From Blastopirellula sediminis (lineage in GTDB: Bacteria; Planctomycetota; Planctomycetia; Pirellulales; Pirellulaceae), in NCBI RefSeq assembly GCF_020966755.1, contig NZ_JAJKFT010000010.1, positions 3,002,720 through 3,066,719 of the forward strand: a DNA stretch of 64,000 nucleotides. Reading direction: 5' to 3'. Shown one piece after another: positions 1 to 64,000 of the stretch. The stretch's first letter is position 1. Each line of letters opens with the position of its first letter. Below the pieces are notes generated by a model. The model ran no database searches and had not been told where the DNA came from. It saw only the letters and a program-made list of their open reading frames with translations. Position numbers and translations under genes: made by a program.

Positions 1-156
1 TACTTCGAGCATGGCGCGTCGTGGGGAAGCGAAGGACCGAAGTCGGTCGTTCAAAAGATCCTCAACAAGACCGATCGCAACTCGGTGATTCAAGACTTGA
101 AAGACGAGATTCTGAAAAAGCTGCGAATCAATCAGCACGCCGGCGTCAACGAATAG
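1..156 (+). CDS. C-terminal fragment of an unidentified protein (possibly transpeptidase-like)
   Basis: Frame 1 is open from the window edge to a TAG at 154-156 and gives 51 residues starting YFEHGASWGSEGPKSVVQKI and ending in a Lys-rich helix. Only the tail is visible, so function cannot be assigned. The EHG..GSE...VV segment resembles the end of penicillin-binding protein transpeptidase domains, where a similar EHGG.G..A.P.A run precedes the C-terminal helix; that link is a guess from a short stretch. The next gene starts 48 bases downstream on the same strand. Confidence 0.5.
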   Translation, partial: YFEHGASWGSEGPKSVVQKILNKTDRNSVIQDLKDEILKKLRINQHAGVNE

Positions 157-204
157 GCCGCCGTCTCGCAGCCCGATAATCTGATCAAGGGAGACTCGCG
201 CAAG

Positions 205-1392
205 ATGAAAGCGTCGTTTCGCCAACCGCTCCGTTTCGTCAACGCGATCAGTCTCGCGTTGCTATTTCTGCCCGCAGTCGCGTTCTCTCAGTCAGACGCT
301 ATGCTTTCGGGACCTTGGGTTCCGGCGAATCCGCATGACATCGATTTCGACAATCTTCCTCACGTTCCTTCGCAGCATGTGGTGATCAGCGACGTGCGGA
401 AGGAAAAGGGAGTTCACCAACACAACTATCTGATCTGGCATGGCGATCGTTATTGGGCGATGTGGAGCGACGGGCCAGGCGTCGAAGATCAGGCCGGCCA
501 GCGCGTCTCGTATGCGACCAGCGCCGATGGACTGAAGTGGTCGCAGCCGAAGTTTATGACGCCGGTTCCCCGCGACTCCGATCCCGATTCGCCCTATTAC
601 GGCACGCGCAGTCCGAAAGGTTTCCGTTGGATCGCCCGCGGATTCTGGGAGCGCGATGGAGAGCTGTTGGCCCTCGCTTCGCTGGATGAGTCGGCGCAGT
701 TTTTCGGTCCGAGTCTGGAGCTACGCGCGTTTCGCTGGAACGAAGCGACCGATGCGTGGGATGACATTGGCGTCGTGCAAAAGAATGCGATCAACAATTT
801 CCCGCCGAAGAAGATTGCGACCGGCCAGTGGATGATGTCGCGACGGACGCACGACTATAAGAAGACGGGCGTGCAGTTCATGTTCGGCGGAGTTGAAGGC
901 TTGGATGATTGGGAATCGACGCCGGTGCTGGGATCGGCGGATGAACTGTCGGCGGAAGAGCCTTGCTGGTGGACGTTGCCCGATGGGCGGATCGCCGCCG
1001 TGTTTCGCGACAACCGCAAGAGCGGCTATCTCTATCGATCGCTTTCGGAGGATGACGGCCGTACTTGGAGTCGACCAACGCGAACCAACTTTCCGGACGC
1101 GCGCTCGAAGTTCAACTGCATTCAGCTGAAAGATGGGCGATACGTGCTCGTCTCCAATCCGCATCCGCAACGGCGCGATCCGCTGGCGATTTCGGTCAGT
1201 GACGATGGAGTCGTCTTTACGAAGATGGGGTACCTGATCGGCGGCCGCCATGTCGACTATCCGCACCTGATCGAACATGACGGAGCGATCTTGGTCGCCT
1301 TCGCCGGCGGAAAGCAGACGGTCGAAGTGTTGAAGATCAAGTTGGACGATCTGAACGCCTTGCAGATGCCGGATCAGCCGCTCGTCAAATAG
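205..1392 (+). CDS. Secreted sialidase/BNR-repeat-like protein
   Basis: The 395-residue product starts with a basic stretch and hydrophobic core (about residues 1-29, ending AVAFSQS), a typical Sec signal peptide. Three Asp-box-like motifs (S-x-D-x-G-x-x-W/F) are visible: SADGLKW near residue 106, SEDDGRTW near 281 and SDDGVVF near 331. These mark the beta-propeller fold of sialidases and related glycan-active enzymes. The protein probably acts outside the cytoplasm on a sugar polymer, but the catalytic Arg triad cannot be fixed by eye, so it may be a non-sialidase member. The ATG at 205 is preceded by AAGGGAG. A strong bidirectional terminator follows. Confidence 0.7.
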   Translation: MKASFRQPLRFVNAISLALLFLPAVAFSQSDAMLSGPWVPANPHDIDFDNLPHVPSQHVVISDVRKEKGVHQHNYLIWHGDRYWAMWSDGPGVEDQAGQRVSYATSADGLKWSQPKFMTPVPRDSDPDSPYYGTRSPKGFRWIARGFWERDGELLALASLDESAQFFGPSLELRAFRWNEATDAWDDIGVVQKNAINNFPPKKIATGQWMMSRRTHDYKKTGVQFMFGGVEGLDDWESTPVLGSADELSAEEPCWWTLPDGRIAAVFRDNRKSGYLYRSLSEDDGRTWSRPTRTNFPDARSKFNCIQLKDGRYVLVSNPHPQRRDPLAISVSDDGVVFTKMGYLIGGRHVDYPHLIEHDGAILVAFAGGKQTVEVLKIKLDDLNALQMPDQPLVK

Positions 1393-1402
1393 GTAGGGAC
1401 AT

Positions 1403-1448
1403 AAAAAAAGCCGCCCGGGCGTCGCTGCTCGGGCGGCTTTCGTTTTTT
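1403..1448. terminator. Bidirectional rho-independent terminator
   Basis: An 11-bp perfect stem, AAAGCCGCCCG (1407-1417) with CGGGCGGCTTT (1430-1440), has an A-run on its left and a T-run on its right. It can therefore end both the + strand sialidase-like gene and the - strand chemoreceptor gene that converge here. Confidence 0.85.
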
Positions 1449-1461
1449 CTATGGCCAGCGG

Positions 1462-3864
1462 TTACGCGCTGAGCGTCGGGTTCGACTTGCCATGCTGTTG
1501 TTCCAGTTGGAACTTGCTCAACGTCGAGCGGAGGCCGTCGGCACGCTGATGGAGCGATTGGCCGGCTTCCTTCGTCTTGTGAGCGTGGGTCGTCGACTCT
1601 TTGGCCGAGTTGTTGACGCTGGTGATGTTCCGCGAGATTTCCTGGCTGGCCTGGGCCGATTCCTGGATCCCGGTCGAAACGGTGCGAGCGGCGGTGGCGG
1701 CTTGGGAGATGTTCTTCGCCACTTCCTTGGTGGCGATCCCTTGCTCTTCGACGCTCGAAGCGATCGTTCGCGAAACTTCGTTCACGTCGTTGATTTCGGC
1801 GGTGATCTTACCGATCGACTCGACCGCTTCGTACGACGTCTGCTGAATCGCTTCGATGCGTTTGCGGATGTCGTCGGTGGCGCTCGCGGTTTGACGCGCG
1901 AGGTCCTTCACTTCGGTCGCGACCACCGCGAATCCCTTGCCAGCATCGCCGGCGCGGGCCGCTTCGATCGTCGCGTTGAGGGCGAGCAGGTTGGTCTGTT
2001 CGGCGATTTCCTGAATCACTTGCATCACGCTGCCGATTTCGGCCGCCGCGGCGCCCAGGGCTTCGATTCGCTCGTTGCTCGACGCCGATAGGTTGGCGAC
2101 CGAGGAGACGGACGACGAGGCTTTTTCGGCGTTGCGGGCGATCTCGTTGATCGTGCTGGCCATTTCTTCCATGGCGGTCGCGACGCTGTTGATGTTGCCT
2201 GACATCTGCTCGGTCGCGGCAGCCATGCTGGTCATGTTGGTCGACATTTCGTCGGCGGCTGCGGCGACCGTAGCGGCTCGCTCAGTCGTCTCTTGGGCGC
2301 CGTGCGTGAGATGATCGGCGGCGCCGGTCAATTCGGTCGACGAACCTTGCAGCACGTCGGAGGTTGAGACGACTTCGCCCAGCAGCACGGCCAGGTTGTC
2401 GCGCATCTCATTCATCGCGTTGATCAAGTCGCCCACTTCGGCGGTCGCCCTGGTTTCGCAGCGATTGCGGAGGTCGCCGCTGGCGATGTTCTGGGCGAAC
2501 TTCGCGGCGTCTTGAATCGGGACGGCGATCTTGCGCGACAGGAGGATGGCGACGACGGTCAGCACGCCGGCGGCCAACACGCCCAGACCGATCGCCCAGC
2601 CGACGACCGAGCCTTTGACGCCGCCGATGGTCGCGGCCATTTTGTCGCTCGCAGCGAGGACTTCGGCTTTGTCCATCTTGGCGTTCAGGCAGTAGGTCAC
2701 GCCGTTCAGGTCGACCGGGCCGTAAGCGATGAAGGTTTCTTGGCCGCGATAGTCTGTGGTCGCGACCGTGCCCGATTCTCCCTTTTCAAACGCGGCGCGG
2801 GTGGCGGCGGTGTCGACCTTTCCCTTTTCGGGATTCTTCCACGAAGTGAGGAGGGCGTGGTTATCCGGGTCGAGATACGAATCGGAACGCATCAGGTAGT
2901 CGGGGCCGACGAGAATCGTTTCGCCGGTTTCGCCCAAGCCGTCGCGAACCGCCATGATTTCGAGCATCCGATCCACCGGCATCTGGAAGATCGCGACGCC
3001 GATCTTCTCGTCGCCGTCAAAGATCGGCGAAGCGATGAAGCTGGCCGGATCTTCGTACGACGGAGCGTAGCGAGCGAAGTCGACTAGCGCCACGGCGTCC
3101 TTGTTGGACGAGGCGTTCGCTTTGCGGAACGCTTCGCCGATGTTGCTGTCGGCGTAGGGGCCGCTTACGAGCGAGGTCGAATAGTCGAGCTCTTTAAAGA
3201 CGGTGTAGACGATGTCGCCGGTTTTGGCGTCGACCAGAAAGATGTCGTAGTAGCCGAACTTGTCGAGATAGTCGCGAATGATCGGGTGAACCTTTTCATG
3301 CGTCTGCGTGTAGTCGGACTTGTCGGGGGAGGCGTCGAGCAGTTGCTTCGAGCCGAGCGGGTTCGGATTCTTCGCAATGTAAGCGTGTTGCAGGGCGATC
3401 GAATCGTCGTCCAACTGTTGGAAGTAGGCGTCGGCGGTCGCCGCTTTGCCCGGATTCTTCTTGGCGTACTGGTCGGCGAAGGGACCGGTGTAGTAGCTCT
3501 TCAGCTCTTTGCGCATCGTTTCGAGCTGGTCCGACGAGAGCTCGGCGCTGTTGCGGTAATCGTGAAACTCTTCGCGCAGGTCGCGCATCGCTTCGACGAT
3601 CATGCCGTTGTTGGAGAACGTCTGAATCTGGCTGTTGATCGTGCCGAAGTAGTTCGACAGTTGCTTCTTCTTCAATTCGCGCTGCGCGACTAACGCGTCG
3701 AGCGAACTGTTCTTTAGCGCTTCGGACGACTGGTCTTGAACGACGCCGAATCCGGAGCTGACGGACATGTAACATACCGCCGCGATTGCGGTCAGGGGCA
3801 ACAGGCCGCAGGCCAAAAAGGCCAGCGTCAGCTGCGAGCGAAGGTTCAGGGGGCTTTTCTGCAT
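1462..3864 (-). CDS. Methyl-accepting chemotaxis protein with Cache sensor
   Basis: This is an 800-residue transmembrane chemoreceptor. A first membrane helix (about residues 8-34) is followed by a long extracytoplasmic region (about 35-420) with Cache-type features such as FYDIFLVDAKTGDIVYTVFK-like segments (slightly divergent here), then a second helix (about 425-450), a HAMP domain, and the signalling helices. The conserved hairpin tip is clear (EIAEQTNLLALNATIEAARA, then GKGFAVVATEVKDLA). No C-terminal NWETF-type CheR tether is present. The ATG at 3864 is chosen because it gives MQKSPLNLRSQLT just before the helix; a TTG at 3906 would add 14 residues. No che genes are nearby. The ligand is unknown. 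Confidence 0.93.
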   Translation of the reverse strand: MQKSPLNLRSQLTLAFLACGLLPLTAIAAVCYMSVSSGFGVVQDQSSEALKNSSLDALVAQRELKKKQLSNYFGTINSQIQTFSNNGMIVEAMRDLREEFHDYRNSAELSSDQLETMRKELKSYYTGPFADQYAKKNPGKAATADAYFQQLDDDSIALQHAYIAKNPNPLGSKQLLDASPDKSDYTQTHEKVHPIIRDYLDKFGYYDIFLVDAKTGDIVYTVFKELDYSTSLVSGPYADSNIGEAFRKANASSNKDAVALVDFARYAPSYEDPASFIASPIFDGDEKIGVAIFQMPVDRMLEIMAVRDGLGETGETILVGPDYLMRSDSYLDPDNHALLTSWKNPEKGKVDTAATRAAFEKGESGTVATTDYRGQETFIAYGPVDLNGVTYCLNAKMDKAEVLAASDKMAATIGGVKGSVVGWAIGLGVLAAGVLTVVAILLSRKIAVPIQDAAKFAQNIASGDLRNRCETRATAEVGDLINAMNEMRDNLAVLLGEVVSTSDVLQGSSTELTGAADHLTHGAQETTERAATVAAAADEMSTNMTSMAAATEQMSGNINSVATAMEEMASTINEIARNAEKASSSVSSVANLSASSNERIEALGAAAAEIGSVMQVIQEIAEQTNLLALNATIEAARAGDAGKGFAVVATEVKDLARQTASATDDIRKRIEAIQQTSYEAVESIGKITAEINDVNEVSRTIASSVEEQGIATKEVAKNISQAATAARTVSTGIQESAQASQEISRNITSVNNSAKESTTHAHKTKEAGQSLHQRADGLRSTLSKFQLEQQHGKSNPTLSA

Positions 3865-4218
3865 GATTGGGGTCCAGGGTGAAAAATCGAAAACGGGCAG
3901 CGCCAATCGTCTCGCCTCCGAGGTGGGGGCTGCGGAGAGAGTTCCGTTTGCGAGAAACGAGATCTTGCGAGGTGGGGCCGATTGGTGGACTGGAAATGTG
4001 CAGAAACATAGATCACCCCATTGGAGTGTCGGGGAAATTACGCAATTGTTTTTGCGAAAAATCTTTGAGTGCGCAAATACCTGACAAGCGAACGCAATTT
4101 CAGCGTCAAAGGTTGTCGAGGCGCCCCCATGGAAGATGGATCGCAGCGCGCGGAGAAGGGGGGCGTAGGCGCCCGTGGGGTGTATGTTTCCCCACGGGGG
4201 TGGTTAGAGAATGTTCGC
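3865..4218. other. Intergenic region between chemoreceptor and MBL-fold hydrolase
   Basis: These roughly 350 bases hold the upstream region of the chemoreceptor and the 3' flank of the hydrolase gene. The part near 4020-4080 is AT-richer than its surroundings and could carry the chemoreceptor promoter, but I could not define hexamers. Apart from the hairpin at 4172-4198 I see no convincing gene. Confidence 0.5.
4172..4198 (-). terminator. Strong hairpin without U-tract downstream of the MBL-fold hydrolase
   Basis: A perfect 9-bp stem, CCCGTGGGG (4172-4180) and CCCCACGGG (4190-4198), with a 9-base loop lies 20 bases past the hydrolase stop. No T-run follows in either direction, so it may slow polymerase or protect the mRNA 3' end instead of acting as a classical intrinsic terminator. 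Confidence 0.4.
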
Positions 4219-4926
4219 TTAAACGAGGGTAATCGTCTCGCCGGGCTTGATCACATGCGGCGTGGCGCTCGTTTCGCTCTTCACCTTTTCGGCCCAAGCG
4301 GCGGCGTCTTGTGCGATCGGGGGCCAGGTGTTGTAGTGGGCCGGCGCGACTTGCTGGGGGGCGATCAGCTTAACCGCTTCGACCGCGTCGTCGATTCCCA
4401 TCGTGTAGAGGTCGCCGATCGGGATGATCGCCAGCAAGATTCCCTTGTCGCCGATCCGCTTCATGTCGCTGAACAGATCGGTATCGCACGCGAAGTAGAT
4501 CAACCCTTCGGGGACTTCGAGGACGAATCCAACCGGCGAACCGCCGTACGATCCGTCGGGGAGGGACGAGCTATGAATCGCCGGGGTCATGCGAACCAGT
4601 CCGGCAGCCGACTGAAACGTGCCGCCGACGTTCATCCCGACGACGTTTTCGACTCCTTGGCCGCCGAGCCAGACCGCCATTTCATAAATCGCGACGACCT
4701 GCGCGCCGGTTCGTGCGGCGATCTCGACGACGTCGAACTTGCCGTCGCTGCGGAGACCGACATGGTCGAAGTGACCATGCGAAAGGAGGATCAGGTCGGC
4801 GTCGACGTCGGCCGATTTGACGACGGCCGCGGGATTCTCGTCAAAGAAAGGATCGAGCAGGATCTTGCGGCTGCCGGTATCGATCAGCCAAGTGCCATGT
4901 CCGTGCCAAGTGAGTTGCGTCGCCAT
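4219..4926 (-). CDS. UPF0173-type metal-dependent hydrolase, metallo-beta-lactamase fold
   Basis: The 235-residue product begins MATQLTWHGHGTWLI and carries the zinc-binding HxHxDH motif as LLSHGHFDHVG near residue 61, followed by later conserved His and Asp positions (TPAIHSS, YFACDTDLF, APAHYNTWPP). Length and order fit the YtkL/UPF0173 group of cytoplasmic metal-dependent hydrolases, whose substrate is not established. The ATG at 4926 is preferred because GAGAGGA lies about 9 bases upstream; a GTG at 4962 would add 12 residues. The gene reads away from an inverted-repeat element located between it and serA. Confidence 0.85.
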   Translation of the reverse strand: MATQLTWHGHGTWLIDTGSRKILLDPFFDENPAAVVKSADVDADLILLSHGHFDHVGLRSDGKFDVVEIAARTGAQVVAIYEMAVWLGGQGVENVVGMNVGGTFQSAAGLVRMTPAIHSSSLPDGSYGGSPVGFVLEVPEGLIYFACDTDLFSDMKRIGDKGILLAIIPIGDLYTMGIDDAVEAVKLIAPQQVAPAHYNTWPPIAQDAAAWAEKVKSETSATPHVIKPGETITLV

Positions 4927-5024
4927 GGGTCGTTCCTCTCGTGCGAAATATCCGTTTCGCACGAGTTTACCACGCAGCCGCCGGGATCAAAACTCGGGCG
5001 GCTGGGGATTTGACTGACCGCGTG

Positions 5025-5060
5025 CCATGCTCTTATCGCGTCTTCGCGAGAAGAGCGTGT
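5025..5060. repeat. Hairpin repeat, family D, copy 1
   Basis: CATGCTCTT (5026-5034) and AAGAGCGTG (5051-5059) pair with one wobble, and the 16-base spacer contains a further TCGCG/CGCGA stem around TCTT. In reverse complement, the element at 26043-26078 matches it at roughly four of five positions with the same arm and spacer length, so the two are copies of one element. Confidence 0.6.
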
Positions 5061-5080
5061 TCAAAGCGTTAGGCCGCCAA

Positions 5081-5243
5081 ACACTAACCCGAGGCGCGAG
5101 CCGAGGGAAAGCATTCGCAAGTCACATAGGGAGTATGGAACAATCGCAAAAGGGTTCCATTATGAAGACGGCGTCATTCGCAAGCGCAACCCATCGGTTG
5201 CGCTTGCTGACGCATTCCCTCGGCTCGCGCCTCGGGTTAGTGT
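5081..5243. repeat. Inverted-repeat element, family A, copy 1
   Basis: A perfect 29-bp inverted repeat has arms at 5081-5109 (starting ACACTAACCCGAGGCGCGAG) and 5215-5243. The 105-base interior holds two more hairpins: ATGGAAC/GTTCCAT (5135-5141, 5154-5160) and an 11-bp stem CAAGCGCAACC/GGTTGCGCTTG (5181-5191, 5196-5206). The arm matches the element at 18917-19059. It sits just beyond the serA stop codon and has no coding potential, so it looks like a small non-autonomous palindromic repeat that may also act as a terminator. Confidence 0.85.
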
Positions 5244-5267
5244 CGCTTCGTTCTCCAAGCGTTGCGA

Positions 5268-6890
5268 CTATCGCAGCCAGGTCGGCAGTTCGCCGGCGGC
5301 CGGCAACTCGACGACGCGCGCCGACGTGATGGCCGGGCTTTGCAACACTTCGTCAACGGCCGCTTGCGGCGGAACGCCGTCCAGGTTCAAGACGCCGACC
5401 GCGTTGCCGCCGGCGCTGGAACGTCCGACCGCCATCTGGGCGATGTTGACGCTGTGGTTGCCGAAGATCGTACCGACGCGACCGATGATGCCCGGGACGT
5501 CGTTATGAGCGAACAGGAACAAAGTGCCGTCGAGGTAAGCTTCGAGACGCTGACCGTCGAGCAGAATCAAGCGGGGCATATCGTTGCCGAAGAGCGTACC
5601 GCCAACTTGCGACGTACGGCCATCTTCTTCCAGGGTCGCGGTGATCGAGCTGGAGAAGCTCCCCATTTCGGTGCTGCTTTCGCTCGAGATGGTGACGCCT
5701 CGTTCGGCGAGCAGCATCTGGGCGTTAACGATGTTGGCGCCCCCTTCATCCATCGCTTGTTCCAGCAGGCCGGCGCAGAACGACGCGGTCAGCAGCTTGG
5801 CGTCTTTGCCGGCGACTTCGCCGCGATAGTTCAGCTTGCACGACTTCAGCTTGCCGCCGTGCAGTTGCCCGGCGAGCAGACCGATGCGGTAGGCGACGTC
5901 GAGATAACCGCGCATCGATTCGAGCGTCTTCGGGTCGATCGGAGCGACGTTGACCGCGTGACGGATCTCGCCCGACTTCAGGAAGTTGGTGACCAACTGG
6001 ACCGCTTCGACGGCGACCTGGGTTTGGGCTTCTTCGGTGCTCGCGCCAAGGTGGGGCGTGCAGACGACGTTTTCCATGCCGAACAGCGCGCTGTCGGTGC
6101 AGGGCTCTTCGGCGTAGACGTCCAGCGCGACGCCGCCGAGCTTGCCGCTCTTCATCCCTTCGACCAGGGCCGCTTCTTCATAGATGCCGCCGCGAGCGCA
6201 GTTGATCAACCGGGCGCCCGGCTTGATGATCTCGAGCGCTTCGAGGTTGATCAAACCTTTGGTTTCGGGCGTGAGCGGCGTGTGGACGGTCAGGTAGTCG
6301 ACCAGCGGCAACATTTCTTTGACCGACGAGTAGAGCTCGATGCCAAGTTCGGCGGCTCGTTCCGAGCTGATGAACGGATCGAAGCCGATCACCCGCATTT
6401 CAAAGGCGAGCGCCCGCTTGGCGAACTCTTGACCGATGCGGCCGAGGCCGACGATGCCGACCGTTTTGTCGGCCAACTGGGTCCCCATGTACTTTTTGCG
6501 ATCCCAGCGACCTTCGACCAGGCTTTGATTGGCCGACGCGACGTTGCGCGACAGAGCCATCATCAAGCAGAAGGCGTGCTCGGCGGTGCTGACCGTGTTG
6601 CCGGTCGGCGTGTTCATGACGACGATGCCCAGACGCGTCGCGGCGTCTTTGTCGATGTTGTCAGTGCCGACGCCGGCGCGGGCGATGCAGCGCAGGCGCG
6701 TGTTGCCTTCCAGCGACTCCGCCGTGATTTTCACCCCGCTGCGACAGATGGCGCCGTCAAATTCGGCCAGCGACTTGCGGAGTTCTTCTCCGGCCAGCTT
6801 AAGGCGAATTTCGTATTCGAAGCCTTCCGCTGCGTCGAGCAGCGCCAAGCCTTCGGGCGACAATTCATCGAGAACCAGGATTTTGGGCAT
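5268..6890 (-). CDS. serA: D-3-phosphoglycerate dehydrogenase
   Basis: This enzyme oxidises 3-phosphoglycerate with NAD to 3-phosphohydroxypyruvate, the first step of serine synthesis. The 540-residue length matches the long bacterial form. An N-terminal substrate domain (MPKILVLDELS) is followed by the Rossmann dinucleotide motif VGIVGLGRIG near residue 146, the catalytic-Arg region NCARGGIYEE, the catalytic-His region CTPHLGAST, an intervening ASB-like domain, and a C-terminal ACT domain (FLFAHNDVPGIIGRVG) expected to bind serine as feedback inhibitor. It starts at ATG 6890, 59 bases after serC, so the two probably form a serC-serA operon. Confidence 0.96.
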   Translation of the reverse strand: MPKILVLDELSPEGLALLDAAEGFEYEIRLKLAGEELRKSLAEFDGAICRSGVKITAESLEGNTRLRCIARAGVGTDNIDKDAATRLGIVVMNTPTGNTVSTAEHAFCLMMALSRNVASANQSLVEGRWDRKKYMGTQLADKTVGIVGLGRIGQEFAKRALAFEMRVIGFDPFISSERAAELGIELYSSVKEMLPLVDYLTVHTPLTPETKGLINLEALEIIKPGARLINCARGGIYEEAALVEGMKSGKLGGVALDVYAEEPCTDSALFGMENVVCTPHLGASTEEAQTQVAVEAVQLVTNFLKSGEIRHAVNVAPIDPKTLESMRGYLDVAYRIGLLAGQLHGGKLKSCKLNYRGEVAGKDAKLLTASFCAGLLEQAMDEGGANIVNAQMLLAERGVTISSESSTEMGSFSSSITATLEEDGRTSQVGGTLFGNDMPRLILLDGQRLEAYLDGTLFLFAHNDVPGIIGRVGTIFGNHSVNIAQMAVGRSSAGGNAVGVLNLDGVPPQAAVDEVLQSPAITSARVVELPAAGELPTWLR

Positions 6891-6949
6891 GAGCGAAGCC
6901 TTCGGTAGCTGAGGGGTGCAAAATCTTTGGGTAGGTGGGGCCGAATCGA

Positions 6950-8062
6950 TTACTTGTTGTCTGCGGCGAACTGCTGCATGAAGTCGGCCAAGGCGCGAAC
7001 GCCGGCGATCGGCATCGCGTTGTAGACCGAGGCGCGAACGCCGCCGACGCTACGGTGACCCTTCAAGTTGGTCAGGTTCAGTTCTTCGGCGGACTTGAAG
7101 AATTTCTTCTCGACGTCCGCGTTCGGCAGGCGGAAGGTGACGTTCATGATCGAACGGCTATCCGTTTCGGCGTGGCCGACGTAGAAGTCGGCGTTGCTGT
7201 CGATCACGTCGTACAGCAGAGACGACTTTTCGCGGTTCAGCTTTTCCATCGCCGCCAGGCCGCCGATTTCTTCTTGCAGCCATTTGGCGACCAGACCCAT
7301 CACGTAGATTGCGAAGGTCGGCGGAGTGTTCCACATCGAGTCGGCTTCGGCATGGTTGCGATAAAGCAAGTAGCCGGGAAGCTCGGCGTCGCCGCGAGCC
7401 AACAGGTCTTTGCGAATGATGACCATCGTCACGCCGGCCGGGCCAGCGTTCTTCTGGGCGCACGCGTAGATGACGCCGTATTGGTCAACCGGCAGCGGGC
7501 GGCAGAAGATGTCCGACGAGCAGTCGACGACGACCGGAACGTCGCCGCTTTCGATCTCGTGCAGGAACTGAACCCCTTCGATCGTTTCGTTCGAGGTGAG
7601 GTGAACGTACGAGGCGCTCGGGTCGAGCTTCAGTTCGCTCTGCTTCGGCAAGCGATTGTATTTGCAGTCGGCGCCATCCCAGGCGATTTGAACGTTGCCT
7701 TCTTTGACCGCTTCGGCCTTGGCGCTCTTGCCCCACGAGCCGGTCAGGATGTAGTCGGCCGACTTTTCTTCTTCCAGCAGATTCATCGGGATCATCGAGA
7801 ACTGCAGACGCGAGCCCCCCTGAAGAAACAGGACGTCGTGCGTGTCTGGGATGCTCAGCAGGTTGACGATCCGCGCCTTGGCGTCATTGGCGATATCAAT
7901 GAACTCGGGGCTGCGATGGCTGATTTCCAGGATCGAACTGCCGACGCCGGGAAGGGCGATCAGGTCGCGTTGGACTTGTTCCAGAACCGGCAGCGGCAAC
8001 ACGGCGGGACCGGCCGAGAAGTTGTAAACGCGTTGGACAGCGTCGGAGACCGAGGCGTTCAT
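6950..8062 (-). CDS. serC: Phosphoserine aminotransferase
   Basis: This PLP enzyme converts 3-phosphohydroxypyruvate and glutamate to phosphoserine, the step after SerA. The 370-residue product starts MNASVSDAVQRVYNFSAGPA, which matches the family N terminus. It contains the conserved EISHRSPEF segment near residue 46 and the PLP-binding Lys in CAQKNAGPAG near residue 204. The ATG at 8062 is preferred over longer upstream options because it aligns with the family start and has AGGGGA a short way upstream. It lies directly upstream of serA on the same strand; serB is not in the window. Confidence 0.96.
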   Translation of the reverse strand: MNASVSDAVQRVYNFSAGPAVLPLPVLEQVQRDLIALPGVGSSILEISHRSPEFIDIANDAKARIVNLLSIPDTHDVLFLQGGSRLQFSMIPMNLLEEEKSADYILTGSWGKSAKAEAVKEGNVQIAWDGADCKYNRLPKQSELKLDPSASYVHLTSNETIEGVQFLHEIESGDVPVVVDCSSDIFCRPLPVDQYGVIYACAQKNAGPAGVTMVIIRKDLLARGDAELPGYLLYRNHAEADSMWNTPPTFAIYVMGLVAKWLQEEIGGLAAMEKLNREKSSLLYDVIDSNADFYVGHAETDSRSIMNVTFRLPNADVEKKFFKSAEELNLTNLKGHRSVGGVRASVYNAMPIAGVRALADFMQQFAADNK

Positions 8063-8357
8063 GCGAGCAATTCCCCTAGGGGCGAGCGGAAAGGAAAAAA
8101 CAAACCCCGATTTTAAGCAGTTCAGCGCGAGTTGGGTACAGGGCGTCCACCGCCGCCGGTGGGGGCAAATGGGGCGAACTTGGAAAAAAACTTTATGCAC
8201 CCGCCGTAAACCAACTTTTACCGCCGCAAATCAGACGTTCTCTAGAGCCAGTCGGGCGGTAAGATGTTCGCCTAGTTGGTAAGCTATCGAGTCTGCCGCA
8301 TGGGGACGAAACCGAGAATTCAAGCAACTTTTCGATTGAACTACCGAAGGAGAAATG

Positions 8358-9083
8358 ATGAGTCTGGCGGAAAAATCGGCGCTAGTGGTAGGCGGAGGGA
8401 CCGGAATCGGCCTGGCGATCGCCCAGGCATTGGCCGAAGCTGGGGCGAAGGTCGCCATCGCCGGACGTCGATTTGACGTGCTTGAGCTCGCCTCGGAGAC
8501 GACCAAGGCCGAGATTCATTGCCATAGCGTCGACGTTTCGGACCGGAAGAACGTGTTGGACCTGGTCGAGTGGGCCAATCAGACCCTCGGCAAGGTCGAC
8601 ATCCTGGTCAATGCCGCCGGTGTGAACATTAAGAACCGCTCGATGGAAGCGATGACGCCGGAAGATTGGGATCGGATGATTCAGATCAACACAACCGGCG
8701 CCTACAACTTGATGTATGCCGTTTTGCCGCAAATGCGCGAGCGGCAGGATGGCCTGATCATTAATATTTCTTCCATCGCCGGCAAGCGAGCGATTGCGCT
8801 CGGCGGGATCGCCTACGCCGCGTCGAAGTTTGCGATGACCGCACTCGGCACCGCCGCCGGCAACGAAGAGAACAAAAACGGCGTCCGCATCACCAACATC
8901 TATCCGGGCGAAGTCGATACGCCGCTACTGCTGCAACGCCCGAAACCGGTCACCGAAGAACATCGCGGCCGCATGCTGCAGCCCGAAGATTTTAAAGAGG
9001 TGGTGATGGCGATCTGCAACTTACCGCCGCGAGCCCATGTGCCGGAGTTGATTCTGAAGCCGACGCTACAAGAGTACGTGTAG
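8358..9083 (+). CDS. SDR family oxidoreductase
   Basis: A classical short-chain dehydrogenase of about 241 residues. It has the NAD(P)-binding GGGTGIG motif near residue 12, the NAAG motif, an active-site Ser in IINISSIAG and the catalytic Tyr-Lys as AYAASKFAM. The substrate cannot be told from sequence. Two ATGs are adjacent (8355 and 8358); AAGGAG at 8347-8352 gives better spacing to 8358. It is divergent from serC and followed by a clear terminator, so it is probably monocistronic. Confidence 0.9.
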   Translation: MSLAEKSALVVGGGTGIGLAIAQALAEAGAKVAIAGRRFDVLELASETTKAEIHCHSVDVSDRKNVLDLVEWANQTLGKVDILVNAAGVNIKNRSMEAMTPEDWDRMIQINTTGAYNLMYAVLPQMRERQDGLIINISSIAGKRAIALGGIAYAASKFAMTALGTAAGNEENKNGVRITNIYPGEVDTPLLLQRPKPVTEEHRGRMLQPEDFKEVVMAICNLPPRAHVPELILKPTLQEYV

Positions 9084-9117
9084 CGACCGATTGCAGAAAA
9101 GACGATCGCAAACATCG

Positions 9118-9152
9118 ACGGGGCGAGCGGACAAGCTTGCCCCGTTTTCTTT
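9118..9152 (+). terminator. Rho-independent terminator after the SDR gene
   Basis: ACGGGGCGAGC (9118-9128) pairs with GCTTGCCCCGT (9135-9145), with one G-U wobble and a 6-base loop, followed by TTTTCTTT. It lies 35 bases after the SDR stop and just before the convergent membrane-protein gene. Confidence 0.8.
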
Positions 9153-9160
9153 ATCGCACG

Positions 9161-9472
9161 TTAGTGTTGGAACCGGGCAAAGATGCCAAGTAGAGAAATG
9201 ACGCTAAAAAATGCCAGCCAGAGGGTCAGTCCGATCACGGCGTGAATCCGAGCGGAAGTGTAAATGGGCGCCGTTTTCAACGCATGGGCGCCGCAGATCA
9301 AGCTGACGACCATGAGGAAACCGCCGGGTAGCCAATGGGAACCTAGTCCAAGCAGAAAGACGATGAACCCGACCCAGGAAATGATTCCTTCGCCCAATAG
9401 GCTGTAGTTCACATCGCGAGGCGCTTTGATCGCTTCTTCCGGCGACTCCATGATGACTTCCTCTTCGTCCAT
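9161..9472 (-). CDS. Small membrane protein, unknown function
   Basis: The 103-residue product has an acidic cytoplasmic-looking N terminus (MDEEEVIMESPEEA) and about three hydrophobic segments (residues about 26-46, 50-65 and 78-100). I do not recognise the family. Its ATG at 9472 directly abuts the stop codon of the upstream sugar porter gene, so the two are almost certainly cotranscribed and possibly translationally coupled. A role linked to the porter is plausible only by position. Confidence 0.7.
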   Translation of the reverse strand: MDEEEVIMESPEEAIKAPRDVNYSLLGEGIISWVGFIVFLLGLGSHWLPGGFLMVVSLICGAHALKTAPIYTSARIHAVIGLTLWLAFFSVISLLGIFARFQH

Positions 9473-10834
9473 CTACGTCGTCACTCCTAACTTCCGTTCC
9501 ATCTCTTCCAGCGGCACGCCCTTGGTCTCGGGGACCATCGTGATCACCCAGATCAGTTGCAGAACCATCATTCCCGCGAAGAACAGGAAGATCGTAGCCA
9601 TTCCCAGGGTGTCCGCGAAGTAGGGAAAGAAGAGCGTGATCAGCGCCGCGAAAATCCAGTGGGTAAAGCTGCCGAGCGACTGCCCCATGGCGCGGTAGAG
9701 GTTGGGAAAGACTTCGGAGATCAGCACCCAGATGACGGCGCCTTGCCCGACGGCGTGCGAAGCGATGAAGACGTAGACCCCGACCGTCATCAGCTCGAAG
9801 TGGCCGTTGTACGTCGCCCAACTGCAGCCGAGCAGCGACACGATGTAGCCGATCGAGCCGATAAAGAGCAAGGTCTTGCGGCCCAGGCGATCGATCAGCC
9901 AGAGGCCGGCGAAGGTGAAGATCAAGTTGACGACGCCGACGCCGACCGACGCCATCAGCGCCGCTTGTGCGGTCGCCTCGGTCGCCATCTCGGCGTCGCC
10001 CGATTGTAGCGCCGATTCGAAAATCCGTTTGGCGAAATAGAGAATCGCGTTGATCCCGGACATCTGATTGAAGAACGCCACCAAAAACGCCAGCAAAATC
10101 GGCTTCATCAGTCGCCGCGACCAGAATCCGGCGATCGACTTTTTCTCGGCGGTCGTCGCCGATTCGATCTCGCCGGCGAGCGTTTCGATTTCGGCCTCGT
10201 TCCGCTCTGGTGCGATCAGGCGGAGAACGCGCAGCCCCTCTTCGCGATCGTTCTTTTCGGCGATCAGCCAGCGCGGGCTTTCGGGCAAGGTAAAACACAT
10301 CAGCGTGTAGAGGACCGCGGGGAAGGCTTCGACGCCGAGCATCCACCGCCACGCCGTATCGCCGATGCCGGAAAGGAGTGCGTTCGACGCGAAGGCGATC
10401 AGGATGCCGAAGACGATATTGAACTGGAACATCGCCGCCAACCGGCCACGACGTTCCGGCGGAGAGATTTCTGAAATGTAAAGGGGCGCGGCGACGGTCG
10501 AGATGCCGACCCCAAGTCCGCCGATGAACCGGGCGATCATGAACGAGTAGACGTCGGTCGCCAGGCCTGACCAGACGGCGCTAACGAAATAGAGAGCGCC
10601 AATCGAGATGAGCGTTTTGCGGCGGCCCCAAGCGTCGGTCGGCCAACCGCCGATCAGCGAACCAAGGACCGTTCCCCACAGGGCGGCGCTCATCGCCAGG
10701 CCGTGGGTCAGCTTGTCGAGATCCCACAGCTTTTCGATCGTTTGTTCGGCGCCAGAAATGACGACCGTGTCGAACCCAAACAAAAAGCCGGCCAAAGCCG
10801 ACGTGAGCGACCAATAGAAGAGACGACTCGTCAT
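9473..10834 (-). CDS. MFS sugar porter family transporter
   Basis: A 453-residue major facilitator with about 12 membrane segments. Sugar-porter hallmarks are present: WGRRK after helix 2, RFIGGLGVGI, RRGRLA after helix 4, PESPRWL at the end of helix 6, DRLGRK after helix 8 and the VPETKG signature near the C terminus. It resembles XylE/GalP/GLUT-type symporters that import hexoses or pentoses with protons. The actual sugar is not predictable here. The small membrane protein gene follows without a gap. Confidence 0.93.
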   Translation of the reverse strand: MTSRLFYWSLTSALAGFLFGFDTVVISGAEQTIEKLWDLDKLTHGLAMSAALWGTVLGSLIGGWPTDAWGRRKTLISIGALYFVSAVWSGLATDVYSFMIARFIGGLGVGISTVAAPLYISEISPPERRGRLAAMFQFNIVFGILIAFASNALLSGIGDTAWRWMLGVEAFPAVLYTLMCFTLPESPRWLIAEKNDREEGLRVLRLIAPERNEAEIETLAGEIESATTAEKKSIAGFWSRRLMKPILLAFLVAFFNQMSGINAILYFAKRIFESALQSGDAEMATEATAQAALMASVGVGVVNLIFTFAGLWLIDRLGRKTLLFIGSIGYIVSLLGCSWATYNGHFELMTVGVYVFIASHAVGQGAVIWVLISEVFPNLYRAMGQSLGSFTHWIFAALITLFFPYFADTLGMATIFLFFAGMMVLQLIWVITMVPETKGVPLEEMERKLGVTT

Positions 10835-10923
10835 GACATGCGGGGGCTAAGACTGACGCTGGTGATGGGGGCGAAGCGTCATCTTAGCACCAATTGTGCG
10901 CGAACGCGAAACAAACGCCGGCG

Positions 10924-13008
10924 CTAACGACTGGGGCCTTTGATCGGCCAGATCTTGACCGTGCCGTCCTCCGAAACGATGGCGAACTTGCCGGCCGTTT
11001 CGCTCAGCTCTACCTGAATCGCCGGCGGCGTCGATTCGAATCGATCGAGCACGCTCTTCGTTTCGGTGTCCCAGAGGACGGCGCCCGACTTGGTCGAAGC
11101 GCCGATCGCCAAACGTCCGCGATATCCTAATACGACGTTGTGGATCGCTTGGCCATCTTCTTTCAGGTTGATCGGATTAGCGCGGAAATCGGCTTGCCAT
11201 TTCTCCCAAAAGCGAACGCCGCCGTCATCACTGCAAGTCGCCATGATTTGGGAGTCAGCGCTGAACGCGATGTCGCGAACGGCGGCGCCGGGATGCGGTT
11301 CAAACTCGGTCAGTTTGCGGACGCGATTGCCGATCGCTCCCATGATGCTGACTTTGCCGTCGCTGAATCCGAGAACGATGTTTTGACTCAGCGGATCGAC
11401 CGCTAGGGCGGTTAGCTCGCCGCCGCCGTCGTGGCTGGCCACGACCGGCGACTTTTCGTAATAGGTGAGTTGCGAATTGCGGAAGATGGTCGTCATCACC
11501 GAACCGCGGGCGTCGGCGACGACGATAAACAGGTTGTTCTTGGGAACGGCGAGCTTTTGGGCGTCGACGTCCACCGCCCAGTTGCCGGCCATTTCCAATT
11601 TGCGCAGGTCCCAGCAGCTAAGCGGTCGATCTCCGGCGCCATAGCGAGGACGGAGCGTCACCAGCTTGTCGTCGTACGTGAAAAAGGCGCAGTCGAGATA
11701 ATCGCCGCGCGACGTCGTAATCACCGCGGCGAGTTTTTTCACGCGGAGATCGTAGACGTAGATCTTGCCGCCGGTCGAGATCACCGCTCCCCATTTTCCA
11801 TCGGGCGACATGGCGAAACGGATGAATCGCTGTTGCTTGTCGATCAGCGAATAGGTGTTGACCTCCACCGCAGGGGCGCCGGCGCGACTGGTCCAGCTCG
11901 TCGATCCGTTGACGATTGTCGTTGGAGCCGAAATTGACTCGACCGGCAGCTGCATCGTGGCCGGCTGGGCGGCGGGACGCGGCTTTTGCGGCGGAGGAGT
12001 CGGCCCCGGCGTTCCGGTGTACTTGGCGGCGTCGTCGATATCGAGCTTCGCTAGTTGATCGGCGATCTCGTTGATGGCGACCGCATGCAGTTGGTCGTCG
12101 GCCGGGGAGGGCTGGACGGTGATCGCAATCAGGGCGCCGCTCCGATCAAACCAGGGGCTGCCTGGCTGCGTCAGGTCAGACTCGACGCTTGACGTCAGTT
12201 GATCGTAGTTGCGCGGCGGTGCGCTGCTGCCGCTACGCATTCGCGGCTTCGTCGTTAAGCTGGTGACGACCACTTGCTGCGGCGAGAAAGGAAAGCCGCG
12301 AGCGTCGAAGAGAAGGAGGGGATCGCCCATTTTCGCCGACGTCCGCGAGCGGCCAATCGCCGAGTTGAGGCTGATCGCTTCGAGTTCGTGTCCATGCGTG
12401 TCGATCGTGATGGCGGCCAATTCGCTGGGATCGGCGTCGGGATCGGCGAAGTGACCGACGACGCGGGTCTTCTGCTTGTTGCAAAATTCCACTTCGCCGG
12501 CGACGGCGTCTTGGAGCAAGCCTGCGGCAGTGAGGACGACGCCGTTCGGAGCGACGACGACGCCGGCGCCTTGAACGACGGAACCATCTGTTTTCGTCAT
12601 CGAGACCCGCAGGACCAATGGTTCGATCGTCGGCGCCAACTGGTCGATGTCGATCGGGTTGGAAACATGCGGCGTTTGTGCGACCGGCGACGGCGTATTG
12701 ACCGGCGGACTGGTGACGGAGGGCGTCATCGTCGACGGCGAAGTGGTGCGCGAAGGCGTCGTCGGCGAACTGCTGCCGCTGAAAGCGGTGGTGCGGGGAG
12801 TTGGCGAGGGAGTTGCGGTGGCGACGCTGGCCGCCTGACGAGCGGCGACGGCGTAGGCGTCGGTCCAGCTCGCTTCAAAGTCCGTCCCGGCCTGGCCGCC
12901 ATCTTCCGGCATGGTGACCGGAACGGCCGGTTTGACCGGCTTGGCTCTCCCGCAACCGACGAGGGCGACCAGCGCGATCAGGAGGAGCGGAAGACGTGCG
13001 TGCGGCAT
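10924..13008 (-). CDS. Lipoprotein with decayed trypsin-like domain and WD40 repeats
   Basis: The 694-residue product starts MPHARLPLLLIALVALVGCG, a lipoprotein signal with the lipidated Cys near residue 18. A Pro/Ser/Thr-rich linker (about 60-125) leads to a trypsin/HtrA-like region: the beta strands GAGVVVAPNGVVLTAAG and LAAITID are recognisable, but the position that is His in active HtrA (LTNxHV) is not His, so it is likely a pseudoprotease. The C-terminal half holds WD40-like blades (SPDGKWGAVISTGGKIYVYD, FSADSQIMATCSDDGGVRFW, SEDGTVKIW). It is probably a surface or periplasmic scaffold. The ATG at 13008 gives the lipoprotein signal; a longer frame upstream lacks one. Confidence 0.8.
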   Translation of the reverse strand: MPHARLPLLLIALVALVGCGRAKPVKPAVPVTMPEDGGQAGTDFEASWTDAYAVAARQAASVATATPSPTPRTTAFSGSSSPTTPSRTTSPSTMTPSVTSPPVNTPSPVAQTPHVSNPIDIDQLAPTIEPLVLRVSMTKTDGSVVQGAGVVVAPNGVVLTAAGLLQDAVAGEVEFCNKQKTRVVGHFADPDADPSELAAITIDTHGHELEAISLNSAIGRSRTSAKMGDPLLLFDARGFPFSPQQVVVTSLTTKPRMRSGSSAPPRNYDQLTSSVESDLTQPGSPWFDRSGALIAITVQPSPADDQLHAVAINEIADQLAKLDIDDAAKYTGTPGPTPPPQKPRPAAQPATMQLPVESISAPTTIVNGSTSWTSRAGAPAVEVNTYSLIDKQQRFIRFAMSPDGKWGAVISTGGKIYVYDLRVKKLAAVITTSRGDYLDCAFFTYDDKLVTLRPRYGAGDRPLSCWDLRKLEMAGNWAVDVDAQKLAVPKNNLFIVVADARGSVMTTIFRNSQLTYYEKSPVVASHDGGGELTALAVDPLSQNIVLGFSDGKVSIMGAIGNRVRKLTEFEPHPGAAVRDIAFSADSQIMATCSDDGGVRFWEKWQADFRANPINLKEDGQAIHNVVLGYRGRLAIGASTKSGAVLWDTETKSVLDRFESTPPAIQVELSETAGKFAIVSEDGTVKIWPIKGPSR

Positions 13009-13219
13009 TGCTGACCAGATCCTCAAACGACGATTTCGACAAGATAGGATTACTATACCTGACCGCCTGCGGCCCGCCAAAGAGCGCCCGATTGCTCGTG
13101 AAAATCTGGCGATTCTCGGCGGCCGCGAATTTGGTAGATTGAAGGGTACCAGGGGCGGCGCAATGACGCGTTTCGCCGGGTGCTGGGACTGGGAAACGTC
13201 GTATAGGGAGACGGCAATC

Positions 13220-13528
13220 ATGATTCACGTAATCGCGACGATCGAATTGGAACCTGGGCTGCGAAACCAGTTTTTGTCGGCGTTTCACGAGCTTGTTCCG
13301 CTGGTGCACGCGGAAAAGGGCTGCATCGAATATGGTCCGACCGTCGACGTCGAAACCGGACTCGGCCCCCAACTGCCGCTCCGCGAAGATGTGGTCACCG
13401 TCGTCGAAAAATGGGAGACGATCGAAGACCTCAAAGCCCACCTCGCCGCTCCTCACATGGACGACTATCGCCAAAAAGTGCACGAAATCGTCAAGGGGAT
13501 GCAAATCCAGGTCCTGAAGCCGGCCTAA
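13220..13528 (+). CDS. Antibiotic biosynthesis monooxygenase (ABM) domain protein
   Basis: A 102-residue single-domain ferredoxin-fold protein (MIHVIATIELEPGLRNQFLS). The pattern of an initial beta strand, a Glu-rich helix, CIEYGPTVD, a VVEKWET strand and LKAHLAAPHM matches the ABM/YgiN family, which includes putative quinol monooxygenases and heme-degradation relatives. The ATG at 13220 has AGGGAGA about 10 bases upstream; the frame is open further upstream but with no family match. It is 6 bases before xdhC and may share its transcript, though a functional link to molybdoenzymes is not established. Confidence 0.85.
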   Translation: MIHVIATIELEPGLRNQFLSAFHELVPLVHAEKGCIEYGPTVDVETGLGPQLPLREDVVTVVEKWETIEDLKAHLAAPHMDDYRQKVHEIVKGMQIQVLKPA

Positions 13529-13534
13529 CGATCT

Positions 13535-14605
13535 ATGCGCGATCTGCAGCGTCACTTCCGTCAGGCGATCAGCGCCGGCCAACAGGTCGTCGTTTGTCGT
13601 CTGGTTGAGACGCGCGGCTCGACTCCGCAAAAGCCGGGCGCCGCGATGCTGATCTATCCTGACGGCGCGCAAGCCGGCACGTTGGGGGGCGGCTGCGTCG
13701 AAGCGGAAGTCCGTCGCGAGGCGTTGCGCATTTTGTCGCAGGGGACGCCAGAGCTGTTGACGTTCCAGCTTGATTCCGACTACGGTTGGGACGACGGGCT
13801 GATCTGCGGCGGGCGTATGAAGGTGTTGCTCGAACCTTTTGGGAACGACCTCGCGACGCGTGATTATTACCAGCGGCTGTTCGTCGTTGCGGAGGAGGGG
13901 GGAACGGAGGCGATTCGCATCGATGGCGAGTCGCACGAACTTCGCTTGTTCGACGCCGACGGGCAGCTGATCGCCTCTCTGCGCTGCGATTCCGATTCTG
14001 ACTTGGCTGAGATTTCCGCCGGTATCGAACCGCTTGCCCAGCGGCCGCGACCGCGCGTTCAGAATGGAATTGCGTATCTTCCTTATGCGGCGCGATGTCG
14101 CTTGATCATCGTTGGCGGCGGACATGTCGGCAAAGCGGTTGCGGCCCTTGCGCAAGAGGCCGATTTCGACATTGTCGTTTGTGATGATCGAGAGGAATAC
14201 GTTACGGAGGAGCGGTTTCTCACGGCGCAGCAGCGGATCGTCGGGAAGCTGGACGTCACGTTGCCGCAGATCGAGATTGGCGTTCGCGACTTTTGTCTGA
14301 TCGTTACCCGCGGGCACAATCATGACGAAGAAGCCCTCTTTCGCTTGATTGATCGTGGCGCCGCGTACCTCGGCATGATCGGCAGCCGCCGCAAGATTCG
14401 TTTGATCTACGACGACTTGCGGGAACAAGGAATCTCAGACGAGTCGCTCGCCGCGGTTTTCGCTCCGGTCGGCGTTGATATCGGTTCGCAAACGGTGCCG
14501 GAGATCGCGATCAGCATCGTCGCCCAGTTGATCTCGGTGCGCAACTTGGGAGCGGCGCGGACGCGTGAGCTGGCCGAACTGAAGTTGTCGCATGGATCGG
14601 CGTAG
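13535..14605 (+). CDS. xdhC: XdhC/CoxI family molybdoenzyme maturation factor
   Basis: XdhC-type proteins bind molybdenum cofactor and help sulfurate and insert it into xanthine dehydrogenase-like enzymes. The 356-residue product has the N-terminal XdhC/CoxI motif (TRGSTPQKPGAAM, then GGGCVEAEVRREAL near residue 50) and a C-terminal Rossmann-like domain (LIIVGGGHVGKAVAALA near residue 191, followed by VCDDREEYV). The end overlaps mocA by 14 bases, indicating tight coupling. No xanthine dehydrogenase or CO dehydrogenase subunit is present in the window, so the client enzyme lies elsewhere. Confidence 0.92.
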   Translation: MRDLQRHFRQAISAGQQVVVCRLVETRGSTPQKPGAAMLIYPDGAQAGTLGGGCVEAEVRREALRILSQGTPELLTFQLDSDYGWDDGLICGGRMKVLLEPFGNDLATRDYYQRLFVVAEEGGTEAIRIDGESHELRLFDADGQLIASLRCDSDSDLAEISAGIEPLAQRPRPRVQNGIAYLPYAARCRLIIVGGGHVGKAVAALAQEADFDIVVCDDREEYVTEERFLTAQQRIVGKLDVTLPQIEIGVRDFCLIVTRGHNHDEEALFRLIDRGAAYLGMIGSRRKIRLIYDDLREQGISDESLAAVFAPVGVDIGSQTVPEIAISIVAQLISVRNLGAARTRELAELKLSHGSA

Positions 14606-15206
14606 TTTTCGCAGCTTTGCGATTATCCCGGCGGCGGGACGAAGCCGGCGGATGGGGAGCGACAAGCTGCTTTTGCCGTACGAAGGACGCCCGATCATTG
14701 ATCGGGTGATCGACGCGTGGCGCGACGGCGGAGTCGATGAGATCGTCGTCGTGGTGCGAGCCGATCACACGCCGCTGCTGCAGCATCTGCAACAACATGA
14801 CGTGCGGGTGGCGGCGAGCGAAGTTCCCCTACCGGAAATGATCGACTCGGTCCGCGCAGGTCTGCGGTATATTGCCCAGGAATTCTCCCCACAAGACGGT
14901 GATGCCTGGCTGCTGGCGCCGGCCGACTTGCCGACGCTCGACAGCCAGGCGATCGGCAAATTGCTTGACGCCTACGTTCCCGCAACGTGCCCGATCTTGG
15001 CGGCGACTTATGAAGATCGCCGGAGTCACCCGGTCCTTTTCCCGTGGCGGATGGTTGCGCAGGTCGAGAAATTGCCGCCGGCAGGGACGATTCGCGATTT
15101 GTTCACGGAAAATAGGTGGCGCGCCGTGCCGATGACGCTAGCCCGGCCGCGCGACGTCGACCTGCCGAGCGATTTACCCGGGAGCGAAAGAAAATCGGAA
15201 AAATAG
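14592..15206 (+). CDS. mocA: MocA-like molybdenum cofactor nucleotidyltransferase
   Basis: A 204-residue nucleotidyltransferase that would attach CMP (or GMP) to molybdopterin. The N terminus carries the diagnostic IIPAAGRSRRMGSDKLLLPY loop, and DAWLLAPADLPTL supplies the metal-binding Asp region; HPVLFP follows as in MocA/MobA relatives. The start ATG at 14592 lies inside the xdhC 3' end. Pairing with XdhC supports a role in maturing a molybdenum hydroxylase. MobA (GMP) activity cannot be excluded from sequence alone. Confidence 0.9.
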   Translation: MDRRSFRSFAIIPAAGRSRRMGSDKLLLPYEGRPIIDRVIDAWRDGGVDEIVVVVRADHTPLLQHLQQHDVRVAASEVPLPEMIDSVRAGLRYIAQEFSPQDGDAWLLAPADLPTLDSQAIGKLLDAYVPATCPILAATYEDRRSHPVLFPWRMVAQVEKLPPAGTIRDLFTENRWRAVPMTLARPRDVDLPSDLPGSERKSEK

Positions 15207-15322
15207 GGCAATCACTTTCACCAAAGGTAGTTCGGCTCTAAACTTTAACGAGTTGCCGCGAAGACCTTATCGTCGCGTCCGGCGTCGTCCGGACCTCCGT
15301 CGCTCGTCCTGCGAAATCCGAT

Positions 15323-17968
15323 ATGCCGATTCCCATCTCGCGTACGTCCAACAAGCTCGCCTCTGACGCTCGCTGGCGCATGTCGTGGTTGACCACGATG
15401 GCAATTCTATTGGGGTTGGCGATTGTGGTGAGTCTCCCTGGTTGCAGCGGCTGCCTGCGCGATAAGACGAAAGAAGAGGAAGAGGCGGCCCGCAAGAAGA
15501 AGCAGGAAGAAGAGCAGAAGAAGGCCGACTTCGAAACGCCCCAGTTCCGCGCCTTGCCGTACGACGATCGCGGTCCCGGCAACTACATCAAGCCGGGACA
15601 TTGGGTCAGCGGCAGCATTCGCCTGAAAGCGAATGCGTTCGACTATCGGGGCGAGCTCTACTCGAAAACGACCAACTCGACCGGCGGCTCGATTCCGTTG
15701 CCGGGGACCAACTATTTCTTTTCGGCCACGCGACCAATCGCGCTGGCGAAAGGGCAGGAGAGTTGGTCCGACGTTACCTATTACGTGCCGGAAGTGAACC
15801 AGGGGAGCGCCGCTTCCAACAGCCGTTGGCTGATGTGCCGTCTGCAGGATCGTGGCGGCGGTTCCGTCGTCCAGTCCGAGGTGCTGGCAACCCAGGCGAT
15901 GCCGGCCTATCAGTTTTATATGGTGGTGTTGGCGGCCAATTCTGACGATTACCAGTTTCTCGGTTCGCTCGATACGGTCAAACCGTTGTCGGCGTCGTTG
16001 GATCAAAACGAAGGGGCGCCGCACTACCGCGTGGTGATTCCGAAGATCATCGACCGGACGCCGTTGCCGGAGAATCCGCTCACGTGGACCAGCATCGCGG
16101 TGATCGTCTGGGACGACATCGATCAGCAGGCGCTGACGACGTACCAACAAGAGGCGCTGCTCGACTGGTTGCACTGGGGAGGTCAGTTGATCATCAGCGG
16201 ACCTGCTTCGCTCGATCGCTTGAAGCTCAGCTTTCTGGCCGACTATCTGCCGGCCCAGTCGGAAGGAGCGGAAGAGCTGGAGCAAGCGCGCTTTGAAGCA
16301 TGGAACAAAAAGTTCGTGCCCAGCGAGCGAATCAACGACAAGCCGATGCGGTACGAACTGAAACTGACTGGCGCCCCGGCTCGCGGCGTGAAGTTGAAGT
16401 TGGCCGACGACGCCTATTACGTCCAAGATACCGGCGACCTGGTCGCCGAACGTCGCATCGGTCGTGGTCGGATCACGGTAACCGCGTTTCAGATGCGCGA
16501 TCCGCGCATCACGAAACAATGGAAGAACTTTGACAACTTCTTCAACGGGGCGATCTTGCGTCGGCCGGCTCGTCGGTTTGACGTGACCGACATTGAGTTC
16601 GTCACGACCCGCTGGAACTCCAGCCGCTCGCGAAACGATCCGTTGGCCGTGTCGCAGCTCCGCTACTTCAGCCGCGACGTCGAACTCGCCTCGAATCGTT
16701 ATGAACGTCTCGAAGCGGAGTATCTGGGGGAAAACGGCGATCAGAATGAAGAGGGGAACGTCGACGAAAGTCTGGGGATGGTCGCGCCGAGCAAGGCGGA
16801 ACCGACTCAGTTTACGACGTTGCCTGAGGCCGGATTTGTCGCGAGCGACGCCGGAGTCGCCGCTTGGAATGACGACAGCGGCGCCGCCAGTGCGGCTCGT
16901 GAGTGTTTGGTGCAAGCTTCCGGCATCGACATTCCGGATGCGTCGTTCATCTTGCGGGTGACGGCGGTTTACTTGTTGTTCCTGGTGCCGATTAACTGGG
17001 CCTTTTTCTGGATGATCGGCCGGGTCGAATGGGCCTGGATCGCGGCGCCGGTTATCGCGATCATCGGCGCGTTTGCCGTGATCAAGCTGGCGCAGCTCGA
17101 CATCGGTTTCGCGCGAAATCGGACCGAGATCGGCATCCTCGAAATTCAGCCTGACTATCATCGCGCTCACATGGCCCGCTACACGTCGTTGTACACGTCG
17201 CTGTCGACGCGGTATCACTCCGAGTTCGACCAAGGCTCGGCGCTTGCGTTGCCGCTCACCTATGGCGAAGGGAAGGGGGTTATTACCCGCTTCGGCGATT
17301 TGCCGACGGAGGTCCGTTTTGATCAAGAAGGGTTGTCGGCGTCCCTGACCGGTTTCAACGTGATGTCGAACTCGACTGGACGGATGCATAGCGAATACAT
17401 GTTGCCGCTGGCGCAAGATCCAGTCTTCTCGTGGAAGCCCGGCGACGACGGCAATTCGGCCGAAGTGGTCTATCGGGGCGAGTTGTCGATCCGCGACGTC
17501 GCGGTGATGCGACGCATCGGCAGCGGTCCCAAGGGAGCGCTCGAAGTCGCTTGGATCGGCGACCTTGGTCCGAAGCAGTCGAAGACGATTCGATTTGAGC
17601 CGATGACCGATCCCTGGAGCGTTTGCGAAGAGTGGAACCAATCGAAAGTCTTTTCGCCCCATATCGGCAAAGACGCCGAGGTCAGCCTCCGCAAGCTGCT
17701 GAACGTGGCGAAGGACGTGCGGCATCTTCGCGCTGGGGACGTTCGCTTGATCGGCTGGACCGACGAGGACGTGCCAGGCGTCACGATCACGCCCGAAGCG
17801 CCGCAGAGCGACTTGCGGACGTTGGTTTTGGCCCATCTGCAATACGCTCCGCTCCCCGATCCGGAAAGCGACGTCAACACGCGCCGCATTCTGGGGGAAG
17901 AGCCGGAGAAGGTGCTGCAAGAGAGCGCCGACAGCATCGAATTGTTACCTGAAAACGGACCCAACTAG
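15323..17968 (+). CDS. Large membrane-anchored protein of unknown function, linked to an ABC ATPase
   Basis: An 881-residue protein. A hydrophobic N-terminal segment ends in VSLPGCSGC (possible lipoprotein or anchor), followed by a charged KKKQEEEQKKADF coil, a large extracytoplasmic-looking region, then two hydrophobic segments near residues 543-600 (VYLLFLVPINWAFFW and APVIAIIGAFAVI) and a C-terminal beta-rich part. A segment near residue 258 (AVIVWDDID, then LLDWLHWGGQLIISGP) resembles the glutamine-amidotransferase-like fold seen in GldG- and DUF4350-type proteins. The ABC ATPase gene begins 11 bases downstream, so the two probably work together. Start could also be ATG 15380. Confidence 0.72.
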   Translation: MPIPISRTSNKLASDARWRMSWLTTMAILLGLAIVVSLPGCSGCLRDKTKEEEEAARKKKQEEEQKKADFETPQFRALPYDDRGPGNYIKPGHWVSGSIRLKANAFDYRGELYSKTTNSTGGSIPLPGTNYFFSATRPIALAKGQESWSDVTYYVPEVNQGSAASNSRWLMCRLQDRGGGSVVQSEVLATQAMPAYQFYMVVLAANSDDYQFLGSLDTVKPLSASLDQNEGAPHYRVVIPKIIDRTPLPENPLTWTSIAVIVWDDIDQQALTTYQQEALLDWLHWGGQLIISGPASLDRLKLSFLADYLPAQSEGAEELEQARFEAWNKKFVPSERINDKPMRYELKLTGAPARGVKLKLADDAYYVQDTGDLVAERRIGRGRITVTAFQMRDPRITKQWKNFDNFFNGAILRRPARRFDVTDIEFVTTRWNSSRSRNDPLAVSQLRYFSRDVELASNRYERLEAEYLGENGDQNEEGNVDESLGMVAPSKAEPTQFTTLPEAGFVASDAGVAAWNDDSGAASAARECLVQASGIDIPDASFILRVTAVYLLFLVPINWAFFWMIGRVEWAWIAAPVIAIIGAFAVIKLAQLDIGFARNRTEIGILEIQPDYHRAHMARYTSLYTSLSTRYHSEFDQGSALALPLTYGEGKGVITRFGDLPTEVRFDQEGLSASLTGFNVMSNSTGRMHSEYMLPLAQDPVFSWKPGDDGNSAEVVYRGELSIRDVAVMRRIGSGPKGALEVAWIGDLGPKQSKTIRFEPMTDPWSVCEEWNQSKVFSPHIGKDAEVSLRKLLNVAKDVRHLRAGDVRLIGWTDEDVPGVTITPEAPQSDLRTLVLAHLQYAPLPDPESDVNTRRILGEEPEKVLQESADSIELLPENGPN

Positions 17969-17979
17969 ATCGACACCCT

Positions 17980-18912
17980 ATGATCGAGCTGAAAGACTTC
18001 GGCAAAGACTACGGTACGTTTACCGCCGTCGAGTGCCTGAATCTGAAAATCGAAGCTGGCGAAATGTTCGGCTTTATCGGCCCCAATGGCGCCGGGAAAA
18101 GCACCAGCATTCGTTACCTGGCGACGCTGCTCAAAGCGACGCGCGGCGGCGGTACGGTCAACGGCTATTCGGTCGCCAAAGAGCCGATGAACGTCCGGCA
18201 CAGCGTCGGCTACATGCCGGACAACTTCGGCGTCTACGACGGGATGAAGGTCTGGGAGTTCCTCGACTTCTTCGCGGTCGCCTACGGCATTCCCCGCACG
18301 CGCCGCAAAGCGGTCATCACCGACGTGCTGGAACTGCTCGACCTGACCTACAAACGCAACGACTTCGTCAACGGTCTGTCGCGCGGGATGAAGCAGCGGC
18401 TCTGCCTGGCGAAGACGCTGGTGCATGATCCCCCGGTTCTGATTCTCGATGAACCGGCGAGCGGTCTCGATCCTCGCGCTCGCTTGGAAGTGAAGGCGCT
18501 CTTAAAAGAACTGCGGAAGATGGGAAAGACGATTCTCATCTCCAGCCATATTCTGGTCGAACTGGCCGACTGCTGCACCTCGGTCGGCATCATCGAACGT
18601 GGTCAATTGCTGATGCACGGCCCGATCGAAGACGTTTATCGCCGCATTCGCAAGAACCGAATTCTGCAGATCAAGGTGATCGACAACTTCGACGCCGCCC
18701 TGTCGATCGTGCGGAGCGAACCCTCTTGCGTCGACGTCGATATCGAAGCCGATCGCAACATGATCACCTGCGAACTGCAAACCGACGACAACGGCGTCGC
18801 CGGCTTGCTGAACAAACTGCTCGCCAACCAGGTCAAAGTCCGCAGCTACGCGGAGAAAGACCCTACGTTGGAAGACGTCTTTATGATGGTGACCAAAGGT
18901 TTGGTGACGTAG
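17980..18912 (+). CDS. ABC transporter ATP-binding protein
   Basis: A 310-residue ABC ATPase with Walker A (GPNGAGKST near residue 33), the signature motif LSRGMKQR near 133, Walker B VLILDEPASGLDP near 150 and the H-loop ILISSHIL. A roughly 90-residue C-terminal extension follows, as in DrrA/NatA/GldA-type exporters. The gene follows the 881-residue membrane protein by 11 bases. No ABC-2 permease is adjacent, so the membrane partner is either that protein or encoded elsewhere. An inverted-repeat element lies right after its stop. Confidence 0.93.
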   Translation: MIELKDFGKDYGTFTAVECLNLKIEAGEMFGFIGPNGAGKSTSIRYLATLLKATRGGGTVNGYSVAKEPMNVRHSVGYMPDNFGVYDGMKVWEFLDFFAVAYGIPRTRRKAVITDVLELLDLTYKRNDFVNGLSRGMKQRLCLAKTLVHDPPVLILDEPASGLDPRARLEVKALLKELRKMGKTILISSHILVELADCCTSVGIIERGQLLMHGPIEDVYRRIRKNRILQIKVIDNFDAALSIVRSEPSCVDVDIEADRNMITCELQTDDNGVAGLLNKLLANQVKVRSYAEKDPTLEDVFMMVTKGLVT

Positions 18913-18916
18913 TCTG

Positions 18917-19059
18917 ACACTAGCCCGCAGCGCCAGCGAGGGAATGCGGCATCCATTCGTGACGAATTTCGGAGCACGAATTAAGATTTCGTCATTCGAG
19001 CTTCGACATTCGTCATTTACTTGCGACCGCATTCCCTCGCTGGCGCTGCGGGCTAGTGT
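18917..19059. repeat. Inverted-repeat element, family A, copy 2
   Basis: A perfect 33-bp inverted repeat has arms at 18917-18949 (starting ACACTAGCCCGCAGCGCCAG) and 19027-19059. Its outer 28 bases align with the copy at 5081-5243 with a few substitutions and one single-base gap. The 77-base interior is different and contains repeated TTCGTCATTCG-like words. It starts 4 bases after the ABC ATPase stop and ends 20 bases before the convergent gene's stop, so it could terminate both transcripts. Confidence 0.85.
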
Positions 19060-19078
19060 TGGGAAGGATTCTTCGTTC

Positions 19079-19612
19079 TTAGCCGAACAACATCAGTCCC
19101 GTGCCGCTATCGTCGCGGCGTTCCCATTCGCGGCGGACTTCTCCCAGGCCGTAGGCGCACAGTTCAAACCGGTCGCTCAGTTCGTCCAGCAGTTCGGCGC
19201 CGGGCTTGTCGTAGCCCGACTGGATCTCGCTGGCGGCGTGATAGGCCCGTTTTCCTTCGGCCCAGTAGTTGACCAGGTGGTCCATCCGATCTTCGCGGCG
19301 CATTCGCTTTAGCGCTTCGGGATAGACGCCGGACCAGAAGAGGATGAAATCGCCGATGTGCTGATGGACGTCGCGCTTGGCGTCTCCCAGCCGAGCTTCG
19401 GCTTCCATCATCATCTGGGCGACCTCGGTCAGCGGTTTGCCGGTCAGGCCGCGAATCCGAAAGACGACTTCGTTATTGACGAAGCGAGTGAGAAGCTCGG
19501 TCAAATAGTCGATCAGTCTCGGGTTAGGAACCCCGAGCTTGGTATAGAACGTGTGCTCAGTCACTCCTGCAAAGAACTGACGTACGCTGATGCTGCGCTC
19601 GTTGTCGCTCAT
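19079..19612 (-). CDS. Conserved hypothetical helical protein
   Basis: I do not recognise this family. The 177-residue product (MSDNERSISVRQFFAGVTEH) looks soluble and mostly helical, with no signal peptide or membrane segment, and ends in a short Gly-rich tail (DDSGTGLMLFG). The segment around VHQHIGDFILFWSGVYPEAL is aromatic and may be a helical core. The ATG at 19612 is preferred because the frame upstream has Pro/Arg-rich non-protein-like composition and a good promoter lies at 19711-19740. It is convergent with the ABC ATPase. Confidence 0.75.
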   Translation of the reverse strand: MSDNERSISVRQFFAGVTEHTFYTKLGVPNPRLIDYLTELLTRFVNNEVVFRIRGLTGKPLTEVAQMMMEAEARLGDAKRDVHQHIGDFILFWSGVYPEALKRMRREDRMDHLVNYWAEGKRAYHAASEIQSGYDKPGAELLDELSDRFELCAYGLGEVRREWERRDDSGTGLMLFG

Positions 19613-19710
19613 GGCTCTCGGCCTCCTAGTCGCTGTCGTTTTCGTTTGCCGCAGACAACCAATCGTGGCGCACGTAAACCGCAGAACGTCTGGGAAATGC
19701 CAGTACCTCA

Positions 19711-19740
19711 AGTATAGTTTCGAGTTTTTTTCTGGGTCAA
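19711..19740 (-). promoter_or_regulatory. Sigma-70-like promoter for the 19079-19612 gene
   Basis: Read on the - strand, TTGACC (19740-19735) and TATACT (19716-19711) are separated by 18 bases. Both hexamers match five of six consensus positions. This would start the transcript about 90 bases before the ATG at 19612. Confidence 0.5.
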
Positions 19741-19903
19741 GTTCAACGAAAAAATCCAATTTGCGGCAGGGTGTGACGCCAAATGCAGGCGGCGCCGTCA
19801 CTCGATCAGCTGGAGATGGACTACGACTAGCGGGGGAGGGTAGGATAATGCCCACGATGACGCTGTGAAAACCTGACGATCACTTGCGAACGGACGTAAC
19901 CCG

Positions 19904-20551
19904 ATGTCTGACGCCGAAGAAGAATTGGTAGTCGCCGAGATGGCCCCGGCGGCGAGCCGAAAGCCGAGCCTGTTGACCGCCCTCTCGATCGGCGGCATCC
20001 TCATCGCCCTGATGAAGCTGAGCTCGCTCGCCGCATCGCTCCCTTGGCTGTTTAAGTCGGCGCCCGCCTCCGGCGCCGCTGGTCCTGGCGTGCCGGAGCA
20101 AATGGTCGAGTACCAGCGATTGATTGCCGAGATGCAAGCGCAATACGCTCCCTACCAAATGGTGATCGTGCCGATCTCGTTGATCGCGTCCGGCTTCCTC
20201 TTTTGGGCGTCGCTAAAGGCGCTGAAGCTCGCGCCGCGGGGGGACGTGTGGATTCGCCGCTCGGTACTGACGGCCGCGGCGACCGATGTGCTCGGAACCG
20301 TCATGGCCGTCCTGATTCAGATTGGGACGTACCACGTGCTGCAAACGGTCATGGAAGGTTTTGACGGGGACCCTGAAAACGTCACGGCGACGTACCTGAG
20401 AATTGCGATGCAAGTCGGCTTTTACATCGGCGTGGGAGCCGGCATCGGTTTCGTCGTGCTGCAATTCGGCTACTACTACTTCGCGTTTCGGTATTTCTCG
20501 AAGCCGGAAACGCGGGCGTTGTACGAGACGAACGTCAAATCTCCATTGTGA
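19904..20551 (+). CDS. Tandem membrane paralog 1 (RYFSKPE family)
   Basis: A 215-residue protein with an acidic N terminus and about four hydrophobic segments (residues about 23-46, 86-106, 124-150 and 166-192). It ends FGYYYFAFRYFSKPETRALY plus a short tail, a motif shared with the next two genes. Between helices 1 and 2 is an extracytoplasmic-looking loop with polar helices. No known family is recognised and no catalytic motif is evident. It overlaps the next gene by 4 bases (GTGA), so the three form one operon. Confidence 0.75.
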   Translation: MSDAEEELVVAEMAPAASRKPSLLTALSIGGILIALMKLSSLAASLPWLFKSAPASGAAGPGVPEQMVEYQRLIAEMQAQYAPYQMVIVPISLIASGFLFWASLKALKLAPRGDVWIRRSVLTAAATDVLGTVMAVLIQIGTYHVLQTVMEGFDGDPENVTATYLRIAMQVGFYIGVGAGIGFVVLQFGYYYFAFRYFSKPETRALYETNVKSPL

Positions 20552-21216
20552 AAGCGATTCCAAGTATGAGTGAAGCGACGCATGTGATAGTTACCAGCCG
20601 ACGCCGAGACGTTGCGCCGCCGAAAGCTCGCCAGTTGGCGATGATCGGCACGTTGCTGGCGGTCGCCGAAATTGTTCTCCTTGGCTTGGCGTTTGCCGTT
20701 CCTTCTGGCGATTGGCTGCACGATAACAAATATGACGTCAAAATACCGGACGCCCGGCTCACCCGCGAGGCGATCGCCAAGACGTTGTCCGCGTATCGAA
20801 TGCAGATTAACGCCCACACCTGCGCTACCGTAATTCTGGCGATTGGGCTGTTTTTTGCCTGCTCCAGCGTTCGCCTAGGATCGCCTAGCGCTCCCCGGCA
20901 AATGGTATTGTTCTCTCTATTGATGCTGCTTTTGGGGATTGTCGGCGCTTCGTTTTCGACGTTCGCAACCGTGCAGTTGCAAGCCGCCCTGTATGAAACC
21001 TGGACTAGCGCCACGTCGACGGCGAATCGTCAATTCCAACAAGCAGTTATTGGCTATACATGGGGAGTGTTAGCGATCTTAATAGCGATCTACCTCGCAG
21101 AAGGCGCCTTTTACATTACTGCGGTTCGCTACTTCTCGCGTCCCGAGGTTCGCGCCAGCTTTGCATTAGAAGCCGACGCGAGCGAAGTTGACGAAGACGA
21201 AAACGAAGAAGACTAA
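20548..21216 (+). CDS. Tandem membrane paralog 2 (RYFSRPE family)
   Basis: A 222-residue protein with about four hydrophobic segments, again with helix 4 running into ITAVRYFSRPEVRASF, the counterpart of the RYFSKPE motif in its neighbours. It has an extra acidic tail (EVDEDENEED). The loop between helices 1 and 2 differs in sequence from paralog 1. The GTG at 20548 overlaps the preceding stop; ATG 20566 is a possible alternative start that removes six residues. Function unknown. Confidence 0.75.
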   Translation: MKAIPSMSEATHVIVTSRRRDVAPPKARQLAMIGTLLAVAEIVLLGLAFAVPSGDWLHDNKYDVKIPDARLTREAIAKTLSAYRMQINAHTCATVILAIGLFFACSSVRLGSPSAPRQMVLFSLLMLLLGIVGASFSTFATVQLQAALYETWTSATSTANRQFQQAVIGYTWGVLAILIAIYLAEGAFYITAVRYFSRPEVRASFALEADASEVDEDENEED

Positions 21217-21231
21217 TCGAAAGGAGACCGC

Positions 21232-21852
21232 GTGTCGAACGTCGATCAAGCTCAAGACGTTGCTGCGGCGACTACGCCGCCAATGCCCAGCAGGGCGGTT
21301 TATTTGGCGCTTGGCCTCGTTGTTGTGGCGACGCTGACGGCGTCGTCGCACCTAAGGGCGATTCCGAAGCTGATTCAAACGTGCTGGCAGTTTCGCGTTT
21401 TTGGGCCGGGGATGCCGAATGAATTCTATAAGGCGGTACAGCCGTTTCATGACCTGCAACTTGTTTTCATTGGGTCGCAAGCGATCCGGATCCCGCTCGG
21501 CGTCATCGTCGCCGTAATTCTGATTTGGGGCGCGGCGAACCTTTTGCGATTGCGCCCACAGGGGGATCGTTTTCTTCGCTACGCTTTGGCGATCGCGGCA
21601 GCTTGGGCGGCCATCGCGACAGGGTTCGACATCTATTTTCAGTTTGCCGTCAGCCGATTACCCCTCTCGATGATGGAGAACGTACCGATTTCCCAGTCGT
21701 CCGGAGCGTCAGACTTTGAGATGGATCTCGTATTCTGGAATCTGTTTTTCGTTGGTCTGGCGTACAGTCTCGGTATCTTGCTGCTCCAATTCGGTTACTA
21801 TGTCTATACTTACCGTTATTTCTCCAAGCCCGAGATTCGTGCGCTGTACTAG
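21232..21852 (+). CDS. Tandem membrane paralog 3 (RYFSKPE family)
   Basis: A 206-residue protein of the same architecture: short polar N terminus, about four hydrophobic segments, and a C terminus FGYYVYTYRYFSKPEIRALY almost identical to that of paralog 1. It starts at GTG 21232 with AAGGAG at 21220-21225 at ideal spacing. It lies 15 bases after paralog 2 and 27 bases before coaD, so coaD may be the last gene of this operon. Function unknown. Confidence 0.75.
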   Translation: MSNVDQAQDVAAATTPPMPSRAVYLALGLVVVATLTASSHLRAIPKLIQTCWQFRVFGPGMPNEFYKAVQPFHDLQLVFIGSQAIRIPLGVIVAVILIWGAANLLRLRPQGDRFLRYALAIAAAWAAIATGFDIYFQFAVSRLPLSMMENVPISQSSGASDFEMDLVFWNLFFVGLAYSLGILLLQFGYYVYTYRYFSKPEIRALY

Positions 21853-21879
21853 GCGCCGGCCCCTGCGAAGCCCCCACTG

Positions 21880-22383
21880 ATGTCTGAGAAAAACCCCAAA
21901 GTCGCCGTCTACACCGGTTCGTTCGATCCGGTGACGCTTGGCCATTTGAATTTGATCGAGCGGAGCAGCCGCCTGGTCGATCGTTTGATCATCGGCATCG
22001 GCACCAACGATCAGAAGGTGGGACTCTTTACGCCTGACGAACGGGTTGAGCTCGTCCGCCGCGTCACCAAGCATGTGCCGAACGTCGAAGTGCTGCACTT
22101 TTCCGGTCTGGCGGTCGACTTCGTTCGCTCGGTCGGCGCCCGGGCGATGATCCGCGGCATTCGTCCTTTGACCGACATCGCCGGCGAATTCACGATGATG
22201 ATGGCCAACCGCAAGCTCGATCCCGGCATCGAGACCGTCTTCCTGATGGCGGACGAAGAGTACGGCCACGTCTCCAGCTCGCTGCTGAAGCAGATCACGC
22301 CGCTGGCGGGCGACGAGCAGCTCGCGAAGTTCGTCCCGGCCGAGATCATTCCGGACGTTCGCAGCAAAATCCCGTCGGCCTAG
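21880..22383 (+). CDS. coaD: Phosphopantetheine adenylyltransferase
   Basis: CoaD transfers AMP from ATP to 4'-phosphopantetheine to make dephospho-CoA, the penultimate step of coenzyme A synthesis. The 167-residue product has the usual length. The nucleotidyltransferase motif appears as YTGSFDPVTLGHLNLI near residue 11 (with the T/HxGH pattern), followed by RGIRPLTD and the conserved VSSSLLKQI near residue 128. Its stop codon overlaps that of the convergent hydrolase gene by 4 bases. Confidence 0.96.
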   Translation: MSEKNPKVAVYTGSFDPVTLGHLNLIERSSRLVDRLIIGIGTNDQKVGLFTPDERVELVRRVTKHVPNVEVLHFSGLAVDFVRSVGARAMIRGIRPLTDIAGEFTMMMANRKLDPGIETVFLMADEEYGHVSSSLLKQITPLAGDEQLAKFVPAEIIPDVRSKIPSA

Positions 22384-23423
22384 TTGTTCATCGGCGGCAT
22401 GTCGAGACGATCGGCCGTATCAATTCCGTTGCGGATATGTTCCAGCACGTACGGAATGAAGATGACGCCGGAGTAATGGTTGGCGGTCATGCGGACATGA
22501 TGCTCCGGCTGTAGACGGGCCGCTGCGGCCAAGGCGACTCCATTTTTCAGCGGAACGACGTTGTCATACGTGCCGTTGTAAAGCCAGGTCCGCTCTGGGT
22601 TCAAACGATGGGCGATGCGGAGCGGTTCGATCTCGCCAACCAGTTGGGCAAGCTGCTCGCCGCGGATCCCGGCCGCTTCTAATCTCTCGCGAACTTTGGC
22701 CGCTTCTCGTTCGCCATTGTGGATGATGTCGTTTAGATCGCCGCCGGAGAGGAGGAGGAAGACGCTGTCGAAACCGGCGTCGAGAGCCGCCGCATCGCTG
22801 GCGACGAATCCGCCCAGGCTTGTTCCTTGGACGGCGATATGCTCGGCGTCGACCAGCGGCAGCGCCGCAACGGCGTCGCGAGCCCGGCGAACGTCGGCGA
22901 CCGCTTGCTTCATCCGGATCAGAAACCCGGTCCCGTCATCTTTCACGCCGTTCTGTTTGCGCAGGCCATAGCCGGGGAGCTGGATCATGAAGGTGTGGAG
23001 CCCCTGATTGCGGAGCCCCTTGGCCATCAACTGCCCGACGGTCATCCCGCTCCCTGACTCGTGGACGACGATGACGGCCGGCGCTTTGATCGCACGACCA
23101 TCTTCGCCCCGAGCGGCGTACCACTGCATCGCGACGCGATCGTTGACTTCGCTGCCGGTCTCGCGGGGAGAAGGAAACCGGACGAGGGCGTCTCCCTTGC
23201 CCGGCTGAGCCGCTTCGACGTCGACGGCGAATTTGACCCGCGGCCAGCAAAGACCTTCGAGACAAGCCCGCGCGTCGGCGTTTTCTTCGTTAATGTCGGC
23301 CAGCGTATCGGTCGCCGGAAACGACTGACCGATGGCGACCGACAGGTCGACGGCATAGGCGTCGGCCGAAACGATCGCCAGCGTGAGGAGGACAATTCCT
23401 ACCGCGATTGTGCGAATCGGCAT
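22380..23423 (-). CDS. Secreted alpha/beta hydrolase
   Basis: A 347-residue protein with a signal peptide (MPIRTIAVGIVLLTLAIVSA, cleavage near ADAYA). The alpha/beta-hydrolase nucleophile elbow is GTSLGGF near residue 213; the oxyanion-hole-like strand is VIVVHESGSG, and a C-terminal His candidate lies in TANHYSG. It probably hydrolyses an ester or similar bond in the periplasm; the substrate is unknown. ATG 23423 is chosen because it gives the signal peptide; a longer frame would overlap tatC. It follows tatC by 23 bases and is likely cotranscribed. Confidence 0.85.
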   Translation of the reverse strand: MPIRTIAVGIVLLTLAIVSADAYAVDLSVAIGQSFPATDTLADINEENADARACLEGLCWPRVKFAVDVEAAQPGKGDALVRFPSPRETGSEVNDRVAMQWYAARGEDGRAIKAPAVIVVHESGSGMTVGQLMAKGLRNQGLHTFMIQLPGYGLRKQNGVKDDGTGFLIRMKQAVADVRRARDAVAALPLVDAEHIAVQGTSLGGFVASDAAALDAGFDSVFLLLSGGDLNDIIHNGEREAAKVRERLEAAGIRGEQLAQLVGEIEPLRIAHRLNPERTWLYNGTYDNVVPLKNGVALAAAARLQPEHHVRMTANHYSGVIFIPYVLEHIRNGIDTADRLDMPPMNN

Positions 23424-23446
23424 GACGAACTCTTGTGGCTGTAGGT

Positions 23447-24589
23447 TTAGCGAATCGGCGCCATGGGAGCCCGGCGACCAGGCATCCAAAGGCAAAGGCC
23501 GATGCCGCCAAAGTACAGGAACGACAAGGGAATCGCCAGCAAAAGCATGCTGAGCGGATCGGCCGGGGTCAACAACGCCGAGAGGACGCAGATCACCAAA
23601 ATGGCGATGCGCCAATGCTCGGTATAAGACTTTACCTCGACAAGTCCGACTCGGTTTAGCAAAAGCATGACCAGCGGCAATTGGAAGCTAATCCCGAACC
23701 CGAGGGGGAGGAGCAACGCGAAGCTCATCCACTCGCTAATCCGCGGATCAGGGTCGATCCCCAGCGACAGGTTAAAGCTGAACAAAAATTCGAGCACCGG
23801 GGCGAAGACGTAGAAATAGGCGAGCGCGGCGCCGCCGAAAAAGAGCCCCAGGCTAAATGGCAGGTAGATCCAGACATATTTCTTTTCGTGCGGATAAAGG
23901 CCTGCCGCGACGAAGCTCCAGATATGCCAGAAGATGCCGGGGCTGGCGATGATCGCCCCGCAGACCAGGCCCGCTTTGAGCCAGATCATGAAAACTTCCT
24001 CGACTTTCAGCGCGGTCAGCGACGTTTCGGTCGGCTTCCAGGTGATCATCGGAACCGGTTTCATCTTCGGGACGATCGCCATCTCTTGGATCGTTTCCGT
24101 CACCTCCGGACTTTCCTCGGTCGTTTCGGTCGACTCGGAACCGGGATCTTTTTTCGGTTCTTCTTGGGGCTCTTCGTCGGTCGGAGTCTGCTCCGGCTCA
24201 GCGCTCGTTCCCCAGGGGACTCCCTTCAGCTCTGAAACGCGCTTCAGCTCGGTCGGTTCGATGTAGATGATTTCGGGGGACCAGGTATTTTCCTGGGCGA
24301 TCTCTTTCAGTCTCGCTTCGTCTTCGGGAGAAATGACGTCGCTGCCGGTCTCCTTGCGCAGCTGGTTTTGCAGCCGCATCAGGGTCCGCTTTTGGTTGTA
24401 TTGGACGAGCGCCTCTTTGACCGGCTTTTGGATCGCGTCCATCGCCCGATCGGCGACCAACAGGCCGATCGCGAGACCGACGGCCAGCCAGAGAATCGAT
24501 TTGAACAATGCGGAACGGAGCTCTTCGAGGTGTTCCCCGAAGGTCATCGCCGACCCTTCGAACAGGTCATCATTGATCTTCTTCGCCAT
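23447..24589 (-). CDS. tatC: Sec-independent protein translocase TatC with extended first periplasmic loop
   Basis: TatC is the substrate-receptor core of the twin-arginine translocon in the inner membrane. The N-terminal hallmark MTFGEHLEELRSALF (residues 15-29) and later conserved segments (PGIFWHIWSFVAAGLYPHEK, then FGISFQLPLV) identify it. At 380 residues it is far longer than the usual 240-260. The excess is a loop of about 150 residues between helix 1 (about 29-46) and helix 2 (about 199-220), partly charged coil and partly Glu/Thr/Pro-rich (130-170). TatA/B are not in the window. GGAG lies upstream of the ATG. Confidence 0.95.
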   Translation of the reverse strand: MAKKINDDLFEGSAMTFGEHLEELRSALFKSILWLAVGLAIGLLVADRAMDAIQKPVKEALVQYNQKRTLMRLQNQLRKETGSDVISPEDEARLKEIAQENTWSPEIIYIEPTELKRVSELKGVPWGTSAEPEQTPTDEEPQEEPKKDPGSESTETTEESPEVTETIQEMAIVPKMKPVPMITWKPTETSLTALKVEEVFMIWLKAGLVCGAIIASPGIFWHIWSFVAAGLYPHEKKYVWIYLPFSLGLFFGGAALAYFYVFAPVLEFLFSFNLSLGIDPDPRISEWMSFALLLPLGFGISFQLPLVMLLLNRVGLVEVKSYTEHWRIAILVICVLSALLTPADPLSMLLLAIPLSFLYFGGIGLCLWMPGRRAPMAPIR

Positions 24590-24863
24590 GGGTATTCTCC
24601 GGATACGAGATCCGTCATCGATTGCGCAAGGGGATCGTCAACAGAAGATCAACAACGATAGGACGTTATCGACCCAAGGTGCGATTCGGCGCCGTAAGAT
24701 ACCGCCGGATCGAATTCCGACGGCTTCAGGCCCTGACGGTTCAGGGGCGGGCGAGGAAGAACCACGGGTTTTATGCTACCATCGACCTGCGAAAATGACA
24801 ACCAAGCGGCGCTGCGGCCCCAAAACCCTTCTGCTACAACCGCTACAAACGTCACCCCTACGG

Positions 24864-25841
24864 ATGGATACGATGACGCTCGATTACCCGCTCCGGTTTG
24901 TACCGAAGTTCCGCCAGTACATCTGGGGAGGTCGGCGACTCGGAACGGAATTGGGCAAACCGATCGGCGAGGAAGGGGTTTTCGCCGAGAGTTGGGAGGT
25001 GGTCGACCATGGCGAAGACCAAAGCGTCGTCTCTCACGGGCCGCTGCAAGGAAAAACTTTGGGAGAGTTGGTCGCTTTATTTGGCGAGCAACTCTTCGGG
25101 CGGCGCCCAGTCCCGCCGCAGTTCCCGCTCCTCTTCAAATTCCTAGACGCCAACACCGACCTCTCGATCCAGGTCCACCCTGACGATCAGCAAGGGGCGC
25201 TGCTTGATCCTCCCGATCTTGGCAAGACCGAGGCCTGGGTCATCATGGACGCCGAGCCGGGCGCTCGGATGTTCGTTGGACTGAAAGAAGGCGTTGATCG
25301 GACGGCGCTGGCGAAAGCGACCGCCGAGAACCGCGTCATCGAACTGATGCACATCATCGAGCCGCAGCCCGGCGACTGCGTCTACATTCCGGCCCGGACG
25401 GTGCACGCCCTCGGCAAAGGCTTGCTGGTCGCCGAGATCCAGCAGTCGAGCAACACGACCTATCGGCTGTTCGACTGGAACCGCCGCGACGCCGCCGGCA
25501 ATTCACGTCCGCTGCACATTGAACAATCGCTGGAAACGATCGACTTCGCCAAAGGCCCGGTCGCGCTGCAAACGCCGCAAGTCGTCGAACCGGGCGTCGA
25601 ACGCCTGGTCGAGTGCGACAAGTTCGTGCTCGATCGACTCTTGATCGCCGAGCCCCACTCGGTCGGCGGCGACGAGCGGTTTCATATCCTTTCCGTTCTG
25701 TCCGGATCGGTCGCCGTCCAGCATCCGACGCATCCGCTGCAGCTGCGAAAGGGAGAGACGATTCTACTTCCGGCTGCGAGTGCGGCGGTAACGCTGGTAC
25801 CTGATGGTCAGACGACCCTGTTGGATATGTACCTGCCGTAA
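24864..25841 (+). CDS. manA: Class I mannose-6-phosphate isomerase
   Basis: This zinc enzyme interconverts mannose 6-phosphate and fructose 6-phosphate, linking central metabolism to GDP-mannose and glycan synthesis. The 325-residue product begins with the family-typical FVPKFRQYIWGGRRLG. The zinc-binding QVHPDD motif is near residue 108, and YIPARTVHALGKG supplies the later ligand His. Length matches the short bacterial form. The ATG at 24864 (or 24873) is preferred; the frame is open far upstream but overlaps tatC with no protein-like composition. Confidence 0.92.
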   Translation: MDTMTLDYPLRFVPKFRQYIWGGRRLGTELGKPIGEEGVFAESWEVVDHGEDQSVVSHGPLQGKTLGELVALFGEQLFGRRPVPPQFPLLFKFLDANTDLSIQVHPDDQQGALLDPPDLGKTEAWVIMDAEPGARMFVGLKEGVDRTALAKATAENRVIELMHIIEPQPGDCVYIPARTVHALGKGLLVAEIQQSSNTTYRLFDWNRRDAAGNSRPLHIEQSLETIDFAKGPVALQTPQVVEPGVERLVECDKFVLDRLLIAEPHSVGGDERFHILSVLSGSVAVQHPTHPLQLRKGETILLPAASAAVTLVPDGQTTLLDMYLP

Positions 25842-25849
25842 TTGAATCT

Positions 25850-26000
25850 GGGTGGCACTGCTGGCTTGTCCAGCAGTGTTCGGCCTCTAGGTTGATCACT
25901 TGCGGAACCGCTGATCCTATCGTGGCGTGATTCGTTCTCGGTATCTGGATTGAAATCGTTCGGCAGTTCCGCACTGCTGGACAAGCCAGCAGTGCCACCC
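25850..26000. repeat. Inverted-repeat element, family B
   Basis: A perfect 29-bp inverted repeat has arms at 25850-25878 (starting GGGTGGCACTGCTGGCTTGT) and 25972-26000. Each arm is itself a hairpin, CACTGCTGG with CCAGCAGTG around a 5-base loop, so the element can fold as two local hairpins or one long cruciform. It lies 9 bases after the manA stop and may serve as its terminator. The interior 93 bases look non-coding. Confidence 0.85.
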
Positions 26001-26042
26001 GGCCGGATGAGCATGTCTTTGCCCTGTGGAGACTCATTGAAG

Positions 26043-26078
26043 ACATGCTCTTCCCACGAAGACGTAGTAAGAGCATGG
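26043..26078. repeat. Hairpin repeat, family D, copy 2
   Basis: CATGCTCTT (26044-26052) and AAGAGCATG (26069-26077) flank a 16-base spacer. In reverse complement the element matches the one at 5025-5060 across arms, spacer length and much of the spacer (shared CGTCTTCG core). Its left arm also pairs with GAGCATGTCTT at 26009-26019, so alternative folds exist. Confidence 0.6.
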
Positions 26079-26193
26079 CGCCAAAGAAACGGCGCCCCTG
26101 TCGCCCGCTTTTGCTAGCACAGATTCCTCTTCCGCTGCTTACGGGAAGCTTCTACACTCCTCGCTGCAATTTCGCTTCGAGGAGCCCCAGGGC

Positions 26194-26466
26194 ATGCTGA
26201 CGTCACGACCCAAATCGATCGCCGCTTTGATCATCTTGGCGGTTTCGCAGTGCGCCGGCTGTTGGCATTTGAAGCACACGCCGCTGTTTGATCCCGGCAC
26301 CATGCAGCAACAGCAGCAGCGAGCCATGGCCTACGACCCCTACACCAACAACGACCTCGGTCCTGAGGTCCTGGGTGGTCGCCCGCGCGACTTTGATCGC
26401 CCGCCGGCCGAAGCGGTCCAGAATGACCCGGCCAACTTCGGCGCCAACGCGGCGTTTCTTCCTTAG
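26194..26466 (+). CDS. Small lipoprotein of planctomycete type
   Basis: A 90-residue product with a lipoprotein signal (AALIILAVSQCAGC, lipidated Cys near residue 30) followed by a short Gln-rich stretch and a C-terminal segment GPEVLGGRPRDFDRPPAEAV. No catalytic features are seen and I cannot name the family. A composition free of stop codons and a clear lipobox support a real gene. It is probably anchored to a cell membrane facing the periplasm-like space. Confidence 0.65.
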   Translation: MLTSRPKSIAALIILAVSQCAGCWHLKHTPLFDPGTMQQQQQRAMAYDPYTNNDLGPEVLGGRPRDFDRPPAEAVQNDPANFGANAAFLP

Positions 26467-26597
26467 CGGGCGGTTTGGGGCGGGAACCGCTGGTCTGGCC
26501 CAGAAAAATCTTGGATTCGCGGATCACCGCGGCGCCTGTGCGTATGGGTCGGCAGCGGATAAACTGGGGGTTTTCCCCCTGTCGCTGCTAGACCGCC

Positions 26598-28073
26598 ATG
26601 ACCGATATCCCCGCGAAACCTGATAATCCGGCCCCGCTCCGGCTCCAGCGCCTGCACAAAGTCTTGGCGTTCGCCGGCATCGACAGCCGTCGAAAGTGCG
26701 AAGAGCTGATCCAGGAAGGGCGGGTCGAAGTCGACGGCAAGTTTGTGACCGAGCTCGGCATGAAGGTCGATCCCGAGCACCAGGAGATCCTGGTCGACGG
26801 GCAGCGGCTGAAGTTCGGCAAACGTATCTATTACATGCTGAACAAGCCGCCGGGGGTGCTGAGCACCAATTTCGACCCGGAAGGGCGAACCCGCGTGATC
26901 GACATGGTCCCGCAAGACGTCCGTCTGTTCACGATCGGGCGGCTCGACCGTGCCAGCGAAGGGCTGATCGTCGTCACCAATGACGGCGAACTGGCGAACC
27001 GCCTGGCTCACCCGCGCTACGAAATCGAAAAGACCTACCGCGTTGAAGTGGCGGGCCATCCCGAGCAAGACGCCTTGTCGCAGGTCCGTCGCGGCATTCA
27101 CTTCGCCGAAGGTTTCGTCAAACCGGTCAGCGTCAGCCTCAAGCGCAAGAACAAACAAAGCACCTCGCTCGAGATCATCCTCGACGAAGGGAAGAACCGC
27201 GAAATCCGCCGCTTGATGGCGAAGATCGGCCACAAGGTTTTGCGACTGAAGCGCATCGCGATGGGCCCGCTCCGGTTGGGCGAAATGCCCGAAGGCGCCT
27301 TCCGCGAACTAAAGAGCGCTGAGGTGAAGGCGCTTCGCGACGCCGCGTTCGGCGGCCCCGGCAGCAAGCCGAAGAAGTCGCCTGCCCCGCGACCTGCTCG
27401 TGGCGGAGAACGAACGCAAAGCGGTCCGACCGGAAAGCCGCCGCGCAAATCGTCGGGGCCTGCGTCGAAAGAGCGTTCGTCGCGCCCCAAGCACTCGGAG
27501 GAGCGTTCGTCGCGCCCCAAGCACTCGGAGGAACGTTCGTCGCGCCCCAAGCAAACGGACGAACGACCGCGCAAGTACGGCAAGACGATCGGCGGCGACA
27601 GCCGCAGCGGTTCGTACGGCAAGTCGTCGGCGCCTCCGGAGAAGCGACGTTCGTTTGACAAGTCAGGCGGTCGTCCGGCGAAGAGCCGTGGTTTCTCCGA
27701 ATCGTTCGGCTCGCATGATGACGACGACGATGACGAAGGCCGGCCGATCTCGGAAATGGGCTGGTTCTCGGAAGGTCGAGGTCCCGCGAAGAAGAAGGCG
27801 GCGCCCAAACGGGCCGGCGCTCCTCCCAAAAAGAAGTTCGCCAAAACGGGAACCGGCTTTAAGGGCGGTCCGAAAAAAGGCGGGCCGAAAAAGGGTGGTC
27901 CCAAGAAAGGGGCGCCCAAAAAGAAGAAGATGACGTACGGTCAGAGCTCGGCCGACGAGACGGCGAAGGGTGGTCGTAAGACGAAACGGGGGAGCGTTCG
28001 CACCAAGTACGTCAAAAACCCGGACGCGAAGAAACAGACATTCAATAAGAAGAAGACGAAGCGCCGCAAGTGA
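26598..28073 (+). CDS. rluB: RsuA/RluB family pseudouridine synthase with basic repetitive tail
   Basis: Converts a uridine in rRNA to pseudouridine. The 491-residue product has an N-terminal S4 RNA-binding domain (LHKVLAFAGIDSRRKCEELI, then GRVEVDG), the family motif YYMLNKPPGVLST, the catalytic Asp in GRLDRASEGL near residue 117, and KNREIRRLM near residue 198. After about residue 250 comes a 240-residue Lys/Arg/Ser/Pro tail with three ERSSRPKHSE-like repeats and a KKGGPKKGGPKKG run, likely disordered RNA-binding. RluB versus RluE/RsuA specificity is not certain. It overlaps the next gene by 4 bases. Confidence 0.9.
   Translation: MTDIPAKPDNPAPLRLQRLHKVLAFAGIDSRRKCEELIQEGRVEVDGKFVTELGMKVDPEHQEILVDGQRLKFGKRIYYMLNKPPGVLSTNFDPEGRTRVIDMVPQDVRLFTIGRLDRASEGLIVVTNDGELANRLAHPRYEIEKTYRVEVAGHPEQDALSQVRRGIHFAEGFVKPVSVSLKRKNKQSTSLEIILDEGKNREIRRLMAKIGHKVLRLKRIAMGPLRLGEMPEGAFRELKSAEVKALRDAAFGGPGSKPKKSPAPRPARGGERTQSGPTGKPPRKSSGPASKERSSRPKHSEERSSRPKHSEERSSRPKQTDERPRKYGKTIGGDSRSGSYGKSSAPPEKRRSFDKSGGRPAKSRGFSESFGSHDDDDDDEGRPISEMGWFSEGRGPAKKKAAPKRAGAPPKKKFAKTGTGFKGGPKKGGPKKGGPKKGAPKKKKMTYGQSSADETAKGGRKTKRGSVRTKYVKNPDAKKQTFNKKKTKRRK
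27471..27560 (+). repeat. Three tandem 30-bp repeats inside the pseudouridine synthase tail
   Basis: Units at 27471-27500, 27501-27530 and 27531-27560 begin GA(G/A)CGTTCGTCGCGCCCCAA. The first two are identical and the third diverges at its end. They encode ERSSRPKHSE, ERSSRPKHSE and ERSSRPKQTD, so the repeat keeps frame. This is a coding minisatellite, not a CRISPR. Confidence 0.9.
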
Positions 28074-28951
28074 ACGACAACTGCAACCCGCTCCACGCTC
28101 CGTACTATGCCGACCAAGCCGTCCAACTGACGGCCGAAGTGGTCGAGAACGTCCAATTGGCTCGCGATACTTTTCGCGTCCGGTTCGCCTGTCCTGATCT
28201 GGCGGCGCGGATCACGCCGGGACAGTTCGTCATGCTTCGTCTGGCCGACATGCAAGATCCGCTCTTGGGTCGACCGCTGGCGATGTACGACGTCTATCGA
28301 GACGGCAGCGGCGCGGCGATCGGCATCGACGTCGTTTACCTGGTCCACGGCAAGATGACCAGCAAGCTCGCCTCGTTCAAGCCGGGACAGCGGCTGGAAG
28401 CTTGGGGTCCGCTCGGCAATGGTTTCCCAGGTGAGCAGGTCGATCACTTGATCATGGTCGCCGGCGGCATCGGTCAAACCCCGTTCGTCGCGCTCGGCAA
28501 AGAATATCTCGGACGTCAGGCGTACGGCAATCCGGCGCGACAAGGCGCCGCGGCCGGCAAAGTGACGATGTGCTACGGCGCTCGTTCGGTTGAATATCTG
28601 GCCGGCGTCGAAGACTTCCGCGCTTGCGGCATCGACGTCAAAATCAGCACCGACGACGGTTCGGCCGGGCATCATGGCCTGGTGACCGACTTGCTGAATG
28701 AAACGCTCGACCAGTCGACCGCCGGCGTGCAGATCGCGTGCTGCGGACCAGAGCGCATGATGGAATCGGTCAGCAAGATCGCCGCCGAGCGGAACGTGCC
28801 GTGCTGGGTTTCGCTCGAGACGCCGATGGCTTGCGGCATCGGCATCTGTTTCACCTGCGTCGCCAAGGTTCGCCAGGACGACGGCAGTTGGGACTACAAA
28901 CGGACCTGCGTCGAAGGTCCGATTTTCTCATCCGAAAAGATCGAGTGGTAA
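28070..28951 (+). CDS. pyrK: Dihydroorotate dehydrogenase electron transfer subunit-like protein
   Basis: A 293-residue flavin and iron-sulfur protein. The FAD-binding barrel has RPLAMYDVYR, the NAD-binding domain has VAGGIGQTPFVALGKEYLG, and the C terminus carries a 2Fe-2S cluster motif: C-x4-C-x2-C in MACGIGICFTCVA followed by a fourth Cys in RTCVEGPIF. This arrangement matches PyrK, which passes electrons from dihydroorotate oxidation by PyrDB to NAD. No pyrD is adjacent, so a related oxidoreductase partner is possible. It starts at GTG 28070 overlapping the pseudouridine synthase stop (GTGA). Confidence 0.88.
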   Translation: MNDNCNPLHAPYYADQAVQLTAEVVENVQLARDTFRVRFACPDLAARITPGQFVMLRLADMQDPLLGRPLAMYDVYRDGSGAAIGIDVVYLVHGKMTSKLASFKPGQRLEAWGPLGNGFPGEQVDHLIMVAGGIGQTPFVALGKEYLGRQAYGNPARQGAAAGKVTMCYGARSVEYLAGVEDFRACGIDVKISTDDGSAGHHGLVTDLLNETLDQSTAGVQIACCGPERMMESVSKIAAERNVPCWVSLETPMACGIGICFTCVAKVRQDDGSWDYKRTCVEGPIFSSEKIEW

Positions 28952-28961
28952 CGACCGCGCG

Positions 28962-29360
28962 TTATTTCGCTTTGGTCGTTAACGCAAAGTCGATCTGATT
29001 CTTCTGATTCGCGGCGACGTTGGCGGATAACTTGCCCGCTCTCCCATACTGCCGCGGAACCATCACAGCCGGCCGGGCCTGACCGGGCGGCGGCTCGTTG
29101 GCGATGGTGACGGTATGCTCGCCGATCAGCGCTCCTTGGATGTCGGTGGTGTAGACCAGGTGATAGTAACCAGCGTCGTCGGTGCGGCCGAATGACGACT
29201 TGCCTGCGTGAGCCGGGGCGAAGGTGATCGTCGCCGAGTCGGCCGGTTTGCCGTCGACGGTGACGATGCCGGTCACTTCGGCGATGTTGCTAGGACCAGC
29301 CGGTTGGCAGCCGATCAGCGGAAACGCAGCGAGCAGTAGCGCGATGATTTGACGTTTCAT
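28962..29360 (-). CDS. Small lipoprotein with transthyretin/carboxypeptidase-regulatory-like fold
   Basis: The 132-residue product has a lipoprotein signal (MKRQIIALLLAAFPLIGCQP, Cys near residue 18) followed by a beta-sandwich pattern: VTGIVTVDGKPADSATITF, then GRTDDAGYYHL. Such proteins commonly sit next to DUF1559 genes in planctomycetes, and here one lies about 100 bases upstream on the same strand. A structural or surface role is likely. ATG 29360 gives the signal peptide. The gene ends 11 bases from the convergent pyrK stop with no evident terminator. Confidence 0.8.
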   Translation of the reverse strand: MKRQIIALLLAAFPLIGCQPAGPSNIAEVTGIVTVDGKPADSATITFAPAHAGKSSFGRTDDAGYYHLVYTTDIQGALIGEHTVTIANEPPPGQARPAVMVPRQYGRAGKLSANVAANQKNQIDFALTTKAK

Positions 29361-29463
29361 CGATTGGGTCTCCTGAAAGATCGCCGTGGGCGATGTGCGT
29401 GTTTCGAGGAGGCGCACGGCGCGATCTTCGCAGCAGGGCGCCTGAGACTTTTCACGGGCGAAC

Positions 29464-30540
29464 TTAGAATTGACCGACGACGAATCCGTCTTGTCGATTC
29501 GCCAGGTTCTCTAGCACGTTGTTGTCGACGTATTCGTCCGGCTTGTGGTCGACCGTCTCGGAGATGAAGTGAACCGAGCCGTCGCAAAAGACGAACTGCA
29601 CGCCGCCGGGGTGATGGCTGTTAAAGCCCCCTTTGCACCAGAGCGAGTAGACGGCGTTGTTCAGCGGATAGCCGACGCTGCCCAAGGCCTGCGTCGACCA
29701 CCATGGAAACGCGCCGTCGTTGGGAAAGCCGTATGGATTGACCCCGGCACATTTGCAAAGCCCTCCGGCGACTGAATCGTCATCATCCGGCGCGTCGATG
29801 CCGGCCGGTTCGCGAATCGCGGTCGCACGTTCGCCGGCGAGAAACGTGTTGGTCGTGCCATCAAGCACGTCACGCAAGCGAATCACTTCGTCCATCCCAA
29901 AGACGCCGTTGAACTGCGGCGTTAGGCCCGGCCAGTTGATCGGCGGCGCCCACCAGGCTCCATGCATCTTGATCGACGAAGCGCAGCCGGCGTAGTTCGC
30001 CTTTGCAGGGTTGGTCGAGTCGTTCGGCGACGTTGCGCCGCTGGTGGTGAAGAGGAGACCGTTGCCTCCTTGCGAGACGATCGGGTCGATGTAGGGCCCG
30101 CCGATGTCGGAAGGACAAACGAGCGTCGGAATCGGCGTTCGCATGATGTCGATCAGAAATCGCCCGCTGGGGCCGTTGATCGAACTGCCGACGGTAGCCG
30201 CTTCGTCGAGACGATTTTTCCCCGGCGCGATCGCGTCGTAAGCGGCTGATTGTTCGAGAAACGGAAAGAGGTGGAGCGTCCAGGACGACGCATTCAAGTC
30301 GCCGTTTCCGCCGGGGTTTTGATAGCCGAGTCCGCCCGGCGGAAAGCTGCCGAACGCGTCATGATAGTTGTGCGTGGCGATTCCAATTTGCTTCAGATTG
30401 TTGGTGCAGGTCATTCGTCGGGCCGCTTCTCGCGCTTGCTGCACCGCAGGCAACAGCAAGGCGATCAAGACGCCGATAATGGCGATCACCACCAGCAATT
30501 CGACCAAGGTAAAACCGCGCGATCCAGATCGAACATGCAT
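29464..30540 (-). CDS. DUF1559 prepilin-type N-methylation domain protein
   Basis: A 358-residue pseudopilin-like protein. It begins with a short leader and the class III signal GFTLVELLVVIAIIGVLIAL, which is cleaved before the hydrophobic helix by a prepilin peptidase, then AVQQAREAARRMTCTNNLKQ, typical of the planctomycete DUF1559 (SBP_bac_10) family. The C-terminal half carries FNSHHPGGVQFVFCDGSVHF, the conserved end of these proteins. They are numerous in planctomycete genomes and presumably form surface fibres or secretion pseudopili. The lipoprotein gene downstream is probably cotranscribed. Confidence 0.95.
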   Translation of the reverse strand: MHVRSGSRGFTLVELLVVIAIIGVLIALLLPAVQQAREAARRMTCTNNLKQIGIATHNYHDAFGSFPPGGLGYQNPGGNGDLNASSWTLHLFPFLEQSAAYDAIAPGKNRLDEAATVGSSINGPSGRFLIDIMRTPIPTLVCPSDIGGPYIDPIVSQGGNGLLFTTSGATSPNDSTNPAKANYAGCASSIKMHGAWWAPPINWPGLTPQFNGVFGMDEVIRLRDVLDGTTNTFLAGERATAIREPAGIDAPDDDDSVAGGLCKCAGVNPYGFPNDGAFPWWSTQALGSVGYPLNNAVYSLWCKGGFNSHHPGGVQFVFCDGSVHFISETVDHKPDEYVDNNVLENLANRQDGFVVGQF

Positions 30541-30683
30541 GAAAGTACTCCAAGGAAAAAAAGATGAAAGCGATGGAGTGTCGTGTCATTGTATCCAATG
30601 TATCGTTGGGTCCCATGTGATATTGCGCAAGAGTGTTGGATATTTCACGCTCGGCTGGTGGGAATTGAGTTGCGTAGATCGCA

Positions 30684-30722
30684 CAAAAAAAGACCGTCGC
30701 GCTGTTCAGCGTGACGGTCTTC
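30684..30722 (-). terminator. Rho-independent terminator of the aminotransferase gene
   Basis: AAGACCGTCGCGCTG (30690-30704) pairs with CAGCGTGACGGTCTT (30707-30721) with one G-U wobble. On the - strand it is followed by a T-run (A-run at 30684-30690 on +). It lies 25 bases after the aminotransferase stop. Confidence 0.85.
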
Positions 30723-30746
30723 GGTGGCTTGTTTGGGAGTCGGCGT

Positions 30747-31892
30747 TTATGACAACGCTGCGATCAATCGGTCGACGTCTTCCTGGTCGGTATACGCATG
30801 CGGGCTGATGCGAAGTCGACCGCTCCGCACGCTGAGCGCGACCTTGGCGTCGACGCAGCGCTTTCGCAATTGGTGTGGGTCTTGGCCGGGGAAGTCGAAG
30901 GAGATGATGCCGGAACGTTTTTCTCCTTCGCGATCGGAGAAGATCGACGCGCCGATCGACTGCAATCGTTCGACCGCGTAATCGCCGATCTCGAGGACCC
31001 GCTCGCCGATCGCACTCTGCTGCGGTCCGGCGCCATATTCCATGAGCAGGCCAAGGCTACTGCCCATCGCCATGTAGCCGACCATGTTCTTCGAGCCCCC
31101 TTCAAACCGACGGGCGCTGTCCGCGAAGTCGAGGGCGATCCGGTCGTAGTCGTACGGTTTGACCATGCTGCTGGGACCGACGAACAGCGGACGTAACTTG
31201 TCGAAATGCTCGCGCCGGATATAGAACATCCCGGCGCCTTCGGGCGACATCATCCACTTTTGGCTGGTCGAAGCGAAGAAGTCGACGCCGGTCGCTTTTA
31301 CGTCGAAGGGAAAAACGCCCAGCCCTTGAATCACGTCGACGAAGAGCAGCGCGCCGCGCGAATGCGCGAGTTCCGTCAGCTTCGCGATATCGAGCCGATA
31401 ACCGGTCGAATAGCTAACCCAGCTGACGGCGACGATCTTGGTCGTGCTGTCGATCGCGGCGGCGATTTGATCCAGCGTCGGTCCGGCGCCTTCGACTTGC
31501 ACCTGACGAACTTCGACGCCGACGCTTTCCAGATGCATCCACGGATACAGATTGGCGGGGAACTCATTGCTGAGGACGACGATGCTGTCTCCCGGTTTCC
31601 AGGCATATCCGCCGGCGACCAGCGAGACGCCGTGGGTGGTGTTCGGGAGGAGTGCGATCTCTTCGATGTCGGCATTGACCAGCGCCGCAATCTGCCCGCG
31701 GGTCTTCTCAACGGTGGTCGCCCACTCGGGCCAATGGAGATTTCCACCGGCGGCGGCCTGGTCGACAAACCGCCGAATCAGGTCGGCAGTTCGGCGGGGA
31801 AGGGGGGAAACGGACGAGTGATCGAAGTAGGCCCACTCCGGTGCAATGGTCATCTCTTGACGAAATTGGTCCCAGGGGGTGGGCTGGCTCAT
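30747..31892 (-). CDS. Class V aminotransferase (cysteine-desulfurase-like)
   Basis: A 381-residue PLP enzyme of aminotransferase fold type I, class V. It has LLPNTTHGVSLVAGG (cofactor phosphate region), VSYSTGYRLDI, FVDVIQGLGVFPFD (PLP-ring Asp and Gln) and the Schiff-base Lys in STSQKWMMSPEG near residue 232. These match the kynureninase/cysteine desulfurase group, but the C-terminal loop lacks the Cys seen in IscS and SufS, so S-transfer is not supported. Possible substrates include amino acids or amino sugars. It is monocistronic with its own terminator. Confidence 0.88.
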   Translation of the reverse strand: MSQPTPWDQFRQEMTIAPEWAYFDHSSVSPLPRRTADLIRRFVDQAAAGGNLHWPEWATTVEKTRGQIAALVNADIEEIALLPNTTHGVSLVAGGYAWKPGDSIVVLSNEFPANLYPWMHLESVGVEVRQVQVEGAGPTLDQIAAAIDSTTKIVAVSWVSYSTGYRLDIAKLTELAHSRGALLFVDVIQGLGVFPFDVKATGVDFFASTSQKWMMSPEGAGMFYIRREHFDKLRPLFVGPSSMVKPYDYDRIALDFADSARRFEGGSKNMVGYMAMGSSLGLLMEYGAGPQQSAIGERVLEIGDYAVERLQSIGASIFSDREGEKRSGIISFDFPGQDPHQLRKRCVDAKVALSVRSGRLRISPHAYTDQEDVDRLIAALS

Positions 31893-32063
31893 GTCTACGG
31901 AGTTCCAAAAGCTTGCGAGAGAAATAGTTACGGCGTACTATAAGGACCTCTTCGCCGGTTGCAAAACCCCCGGCCGTCATCAATAATCCTCGTTTCTACT
32001 CTTCCAAGATGCCGGGACTTACCACGCAAGTTGTTGCGTGAGAGGACTTTTCTCGCTCACGGC

Positions 32064-32091
32064 GTGACATCTGGTGGAGGCGAGTTATACT
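32064..32091 (+). promoter_or_regulatory. Sigma-70-like promoter for the small membrane protein
   Basis: GTGACA (32064-32069) and TATACT (32086-32091) are separated by 16 bases and lie about 66 bases before the ATG at 32157. Five of six positions match consensus in each hexamer. Assignment is by eye only. Confidence 0.4.
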
Positions 32092-32156
32092 ACACCGTCT
32101 GGGAAATCTGGGAAATTTTCACCAGGTTTGTGCAGGGGCCAAACAGGAGTCGCCGC

Positions 32157-32339
32157 ATGCCGAAAGCGCTAACAATCACGGGAATGGCTATTTCCATTCT
32201 CATATTCTTGGTGTTTGCGCTCGATTTGGCGATAGGAGTTCCCTTCCAAGGGGTTAGCGCCACGATGGACATCGCCTTCGTCGTGGGATCCGCCATTCTT
32301 GCCTTTCTCGCGTTTACGACCTTCCGCGAGCTGAAATAG
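32157..32339 (+). CDS. Small two-helix membrane protein
   Basis: A 60-residue product (MPKALTITGMAISILIFLVF) with two hydrophobic segments, about residues 8-27 and 36-54, separated by a short turn with GVPFQG. It ends TTFRELK. An AGGAG sits about 7 bases before the ATG, and a promoter-like pair lies upstream, which together support a real gene. It is too short for assignment to a pathway. A longer upstream frame exists but is not protein-like. Confidence 0.75.
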   Translation: MPKALTITGMAISILIFLVFALDLAIGVPFQGVSATMDIAFVVGSAILAFLAFTTFRELK

Positions 32340-32355
32340 CCCCTTTTCGCCGGGG

Positions 32356-33075
32356 CTAGGCCGCCTTGCTGACGGTGGCCGCCTTATCGACGGAGGTTTC
32401 CAGCTGGCTCGCACAGTTGGCCAGCGTTTCTACCGAACCTCCTCGGTCTCGAAATTTCGCCGCGAAATCGATCGCGCGAATCGCCTGATCTTTCGCCCAT
32501 GGGCCGGCGTTGGCGACCGTTTCTCCGCAGATTCGCATCACTTGGGCCGTGGCCGGTTTCGCGAAGTCAAAGCGATGGGGGAGCCATTCGGTCAGCCGAG
32601 CCAGGAACGAAGGAGCCTGAATGCTCGGCTCAAACCAGGGCATTCCGTTCTGCAGCGTGGCGCCCTGAATCGAGCCGCCGTTGCCGCGGATCGCCAGAAT
32701 CCCCGCATGACGCAACGCGGACGCGTGTGCCTGCTCGAGCGGGCCGTGGGCGAAAACCGAGCGAACTGAGTGCCCCGCCAGGCGACGTACTTCGTCGACC
32801 AGACCCTTTCCCCCCCACTGACGCCAATCGCTGGCAGGCTGCATCAGCAGCGCCGTTTCGTGCTGCGGATGGGAGGAGATCCATTGGGCGAGTTGCCCAT
32901 AACCGGGGCGAGAGAGGCCAAATGTCGCGGGAAGCTGGTGTTTGTCGAGGTGATCGAGCAGCGTCCGAGCGGCGTCGTGAAGTTGGCGATGGTGGGCTAG
33001 TTGAAGCGAGGGAGCCGAGAGATGAAGGTCGATCGTTAGGACCAGACGGTTCGTGAGCATGCCCCCAAGTCGCAT
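32356..33075 (-). CDS. Degenerate polysaccharide-deacetylase (NodB)-like protein
   Basis: The 239-residue product (MRLGGMLTNRLVLTIDLH) reads like a NodB-type barrel: a first strand LVLTIDLH, then TLLDHLDKHQLPATFGLSRP resembling the family segment that follows the metal site, and later short strands. The metal-binding H-x3-H motif of active deacetylases is not evident, so it may be catalytically inert or a distant relative. ATG 33060 is an alternative start. It is divergent from the squalene-cyclase-repeat gene and no cluster partner is visible. Confidence 0.55.
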   Translation of the reverse strand: MRLGGMLTNRLVLTIDLHLSAPSLQLAHHRQLHDAARTLLDHLDKHQLPATFGLSRPGYGQLAQWISSHPQHETALLMQPASDWRQWGGKGLVDEVRRLAGHSVRSVFAHGPLEQAHASALRHAGILAIRGNGGSIQGATLQNGMPWFEPSIQAPSFLARLTEWLPHRFDFAKPATAQVMRICGETVANAGPWAKDQAIRAIDFAAKFRDRGGSVETLANCASQLETSVDKAATVSKAA

Positions 33076-33330
33076 AGAATTCTCCCATCGCGGATGAGCT
33101 GACTGACCTTTTCCTGGATCGGTAGGGCCGGTTGTGCGGGTGAGGGTTTTGACCAAATCTCCTCTCAGGCAGGGGGGGCAGGCTGTTGGGATTGGGGAAA
33201 CTTTGCGGCCCAAATCCCGGAAATGAACTATCAGGCCGCTTTCTGCGACGAAGGAAGAGATAGCCGTAAGCTGCGGAATGAACCACAATAAGGGCATAGG
33301 AAAGATCCGCCGCTTTCCCGAGGGACGCCG

Positions 33331-34398
33331 ATGACCGACAAATTGAATCGCCGAGCCGCCTTACGATGCCTAGCCGCAGGTCTGCCGATGGCGGCCGGAG
33401 TGGCCGGCAGCTCTTCTCTGCTGGCAGCCGACACGGCGCTAAAGACCAGCTGGCTTACCTCCACTCGGAAAGGGCTCGACTGGGTCGCTCGCACGCAGAC
33501 CCGGATGGGACATTGGGCCAGCCAGGCCTATCCGACGGCGATGGCTGCCCTAGCCGGAACGGCGCTGATCGCGTCCGGCTCGACCACAACGCAGGGACCC
33601 TACGCGAAGAACATCCGCCGCGTCACCGACTTCATCTACAGCAAACGCCGCGACAACGGCCTGATCGGCGATCCGCTGACCGACAACCGCTACACCTACG
33701 GGCACGGCTTCTCGATGCTCTTCCTGTCGCAGGTGCTCGGCGAAGAAGAAGACGAAGAACGAAGAGAAGAACTGATCAGCACGCTGACCAAAGCGGTGGA
33801 GTTCACCGTCTCGGCCCAGACCACCTCCGGCGGTTGGGGCTACGTCAGCGCGAAAGATGGGAACGACTTCGACGAAGGTTCGACCACCATCACCCAGGTG
33901 CAAGGTCTCCGGGGCTGTCGCAACGCCGGCATCGTAGTGCCGTCGGAAGTGGTCGAACGAGCGAAACAATACATCTACAGCTGCCAGAACCCGGACGGCG
34001 GCATTTCGTACAGCTCGAAGAATCGGGGAACCTCACGACCGGCGATCACCGCCGCGTCGATTTGTTGTTTGCAGAACGCCGGCGAATATGGCGGCGACGT
34101 GGTCGACAAAATGATCAACTACTGCAAAGACAATCTGCACCAGATTCAGACGCAGCAGCAAGCGTTCAGCCATTGGCACTACACGTACCTCTACTACGCC
34201 CAGGTCGTCTATCGCGAAGGTTTTCGCGATCGCGAGTTCTGGGAAGCGTTCCGCGATCGGCTCTACACCGAGATCGTCCGCAAGCAACGTAGCGACGGCG
34301 CGTGGGACGATACGACCGTCGGCCCGATCTACGTCACCTCATGCAACTTGATCATGATGCAGTTGGACTACGGCTTTTTGCCGATTTACCAGCGGTAG
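33331..34398 (+). CDS. Prenyltransferase/squalene oxidase repeat family protein, exported
   Basis: A 355-residue protein with an N-terminal export signal that contains NRRAALRCLAAGLPMAAG, a Tat-like twin Arg followed by a hydrophobic stretch. The rest has several alpha-alpha repeats of the terpene-cyclase type (GHWASQAYPTAMAALAGTAL, CQNPDGGISYSS, KQRSDGAWDDTT), with QW-like DGG.W motifs. There is no DXDD or DCTAE-type acid motif of squalene-hopene or oxidosqualene cyclases, so true cyclase activity is unlikely. It is more likely a planctomycete secreted alpha-alpha-toroid protein. Confidence 0.8.
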   Translation: MTDKLNRRAALRCLAAGLPMAAGVAGSSSLLAADTALKTSWLTSTRKGLDWVARTQTRMGHWASQAYPTAMAALAGTALIASGSTTTQGPYAKNIRRVTDFIYSKRRDNGLIGDPLTDNRYTYGHGFSMLFLSQVLGEEEDEERREELISTLTKAVEFTVSAQTTSGGWGYVSAKDGNDFDEGSTTITQVQGLRGCRNAGIVVPSEVVERAKQYIYSCQNPDGGISYSSKNRGTSRPAITAASICCLQNAGEYGGDVVDKMINYCKDNLHQIQTQQQAFSHWHYTYLYYAQVVYREGFRDREFWEAFRDRLYTEIVRKQRSDGAWDDTTVGPIYVTSCNLIMMQLDYGFLPIYQR

Positions 34399-34430
34399 TG
34401 TTGGTTCTCATGGCGCTGGGCGGTAAGACC

Positions 34431-35957
34431 TTATGAGCCGGCGACGTGGCGCTGTAGCGCTTCGAGGACGCCGTCCATCGAGTAAACCGTCGCTTCCACG
34501 CTTGGCTCGACGCCGACTTCCCGTAGCGCATCGGACGTAATCGGGCTGATGCTGACGAACTTCGTCTCTTTCGCGCGATCTCCCAATAAACGAACCGTCG
34601 CCCGCGCGATGGCGCTGCTGGTGACCAGCACGTAGTCGATTGGCCGTTCTTCCCAGGCTTCGACGACGTCGGCCGAAAGCTGCGTGCAGTCGTCGCTTTG
34701 GTAGACGACGATCTCCGTTACATCTCCGCCGGCGTCAGCGAGACCTTTTGGCAAGACGTCGCGACCACGACTGGCCCGCGGCAGCAGAAAACGTTGACCT
34801 TCCGCTTCGTCCTTGAGCGAGGCGACCAGCGACTCGGCTCGGTACTCGGCCGGGATCACATCCGCGTTGAGGTGATATTCGGCCAGCGTGTCGGCCGTGC
34901 CGGAACCGATGGCCGCGATTCGCATATGCCCGATGGCTCGCAGGTCGTCGCCGAGGGCAAACAAACGTTCGAAGAAGTAACGAACGCCGTTGGCGCTCGA
35001 GAAGACGAGCCAGTCATAGTCGTGCAAGCTGCGGATCGCGTCATCGACGCGCGACCAATCGTGCGGCGGCGAGATTTGAATCGCCGGTTGCAGATAAACG
35101 TCGGCGCCTAGTTCGGCCATCGTATGGGCCAGTCCGTCCGCTTGATGTTCGGGACGCGTGATCAAAACGCGCTGTCCGAACAAAGGACGCTTCTGGAACC
35201 AATTGTCGGCCGACGCTTCTCGCGCGACTTCGCCGACCACCACGATCACCGGCGGTCGGATCTTGGAACCGGAATGGAGATGCTCGCCGATCTCGCCGAG
35301 CGTGCACTGATACGTTTCCTGATCGGGCCAACTGCAGCGCCGGATGATCGCACACGGAGTGTCCGGCGACTTGCCCCCGGCGATCAGCCCTGCTGACCAA
35401 GCCGGCGCGGAGGTTACGCCCATGTACATCACCAGCGTGCCCGGAAACTTCGCCAGCGCCGCATAATCGATTGCATCGTCCGACTTGCCCGGCTTTTCGC
35501 GTCCGGTGACGAGCGCTACGGCTGAAGCAAAACGTGAGTCGGTAACTGGAACGCCGGCACAAGCGCCGGCGGCCAATGCGGTGGTGACGCCGGGGACGAT
35601 TTCAAACGGAATGCCATGTCGCTTGAGAGCTTCAATCTCGTCGGCCGCACGGGCGAAGACGGTCGGGTCGCCGCTTTTCAGGCGAACGACATGCAGTCCC
35701 TCTTGCGCCGCTTCGACCATCGCCTGGTTGATTTCCTGCTGCGTCCAAAGCTTGCCGTGGCCATGCCGACCGAGGCAATGGAGCTGGGCGTCGCTGCGGA
35801 CATGGCGCAAGAGCGATGGATTGGCGAGATAGTCGTAGAGCACCACGTCGGCGGCGGCCAATAATTCAACTCCCCGAAGGGTAATTAAACCGGCGTCGCC
35901 AGGACCAGCGCCAACGAGCGAGGCTTTACCAAGGGAGTGAGTGGCTATTTCCGGCAT
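34431..35957 (-). CDS. Bifunctional uroporphyrinogen-III C-methyltransferase / uroporphyrinogen-III synthase
   Basis: The 508-residue product joins a SUMT (CobA) domain at about residues 1-255 with a HemD domain at about 265-508. SUMT features are KASLVGAGPGDAGLITLRG at the start, LKSGDPTVFARAADE, and VPGVTTALAAGACAGVPV. HemD features are the C-terminal lobes starting FGQRVLITRPEHQADG and including DWLVFSSANGVRYFFERL. HemD closes hydroxymethylbilane to uroporphyrinogen III and SUMT then methylates it to precorrin-2, feeding siroheme and cobalamin. ATG 35957 is chosen because it aligns with the SUMT start. Such fusions occur in planctomycetes and Gram-positives. Confidence 0.93.
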   Translation of the reverse strand: MPEIATHSLGKASLVGAGPGDAGLITLRGVELLAAADVVLYDYLANPSLLRHVRSDAQLHCLGRHGHGKLWTQQEINQAMVEAAQEGLHVVRLKSGDPTVFARAADEIEALKRHGIPFEIVPGVTTALAAGACAGVPVTDSRFASAVALVTGREKPGKSDDAIDYAALAKFPGTLVMYMGVTSAPAWSAGLIAGGKSPDTPCAIIRRCSWPDQETYQCTLGEIGEHLHSGSKIRPPVIVVVGEVAREASADNWFQKRPLFGQRVLITRPEHQADGLAHTMAELGADVYLQPAIQISPPHDWSRVDDAIRSLHDYDWLVFSSANGVRYFFERLFALGDDLRAIGHMRIAAIGSGTADTLAEYHLNADVIPAEYRAESLVASLKDEAEGQRFLLPRASRGRDVLPKGLADAGGDVTEIVVYQSDDCTQLSADVVEAWEERPIDYVLVTSSAIARATVRLLGDRAKETKFVSISPITSDALREVGVEPSVEATVYSMDGVLEALQRHVAGS

Positions 35958-36147
35958 TCCAATTTCCGGGGGTTTAGGGGATGCGATGCTCTTCCGATTG
36001 GACCCCCTTGAAGCGAGTTTCACAAGACGCCAACTTCTTGTTTGCCAATAACTTGGCACGATTGCCTTGGGGCAGCTAGAATAAGGGTTCGTCGCGGTAA
36101 AGGTGGCGGTAGACCAGTTTTTCTTCTGATGATGGACAATTAGCGAC

Positions 36148-37590
36148 GTGGACGGGCAGAACGCGACAACCGATTCAGCAGGCTACGAGATTACGCCGGC
36201 CAAGCGCAAACGCTTGCAGTCGGTCTTCGATCATGCGACCGGCATGATGAAGCAGCAGAAGTACGACTTTGACTACGCTCACAGTCTGCTGGGCGAGTGC
36301 GTCAAATCGGACCCGGCGAACTTGATCTACGCCGAAAAGATGATGGAGAACCTGGAACGGAAGTTCAAAGGGAAAAAGCCATCAGGGCTCTTTGGTGCGT
36401 TCGCGGGACGCGGGATCAAAAAGGCGCTGGCCGCCAAGAATTGGACCGACGTGCTGGGCCAAGGGGTCGACATGCTGAAGTCGAATCCGTGGGACGCGTC
36501 GGCGCTGGTTCCGATGGTCGACGCGTGTGCCGAACTGCGTTGCCATGAAGTCGGTTTGCTCTTCATGAAATATGCGACCGACGGTTCGCCGAACGATATC
36601 GAGGTTCGCCGGCATTGTGCCCGCTACCTGGGGAAAGTCGGCCAATTTGACCAGGCGATCGCGGTTTGGCACTTCGTCAACGAAAAGACCCGCGGCGACG
36701 ACGAAGCGAACAAAATGATTTCGCAGCTGACGCTCGACAAAGAGCGGATGCGGCAAGGTTTGGCGACGATCACCAACAAGATCGACATCCGCCCCGGCGA
36801 AAAGCCGCGTCCCCGCCCGAAGACGACGCAGGAAGAAGAAAAGACCGAAAAGCCGAAGGTCGCGATCGAGCTGAACGAGAAGCAGATTCTCGATCGGGTG
36901 ATCCTCGACTATCCGGAGAAGATCGAAAACTACCTGAAGCTGGCCGACTTGTGGCAGGCCGAAGACAAGTATCTCGAAGCCGAACTGGTGATGAAGAAGG
37001 CCCAGGCCCAAATCGGCCAGTCGCTGGAAATCATCCAAAAGTTCGAGGATATCCGGATCAACCGGGCTCGCTATCGCTACGAAGTCGCCGAGAAGCAGTT
37101 TGAGGGTGAGAAATCTGCTGAAAACCGCAAATTGGCCGACGACCTGAAGGATGAGCTCAACCGGACCGAGCTGGAGATCTACCAGCGGCGGGCCGAACGC
37201 CACCCCGACGACAAGAAACACTTGTATGAGTACGGTTTGCGGCTCAAACGGGCGGGGAACCTGGACGAGGCGATCGAAGTCTTCGATCAGGTGATCGAAG
37301 GGGACGAGAAAATGCTGGCGATCGCCAATCTGGGGAAGGGGGAATGTCTCCAGGCCAAGAAGAAGTACCACACCGCCATGGAGTGCTTCGAAGAAGCCCT
37401 AACTTACGCTGACACCTTGAGTTCCGAACGCCACAAGCAGCTCCTTTACCGGGCCGGAGTCCTGGCGATGGGGCTGGGAGAGCTGGTTAACGCCAAGGCT
37501 TATTTCAAGCGGCTAAAAAATATGGATCCGGGGTACCGAGATCTCGATTCGAGGCTAGACAAGCTCCGGAAAATGTTGCAAGATAAGTAG
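36148..37590 (+). CDS. Tetratricopeptide repeat protein
   Basis: A 480-residue soluble protein rich in helical pairs. TPR-like repeats are visible in the N-terminal part (FDYAHSLLGECVKSDPANL, then QGVDMLKSNPWDASALVPM) and C-terminal part (KRAGNLDEAIEVFDQVIEGD, then KKYHTAMECFEEALTYAD). A central stretch (about residues 210-240) is Pro/Lys/Glu-rich and likely disordered, followed by a predicted coiled coil (about 300-350). It starts at GTG 36148 as an in-frame stop sits just upstream. It precedes rpsT by about 90 bases. A scaffold role is likely; the partner is unknown. Confidence 0.85.
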   Translation: MDGQNATTDSAGYEITPAKRKRLQSVFDHATGMMKQQKYDFDYAHSLLGECVKSDPANLIYAEKMMENLERKFKGKKPSGLFGAFAGRGIKKALAAKNWTDVLGQGVDMLKSNPWDASALVPMVDACAELRCHEVGLLFMKYATDGSPNDIEVRRHCARYLGKVGQFDQAIAVWHFVNEKTRGDDEANKMISQLTLDKERMRQGLATITNKIDIRPGEKPRPRPKTTQEEEKTEKPKVAIELNEKQILDRVILDYPEKIENYLKLADLWQAEDKYLEAELVMKKAQAQIGQSLEIIQKFEDIRINRARYRYEVAEKQFEGEKSAENRKLADDLKDELNRTELEIYQRRAERHPDDKKHLYEYGLRLKRAGNLDEAIEVFDQVIEGDEKMLAIANLGKGECLQAKKKYHTAMECFEEALTYADTLSSERHKQLLYRAGVLAMGLGELVNAKAYFKRLKNMDPGYRDLDSRLDKLRKMLQDK

Positions 37591-37679
37591 CTTCGCATTG
37601 AGAACAAACTGTTCGCGGTAAGAATGCGGCCCCGTTCTAGTAGGAAATTGAGGGCCGCCCGCAAGGGAAATTAGGATCC

Positions 37680-37955
37680 ATGCCCAATACCAAGAGCGCC
37701 AAAAAACGCCTCCGTCAAAACGAAGTTCGTCGTGCCCGCAATCGCGCCGTCAAGTCGGCGCTGCGTCACCAAGTCCGTAAGGTCCGCGCTGCGGTCGCCG
37801 CCGGCGACGTCGGCGTGATGGACGCCGAACTGAAGGCCGCTGTGAAGCGTCTGGACAAGACGGCCGCTGCTGGCGTTATCCATGCCAACACCGCCGCTCG
37901 CTTGAAGTCGCGTTTGAACGCGCACGTCAAGAACGCGAAAGCCGCCAAGGCCTAA
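37680..37955 (+). CDS. rpsT: 30S ribosomal protein S20
   Basis: The 91-residue, Lys/Arg/Ala-rich product (MPNTKSAKKRLRQNEVRRAR) fits S20, a 16S rRNA-binding protein of the small subunit, in length, composition and the N-terminal motif. It starts at ATG 37680 after TTAGGA. A strong terminator lies about 80 bases downstream, so it is probably a single-gene transcript, as is common for rpsT. Confidence 0.97.
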   Translation: MPNTKSAKKRLRQNEVRRARNRAVKSALRHQVRKVRAAVAAGDVGVMDAELKAAVKRLDKTAAAGVIHANTAARLKSRLNAHVKNAKAAKA

Positions 37956-38033
37956 TTGTCTGGCCCAATCGGGTGCAGCGTAACAGCCAGCGCATCTAGC
38001 GCGGCCTGCTCGCCCGGCGTCTGAAAACAAATC

Positions 38034-38067
38034 AAACCGACCGTCTTCGTACGGTCGGTTTTGTTTT
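38034..38067 (+). terminator. Rho-independent terminator after rpsT
   Basis: AAACCGACCGT (38034-38044) pairs perfectly with ACGGTCGGTTT (38051-38061) around a 6-base loop, followed by TTGTTTTT. Confidence 0.88.
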
Positions 38068-38233
38068 TGCGCGCCGCGGCTGGGCGAACCTGCTAATGGC
38101 GGCCGCAGACGCTTCTTTTCCAGTCAGCGGGCCCGTTCGAAAGAACAAACAACCGAGCGAGACTGTTTCTTCTGAGTCACGCTCGTGTTACAAACGGGGT
38201 AGCATCCTCTGTTTTCCCCGTTGAGGCCCCGTT

Positions 38234-39010
38234 ATGACGCTTTCGGCGCTATTTGATCTTTCGGGCCGGACCGCTCTGGTCACCGGCGGCAGCAAAGGAA
38301 TCGGCAAAGCGATCGCCCGCGGATTGGCCGAAGCGGGCGCTGACGTTTGCATTACCGCTCGCCACCCTGAAGAATTGATGCAGGCCGCCGCCGAGATTGG
38401 CAGCGGGCTTGATGCGCGAGTCGCCTGGCGGACGTGCGATATGGCCGACCGGGCCGAAGTCGATGCGATGGCCGATTGGGCGCTCGCCGAGTTTGGCCGC
38501 ATCGATATCCTGTTCAACAACGCCGGCACGAACCAACCGCAACTGTTGGTTGAAACGACCGACGAAAGTTGGGATCGCGTCCTGGAGATCAACTTCACCA
38601 GCTGCATGCGGCTGGCTCGTCGAATGGCCCCGGCGATGATCGAGAACGGCTGGGGACGAATCATTCATCTTTCGAGCGTCCTGGCGGTCGCCTCGAATCC
38701 GGGGCGGGGAAATTATTCAGGAACGAAAGGGGCGCTCGTTGCGATGTCGCGAGCCCATGCGCTCGAGCTTGGTCCGTATGGGATTACGGTCAATTGTTTG
38801 GCGCCGGGACCGATTGCGACCGATCTGCCGATGAGCCTGCTCAACGATGAGCAAAAGAAGCGGTTCTCGGATCGCACCGCGGTCAAGCGTTGGGGCGAGA
38901 CGAAAGACCTGGTCGGACCGGCGCTGTTGTTGGCGTCCGACGCCGCCGCTTACATCACCGGTACAACCCTTCTAGTCGAAGGGGGACTGATCTGCCGTAC
39001 ATTTGATTAA
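38234..39010 (+). CDS. SDR family oxidoreductase (gluconate 5-dehydrogenase-like)
   Basis: A 258-residue classical short-chain dehydrogenase. The cofactor motif TGGSKGIG is near residue 17, NNAG near 91, the active-site Ser is in IHLSSVLA and the Tyr-Lys in YSGTKGALV. The C-terminal LAPGPIATDL and the YITGTTLLVEGG end are typical of sugar/polyol SDRs such as Ga5DH and FabG-like enzymes. The substrate is undetermined. Start ATG 38234. The next gene, coding for a STAS protein, follows after about 90 bases and may be separately expressed. Confidence 0.9.
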   Translation: MTLSALFDLSGRTALVTGGSKGIGKAIARGLAEAGADVCITARHPEELMQAAAEIGSGLDARVAWRTCDMADRAEVDAMADWALAEFGRIDILFNNAGTNQPQLLVETTDESWDRVLEINFTSCMRLARRMAPAMIENGWGRIIHLSSVLAVASNPGRGNYSGTKGALVAMSRAHALELGPYGITVNCLAPGPIATDLPMSLLNDEQKKRFSDRTAVKRWGETKDLVGPALLLASDAAAYITGTTLLVEGGLICRTFD

Positions 39011-39103
39011 GAAATGACGACTTTGAAGAGATGTTCGTGTTCTCTTCATACGCCCGTGATATAAACGGTCGTTTGGCTGCGATTGACAACAGGGCAGGTA
39101 GAT

Positions 39104-39451
39104 ATGGAATTGCATGTCGTTTCCCACGAAGGAGAGATCGTTCAGGTCTCCGTTTCCGGGCGCGTTAGCCAAGATGGTTCGATGCGCGAAACGGAACCCC
39201 TCTCCGCTTTGATCGGCATCGACGCTTATCGTCGCACGGTCCTGCTGAACATGCAGGAAGCCGACATCATCGATTCGAGCGGAGTCGGTTGGCTGTTGGC
39301 TTGCCATAAGAACTTTCAAGAGTCAGGCGGCAAGCTCGTGATCTACAACATGCCGCCGATCGTCGCTAACGTCTTCAAGCTGATGCGGCTCGATACGTTC
39401 TTCCAGATCGTGCCGAACGGCGACGCCGCCATGCGATTGGCGAAAGGATAA
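39104..39451 (+). CDS. STAS domain anti-sigma-factor-antagonist-like protein
   Basis: A 115-residue STAS domain: MELHVVSHEGEIVQVSVSGR as the first strand, the conserved phosphorylation-site loop in ADIIDSSGVGWLLACHK (Ser near residue 66), and a C-terminal helix. STAS domains of this sort switch partners when the Ser is phosphorylated by an HPK-type kinase. ATG 39104 is chosen, with AGG just upstream. The ATPase gene begins 4 bases after its stop, so the two are one operon. A partner-switch control of the ATPase is an inference from position. Confidence 0.85.
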   Translation: MELHVVSHEGEIVQVSVSGRVSQDGSMRETEPLSALIGIDAYRRTVLLNMQEADIIDSSGVGWLLACHKNFQESGGKLVIYNMPPIVANVFKLMRLDTFFQIVPNGDAAMRLAKG

Positions 39452-39455
39452 CACC

Positions 39456-40694
39456 ATGAACGACAGCCCCATTGCGCCGGACTTCGCCAAGATCGACCTT
39501 GCCAGCGTTGAGCCCGACGTCGCCGTTAAACTGTTGATTCACCAGGCCGCGCAGATGCAAGCGAGCGACTTGTTTGTGCTGGCCGGCGACGGCAGCGTTC
39601 AAGTTGCGGTGCGTCAATGGGGCCGCATGAAAGCGATTCGCGACGTCCCTGCCGATCAAGGCCGTTCGTGGATCAGCTACCTGAAGGCGATGAGCGGCAT
39701 GGACATCGCCGAACGGCGTCGTCCGCAAGATGGTCGTTGGATCTTTGACGATCAAGGGCGGATGCTCGACCTGCGGTTGAGCCTGCTGCCGACCCTCTAT
39801 GGCGAAGACCTGACGGTCCGCCTGCTCGATCGCAATTCCAACTTGCTTTCGATCGAACAGTTGGGGCTGAATCGGCATGATCGCCAGGGGATCATGTCGA
39901 TGATCCAGGCGAATTCCGGCTTGATCCTGGTGACCGGACCGACCGGCACCGGTAAAACGACGACGCTGTACGCTTGCCTCCAGTTCCTGAACGACGGCAA
40001 ACGCAAAATCAACACGCTGGAAGATCCGGTCGAGTTTTCGCTGGGCGGCATTCGCCAGTCGCAGATCGCGCCGAAGATCGGTCTCGACTTTTCAGAGTTG
40101 CTGCGGAGCGTCATTCGCCAACAGCCTGACGTGATCATGATCGGCGAAATCCGCGATGCGGAAACGGCCGCGACCGCCGTTCGCGCCGCCAACAGCGGGC
40201 ACCTGGTCTTTGCAACGCTACATGCTCCGGTCGCCGCCGCGGCGGTACAAAGCATGTTGTCGCTCGACGTGAATCCGCACTTCCTGGCGAGCGGCCTCCG
40301 CGGCGTCTTGTCGCAGCGACTGGTTCGCGTGCTCGATCCGAAGACCCGCATCCCTTACGAACTGGGGCCAGGAGGCGCCGCGGCGACCTTTGGCGACATT
40401 CAAGAGATGCTCGATCCCGGCGACGGCGAGGTCTTCTACGGACCCGACCCCTCGGCGCCGAACGAAGGCTACATCGGGCGAACCGCCATCTTTGAGTTGA
40501 TGGAAGTGACCGGCGAAACCCGCCGCGCGATTTCCAATCGCATGTCGGCTCAAGAGCTGGAGTCGATCGCCATTCGTCACGGCATGCTCGACTTCCGCCG
40601 CTCGGCCCTCATGAAGGTCGCCCAAGGGGTGACCAGCATGGAGGAAGTCTTTAAGAATGTGCCGACCGAGTATCTCGGCTTGGAAGACGCGTAA
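39456..40694 (+). CDS. GspE/PilB/PilT-type secretion ATPase, compact form
   Basis: A 412-residue type II/IV secretion ATPase. It has Walker A GPTGTGKTTT near residue 161, an Asp-box segment (TLEDPVEFSLGGIRQSQIAP), Walker B MIGEIRDAETA near 229 and the His box FATLHAPVAA. N-terminally it has only a short N2-like region (ASDLFVLAGDGSVQVAVR), lacking the long N1 region of GspE/PilB, and the C-terminal half lacks the four-Cys zinc motif. It lies between PilT and PilB in size. Hexameric motor function in pilus or type II secretion is inferred. No pilin genes are adjacent. Confidence 0.88.
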   Translation: MNDSPIAPDFAKIDLASVEPDVAVKLLIHQAAQMQASDLFVLAGDGSVQVAVRQWGRMKAIRDVPADQGRSWISYLKAMSGMDIAERRRPQDGRWIFDDQGRMLDLRLSLLPTLYGEDLTVRLLDRNSNLLSIEQLGLNRHDRQGIMSMIQANSGLILVTGPTGTGKTTTLYACLQFLNDGKRKINTLEDPVEFSLGGIRQSQIAPKIGLDFSELLRSVIRQQPDVIMIGEIRDAETAATAVRAANSGHLVFATLHAPVAAAAVQSMLSLDVNPHFLASGLRGVLSQRLVRVLDPKTRIPYELGPGGAAATFGDIQEMLDPGDGEVFYGPDPSAPNEGYIGRTAIFELMEVTGETRRAISNRMSAQELESIAIRHGMLDFRRSALMKVAQGVTSMEEVFKNVPTEYLGLEDA

Positions 40695-40724
40695 GGCAAC
40701 GGGCCGCGAGATATTGTCGTCTTG

Positions 40725-40803
40725 TAGGTTGGGTGCAGCGAAGCGCAACCCAACAATGCGCTTGCAAGCGAAAGTTGGGTTGCGCTTCGCTGCACCCAAC
40801 CTA
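40725..40803. repeat. Inverted-repeat element, family C
   Basis: A perfect 30-bp inverted repeat has arms at 40725-40754 (starting TAGGTTGGGTGCAGCGAAGC) and 40774-40803. The 19-base centre includes a 12-bp palindrome CGCTTGCAAGCG (40759-40770). It lies between the convergent ATPase and secreted-protein genes and could act as a bidirectional terminator. Very similar GGGTGCAGCGAAGCGCAACCC elements are known from other genomes, which suggests a widespread REP-like sequence. Confidence 0.85.
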
Positions 40804-40824
40804 AGTTGGATCTGCGTCTCTTCG

Positions 40825-41850
40825 CTAATTGCCCGAGACGAAATCGTCGGACCACATCCGCATCCGTAGTTCGGCGGCGCGGAAGTCGGCCGCTGCGTTC
40901 TGCACCTCTTGCGGCAAGCGATAGAGTTCATCGGCGGGCCAGCGGGTCAGGTCGCTTGGATCGAGCTTCGGTCCGTGACTGGTACGGCCATGCTTAACCA
41001 GGGAGACCAGTTGGTCGACCGGCGAGTGACGCGTCGCTTTCTCGATCGAATCGCGATACTGGAGCGTCGCCGCTCGCAGCATTCGTTCGCTCGCGACATA
41101 GTTCTCAGCCGCCCGCCGGGCGTCGGCGTCGATGTCCAGATAGAGCGCGACGCGAAACGTCTGACGAGCGAAGTTCCGGCGACTGTCGAGCGGCGACAGC
41201 GTCGACGACTCTTCACCAAGCGCGTCGCAGTAAACGCTGGCCAGGCCGCGCGTCCAATTGCGGGGAACGCGGAAGATGCAGGTATACTCCTTGGCGCCTT
41301 CCAGGGTCGTCTGCCGGGCCGGTTTCAGTTTGAAGTAAACGCCGGCGCCTCGATGAATCGTTCCGCTGGCGGCGATCAGCTCGACCGGCGAACGCAATTC
41401 GTACTTTGTGGTGATCGAATCTTTGCGGCTCGCTCCGCCGCTGAGGTTGCCGCTGACGATGCCGTCGTACTTACCGGTCAGATTGGCGCCGAGCGACGCG
41501 TCGTTCTCTTTCTTGCGTTCGATTTGCATGCCGCCGGTCAACGTGTTTTCAAGCGTCGTCCGCGGCGAGTAATCGACGGCGGTCATGCGCGGATCGCCGC
41601 TTTCGATTCGAATCACGAACTGCAGCAGATCGTTTTCAGCTTCGTAGGCGACCAGCGAAGAGACGACGAACTTCGCTTCGATCAGCTTTTCGTCGCCGAC
41701 ATAATCGTCTGGGGTGACGTCGCGACAAGCGATTCGATAGCCGACGTCAAAGTTGACAGGCCCTGCGATCGCTAGCGTAACCGACGACAGCGTCGCCAGC
41801 GTAACGAGTAATCCGAACGGGACCGAGCGGAAAGAAGATTTCGCCAACAT
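40825..41850 (-). CDS. Secreted protein of unknown function
   Basis: A 341-residue product with a Sec signal peptide (MLAKSSFRSVPFGLLVTLAT and on to SLAIAGP-like cleavage region near residue 29). No known domain is recognised. The mature part begins VNFDVGYRIACRDVTPDD and has a beta-rich centre (FVVSSLVAYEAENDLLQFVI) and a charged helical end. The start ATG 41850 has an exceptional GGAGG 6 bases upstream, so this start is secure and expression is probably good. It is separated by about 220 bases from the methionine-salvage genes. Confidence 0.8.
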   Translation of the reverse strand: MLAKSSFRSVPFGLLVTLATLSSVTLAIAGPVNFDVGYRIACRDVTPDDYVGDEKLIEAKFVVSSLVAYEAENDLLQFVIRIESGDPRMTAVDYSPRTTLENTLTGGMQIERKKENDASLGANLTGKYDGIVSGNLSGGASRKDSITTKYELRSPVELIAASGTIHRGAGVYFKLKPARQTTLEGAKEYTCIFRVPRNWTRGLASVYCDALGEESSTLSPLDSRRNFARQTFRVALYLDIDADARRAAENYVASERMLRAATLQYRDSIEKATRHSPVDQLVSLVKHGRTSHGPKLDPSDLTRWPADELYRLPQEVQNAAADFRAAELRMRMWSDDFVSGN

Positions 41851-42072
41851 TCTTGCCTCCTGCGGAAAGCGCTGTGCTACCGTGCGATTGGCGGGAATGC
41901 CTGGCTGCGATTCCTTGCAGCGGCGGCTGACCTTCAGCCGCAAGTTTTGCTTACCTCATCATTGAGATTCAAAGCATTGCCGAGTGATACCGCAACAATG
42001 ATAAGCGGCGATCGTTACGCGGCAATGGACGATCGCAACGATCCCATAAATTGCCGCGAAAGAATCTACGTG

Positions 42073-42807
42073 CTAGCCGATGGAAATCTGGTCGAACGAT
42101 TCGATGCCGGTGTGCCCGTTGGCGTTTTCGACCGGCGCGTTGCCCGGACGATAGCAAAGTCCGGTTCGCATGCCAGCTTCGCGAGCAGCGTCGAGTTCGC
42201 CGACGATATCGCTGAGAAACAAGATTTCGCTGGCGTCGCAGCCATAGTCGGCGGCAATGGCGCGATAGCTTTCGGCGACTTTCTTCGGGCCGGTCGTCGT
42301 GTCGTAGTGACCTTTGAACGACGAGAGCAAGTCGCCGTGGTTGGTGTGCCCAAAGAACATCTTCTGGGCGGCGACGCTGCCGGAAGAATAAATCCGGACA
42401 TCCTTGCCGCCGGCGTTCCAGCGAGTCAGGGCGGCGGGGACGTCGTCAAAGACCGCCGCGACCAGTTCGCCCGAGTCGAAGCCTGACTTCCAGATCAAAC
42501 CTTGCAGTTGCTTGAGCCCAGTCGCTTTGACGTCGTTATCCATCAGACGCGTCATCTCGGCGCTGACGCGCTCGAGCTTCGCCTCTTCGCCGGCATCCTC
42601 TCGCGTCCATTGCTCGAACGAGTCGGCCCCAGCGTCCTGCGCGATGTAGCGCAAGACTGGATCCAGCGTCGGCGTGCCCCATGCTGACTTGAGGTACGAG
42701 TCCAACTCACGACGAACAAACGGAAACATTACGTCGTAAACGAAGGCGACGCTGGCGGTCGTTCCTTCGATGTCGAGCAGCAAACCGCGGCCGTAAAATT
42801 CGATCAC
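42073..42807 (-). CDS. mtnC: Enolase-phosphatase E1 of the methionine salvage pathway
   Basis: MtnC enolises 2,3-diketo-5-methylthiopentyl-1-phosphate and then removes phosphate, giving acireductone. The 244-residue HAD protein begins MIEFYGRGLLLDIEGTTASV, with the DxEGTT variant of HAD motif I that marks this family. Motif II lies at YSSGSVAAQKMFFG and motif III near EILFLSDIVGELDAA. The start is a GTG (42807) overlapping the mtnD stop by 4 bases. Gene order is mtnB-mtnD-mtnC. Confidence 0.95.
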   Translation of the reverse strand: MIEFYGRGLLLDIEGTTASVAFVYDVMFPFVRRELDSYLKSAWGTPTLDPVLRYIAQDAGADSFEQWTREDAGEEAKLERVSAEMTRLMDNDVKATGLKQLQGLIWKSGFDSGELVAAVFDDVPAALTRWNAGGKDVRIYSSGSVAAQKMFFGHTNHGDLLSSFKGHYDTTTGPKKVAESYRAIAADYGCDASEILFLSDIVGELDAAREAGMRTGLCYRPGNAPVENANGHTGIESFDQISIG

Positions 42808-43385
42808 AGTTTCACCACCGGATCGACGTCGTCAGACTTCGGAATGTAATCCGGTCCCCAGCACAGGGGCGAGTAGTTTTCGTGGACGCCTGCAGCGATG
42901 TAGTGAGGCGTCCAGCCGCTCGGATCTTCAAACAAGCGGATGCAGCGGATCGTCTTTTCGTCGCACAGGGTGAACCAGTGCTTCATGTTGGCCGGGACGT
43001 TGATCAAGTCGCCCGATTCGACCAGGACCGAAAAGACCGGGCCTTCCGGCGGGTTGATGTGGAATACGCCTTTTCCTTTGACGGTAAAGCGAACTTCGTC
43101 TTCGCTGTGGGTGTGCTCTTTGTCGAACTTGGCGAGCAGCACGTCCAGGTTCGGCGTCTCCGGATTGACGTTGATCACGTCGGCGGTGACGTAGCCCCCT
43201 TGGACCTTCAGGCGTTCGATCTCCGGCGCGTAAGCGGTCAGAATCTCTTCACTGGTCGCTTCGGCGCCGATCCGGCCTTCGACTTCCCACTTTTCGTACC
43301 AGATGCCGTGCGGCTCCAGGTATTGGCGGATCTCTTGCGGGTCGGTAATGCGACGATTTTCGTCGTGGATGGTAATGCTCGCCAT
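42804..43385 (-). CDS. mtnD: Acireductone dioxygenase
   Basis: MtnD is a cupin metalloenzyme that converts acireductone with O2 to the 2-keto precursor of methionine and formate (Fe form). The 193-residue product has the metal-binding motif EHTHSEDEVRFTVKGKGVFH near residue 88 (His, His, Glu ligands) and a further His in MKHWFTL near residue 136. ATG 43385 is chosen because it gives MASITIHDENRRI, the family-typical start. It lies between mtnB and mtnC. Confidence 0.96.
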   Translation of the reverse strand: MASITIHDENRRITDPQEIRQYLEPHGIWYEKWEVEGRIGAEATSEEILTAYAPEIERLKVQGGYVTADVINVNPETPNLDVLLAKFDKEHTHSEDEVRFTVKGKGVFHINPPEGPVFSVLVESGDLINVPANMKHWFTLCDEKTIRCIRLFEDPSGWTPHYIAAGVHENYSPLCWGPDYIPKSDDVDPVVKL

Positions 43386-43426
43386 GGGGAGGTCTCTCCG
43401 AAATATCGCTGCCAGAAGTAAGCGGG

Positions 43427-44152
43427 TTATACGGCCGAAGCGGCGCTGCGCAGTTCGCCGCACAGCATCATGCGACGGACCAGGGTTTCAAACAGAAACT
43501 CGTAAATCTCGATGTGGCGTCGCGCCTCGGCGACGTCGGCGCCCCAGGTGTAGAGCCCGTGACGTCGAATCAAATAGCCATGAATCGGCGGCTGCGATTG
43601 ATCGGCCAATCGCGCGGCGACCTGTTCGGCCAAAACGGGAATGTCTTGCGTGTTGTCGAAGACCGGAACCCATTCGGTATGTTCGTGCGTTTTGACGCCG
43701 GCCAGACCTTTGAGCATCTCGTACCCTTCGATCGAGAAGCCCCCTTCGTCGAAGAAGTGGTCCGACAGCAACGTGCCCCAGATCGAGTGGGTGTGCAAAA
43801 TGGCGCCGACGCCCGGCTGCTGGGCGGCGACCACATGCAACAACGTCTCGGCCGACGATTTCGGCTGATCGGTCGTGGGGGCGCCGTCGACGTCGACCTG
43901 TTTCCCCTGGTCGTTGACCCGGACGAAATCGGCACGCGTCAATCGCCCTTTGTCCATGCCGCTGGCGGTCAGCACCAATTGCAGCGGGTTCTGCTGCAGC
44001 ACAGCGCTGTAGTTGCTGCTGGTTCCAACCGACCAACCACGTTGAAAGAAGTAGGTGCCGGTTTCGCGAAGGGCGTCAATTTCCGCTTCTTGGCCAGCCA
44101 GAGCGGGGTGGGGCAGGCCAGGCGAAGCGCCCCCAATGGAGACGTTTTCCAT
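43427..44152 (-). CDS. mtnB: Methylthioribulose-1-phosphate dehydratase
   Basis: A 241-residue class II aldolase/adducin-fold zinc enzyme that dehydrates methylthioribulose-1-phosphate in methionine salvage. Conserved positions are VGTSSNYSAVLQ (phosphate-binding region), ILHTHSIWGTLLSDHFF (two metal-binding His), KTHEHTEWVPVF and GYLIRRHGLYTWGADV. Start ATG 44152. It is followed by mtnD after 41 bases. Fuculose/ribulose-phosphate aldolases are the nearest alternatives, but the mtnDC context settles the call. Confidence 0.94.
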   Translation of the reverse strand: MENVSIGGASPGLPHPALAGQEAEIDALRETGTYFFQRGWSVGTSSNYSAVLQQNPLQLVLTASGMDKGRLTRADFVRVNDQGKQVDVDGAPTTDQPKSSAETLLHVVAAQQPGVGAILHTHSIWGTLLSDHFFDEGGFSIEGYEMLKGLAGVKTHEHTEWVPVFDNTQDIPVLAEQVAARLADQSQPPIHGYLIRRHGLYTWGADVAEARRHIEIYEFLFETLVRRMMLCGELRSAASAV

Positions 44153-44230
44153 AAATCTTCGTCACAAGTTCTGGAGTGCGTAAAACGCCAGTCTATCACG
44201 ATTTATGGCGACGGCAACCGACCGCAAGCC

Positions 44231-44806
44231 CTAGCTGTGCATCCGGGGATTCTCATCCCCCACGGCGATGATCTCCGCTTCCGCTTTCGCGAGTTCGTCA
44301 AGCCGGTCCATCACTGTTTTGTCATCGGCGTAATGCTTGGCCAAGCGGACGTAAGCCGAGTGGTGACGCGCTTCCGACTCGAACAGCTGGTCGTAGAAGC
44401 TGGCCAGCGTTTTGTCTTCCAGCCGCTCCCGCAGCATGCCGAACCGTTCGCAGCTACGAGCTTCGATCAGCCCGGCGACCAGCAGACGATCGACCGCACG
44501 TTCCGGCTCGTTTTTCCGAATCAGCGCGTGGAGCTGTTCGCCGTAGTTGCTCGGTTTCAAGCGGCGAAACGGGATCCCCCGCTCATGGAGCAGCTCTAGC
44601 ACCATGTGAAAGTGCTCCAGCTCTTCGTTGACGATTTCGGTCATCGCGCGGCAGAGATCTTCATCTTCGACATAAGCGAAGATCATGTTCATCGCGACGC
44701 CGGCCGCCTTTTTTTCACAGTGCGCGTGGTCGATCAGCAGCAGATCGAGATTGTCGCTGACCTGAGAGAACCAACGGTCGGAACTGGTCGATTGAAGATG
44801 AAGCAC
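44231..44806 (-). CDS. miaE: tRNA-(ms2io6A) hydroxylase
   Basis: MiaE hydroxylates the isopentenyl side chain of 2-methylthio-N6-isopentenyladenosine at position 37 of some tRNAs. The 191-residue product is a ferritin-like di-iron protein, with metal ligands in AHCEKKAAG, EELEHFHMVL, EARSCERFG and ESEARHHSAYVRLA, matching MiaE in order and spacing. The start is GTG 44806. It shares strand with the mtn genes but is on the 5' side of mtnB with a 78-base gap, so cotranscription is possible. Loss of the hydroxylation would not alter the tRNA code itself. Confidence 0.93.
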   Translation of the reverse strand: MLHLQSTSSDRWFSQVSDNLDLLLIDHAHCEKKAAGVAMNMIFAYVEDEDLCRAMTEIVNEELEHFHMVLELLHERGIPFRRLKPSNYGEQLHALIRKNEPERAVDRLLVAGLIEARSCERFGMLRERLEDKTLASFYDQLFESEARHHSAYVRLAKHYADDKTVMDRLDELAKAEAEIIAVGDENPRMHS

Positions 44807-44886
44807 GGTACCGTTTACGTCGAAAAACTACGGGGCAAATCGCCAATGTAGGCGCCCGGCCCGATCGGCTCAAGGTGATGAGCGCA

Positions 44887-44919
44887 CGAAAAACGCCTCG
44901 ACCGGGACGGTCGAGGCGT
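44887..44919 (-). terminator. Rho-independent terminator of the His-rich protein gene
   Basis: ACGCCTCGACC (44893-44903) pairs perfectly with GGTCGAGGCGT (44909-44919). On the - strand the stem is followed by TTTT. It lies 27 bases past the stop of the 44947-45291 gene. Confidence 0.85.
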
Positions 44920-44946
44920 CTCCCATGAATTTCGGAAGTGTGGGCT

Positions 44947-45291
44947 CTAGAAGCCGACGCCCACCGAAAAGTTGCGACCGTTCAAGTAGAACCCGCCGCC
45001 ACCGCCGTAGTAGGTGCTGCGGTAGTAACTGCCGCCGTAGAACGGCGAGGGGGAATAAACGCGTGAGTAGACGCGTGGAGCCCCATACAAGTGGTGGACA
45101 TGGTTGCCATGGTGGTAGTCAACGTGGCCGCGATGGTAATCATAGTGGCCAGGGACTCCGCCATGGTAAAAGTGCTGAACATGTCCATGCCCATGTCCAT
45201 GACCGTGGGGGCCGCCAGCCATCGCCGACGAAGCGCCGAACGACAAGCCAACGGTCGCCATAACTGCCAGTGCGAGAAGGATGCGTCTCAT
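44947..45291 (-). CDS. Small secreted His/Gly/Tyr-rich protein
   Basis: A 114-residue product with a clear signal peptide (MRRILLALAVMATVGLSFGA, cleavage near SSAMAG). The mature part has a HGHGHGHGH run, then HYDYHRGHVDYHHGNHVHH and a Tyr/Ser/Gly-rich end. The composition suggests metal binding (zinc, nickel or copper) or a structural cell-surface role. Such proteins are common in planctomycetes but their function is unknown. It has its own terminator; no metal transport gene is adjacent. Confidence 0.8.
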   Translation of the reverse strand: MRRILLALAVMATVGLSFGASSAMAGGPHGHGHGHGHVQHFYHGGVPGHYDYHRGHVDYHHGNHVHHLYGAPRVYSRVYSPSPFYGGSYYRSTYYGGGGGFYLNGRNFSVGVGF

Positions 45292-45631
45292 TTTCTCATC
45301 TCCGACTTTGGGGGAAATCGGCGAGATCGGTCCGCGCTATCGCGCGGGACCGCTCGCTTCGGTTGTATGTCAATCAGCATCGTGTTCTGTCTTTTGCCGG
45401 CCGATGCTGTTGGCAGACATAATCGCAAGCGGCGTGCCAGTAATGCAGCGACTGCTTGCAAATCCCCAATTGGAAACAAGTTACGATAATCGCGATCGCG
45501 GCGAAGAAAAAAACTCGCCCGATCTGTTGTCGAGATGACAACGCGATTCTCAAAATGAGCCAGTAGCAAAGTCCGGTTTTGCTCGACTGCCGGCCAGCGA
45601 GACTCTTTGCGGTTCGCCAGCCCGAGGGGGC
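45292..45631. other. Intergenic region between His-rich gene and RNase R
   Basis: About 340 bases with no convincing gene. Short open frames exist but lack coding-like composition and starts. No strong hairpin with T-run was seen near the rnr 3' end. Confidence 0.4.
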
Positions 45632-47929
45632 TTACCGCTTCCGCTTCTTCGACTTTCCTTTGCCGCCGTGCGATTTGCCGCCGTGCTTTTGTTTGGCAGG
45701 CTTTCCGCGTCCATGCGAGAAATCATCGCTGGCCGTACGCCCCGAAGTCGGTGGACGTCGATTTTGACTGCCGGCGTGCGATTCAAATTCGATCAACCGG
45801 AAATCGAGTTCCCGCTTCTCGAGATCAACGCGAGCGATCGCAACCTTCAGCACATCGCCCAGTCGGTATGCGTTTCCTCCGCGATTGCCGACTAGCGAAT
45901 GGGTCGTCCGATCGTATCGGTAGTAGTCGTCCTGCAGCGAGTCGATATGGATCAACCCGTCGGCTGGCAACTGCAACCCTTGCACGAACAAGCCGAACGA
46001 TTCGACGCCGGTGATGACCGCTTCCATCTCCATGCCGATCTTCTGGCTCAGATGGTTCAGCAGTTTGATCTTCACCAGGTCCCGTTCGGAGTTGGCGGCC
46101 CGTTGTTCCCGTTCCGAGCAATGCTCTCCCTCGGCCATCATCGCGTCGTAGTCCTGCACCGGACGCTTGCCGGCGTCCAGGTCGTTGTACATGCGATGGA
46201 TCGTCAGGTCGGGATAGCGACGAATCGGCGACGTGAAGTGGCAGTAGCATTCGCTCGCCAACGCGTAGTGGCCGATCTCTTCGGGGCTATAGACCGCTTT
46301 CTTCATGCTCCGCAGAGTCGCGTAGTTGACCGCCGCTTGTTCCGGCAGGCCTTTTACCTTGTCCAGAACGCGGATGATCTCGAAGCGGCTATGCAGACTG
46401 TCGCACTCGATCCCGACGTCGCGAACGAATTCGGTGAGCGCTTCCAGTTTGTTCGGCTCCGGCGAATCATGCACGCGCCGCAGGAAGAAGAGCTCTTTGT
46501 CATGCAGCTTTTCGGCGACCGCTTCGTTGGCCGACAACATGAACTCTTCAATGATCTGATGGCTCTCGGTGTTCTTTTCGACGTGGGCGCCGGTCACCTG
46601 ACCGTCTTTGTCGAGATCGAGCTTCAGCTCCGGCATGATCAGTTCGATCGAACCCCGTTGGAAACGACGTTCGCGGAGCATCATCGCCAACTCGTGCATA
46701 TCGGCGAGCAGCTTGTGGACCTGCGGCGTGATCTTTTCTTTCCACGCGTCGCGATCTTCCAGGTACTCGTCCACTTCTTCATAGGTGAAGCGGCGTTTGC
46801 TTTTGATCGCACTTTTGAAGACCTCGGTATGGACCCGAGCGCCATCCGGCGTGAACTCGATCCGGGCCGTTTTGGCGTAGCGCACCTTGTCAGGCTGCAA
46901 GCTGGCCAGGTTGTTCGAGATGATCTCCGGCAGCATCGGAATCACTTTGTCCGGCAAGTAAATGCTGGTCGCGCGATTACGAGCTTCGACGTCGAGGGCC
47001 GAACCTTCCGGCACGAAATGCGAAACGTCGGCGATATGCACGCCGAGCAGCCAGTGTCCATTTTCCAGCCGCGTCAGACTGATCGCGTCGTCAAAGTCGC
47101 GAGCGTCGAACGGGTCGATCGTGATGATCGTCTCGTCGGTGATGTCGCGGCGACCTTCGCCGATCGACTCGTCAAAGTTGTCCGCCATTTCACGGGCGAC
47201 TTCCAAAGCCGCTTCCGGAAATTCCTGCGGCAGGTCGTACTCGCGCATGACCGACAGCAGATCGACGCCGGGGGCTCCACGAGCTCCCAGCACTTCAACA
47301 ATTACCCCTTCGCCGTCATGGAAGTGCGACGGGAAGCGGACGATTTCGATCACCACTTTGTCATCGACGCGGGCGCCTTTGACGCCGGGGTCGCCGACCA
47401 GGATCGGTTGGGTGAAGACGTTGCCGTCGACTTGGACCAGGGCGTAGCCATGCGACTCGCTGTAGGTGCCGACGAAGCGATGCGTTTCGCGTTCGACGAT
47501 CTCGATCACTTCGCCGCAAATCTTCGATTCGCCGGTCGAGCCGCGCATCTTGAACAAGCGAATTCGGACCGTGTCGCCGGTTGCGGCGTCGGCGGTTCGT
47601 TTCGCGGGAACGTAAATGTCGGCGGTTTTCTCGGCCGACTTGGGCGTTCCGAGCGGTCGGACGAACCCGAACCCTTTGGCGGTGCGATGAAAATGTCCAA
47701 CGATGGACTTAGACGTTTTGCCGCTGTCGGCGTTGGCTCGTTTGATCAGATGGCTTGCGCCGTAAACGATGTGCCCTTTTTTGAGAAGTCGCTTGATGGC
47801 ACGCTTGAGCGTCTTGAGGTCTTCTTCCGCCACATTGAGCTGTTTGGCGATGACTTTCGGTTTTACCGGCTGGTAAGTCGACTTTTGAATGTGGGCTAGG
47901 AGCGTCTGCTCCAGCTGTTCCAGTTCCAT
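45632..47929 (-). CDS. rnr: Ribonuclease R
   Basis: A 765-residue 3'-5' exoribonuclease of the RNB/RNase II family that degrades structured RNA. The N terminus has a helix-turn-helix (VIAKQLNVAEEDLKTLKRAI), followed by cold-shock-like domains and the RNB catalytic core with the metal-binding Asp cluster in DPFDARDFDDAIS near residue 272. A C-terminal S1 domain (MEAVITGVESFGLFVQ near 633) and a Lys/Gly-rich tail (GKPAKQKHGGKSHGGKGKSK) follow. Starts at ATG 47929. Length and domain order match RNase R, not RNase II. It is separated from its neighbours by about 340 and 430 bases. Confidence 0.96.
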   Translation of the reverse strand: MELEQLEQTLLAHIQKSTYQPVKPKVIAKQLNVAEEDLKTLKRAIKRLLKKGHIVYGASHLIKRANADSGKTSKSIVGHFHRTAKGFGFVRPLGTPKSAEKTADIYVPAKRTADAATGDTVRIRLFKMRGSTGESKICGEVIEIVERETHRFVGTYSESHGYALVQVDGNVFTQPILVGDPGVKGARVDDKVVIEIVRFPSHFHDGEGVIVEVLGARGAPGVDLLSVMREYDLPQEFPEAALEVAREMADNFDESIGEGRRDITDETIITIDPFDARDFDDAISLTRLENGHWLLGVHIADVSHFVPEGSALDVEARNRATSIYLPDKVIPMLPEIISNNLASLQPDKVRYAKTARIEFTPDGARVHTEVFKSAIKSKRRFTYEEVDEYLEDRDAWKEKITPQVHKLLADMHELAMMLRERRFQRGSIELIMPELKLDLDKDGQVTGAHVEKNTESHQIIEEFMLSANEAVAEKLHDKELFFLRRVHDSPEPNKLEALTEFVRDVGIECDSLHSRFEIIRVLDKVKGLPEQAAVNYATLRSMKKAVYSPEEIGHYALASECYCHFTSPIRRYPDLTIHRMYNDLDAGKRPVQDYDAMMAEGEHCSEREQRAANSERDLVKIKLLNHLSQKIGMEMEAVITGVESFGLFVQGLQLPADGLIHIDSLQDDYYRYDRTTHSLVGNRGGNAYRLGDVLKVAIARVDLEKRELDFRLIEFESHAGSQNRRPPTSGRTASDDFSHGRGKPAKQKHGGKSHGGKGKSKKRKR

Positions 47930-48364
47930 GAAACTCCGTTCGTGAGAAATACTTGTGGTCTCAACCCGCGTTCAGGAAGCGACCGGGCTCGGCGATCTTG
48001 CCGAAGAATAGGCCCGCTGTCGGCTTCTAGGGGGGAAACCTGTTTAGAAAACAATGTATCAGATCTTAGGCCGTTCGCCTAAGCGCCGCGTCATAAAGGC
48101 GGAAAGATTTAACTTAACCCTATAGACGCAGCCCCCAGGACGAAGGTTCGCCGAAAAATCGGATTCGCCGGATGCTATCCCGACCCTAGCTGTTCGTTTC
48201 GGGGGGCGAAATATTGACAATTTGATAGCGAAACAGGTACCATAAATGGTGAAGAGATGGCCACTTAGCGCCATTTCTTCTCCCGCCTGCCCCCGATTGC
48301 TTGACCGTCGTCGCCAGCCGCTGGCGATGGCCGCTCAACTCCCGCCTAAAAGTTAGTTACTGAG
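47930..48364. other. Intergenic region between rnr and the DUF1592 gene
   Basis: About 435 bases of divergent regulatory space with no convincing gene. A promoter-like pair at 48214-48243 lies about 120 bases before the DUF1592-type gene. I found no clear rnr promoter. Confidence 0.4.
48214..48243 (+). promoter_or_regulatory. Sigma-70-like promoter for the DUF1592/DUF1552 pair
   Basis: A consensus TTGACA at 48214-48219 and TACCAT at 48238-48243 are 18 bases apart. They lie about 120 bases before the ATG at 48365. The -10 matches four of six positions, so the call rests mainly on the -35 hexamer. Confidence 0.4.
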
Positions 48365-50737
48365 ATGCCCGCATTCGCTCCTACCTCCTGCGCTCTCACC
48401 AAACGCCTGATCATGGCGTCGGTTGGAATGTTTGCCGTTTTGTTGGCCGCCAGTATCTCGTTGGCCGCCAAGCCCGATGGCGCTGCGATCTATAAGAAGA
48501 TGTGCGCCGAATGTCACGGCGATCAAGGCGAAGGGGTTTCTGGCGCCGCCGAGAACGCTCTCCGCGGAACCAAGTCAATCGCCGAGTTGGCGATGGCGAT
48601 CGAAGATACGATGCCGGAAGAAGATCCGGAAGCCTGCGTTGGCGATGACGCCAAAGCGGTCGCCGCGTTCATTCATCAAAAGTTCTACGCTCCGCACGCG
48701 CGAGAAAGCTCGGAATCGCGGATCGAACTCGCCCACCTGACCGTCAGTCAGTACGACAACACGGTCGCCGACTTGATCGCCAGCTTCCGCTGGACCCCTG
48801 ACCCGAAAGAGCAGCGTGGCCTGAAGACCGAGATCTTCAAGAAGCGGAACTTCCGCGAGACCGCGGTGAATCGGATCGACGCCAAGATCGACTACGACTT
48901 CGGCGATGGACTGCCGTACGAACTGACGGCGAAGCCGGAAGAGGAAAAGAAGGACGAGAAGAAGAAAGAATCGGACGAGGAAAAGCTTGCTCCGGCCGAG
49001 CAGTTCTCGATTCGTTGGCAAGGTTCGGTCCTGGCCGAAGATACCGGCGAGTACGAATTCATCCTCACGACGCAGAACGGCGCCCGACTGTGGGTCAACA
49101 ACGATCGCAAGCCGCTGATCGATGAGTGGGTCGCTTCGCGCGGCGAACCGAAAGAGCACAAGGGAACGATTCGTCTGCTCGGCGGCCGTCCCTATCGCAT
49201 CAAGCTGGAAGTCTACAAGTTCAAAGATGACGCCGCGTCGGTGAAGCTTGAGTGGAAGCCGCCGCGTAAGGCTCGCGACTTCCTGACCGCGCGTAACTTG
49301 TCGCCGGAGTTCGCTCCGGAGCTTTACATTTCGTCCGCCGCTTTTCCGGCCGATGACTCGGTCTCTGGATATGAACGAGGCGTTTCGGTCTCGAAGGCTT
49401 GGGACGAAGCGACGACCGCGGGCGCTTTGGAAGTGGCCGGCTACGTGGTCGACAATCTGGACGAGCTGGCGAAAACCAAAAATGACGCCGGCGATCGTCG
49501 CCAGAAGGTGCTCGACTTCTGCGGCAAGTTCGTCGAACGGGCCTTCCGCCGTCCGCTGAGCGATGAAGACAAGGTCTTCTTCATTGACGAGCAGTTCAGC
49601 GACGAGATGGCGCTGGAGACCTCGGTCAAACGGTGCGTCCTGCTGGCCCTCAAGTCTCCCCGCTTCCTCTATACGAACCTGGAAAACTCGCCCCCCGATA
49701 ACTACGACGTCGTTTCCCGCATGTCGTACGCCCTGTGGGACACGATGCCGAGCGAACATTTGTTCCGTGCGGCCAAAGAGAATTGGGTCGGTCGGCCGGA
49801 GCAGATTCAGAGCGAAGCCGAAAAGATGCTGAAAGATCCGCGGGCGAAAGCGAAGCTCCGCGGCTTCTTCCATCACTGGCTCCAACTCGACGAAAAAGAA
49901 GGGATCGTCAAAGACAGCGGCGTCTTCCCCGAATTCAGCGAAAGCGTCGCCTCCGACATGCGGACGTCGCTCGATCTGTTTGTGGATGACGTCGTCTGGA
50001 ACGAATCGTCCGACTATCGGCAACTGTTGCTCGGCGATCGCTTGTTCGTCAACGAGCGTCTCGCCAAGCTATACGACATTCCGTTCGACGGCGGCGACTC
50101 GTTCCAAGAAGTTTCGTTCCAGCCGGAACATCGAGCCGGCGTCGTGACGCATCCTTACATGTTGTCGATGCTCGCCTACAACCAGTTCTCGTCCCCGATT
50201 CACCGCGGCGTCTTCATCACGCGGCGGTTGCTGGGGCGATCGCTCGCGGCGCCTCCGCAAGCGACCGAGTTCAAAGATGGCGATTTCCATGCCGGCATGA
50301 CGATGCGGGAAAAGGTCGCGGTTTTGACCGAGCCGGCCGCGTGCCAGGGATGCCACCAGATTATCAATCCGCTCGGTTTCACCCTCGAGCATTTCGATGC
50401 GATTGGCCGTTATCGCGAGACCGAAGGGGATCGCAAGGTGGACGCGACGACCGATTTCGCCACCGCCGAAGGGGATACCGTCAAACTGGAAGGCGCCCGC
50501 GACTTGGCCCAGCACATCGTCGAGAGTCGCTCGGCGCATGGCGCCTTCGTCGACCAGCTGTTCCATCACTGCGTCAAACACCCGATCAACGCTTATGGCG
50601 AGTCGGTCGGGGACGATTTGATCACGTCATTTGAGAAATCCAACTACAACGTACGCAAGCTGCTGGTGTCGATCGCCGCGGTCGCCGCTTTGCACACGCC
50701 TAATGAAGGGAGCGCGGGACATGTCGCGTCTAACTAG
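48365..50737 (+). CDS. Planctomycete DUF1592/DUF1588-type haem-motif protein with PA14-like insert
   Basis: A 790-residue exported protein (signal peptide about residues 12-35). Two CxxCH haem motifs are visible: CAECHGD near residue 47 and CQGCHQI near 660. Between them lie a DUF1587-like segment ([15 protein letters not shown]), a charged Lys/Glu insert (about 198-213) leading to a PA14-like beta module (about 215-305, [20 protein letters not shown]), a DUF1592 region, then the DUF1588 segment [19 protein letters not shown] and a DUF1585-like end. Such proteins are typical of planctomycetes and are thought to be electron-transfer or substrate-binding partners of DUF1552 proteins. Its end overlaps the next gene by 17 bases. 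Confidence 0.93.
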
Positions 50738-52040
50738 ACGAGAGTTCGTTCGCAGCATGGGAATCTCAGCCGCCGCTTTGCCGCTGCTGATGAACTTGCC
50801 CAGCTTGGGGATGGCCGCCGCTCCTGACTTGCGCAAGCGGCGGATGATCGTGATGTTCAGCCCCAACGGCATCATCCCCGACGCCTATTGGCCCGACAAA
50901 GAAGGGGAAGATTTCGAATTCAAAGAAATCATGAAGCCGCTCGAGCCGTACAAGAGCAAGACGATGGTGATCAAAGGGATCAGCGATCGCGTGCGCGGCG
51001 ACGGCGACAGCCACATGCGCGGCATGAGCTGCCTGCTGACCGGCATTGAGCTCTTCCCTGGCAACATCCAAGGCGGGTCGCACACGCCGGCCGGTTGGGC
51101 GAGCGGCTTGTCGATTGACCAAGAGCTGAAGCAATTCCTGCAAGCGGAAGAAGCGACCCGCACGCGGTTCGGTTCGCTCGAGTTTGGCGTTAACGTCCCG
51201 GATCGCGCCGACCCGTGGACCCGTATGGTCTACGCCGGGCCGAACAAGCCGGTCGCCCCGATCGACGATCCTTATCGGATGTTCGAGAAGCTGTATGGTC
51301 AGGTCAAAGATCGTGAAAGCCTGGAGAGCGTGCTCGACAAAGTCCGTCTCGATCTGAAGCGAGTCGAGCGTTACGTCAGCAGCGAAGACAAGCAGCGTCT
51401 GGAAGAGCACGCCGCTTTCGTCCGCCAGATGGAACAAGAGCTGAAGTCGGCCGGCGAAAAGAAGCTGGCCCTGGAAGCTCCGGTCCAAGAGGCCGGCGTG
51501 CAGCTGAAGAACGACAACATGCCGACGATCAGCAAAATGCAGGTCGATCTGCTGGTCAACAGTATGGCCAACGACATGGCCCGCGTCGCGACGCTGCAAT
51601 ACACCAACTCGGTCGGCGGCGCACGCATGAACTGGCTGGGGGTCGACGAATCGCACCACGAACTGTCGCACAAGCCCGATAGCGACGCTGAATCGAAAGA
51701 GAAGTTGATCAAGATCAACACCTGGTTCTGCGAACAGCTGGCCTACCTGGTCAAGAAGCTGGACGAAACGCCGGAACCGGGTGGCGACGGCACGCTGCTC
51801 GACAACACGACCGTGATCTGGACCAACGAACTGGGGAAAGGGAATTCGCACACGCTCGACGACGTGCCGTTGGTGCTGGTCGGCGGCGGGCTCGGCTTCA
51901 AGATGGGGCGTTCGATCCAACTGAAGAAGGATCCGCACAACCGCCTCTGGCTATCGTGCGCTCATTCGTTCGGCCACCATATCGAGACCTTCGGTAACCC
52001 GGACTTCTGCGGAGCTGGTCCCTTGTCCGAGCTGACGTAA
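50721..52040 (+). CDS. DUF1552 domain-containing exported protein
   Basis: A 439-residue protein starting [20 protein letters not shown], which carries a Tat-type RRxF motif followed by a hydrophobic stretch. The mature part has conserved DUF1552 features such as [25 protein letters not shown] and a C-terminal [20 protein letters not shown]. The fold is related to alkaline-phosphatase-like DUF1501 proteins. It begins inside the DUF1592 gene's last codons, so translation is probably coupled, and the pair probably forms a complex. AAGGGAG lies upstream of ATG 50721. It is followed by a terminator. Confidence 0.93.
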
Positions 52041-52070
52041 CCGTCGGCCAGTCGCCAATTTGATCTCCAC

Positions 52071-52101
52071 AAAGCCGCATGGATCCCATGCGGCTTTTTT
52101 T
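52071..52101 (+). terminator. Rho-independent terminator after DUF1552 gene
   Basis: AAAGCCGCATG (52071-52081) pairs with CATGCGGCTTT (52087-52097) around a 5-base loop, followed by a run of T to 52101. Confidence 0.9.
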
Positions 52102-52262
52102 GCGTCGTTACGTGAAGGAACGTCCCCTGAACTTCCGTCAAGATCGCGCTAACCGGAATAACTCGGCGCCGCGCCAAAGAGGGTGCTATTTTTCACCACT
52201 TGCGCATTTAAGGCGAGTTGCCTTAGCGACCAGCGGTACGACGAGACTAGGGGTAGGGCGTC

Positions 52263-53483
52263 GTGTTTTTGAGAAGTCTATCTACACGACGACGCACGCA
52301 ATTTCTGTGCGCAGCTTGCTGTGCGCTGTTCGCTTGCGTCAGCGTCGCCGAGGAGCCGCGAGATTCTCCGCCGCTTCGCTTCGGCATGTCGACCGCACTG
52401 ACCGGACCTGTTAGTGAGCTCGGAATTCAAATGCGCCGCGGGGTCCTCTCCGCTTTCGCCGAAGCCAATCTTGCCGGCGGAGTTCAGGGACGCCAACTGG
52501 AACTAGTTGCCCTGGATGACGGCTACGAGCCGAGCGAAACAGGCCCCAATATCCATCGCTTGATCGAGCTGGAACAGGTGTTGGCGATTGTCGGCGATGT
52601 GGGGACGCCCACCGCGATCGTCGCCGCGCCGATCGCCCAGCGAGCCAAAGTGCCGTTCATCGGAGCGTTAACCGGTGCAGGCGTCTTGCGCAAATCGCCC
52701 CCCGATCGTTACGTCATCAACTTTCGCGCCAGCTATGCCGAAGAGACGTCGATGATGGTCGATGCGCTGGTCGCCGCGGGAATCGAGCCTGACGAAATCG
52801 CCTTTATCACCCAACGCGACGGTTACGGCGATGCGGGCTTCGCCGGCGGAACGGCGGCGCTCAAACGACATGGAATTGAACGCCCCGGTACGATCGCTCA
52901 TGGTCGGTACGAGCGAAACACGATGGCGGTCGAAGGGGCGCTCGCCGATCTGATTTTGCATCGCCCGACTCCGAAAGCGGTCATTCTGGTCGGCGCGTAT
53001 TCGCCTTGCGCGAAGTTGATTCGTCTGGCGAAAGAGAGCGATTTCGATCCGCTGTTTCTGAATGTCTCGTTCGTCGGCGGCAATCTGTTGGCGGCGGCGC
53101 TGGACGATCAGGGGGACGGCGTGCTCGTTTCGCAGGTCGTTCCGCATGTCCAAGAGGATCTAGCGATCAATCGTCAGCATCGTGCGGCGCTCGCGCTGTT
53201 GGAACCGACCAAATCGCCGCCGACTCAGATTTCGCTGGAAGGCTATGTCGTCGGTCGATTGCTGATTCTAGCGCTGCAGCGGATTGAAGGGGAGATCCGT
53301 CGGGAGACGATCGCGGACGCCTGCGAAGGATTGGGAGATTTTGATCTGGGGCTTGGCGTTCCGTTGCGACTGACGAGCGACGAGCATCAAGCGAGTCACG
53401 CGGTATGGGCGACGCGGATTGAAGCGGGGGAAGTCCGGCCAATCCCGTGGTCGGAACTTCTACCGCAGGAGCGGCAGCCGTGA
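52263..53483 (+). CDS. Periplasmic branched-chain amino-acid-type binding protein
   Basis: A 406-residue type I periplasmic binding protein (Peripla_BP_6-like) with a signal peptide (TQFLCAACCALFACVSVAEE). The family pattern is seen in LRFGMSTALTGPVSELGIQM, VQGRQLELVALDDGYEPS, and LAIVGDVGTPTAIVAAPIAQ, then PFIGALTGAG. It probably binds a small ligand such as an amino acid or amide. No ABC permeases are adjacent. It overlaps the sensor kinase gene by 4 bases (GTGA), which suggests that the bound ligand is sensed, not transported. Start GTG 52263. Confidence 0.88.
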   Translation: MFLRSLSTRRRTQFLCAACCALFACVSVAEEPRDSPPLRFGMSTALTGPVSELGIQMRRGVLSAFAEANLAGGVQGRQLELVALDDGYEPSETGPNIHRLIELEQVLAIVGDVGTPTAIVAAPIAQRAKVPFIGALTGAGVLRKSPPDRYVINFRASYAEETSMMVDALVAAGIEPDEIAFITQRDGYGDAGFAGGTAALKRHGIERPGTIAHGRYERNTMAVEGALADLILHRPTPKAVILVGAYSPCAKLIRLAKESDFDPLFLNVSFVGGNLLAAALDDQGDGVLVSQVVPHVQEDLAINRQHRAALALLEPTKSPPTQISLEGYVVGRLLILALQRIEGEIRRETIADACEGLGDFDLGLGVPLRLTSDEHQASHAVWATRIEAGEVRPIPWSELLPQERQP

Positions 53484-56014
53484 CCGACGGGGAGAAAAAC
53501 AAGGGGAAACGGGCGGATGCTCGGCATTTGGTTTGGCTGCTGACGTGGGTCGGTCTGGTCGCAGGCGCGGTCGTGTTCTGCGTGACGGCGCCGACGTTGC
53601 AATATATCCGCTACCATTACGAGGCTTCCGCCGCGCAGCGCAGCCGAATCGATCAGGCGATCGCCGAGATCCAGCAGAATCTGGTAGACGGCCGTCGCGA
53701 TTTCGCCGAGATCATCCTCGCGCCCGGAAGCCATGACGCCTACGACAGCGAGTTCTCCGCGATCCAAGACGCTCATTGGTACAAGAACCTGCGCAAGGCG
53801 GTTGTCGACGTCCGACAGGATCCGAATTTTCAAAACACGTCGGACGTCGTCCGTCTCTCGCAATTGCTTCAGCAAATCCCCGAGACCTATCTCGACACCC
53901 TGGCCTGGTCGGTCGCCGTCGCAGCCGCCGAATCGGAGAAGGTGGCCGCGCAAAAGAAGACGCAGCAGACGCTGCACCGCATTCGCGCCTTCTTCGCCGA
54001 GATGGAAGGGAAGCGGCGCTTGGATTTGGCGCTGCAGTTAAAGCGTCACGCCCCAAAAGCCTCGGGCCGTTCGACGGTCGCCCATGACGATCTTGTCGAA
54101 AGCTTTCGCGTCGCAGCCGAGTACGAGGCGATCGCCAACGAATTGATGCAATTGGCGATTCTGTGCGAGAAGTTGGCGGCGGAACACGACGTCGATCAGT
54201 TGGTCAGCTTGAAAGACAACGAGCTGAAAGCGACTTTCTCACGACTGGAACATGCGCTAGAGCGATTTTCCGGCGACCGCGAAGCGGTTCGAGAGCTAAC
54301 CCAGGAATTGGAGTCGTCCCTCTTTGGGGAAGGGTGCGTCTTTGACGACGTTCATCAGACGATCCAGATTGGCGATGGAGGCGTTTACTACTGGCAGCGC
54401 GAAGAACTGCTGGGAATGCGCGAGCAGTCTCAGCGGTTGCGACAGGTCGAAGAGAAGTTCGACGCCTTTCGGCCGGTCTTGAGCGACTTGGAAATTCATT
54501 TCGCAAGAGTGGACGCCGAGGAACGACGCGGCGCCGATCTGGCCGGTATGCTCGCCTGGACGATCATGATCGTGACCGGCATCGTCTGCGTTTGCTTGTT
54601 CGTTATTCTGGCGCGACGGATCGCCGGAATCATCACGCAACAAATTGAGGACGTCCAGCGGAATTCTTCCGAATTGGAAAGGAAGAACGCGGAGGTTAGG
54701 CTGTTGCAAGACGTCGCGGAGGCGGCGAACAAGACCGCCTCATTGGCGGAAACGGTGGAATTCGTCATGCGCCGTTTCGCCCAGCACTCCGGGTTTCCTT
54801 TCGCCCTGGCGACCTTCACCGACGAACGAGGGGCCCGGCAAGTGGTCGCGACCGAGGCTTGGCTCGAAGCGGGCCTGTCGATGGATCCGATCGTCGCTTC
54901 GTGCGGCGGGGACCGGTCAGTCAACGTTGCGGTTCGTCCTTTGAGCTTTGAACAAGATGACCTGGCGCCGCAGTGCAACGGGCCGAAAAGCGGCGTCGCG
55001 ATCATGATGCGGCAGGATATGTTCTTCATCTATTGCCATTTCATTTCGACCGACGTCGATTCTCCTGCCGAGGAACTGCTGCGGTTGGCGGAGCAGGTCG
55101 CACATCGTTTGAGCCAAACGCTGGAACGAGCCCAGGCGAATAGCCGCTTGAAAGACTTGAACAGCAAACTGATCGATTCGGCGCGGCATGCCGGGATGGC
55201 CGAAGTCGCGACCGGGGTGCTGCACAACGTCGGCAACGCGCTCAACAGCGTGAATACGTCTCTGTCGTTCCTGCAGGAATGTACGGCGCAGTCGAGCTAC
55301 GTCGACTTGGGACGGACGCTTGAACTCGTCGTCAAGCAATCAGGCTCGCTGGAAGAGTTCATGCTCAGCCATCCCAAGCGACAGTTGATTCAGCCGATGC
55401 TGGCCGAATTGGAGGAACGCTTGCGAGGCGAGAATGAAAAGCAGTTGGCCGAGGTCGAAGACCTGCGTCGCCATATCGATCACATCAAGAAGATTGTCGC
55501 CGTTCAGCAGTCGCTGGCCCGCGTGCAATGCATCCTCGAGCCGACCGATCTGGTCGACGCGCTTACCAAAGCGATCGAGTGGCAAGCGGAAGGCCTGCTC
55601 CATCACCACGTCGACGTCGAAGCCGACTTCCCGGACTTGCCGCTACTAAAGCTCGACAAGCATCGCGTGCTCGAGATCTTCGGCAATTTGTTGAAGAACG
55701 CAATGGAGTCGATTGTGGAAGCCAAGGGGACGCAGCGTCGGGTCACCATCGGCGTCCGTCAATTGGCGGCGGAAAAAATCGCGATTGAAGTGAGAGACAC
55801 CGGTCTGGGAGTCAAGCCGGAGAACTTGAACAGCATCTTCTCATACGGCTTTACCACCAAGTCGAACGGACATGGTTTCGGCCTGCATAGCGCCAGTTTG
55901 TCGGCGAAGCAGATGGGGGGAAAACTCGAGATCGAGAGCGACGGGCTCGGGATGGGAGCATTGTTTCGCCTGACGCTTCCCTATTCGCCGGTTATGGAAG
56001 ACGCGCTGGCGTAG
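53480..56014 (+). CDS. Sensor histidine kinase with long extracytoplasmic domain
   Basis: An 844-residue transmembrane kinase. Helix 1 (about residues 17-37) and helix 2 (about 353-378) bracket a roughly 315-residue helical extracytoplasmic domain. Then come a coiled coil, a GAF-like region (about 415-560), the phosphoacceptor segment GMAEVATGVLHNVGNALNSV with His near 580, and the ATPase domain with FGNLLKNAMESI, VRDTGLGVKPENLNSIFSYG and HGFGLHSASL. GTG 53480 is chosen: it overlaps the preceding stop and has CAGGAG upstream. It presumably senses through the adjacent binding protein. No response regulator is visible next to it. Confidence 0.9.
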   Translation: MTDGEKNKGKRADARHLVWLLTWVGLVAGAVVFCVTAPTLQYIRYHYEASAAQRSRIDQAIAEIQQNLVDGRRDFAEIILAPGSHDAYDSEFSAIQDAHWYKNLRKAVVDVRQDPNFQNTSDVVRLSQLLQQIPETYLDTLAWSVAVAAAESEKVAAQKKTQQTLHRIRAFFAEMEGKRRLDLALQLKRHAPKASGRSTVAHDDLVESFRVAAEYEAIANELMQLAILCEKLAAEHDVDQLVSLKDNELKATFSRLEHALERFSGDREAVRELTQELESSLFGEGCVFDDVHQTIQIGDGGVYYWQREELLGMREQSQRLRQVEEKFDAFRPVLSDLEIHFARVDAEERRGADLAGMLAWTIMIVTGIVCVCLFVILARRIAGIITQQIEDVQRNSSELERKNAEVRLLQDVAEAANKTASLAETVEFVMRRFAQHSGFPFALATFTDERGARQVVATEAWLEAGLSMDPIVASCGGDRSVNVAVRPLSFEQDDLAPQCNGPKSGVAIMMRQDMFFIYCHFISTDVDSPAEELLRLAEQVAHRLSQTLERAQANSRLKDLNSKLIDSARHAGMAEVATGVLHNVGNALNSVNTSLSFLQECTAQSSYVDLGRTLELVVKQSGSLEEFMLSHPKRQLIQPMLAELEERLRGENEKQLAEVEDLRRHIDHIKKIVAVQQSLARVQCILEPTDLVDALTKAIEWQAEGLLHHHVDVEADFPDLPLLKLDKHRVLEIFGNLLKNAMESIVEAKGTQRRVTIGVRQLAAEKIAIEVRDTGLGVKPENLNSIFSYGFTTKSNGHGFGLHSASLSAKQMGGKLEIESDGLGMGALFRLTLPYSPVMEDALA

Positions 56015-57188
56015 GGAAGGGGTGAGCGATCCCTTCTTCTTGCAACGCCGATTCACGCTCCCGAAAACTGGGATGAAGCCAGCGAGATTGCTCAAGCGGA
56101 ATGTCGGCGGCGACGCTCAGTTTGCGCAGCGCTGACGTCAGCAACTCAGGGCCTTGGTCGCCGTAGATTCGTTTCAGGTGAGTCGCGGCCCACGCATCCG
56201 CTTCCAACTCCAAGCGGCGCGATTGTCGCGGCGTCGACCAGAGATAATAGGCGGTCAGCAGCAGCGGAGCGGACGCTTCGGCAAGCGTTCGCGCTGCGCC
56301 TTGCAGATCAATTCCGACCGCAAGCAAATAGCGGCCGACAAGCACGATCGCCGCCGGAATGACGATCGCGGCGAGCCGTCGTGCGACGTGCTGTTTGCGA
56401 AGATGCCCCATCTCATGGGCGATGACGGCGTCGAGTTCCCCCGGCGTTAAAGCGTCGAGTAGCGGCGTCGAGACGACCAGGTAACGGAACGGCGGAACGC
56501 ATCCCAAGAGCGCCGCGTTGCAGATCGAAATGCTCTCGGGCCAAACTAGCAGCGGCGGCATGCTTCGCCCATGTTGCGATTGCAGACGCTTGGTAAGTTC
56601 CGGCAGTTGGATCGGCGAAAGACCCCAGCAGCGGCGGAGCAGTTCTGGATAGACGGCGATTAGCATCACCACGATCAAAACGATGGTGAGCACCCCGCCG
56701 TCGCTACCAGGACCGGCGATTCCGCCCCAACGAGCCGCCGACGAACCAAGCCAGACCGGACCGCAAGCCAAAGGCAACGACATTCGCATTTCGACCAGCG
56801 CCGCAGAGAGCCCGTCCGTTTCGGCTAGTAGGACCAGCCGCGAAACTATCGCCGGCGACAGCAGCATCGCTTCACGCAGGAAGGGGATTTCTCCCAAGGC
56901 GGAAGTGGCGACGATGGCGCCCCAGTTGCCGGGCCAGAGCATCAGCAGCGATGTGGCGCCCCAGCATATATCAGAGACCCAGCCCCGTTTGAAGGTGCGC
57001 GCGACGCTCCACTGCAATAGCCCCAGCGCGAGGCAAACGAGCCAAGAGGCGAGCGGCTGTTCGACCGTTTCCAGAGGTCGAGCGAGCAGCACGATCGTGC
57101 AGTAAACGAGGATCTGCAAAAGCATGGAAATCGCCGTGGTGAGGGGGAACTTCCATGGTAGTCGTCCCGCCTGGCGATTCCCAAACAA
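55992..57188 (-). CDS. M48-like integral membrane zinc metalloprotease
   Basis: A 398-residue protein with the zinc motif HEMGH in VIAHEMGHLRKQH near residue 258 and the third ligand Glu in LELEADAWAATH near 330. These match M48 (HtpX/Ste24-like) peptidases. There are several hydrophobic segments before and after the motif, so the active site faces the membrane or cytoplasm. The ATG/TTG start is uncertain: TTG 57188 is given, but ATG 57125 removes 21 residues. Its 3' end overlaps that of the convergent kinase gene by 23 bases. Confidence 0.85.
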   Translation of the reverse strand: MFGNRQAGRLPWKFPLTTAISMLLQILVYCTIVLLARPLETVEQPLASWLVCLALGLLQWSVARTFKRGWVSDICWGATSLLMLWPGNWGAIVATSALGEIPFLREAMLLSPAIVSRLVLLAETDGLSAALVEMRMSLPLACGPVWLGSSAARWGGIAGPGSDGGVLTIVLIVVMLIAVYPELLRRCWGLSPIQLPELTKRLQSQHGRSMPPLLVWPESISICNAALLGCVPPFRYLVVSTPLLDALTPGELDAVIAHEMGHLRKQHVARRLAAIVIPAAIVLVGRYLLAVGIDLQGAARTLAEASAPLLLTAYYLWSTPRQSRRLELEADAWAATHLKRIYGDQGPELLTSALRKLSVAADIPLEQSRWLHPSFRERESALQEEGIAHPFPTPARLP

Positions 57189-57373
57189 ATAGGGCGGCGT
57201 GCGGAAGATGAGGGATATGCCGATTGTCTGGATACGATCGTCGATTGGATGGTTAGCCCCGATAGCGGAGCTATCGCGGCTAACCTTGGGGAAAGGGGAG
57301 CGTCCCGACGAACACGCGTCGTTTTGGTATGCTGCGAGATGTCAGGCACGCACTTCGCTCGGCGGAACCTCCC

Positions 57374-57859
57374 ATGTCGCAGCTCGCATCTTTCGTTTCC
57401 GATACTCCCCGCTTCGTGCGGCATTTGCTCGATTCGTATCGACGCTGGGTCGGCGTTGAGCTGATGGAGCGGAGTGGAGATGAACGACAAGACCTGGAGC
57501 TTCTCTTCGCGCTGCCGGTGGTGGTCGTTTCGCATGGCGCCGAGGCCGATCCGATCTTCAAGTTCGGCAATCAGACGGCGCTGAACCTGTGGGAACTTGA
57601 GCTCGACGCATTCTTAAAGATGCCGTCGCGACTAACGGCCGAACCGATGCATCGGGATGAGCGTGCCCGCTTGCTGGCGCGGACCGAGCGCGACGGCTAC
57701 GTCGACGACTATCGCGGCGTCCGCATCTCGAGTCAGGGACGCCGCTTTTACATCGAACAAGCGACCATTTGGAACGTGGTCGACGACGCCGGCGACTACA
57801 TTGGCCAAGCGGCGACGTTTGATCACTGGACGTTTCTCGCCGCAGGAGAAACGCCCTAG
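57374..57859 (+). CDS. MEKHLA domain protein
   Basis: A 161-residue soluble PAS-like protein of the MEKHLA family. The hallmark sequence is LLFALPVVVVSHGAEADPIF, then FGNQTALNLWE, MPSRLTAEPMHRDERARLL, VDDYRGVRISSQGRRFYIE and GQAATFDHW. MEKHLA proteins occur as single domains in cyanobacteria and planctomycetes and as C-terminal domains in plants; no biochemical role is firmly established. ATG 57374 is preferred over ATG 57329. Its stop codon overlaps that of the convergent lipoprotein gene by 4 bases. Confidence 0.85.
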   Translation: MSQLASFVSDTPRFVRHLLDSYRRWVGVELMERSGDERQDLELLFALPVVVVSHGAEADPIFKFGNQTALNLWELELDAFLKMPSRLTAEPMHRDERARLLARTERDGYVDDYRGVRISSQGRRFYIEQATIWNVVDDAGDYIGQAATFDHWTFLAAGETP

Positions 57860-58776
57860 CCCGAGATCGATACCTTCGCCGGCTCCTGTTTCGGCAGCGG
57901 CTGCGATTCTTTCTTTTCGGTCGTTTGCGTCATGGGAGGAGCGGCGGTCGTCTCTTCCTTGTAGCCGACCAGATCGGCTTCCTTCTTCGCGTCAGTCATC
58001 GGCGTCTCCGTTTCGTCCGCTTCTTCCGACTCGCCATCGGCCAGTTGAGCGCGGAAGTCATACGGAGCGTCGTATTCGACCTGAATCTGGTTCTCTTCTT
58101 CCTTGTGGAACGGATTGGGAAGACTGATCTTCGAACCAGCGAACTGCGTCCGGTCGTAGATGTTGCCTCCCTGGAAGGGACCAGCGCCCAGCAGCCAGGT
58201 GTCGCGAGCGGTTCCCAACGATTGAGCGATGCCCGATTGCCAGACTGGCGCACGCGATTCGCGATGATAGGCGAAGAGCGCGATCTTGGCGCCGCCGATC
58301 GTGTTGCTCTTTTTGGCGAAAGCGATTTCCGGAATGGTCGGTACGACAGGCGCTGCCGGAATCAGCGAAGCTGCGGAACTAACCGCGTTGTTTGACGGAA
58401 TGCCGTAGGTGACGGTATGTCCTTCGGTTCCCAGCGCGCCGATTCGCGCTTCGACCACAAAGTCGGCTTCGTCCGCTTTGTCTTGCAGCAGGCAACCCGC
58501 GGCGTTCATCTGCTGACGAATGGCGCTGGTGATGTACTCGGCATTGACGAACCCGGCGCCTTTGACGTTTTGCAGGTAGCGCGGGTCAAGGTAGACCTTC
58601 TCGCCGCGTAGCGGCTGAAAGTCGATATCGGCGATCGCCTCGTCGACGGCATGCGAGCTGACGAGCTGCTCGGTTAGCGTCCGATTGGAGGTGGTTCCGC
58701 AGCCGGCTGCTAGTAGCAGGCCGACCACGATCGCGCAGCGGCGGGCTGCGGCGTGAAGTTGGATACAGGCGGCCAT
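57856..58776 (-). CDS. Planctomycete lipoprotein (DUF6655-like)
   Basis: A 306-residue lipoprotein. The signal MAACIQLHAAARRCAIVVGL ends in LLAAGC (Cys near residue 25). The mature N-terminal part (NRTLTEQLVSSHAVDEAIAD, then GFVNAEYITSAIRQQMNAAG) and the following EGHTVTYGIPSNN block are typical of a conserved planctomycete lipoprotein group; the match to DUF6655 is from memory and unverified. The last 60 residues are acidic and Pro-rich. ATG 58776 gives the lipobox. Probably an envelope protein; function unknown. Confidence 0.75.
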   Translation of the reverse strand: MAACIQLHAAARRCAIVVGLLLAAGCGTTSNRTLTEQLVSSHAVDEAIADIDFQPLRGEKVYLDPRYLQNVKGAGFVNAEYITSAIRQQMNAAGCLLQDKADEADFVVEARIGALGTEGHTVTYGIPSNNAVSSAASLIPAAPVVPTIPEIAFAKKSNTIGGAKIALFAYHRESRAPVWQSGIAQSLGTARDTWLLGAGPFQGGNIYDRTQFAGSKISLPNPFHKEEENQIQVEYDAPYDFRAQLADGESEEADETETPMTDAKKEADLVGYKEETTAAPPMTQTTEKKESQPLPKQEPAKVSISG

Positions 58777-58991
58777 TGCGTCTTGCGTGTCATGGGTGTT
58801 GGAAGGAAGTTGGGCGGGATAGTTGGTAGGAGAGGCAGAGCGGTCTTCCACCAGGGAACGTTGATGCCTCGGATGCGAACTATAGGAAAAGGAAAAGAAC
58901 CGCGAAACCGCAATTTTGTGAAGATATCACGCGAAATAGAGGACCTTACGCGGCGCTGACTGCCTGTCGCTGCTGGAGACGCCGACTTATA

Positions 58992-60029
58992 ATGAACCGC
59001 TTGTCTCCCAATGCCCCCTTTTTTCTAGCGTGTGCCGAAAACGTGGCGACCGTTTCTGCTGAACCTACGTGGCTTCCCTATTTTCAGCTGTTTCGGCTGC
59101 CGAACGTCTTTACGGCCTGGGCCGACATCCTGGCCGGCTTCCTGGCGGTCACGCAATTTTCCACCGATACGGCCAGTTTGACCCCGTGGCCGGTCTTTTT
59201 GTGCCTGATTACGGCCTCGAGCCTGATTTACTCGGCCGGAATGGCCCTGAACGACTATTACGACCTGGAGCAGGATCGCCGCGAACGCCCCCAGCGTCCG
59301 CTGCCCTCGGGCCGGGTTTCGCCCCGGTTGGCCGCCTGGCTCGGCTACCAGTTCTTGCTGGTCGGCGTAGTGCTAGCGGCGATTGCGGGCTACCTCTACT
59401 CGGACGTCGCACTTCCCTGGCGTGGGGGCGCTGTCGCTGTGGCCCTGGTCGCGTCGGTCCTGTTGTATGACGCCGCTCTCAAATCGACTGTTTTTGGCGC
59501 CGTGGCGATGGGAGCGTGCCGGTTTTTCAATTTGTTGCTGGGGATGAGCCTGGCCGGACAGCTGCCGGACGCCGGGTTTTCGCTGATCGGTTACGATATG
59601 GGTCAGTTGGCGTTCGCCGGCGGAATCGGCGTCTACATCGCCGGCGTCACCTGGTTCGCCCGGACCGAAGCGAAGGAAAGCTCTCGTCCGATGCTGATCT
59701 TTGGATTCGTCGTGCTGGTGATTGGGCTGGGGTTGTTCGTCGCGTCGCCGCTGTTGGGCTCGTCCGTCGTCAAGCTGCGGTCGATGCAGATGGTCGGGTG
59801 GTGCGGCCTGATGACGCTGATTGCGATCTCGATTCTTCGCCGCTGCATCATCGCCATTGCCGACCCTTCCCCTGGCAATGTACAAGTGGCGGTGAAGCAG
59901 GCGTTGCTGTCGTTGATCACTTTGAACGCGGGATTCGTATTGGGAGTTTGCGGCGCCTTTTGGGCGGTGATCGTCGCCCTGTTGATCGCACCGATGCTGC
60001 TGCTGGGCCGCTGGGTTTATTCGACCTAA
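58992..60029 (+). CDS. UbiA-family prenyltransferase (EboC-like)
   Basis: A 345-residue polytopic enzyme with about eight membrane segments. The prenyl-diphosphate-binding Asp motif NDYYDLEQDRRERPQRPLPSG is near residue 88, and a second conserved segment near 158 is LLYDAALKSTVFG. UbiA enzymes attach isoprenoid chains to acceptors in the membrane. The next two genes encode the same enzyme types as EboE and EboF, so this is the EboC-like member. The ATG at 58992 overlaps a consensus TATAAT (58988-58993); the GTG at 59043 may be the true start, giving MATVSAEPTWLPYFQLFRLP. Confidence 0.88.
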   Translation: MNRLSPNAPFFLACAENVATVSAEPTWLPYFQLFRLPNVFTAWADILAGFLAVTQFSTDTASLTPWPVFLCLITASSLIYSAGMALNDYYDLEQDRRERPQRPLPSGRVSPRLAAWLGYQFLLVGVVLAAIAGYLYSDVALPWRGGAVAVALVASVLLYDAALKSTVFGAVAMGACRFFNLLLGMSLAGQLPDAGFSLIGYDMGQLAFAGGIGVYIAGVTWFARTEAKESSRPMLIFGFVVLVIGLGLFVASPLLGSSVVKLRSMQMVGWCGLMTLIAISILRRCIIAIADPSPGNVQVAVKQALLSLITLNAGFVLGVCGAFWAVIVALLIAPMLLLGRWVYST

Positions 60030-60091
60030 ACTAAGAGAAGACGATCGCCGGGCGACTTTGGCAAGGGAAACGTCGACGCGATGCAGATGAG

Positions 60092-60940
60092 ATGAGCATG
60101 CGGATTGGCTACAACACGAACGGCTTCGCCCATCACGACCCGCTCGACGCGGTCGATGTGCTGGCCGATCTCGGTTACGAAAGCGTCGCGATCACCGTCG
60201 ACCACGGAACGCTGACGCCGTTCGGCAATACGTACATGGCCGATCGTCAGGCCGATCATCTTGCCGCGCTGCTCGCCGAAAAGAAGATGGCCTGCGTCAT
60301 TGAATCTGGCGCCCGCTTCCTGCTCGATCCGAAACGGAAGCATGAGCCGACCCTGGTCTCTCCGGCCAAGCATGGCCGCCAACGCCGCTTTGAGTTCATT
60401 CGCCACTGCATTGACGAAGCGGTCAAACTAAAGGCCGATTGCGTTTCGCTCTGGTCAGGCAAGCTGCTCGACGACGTCAATCCGACCATCGCGATGAAAC
60501 GCCTGGTCGAGGCGCTGCAGCCGGTGATCGAATATGCCGAACTGCAGCAGATGCCGCTTGGCTTTGAACCGGAGCCGGGCATGTTCATCGACACGATGGA
60601 CCGCTTCGCCGAACTGAGCGAGCAGATCGACTCACCGCTGTTCCAACTGACGCTCGACATCGGCCATTTGCAGTGCCAAGCCGAACTGCCGCTGGGAGAC
60701 GTGATTCGCGAGTGGGGACCCCGGATCGTCAACGTCCATATCGAAGACATGAAGCGCGGCGTTCACGAGCACTTGCCGTTCGGCGAAGGGGAAATCGACT
60801 TCGTCGAAGTGATCTCGGCCCTGCGTGACGCAAAGTACGCGCAAGGATTGCACGTCGAACTCAGCCGCCACAGCCACGAAGCTCCCACGATGGCCGCCCG
60901 CGCGATGGAATTTCTGCGGCCGCTCGTTCATCCTCAGTAA
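60092..60940 (+). CDS. TIM-barrel sugar phosphate isomerase/epimerase (EboE-like)
   Basis: A 282-residue xylose-isomerase-like TIM barrel starting MSMRIGYNTNGFAHHDPLDA. Metal-binding positions are visible in LGFEPEPGMFIDTM (Glu), LTLDIGHLQCQ (Asp, His), IVNVHIEDMKRGVHEHLPFG and GLHVELSRHSH. The reaction is unknown; relatives isomerise or epimerise sugars or process cyclitols. It lies between the UbiA-type and the phosphatase-type genes with gaps of 62 and 35 bases, which supports one operon. Confidence 0.88.
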   Translation: MSMRIGYNTNGFAHHDPLDAVDVLADLGYESVAITVDHGTLTPFGNTYMADRQADHLAALLAEKKMACVIESGARFLLDPKRKHEPTLVSPAKHGRQRRFEFIRHCIDEAVKLKADCVSLWSGKLLDDVNPTIAMKRLVEALQPVIEYAELQQMPLGFEPEPGMFIDTMDRFAELSEQIDSPLFQLTLDIGHLQCQAELPLGDVIREWGPRIVNVHIEDMKRGVHEHLPFGEGEIDFVEVISALRDAKYAQGLHVELSRHSHEAPTMAARAMEFLRPLVHPQ

Positions 60941-60975
60941 GCCACGCATCTCCAACCGGATAGAGACCGCTCGCC

Positions 60976-62301
60976 ATGCCTGACAACGTCGTTCTTCTTT
61001 CGCTCCCCGGCCTCGCTCCGCAAGATTTGGCTCACATGCCGCAAGTCTCGGCTCTGTTCGCCGAGGGGGATCGCGCTCCGCTGGCGGCCAGCTTTCCGGC
61101 GGTTACCTGGCCGGTGCAAGCGAACATGCTGACCGGACAACTGCCGGTCGATCACGGCGTGACCGCCAACGGTTTCTATTGGCGCGACAAAAAGCAGGTC
61201 GAAATGTGGACCGCCGGCAACGAGGCGATCCTGCAGCCGCAAATCTGGGACTTGCTGAAGCAGCACAATCCGGAGATCCGCACGTCCGCCTGGTTCCCGA
61301 TGCTCAGCAAACGCAGCGGCGCCGATTACGTCTGCATGCCGGCCCCGGTCCACAATCCGGACGGCAGCGAAACGATGTGGTGCTACACCAAGCCGAGCAA
61401 CTTGTACGGCGAACTGCTCAGTGAGATGGGAGCCGGCTTCCCGCTGCATCACTTCTGGGGACCGTTGGCCAACATCAAGTCGACCGCTTGGATCGCCGAC
61501 TCGGCTGCGTTTGTCGCCGAGAAGTTTCAGCCTCATTTCTCGTACATCTATCTGCCCCACCTCGATTACGCCGCCCAAAAGCTGGGACCTGACAGCGACG
61601 CTCACAAGCAAGCCGCCGCAGAGGTCGACGAAGTGATCGGCAAGTTGATCGGTCGGATGCGCGCGGCGCTCGGCGACGACACCCTCTTTTTGATCGCCAG
61701 CGAATATGTGATTGTCCCGGTCGATCATGTCAGCTATCCCAATCGCGTCTTGCGCGATGCAGGCCTCTTGCAGGTCGAGGTCAAGGAAGATGGCGAGCAT
61801 CTCGACTTGGAAAAGAGCGAAGCGTGGGCCCTGGTCGATCACCAGTTCTCGCACGTTTACGTCAAAGATGCGCAGCCGGAAGTGATCAGCCGCGTCAAAG
61901 AGCTGTTCCAAGGCGCCGAAGGAGTCGCCGAAGTGCTGGCCATGGAAGAACGGGGCAAGTACTTCATGAACCACGAAAGGGCAGGGGAGGTGATCCTCGT
62001 CTCGACCCCCAATAGCTGGCAAGCCTACTACTGGTGGAACGACGACGCCCTGGCGCCGGGCTTCGCTCGCAAGGTCGACATTCACAAGAAGCCAGGCTAC
62101 GACCCGGTCGAACTCCACTTCGACTTCGCCACCAAGAGCATCCCGCTCGACGCGACCCTGATCAAGGGTTCGCACGGCGCCCCGGTCGCGGCCGAATTCC
62201 AGCGGGGCGTCCTGCTGGCGAACCAAAAGGGGGTCTTCGCCGAAACTCCGCTCGCCGATACCGACGTTTGCGACATCGTTCTCCGCCAGTTCGGCGTGTA
62301 G
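60976..62301 (+). CDS. Alkaline-phosphatase-superfamily protein (EboF-like)
   Basis: A 441-residue member of the nucleotide pyrophosphatase/phosphodiesterase superfamily, starting MPDNVVLLSLPGLAPQDLAH. The nucleophile segment AASFPAVTWPVQANMLTGQ (Thr near residue 45) and DHGVTANGFYW are family-typical, as is LPHLDYAAQKLGPDSDAH. Where most members have the SDHG metal motif, here the text is ASEYVIVPVDHVSYPN, so the metal site is altered or differently formed. It closes the UbiA/TIM-barrel operon, followed by a terminator, consistent with an Ebo-type pathway. Confidence 0.85.
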   Translation: MPDNVVLLSLPGLAPQDLAHMPQVSALFAEGDRAPLAASFPAVTWPVQANMLTGQLPVDHGVTANGFYWRDKKQVEMWTAGNEAILQPQIWDLLKQHNPEIRTSAWFPMLSKRSGADYVCMPAPVHNPDGSETMWCYTKPSNLYGELLSEMGAGFPLHHFWGPLANIKSTAWIADSAAFVAEKFQPHFSYIYLPHLDYAAQKLGPDSDAHKQAAAEVDEVIGKLIGRMRAALGDDTLFLIASEYVIVPVDHVSYPNRVLRDAGLLQVEVKEDGEHLDLEKSEAWALVDHQFSHVYVKDAQPEVISRVKELFQGAEGVAEVLAMEERGKYFMNHERAGEVILVSTPNSWQAYYWWNDDALAPGFARKVDIHKKPGYDPVELHFDFATKSIPLDATLIKGSHGAPVAAEFQRGVLLANQKGVFAETPLADTDVCDIVLRQFGV

Positions 62302-62336
62302 AAACAAGCGTCACTATTGATACGACCGACCAGTTT

Positions 62337-62384
62337 GCCGGGTCATGCCGATTGTAACGATCGTTTGACCCGGCTTCTTCGTTT
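62337..62384 (+). terminator. Putative terminator after the Ebo-like trio
   Basis: GCCGGGTCA (62337-62345) and TGACCCGGC (62366-62374) form a perfect 9-bp stem around a 20-base loop, which itself contains the palindrome AACGATCGTT. It is followed by TTCTTCGTTTT. It lies about 35 bases after the phosphatase-like stop. Confidence 0.6.
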
Positions 62385-62479
62385 TAGGGGGCGTCGATTT
62401 TCGCCAGTATCCTGCGGCGACGTACGTTATTACGTGCATTTTCAGGCTGCAAGTACCTGGGCGAAAACGAGATCCAGCA

Positions 62480-64000
62480 GTGCCCCAAGAGTTCGAGAAA
62501 ACCTTTGAATTCCTCGCGCGATCCGGCAACGCGGCGGCGACGCCGGTGTTGATTGCCGCGCTGCGCAGCGAAGCGCTCGATATCCGCGAGTTCGCCTTCG
62601 ACGCGTTGCTGAAACGCTCGAGCGCCAAAGGGGAAGCGTATCTCTTCGAACATTGGCACGAACTCTCCGAAGCCTGGCGGCTGAAGATCAAGCAACAGAT
62701 GGGGGTGATGACGGCGATCTTGCGCGAGCAACTCCTTTCGCCGTCGCGACCCGACTGCGAAAAGGCGGCTGCGATTGCGTTGGAACTGGAAGACTTCGAC
62801 CTGGTGCGTTCGGTGACCACCGCCGCCGAGGATGCGAATAATCCAAATCGCGACGTCGCCGGACGCTGCCTGGTGTCGCTGATCGATCGGCTCCGCAAGC
62901 TGCTGGACGAAGCGACCGACGCCCGCAAACGCAACCTGGTGCTGTGGCGCGGCCGGGCGATGGAATCGCTTGACGATTCGATGCGTCGCTGCAGCACGCA
63001 CCAGTCGGACGAAATCGTCGAATCGTTCCTGATGCTGACCAGTCGCGAACATCCGATGTTCCGGCATCTGCTGGACGAGCCGAATTCGCAAGTTTACAAG
63101 CTGACCCTTTCGATCTTGAAACGGACGCTTCGTCCCGCGATCGTGCGGTTGATCCTCAGCGTCTTCAGCGAAACCGCTCCGTGTCCCACGCTCTTGGCCG
63201 CCGCCGCCTGGCGGACTGATCCGCCGTTCGTGGCGCAGCTGCTCGATACGTTCTCCAGCGGCATGAGCGAAGTCGAACTACGAAACATCAAGAAAATCGC
63301 CCGCGTCGGTTGGAGCCACGATCAGTGGGATCTGCTGCGCTCGCTGACCGGCCGCCAGCAAGAGACGGCGCTCCGCTTTTTAATCGCCAGCTCGCAAGAC
63401 CGCGACACGGTCTTCGGCGTGATCCATTTCTTCCTGACGCAAGGGAAGCCGGACGGACGCCTGGCCGCGATCGATTCGCTCGCCAAAGACCGGGGCGCCG
63501 TCGCCAGCCAGTTGGTCATTGATGCGACCAGCGACGAAGATCCGGAAGTCGCCGCCGCGGCGCTGCGGCAATTGCGGCATCGGGGAATTCCCGGTTCGCT
63601 TAAATACCTTCTCGCGCAGCTCGACAGCGAGCACGAAGTGGTCCGCGTCGCCGTCCGCGAGTCGCTCGAAGAATTCAGCTTCAGCAAATACCTCGCTGCG
63701 TTCGACCTGATGATGGACGATCGCCGCGAGACGACCGGACACCTCGTCCGCAAAATCGATACCCATTCGGATGAGTTGCTGGTCGCCGAACTCAACAGCG
63801 AGATGCAGTCGCGCCGCCGCCGTGCGATCGAAGTGGTCGAATGCCTCGGCATTGCCGAGCAGATGCAAGGACCGCTGCTGAACCTGCTAAAGTGCGACGA
63901 CTATCTGATCCGCGTCGCGGCCGCCAACGCCTTAACCAACTGCAACAGCGACGAAGCGATCGCCGGGCTGCGGGAAGCGCTGCTCGATCGGAACGTCAGC
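62480..64000 (+). CDS. HEAT-repeat protein, partial at window end
   Basis: An open frame of at least 507 residues runs to the window edge. It is helical with many HEAT-like repeats (TPVLIAALRSEALDIREFAF, LVIDATSDEDPEVAAAALRQ, LRHRGIPGSLKYLLAQLDSE, then LLNLLKCDDYLIRVAAANAL). HEAT arrays act as protein-binding scaffolds; no catalytic motif is seen. The start at GTG 62480 is tentative, as no ATG or strong ribosome-binding site is evident and the frame is open some way upstream. It is separated from the trio by a terminator and is probably its own transcription unit. Confidence 0.75.
   Translation, partial: MPQEFEKTFEFLARSGNAAATPVLIAALRSEALDIREFAFDALLKRSSAKGEAYLFEHWHELSEAWRLKIKQQMGVMTAILREQLLSPSRPDCEKAAAIALELEDFDLVRSVTTAAEDANNPNRDVAGRCLVSLIDRLRKLLDEATDARKRNLVLWRGRAMESLDDSMRRCSTHQSDEIVESFLMLTSREHPMFRHLLDEPNSQVYKLTLSILKRTLRPAIVRLILSVFSETAPCPTLLAAAAWRTDPPFVAQLLDTFSSGMSEVELRNIKKIARVGWSHDQWDLLRSLTGRQQETALRFLIASSQDRDTVFGVIHFFLTQGKPDGRLAAIDSLAKDRGAVASQLVIDATSDEDPEVAAAALRQLRHRGIPGSLKYLLAQLDSEHEVVRVAVRESLEEFSFSKYLAAFDLMMDDRRETTGHLVRKIDTHSDELLVAELNSEMQSRRRRAIEVVECLGIAEQMQGPLLNLLKCDDYLIRVAAANALTNCNSDEAIAGLREALLDRNVS

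Follow-up and report, generated by a model that had tools for sequence, protein, structure and literature searches.

The ebo genes are widespread and are needed for export of a scytonemin precursor in Nostoc. EboD is presumed to convert sedoheptulose 7-phosphate into a C7 cyclitol, and enzymes of the Ino1 family convert glucose 6-phosphate to myo-inositol 3-phosphate. A block in small-molecule export on loss of the ebo genes has been shown only in Nostoc (PMC6282210), where metabolite translocation is their proposed function. Besides the ebo operon of the ABCDEF type (Yurchenko 2016; Klicki 2018), other arrangements occur. The SCO3242-type cluster of Streptomyces has the order Ino1-prenyltransferase-TIM-EboA-EboB-EboE-EboF, and the order in a plasmid cluster of Gemmatirosa kalamazoonensis (L086) is EboE / EboG-EboB-EboF-EboC-Ino1-TIM2, in which TIM2 is the barrel protein described below. 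No link between Ino1 and ebo was found in the literature searched, a set whose scope left out most subscription papers and all preprints; the word "inositol" occurs in neither PMC5133447 nor PMC6282210.

Organization of the three-gene locus

The window is a stretch of 64,000 nucleotides from Blastopirellula sediminis. The original prediction was that three consecutive ORFs in it encode relatives of EboC, EboE and EboF, and all three were found at the predicted positions on the plus strand (Table 1). They are separated by 62 and 35 bases, and a long plus-strand ORF that starts at 62480 follows them. The interval upstream of the first gene is likely to be the promoter region of the unit, and a GTG at position 59043 may be the true start of that gene. 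Co-occurrence of the trio in related genomes had been proposed as a check. The order EboC-TIM2-EboF1 was indeed found again in relatives such as Adhaeretor mobilis (L173) and is therefore not due to chance.

Table 1. Features of the trio locus, numbered from the first nucleotide of the window
Feature	Position	Strand	Length	Remark
Upstream gene, divergent	57856-58851	-		
Gap before eboC	58852-58991	+	140 bases	Candidate promoter region of three-gene unit, read from sequence
ORF 1, EboC-like	58992-60029	+	345 aa	UbiA-superfamily prenyltransferase
ORF 2, TIM2	60092-60940	+	282 aa	Xylose-isomerase-like TIM barrel
ORF 3, EboF1	60976-62301	+	441 aa	Alkaline-phosphatase-superfamily protein

The first and third genes are of the EboC and EboF types

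The product of gene 1 belongs to the UbiA family of Pfam (PF01040; 59 bits, above the cut-off). Its best NCBIfam family is EboC (191 bits), as predicted, although this score lies under the 250-bit cut-off. The SCO3242 prenyltransferase family (NF045897) was second-best at 150 bits, short of its cut-off of 260, and the GGGP geranylgeranyltransferase family (NF009521) scored 61 bits. The SCO3242 prenyltransferase is an ebo-cluster enzyme as well. Gene 1 keeps the motif NDYYDLEQD (NDxxDxxxD), which is common to EboC of other phyla, and 147 of the 148 Planctomycetia genomes have an EboC.

By sequence, gene 3 is a divergent EboF-type protein of the alkaline-phosphatase superfamily, here called EboF1. 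This agrees with the prediction and rests on a Phosphodiest match (PF01663; 161 bits, above the Pfam cut-off) and on identity to five EboF proteins from ebo clusters, which was 38-40% for Deinococcus, Mycetohabitans and Streptomyces, 35% for Halobaculum and 32% for Aureibacter. The EboF1 class was counted in 41 genomes, a number transferred by hand from a search listing. The AlphaFold model (pLDDT 93.3) has a fold nearest to phosphonoacetate hydrolase, ENPP6 and NPP (TM about 0.6). In an alignment with 2gsn, six of the seven NPP/PDE metal/nucleophile residues could be compared. Four of them, presumably with ligand roles, are changed in gene 3 (D→P, H→Q, D→E and H→Y), and the NPP/PDE set of seven is not retained. 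The metal-site alteration that had been noted is real, but we rejected the idea that it is peculiar to this locus because canonical EboF proteins have most of it.

The middle gene is not eboE

The product of gene 2, which we call TIM2, matches AP_endonuc_2 (PF01261; 138 bits, above the Pfam cut-off). It had been predicted to be EboE. However, it scored only 11.4 bits against the EboE profile NF035939, whose cut-off is 250 and whose model length is 379 compared with 282 aa for TIM2, whereas a genuine EboE (439.9 bits) is encoded at C10:1077734-1078858, 2 Mb from the trio. We therefore rejected the assignment of gene 2 to EboE. We also rejected TIM2 as a substitute for EboE because Ino1 and TIM2 are found alongside EboE in 32 genomes and alongside TIM-A, another TIM barrel, in 65.

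TIM2 is a xylose-isomerase-like TIM barrel, for which we propose the role of an Ino1-linked cyclitol isomerase/epimerase. Residues E159, D189, H216 and E256 are invariant in 39 aligned sequences and sit where metal ligands usually are, a role that we assume for them. The AlphaFold model (pLDDT 94.3) has a fold nearest to UlaE (L-xylulose-5-phosphate 3-epimerase) and D-tagatose 3-epimerase, with IolI also among the structural matches (TM 0.76-0.82). TIM2 shares with these enzymes the placement of the E, D, H and E residues, but identity to them is only 16-20%, and what distinguishes TIM2 is its genomic link to Ino1. All six non-planctomycete members of the TIM2 clade that were examined lie near an inositol-phosphate synthase gene (Ino1), three of them in ebo clusters (Streptomyces, Gemmatirosa) and three in Ino1 clusters without an ebo connection (Roseomonas, Hymenobacter, Methylobacterium). 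TIM2 is 44% identical to the barrel of the Streptomyces Ino1-type ebo cluster. Yurchenko 2016 describes an EboA of actinobacteria that carries a fused xylose-isomerase-like domain.

EboA, EboB and EboE are encoded elsewhere in the genome

EboA, EboB and EboD had been reported as absent from the window, which suggested a reduced or rearranged pathway. EboA and EboB were found elsewhere in the genome. EboA was recognized by its domain model (NF035938; 166.9 bits, cut-off 50), while the full-length model NF035937 gave 269, under its cut-off of 320. EboB is a TatD-like ORF of 302 aa, identified by its position directly after eboA and by its 73% identity to Aureibacter EboB. EboD was not found genome-wide; the sole PF01761 (sugar-phosphate cyclase) gene is AroB (390 bits, over the cut-off). 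Among EboA to EboF, EboD alone is missing. On contig C10 the ebo genes are split among three sites, one with eboA-eboB, one with eboE and one with the trio, and Ino1, at C10:2071977 and about 1 Mb from the trio, makes a fourth locus. The ebo genes of three planctomycetes are likewise reported as unclustered in Yurchenko 2016. Since the genome does have EboA, EboB and EboE, away from the trio, a reduced three-gene pathway was rejected; the pathway is dispersed over four loci and altered.

Ino1 rarely coexists with a second cyclase

Across the 148 Planctomycetia genomes, Ino1 and TIM2 (the latter called at a hand-set threshold of about 180 bits) occur together in 100, Ino1 alone in three, TIM2 alone in one and neither in 44. 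Of the 45 genomes without Ino1, 39 have a second cyclase, compared with one of the 103 that have Ino1, and 141 genomes have exactly one of Ino1 and a second cyclase. Six families contain both states; shuffling within families reached a maximum of 121, and none of 20000 shuffles matched the observed value. Only four independent pairs fall on supported branches of the EboC tree, a number that leaves the sign test without power (p = 0.25). Among the 40 genomes with a second cyclase, its identity was checked by sequence in seven, from four genera, and it was EboD each time (44-51% identity to known EboD); two that were scanned gave 505 and 494 bits to NF004852 versus 222 and 212 to AroB. Seven genomes break the rule, with both enzymes in G064 and neither in G098, G102, G110, G111, G120 and G147.

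EboE was called in 61 genomes and TIM-A in 82, never both among the matches listed, which may lack weak TIM-A matches of genomes with EboE. TIM-A was called from second TIM matches and from weak EboE-profile matches, some as low as 19 bits and so close to the limit. Strong TIM-A (150 bits) was not seen in 40 EboE genomes (80 neighborhoods), and five genomes with neither call (G055, G082, G111, G127 and G147) may have a weak TIM-A. Assemblies G111 and G147 are less than 90% complete.

Neighborhood genes were identified by tblastn with named proteins, ORF clustering being spoiled by long antisense ORFs, and matches under 80 bits were dropped (under 60 for EboC; no threshold for EboG). By this measure 41 of 80 TIM2 loci have EboC on the strand of TIM2 and upstream of it, none of the 80 has EboD or EboE, and at 37 the examined stretch contains no other ebo gene and no Ino1. 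EboD was within 5 kb of EboC in none of 34 cases. In the EboD genomes G065, G122 and G138, an unassigned, weakly scoring TIM barrel (25-28%) lies next to EboC.

Model for an inositol-based ebo pathway

From the gene identities and from their dispersal, co-occurrence, near-exclusion and linkage, we infer the catalytic steps, their order and the product. The reading that we favor, and consider reasonably probable, is that Ino1 and TIM2 replace EboD in this ebo variant, in which case the prenylated cyclitol would be inositol-derived, and that the pathway is present almost throughout Planctomycetia; a prenylated cyclitol- or sugar-like molecule had been predicted, and a prenylated cyclitol would fit our findings. 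Ino1 would supply myo-inositol 3-phosphate from glucose 6-phosphate, and TIM2 would be the metal-dependent isomerase/epimerase that adjusts an inositol-derived (keto-)cyclitol. Within the membrane, EboC would attach the prenyl group to this cyclitol, completion or chaperoning of the lipid would fall to EboF1, EboE, EboB and EboA, and the lipid would serve in the translocation of metabolites, the role put forward for ebo in Nostoc.

Several observations count against this model. EboC homologues farnesylate quinolines in vitro (PMC9235831), an activity that gives no hint of a cyclitol as acceptor. The distance of Ino1 from the trio, the 37 solitary TIM2 loci, the separation of EboD from EboC, the seven exceptional genomes and the weak barrels beside EboC also weigh against it, as do haloarchaeal clusters that have Ino1 and barrels outside the TIM2 clade. 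No obvious dehydrogenase that could make a ketone for TIM2 was found in the ebo clusters examined.

The strongest alternative, which we consider unlikely, is that Ino1 and TIM2 serve a separate inositol pathway, whose end product would be phosphatidylinositol, a solute or a glycoside resembling mycothiol, that EboC and EboF1 need no cyclitol partner and that TIM2 is merely a neighbor of convenience. TIM2 relatives in Ino1-YcaO-PIG-L clusters without ebo genes would fit such a pathway, as would the remote Ino1 and the solitary TIM2 loci. However, it leaves unexplained the absence of EboD alongside Ino1 and TIM2 and the presence of TIM2 inside the Streptomyces and Gemmatirosa ebo clusters, and no CDP-alcohol phosphatidyltransferase was found among seven ORFs scanned around Ino1 of the studied genome. 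Less probable still is a generic lipid prenyltransferase operon, making archaeal-type ether lipids, with an unrelated epimerase and phosphatase and no tie to ebo. The geranylgeranyltransferase match of gene 1 and its near-universality in the class, as expected of a membrane-lipid gene, point that way, but EboC is by far its best family, gene 3 is EboF-type and EboA, EboB and EboE are in the same genome. A reduced EboC-EboE-EboF trio, although the superfamilies and order match and genes 1 and 3 are Ebo-type, is highly improbable given the score of gene 2, the genome's own EboA, EboB and EboE, and the co-occurrence of Ino1 and TIM2 with EboE or TIM-A.

If Ino1 and TIM2 do replace EboD, the near-exclusive swap is a strong genetic hint at chemistry, namely that the cyclitol head group may be inositol-derived, and the product could be sought by supplying isotope-labeled inositol or glucose to Streptomyces and to planctomycetes that can be cultured. 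More tentatively, the ebo product might be a prenylated cyclitol carrier lipid with an interchangeable head group, a C7 cyclitol via EboD or inositol via Ino1 and TIM2, that was swapped repeatedly, as were EboE/TIM-A and EboF/EboF1, while EboC stayed. The near-universal EboC suggests that this would be a core membrane lipid of Planctomycetia, perhaps overlooked, rather than a secondary metabolite.

Comparison with known ebo systems

Fifteen stretches from other phyla were chosen from 52 plasmid records, most of the rest being Streptomyces. Within these stretches EboD without Ino1 was found in eight, Ino1 without EboD in six and neither in one. The haloarchaeal Ino1-type clusters (Halobaculum, Halocatena, Natronococcus) contain EboF, Ino1, EboB, UbiA and two TIM barrels, with no EboD or EboE in the stretch; in the tree, these barrels branch with the TIM-A side and outside TIM2. 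The trio shares EboC- and EboF-type proteins with the ABCDEF operon, and EboA, EboB and EboE are elsewhere in the genome, but EboD is missing, an extra TIM2 lies between eboC and eboF, the genes are dispersed and EboF1 is divergent. The Gemmatirosa cluster resembles the studied genome in having Ino1, TIM2 (there also beside EboC and EboF) and no EboD in the stretch, but it has EboG instead of EboA, a canonical EboF and clustered genes. In the SCO3242-type Streptomyces cluster, as here, Ino1 and a TIM2 relative are present instead of EboD, together with EboA, EboB, EboE and EboF. The two differ in that the genes form one operon there and four loci here, and in that the prenyltransferase here scores higher to EboC than to SCO3242.

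Assignment of the gene trio

The three predicted ORFs were present on the + strand, encoding UbiA, TIM-barrel and phosphodiesterase proteins that each scored over the Pfam cut-off. They are co-directional with spacers of 62 and 35 bases, and the gene upstream of the trio is divergent. The original prediction likened them to EboC, EboE and EboF. For gene 1 this held in part, as EboC was the top NCBIfam family (191 bits) followed by the SCO3242 family prenyltransferase (150 bits, cut-off 260), but the EboC score was under the cut-off of 250 and gene 1 is therefore no formal member. Its NDxxDxxxD motif is common to EboC from other phyla. The first ~20 residues of the ORF lack a match in most relatives, and a GTG codon is a possible true start. 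Gene 2 (TIM2) is not EboE, since it scored only 11 bits against the NCBIfam EboE profile and the true EboE of this genome (440 bits) lies at another locus, with no other ebo genes in the 20 kb read around it. Gene 3 had no curated NCBIfam assignment (best match 14 bits). However, it is EboF-like as predicted, with 38-40% identity to EboF of the Deinococcus, Mycetohabitans and Streptomyces ebo clusters, 35% to that of Halobaculum and 32% to that of Aureibacter. Because 11 other fetched planctomycete EboF-type proteins are canonical (41-57% to the same references), we consider gene 3 a divergent form, named EboF1. The trio is very probably part of an ebo pathway.

Features of the trio and of related loci. 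Locations without a prefix are positions in the window; C10 is the contig containing it, L numbers are DNA stretches read and G numbers are genomes of the census.
Feature	Location	Strand	Basis or content
Gene 1, eboC-like	58992-60029	+	ORF; Pfam UbiA over cut-off
Gene 1, segment without match in most relatives	58992-59063		
Gene 1, possible GTG start	59043		
Gene 2, TIM2	60092-60940	+	ORF; Pfam xylose-isomerase-like TIM barrel over cut-off
Gene 3, EboF1	60976-62301	+	ORF; Pfam type I phosphodiesterase over cut-off
True EboE	C10:1077734-1078858		
TIM barrel near Ino1	L116:5319-6314		PF01261
Barrel beside EboC (G065)	L053:10453-10995		
Barrel beside EboC (G138)	L058:10253-11011		
Barrel beside EboC (G122)	L151:10337-11161		
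Gemmatirosa kalamazoonensis plasmid cluster	L086:4074-11133		ebo with Ino1 and TIM2
Non-ebo cluster	L249:1476-10788		Ino1 and TIM2 relative
Non-ebo cluster	L250:2214-10915		Ino1 and TIM2 relative
Non-ebo cluster	L251:2002-8810		Ino1 and TIM2 relative
EboC neighbourhoods	L069, L077, L079, L129, L131, L154, L164		weak EboG and clear EboB

EboA and EboB had been noted as absent from the window. EboA (167 bits) and the TatD-like EboB, 73% identical to Aureibacter EboB, were found as a pair at 2.90 Mb of the same genome. EboD, the ebo sugar-phosphate cyclase, was not found in the genome; the single cyclase gene found is AroB (390 bits, cut-off 305). Ino1 (inositol-phosphate synthase) is at 2.07 Mb, unlinked to the trio; another TIM barrel (331 aa, 130 bits) lies near it. 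Gene 1 is the only EboC-like member of three UbiA-family genes, the other EboC-profile match scoring 30 bits.

Predicted active sites

E159, D189, H216 and E256 of TIM2, presumably metal ligands as in the superfamily, were invariant in 39 of 39 aligned sequences, and the TIM2 model (pLDDT 94.3) folds like UlaE, tagatose 3-epimerase and IolI. From these residues and this fold, TIM2 is likely to be an active metal-dependent isomerase or epimerase. The EboF1 model has a phosphonoacetate-hydrolase/NPP fold, but four of the positions that usually bind metal carry other residues (D to P, H to Q, D to E and H to Y). The predicted alteration of this site was thus present, but it is mostly shared with canonical EboF, which has V for P at the first position (Halobaculum has L for Q). 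The EboF family as a whole is missing the majority of the metal ligands typical of NPP enzymes, with SEY or GEY in place of SDH, Q in place of H in most members, and V or P in place of D. These changes make a standard two-metal phosphodiesterase activity of EboF1, and the phosphodiesterase label of the family, doubtful. D288, H289, H293, D368 and H370, invariant in 24 aligned EboF-type sequences, may form an alternative site.

Ino1 and a second cyclase mostly alternate in Planctomycetia

One set of 148 Planctomycetia genomes was searched for every part. EboC was found in 147 genomes (136/136 of good quality), an EboF-type protein in 145 (E 1e-20), Ino1 in 103, TIM2 in 101, EboE over its cut-off in 61, a second cyclase in 40 and EboA over its cut-off in 22, every one inside the EboE set. 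Ino1 and TIM2 occurred together in 100 genomes and singly in 3 and 1, respectively, with neither in 44. The second cyclase was present in 39 of 45 genomes without Ino1 versus 1 of 103 with it, such that 141 genomes had exactly one of the two, compared to a maximum of 121 in 20000 within-family shuffles. Both states occur inside six families. The number of supported pairs on the EboC tree was insufficient for testing.

Second-cyclase sequences were compared in 7 of the 40 genomes (four genera). All seven were 44-51% identical to Aureibacter or Deinococcus EboD (315-347 bits), versus 31-32% (132-148 bits) for AroB of the window's genome against three reference EboD proteins. Two of the seven scored 505 and 494 bits with NF004852 (cut-off 333) and fell below the cut-off of the AroB family.

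A further TIM barrel, TIM-A, called partly from weak EboE-profile matches (down to 19 bits), was found in 82 genomes; none was called with both TIM-A and EboE, and 5 had neither. TIM-A directly precedes EboC in many genomes. As Ino1 plus TIM2 accompanied EboE in 32 genomes and TIM-A in 65, and EboD accompanied EboE in 26 and TIM-A in 13, the EboE/TIM-A swap is for the most part independent of that between EboD and Ino1 plus TIM2.

Linkage to EboC

In 80 EboC neighbourhoods, the genes within 5 kb of EboC included TIM2 in 17 of the 42 genomes having it, Ino1 in 14 of 42, TIM-A in 30 of 39 and, in 17 genomes, an EboF1-like protein, which in 3 cases belonged to a third class (under 44%). EboD (0/34) and EboE (0/40) were never that close. 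A weak, unassigned TIM barrel (25-28%) adjoins EboC in three genomes having EboE and EboD (G065, G138 and G122), indicating that an EboC-adjacent barrel is not confined to the Ino1 type; our assessments of the trio and of the model below are unchanged by it. Near EboC in planctomycetes with TIM-A instead of EboE, we also observed weak Deinococcus-type EboG matches (41-56 bits) and clear Deinococcus-type EboB.

Named genomes were also scanned with the TIM2 alignment. The scan confirmed 563 loci, and the counts that follow are for the 80 with the best scores: 77 titles named planctomycetes, a same-strand EboC was upstream of TIM2 in 41, TIM-A was present in 22 and Ino1 in 7, TIM2 stood alone in the stretch read in 37, and neither EboD nor EboE was found. 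EboF lies between EboC and TIM2 in L243, a MAG titled Desulfosarcina with Ino1, TIM-A, EboC, EboF and TIM2 consecutively, which reflects gene transfer or else a wrongly labelled bin.

Ebo clusters in other phyla

Fifteen clusters from annotated plasmids and Gemmatirosa were compared. Eight had EboD without Ino1 (two Deinococcus, Aureibacter, Mycetohabitans, Salipiger, Roseivivax, Azospirillum and Ketogulonicigenium), six had Ino1 without EboD (two Streptomyces, Gemmatirosa, Halobaculum, Halocatena and Natronococcus), and the Haladaptatus cluster had neither in the stretch read. The Gemmatirosa plasmid cluster (EboE / EboG-EboB-EboF-EboC-Ino1-TIM2, without EboD) was the most compact inositol-type cluster seen. 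Four haloarchaeal plasmids (L088, L256, L257 and L260) carry ebo-like clusters with EboF, EboB, UbiA and two TIM barrels, three of them with Ino1.

A TIM-barrel tree (n=41) placed planctomycete TIM2 with the barrels of both Streptomyces, Gemmatirosa, Roseomonas, Hymenobacter and Methylobacterium on one side (support 100), and TIM-A and the haloarchaeal barrels outside it. The Roseomonas, Hymenobacter and Methylobacterium relatives have Ino1 within about 6 kb and no ebo genes nearby in the stretches read; thus, TIM2 accompanies Ino1 even outside ebo. Annotation in Roseomonas and Hymenobacter added a Gfo/Idh/MocA oxidoreductase, YcaO and a PIG-L deacetylase (Methylobacterium is unannotated). These Ino1-YcaO-PIG-L clusters have mycothiol-like parts, with a glycosyltransferase 4 in Roseomonas, and our literature search found no paper on such a cluster.

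Proposed pathway and comparison with published ebo systems

On balance, we favor a model in which Ino1 and TIM2 take the place of EboD. Against it stand the seven exceptions to the Ino1-or-cyclase rule, the unlinked Ino1 of the window's genome and the lack of EboD beside EboC in the neighbourhoods read. We infer a route in which Ino1 would make an inositol-derived ring, TIM2 would act on it, EboC would prenylate the product, and EboF, EboE, EboB and EboA would act afterwards. The ketone for TIM2 might be a keto intermediate released by Ino1; alternatively, another dehydrogenase may supply it.

Our literature searches found no paper linking Ino1 to ebo, and neither PMC5133447 nor PMC6282210 contains the word inositol. 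The former (Yurchenko 2016) defined ebo and described unclustered ebo genes in three planctomycetes with EboD absent in two of them, mutual exclusion of EboA and EboG, and actinobacterial EboA fused with a xylose-isomerase-like domain. In the latter (Klicki 2018), ebo deletions left the scytonemin monomer in the cytoplasm. The Ubi-297 paper (PMC9235831) shows in vitro farnesylation of quinolines by EboC homologues. This activity is at odds with a cyclitol acceptor, although promiscuity of these enzymes may account for the difference.
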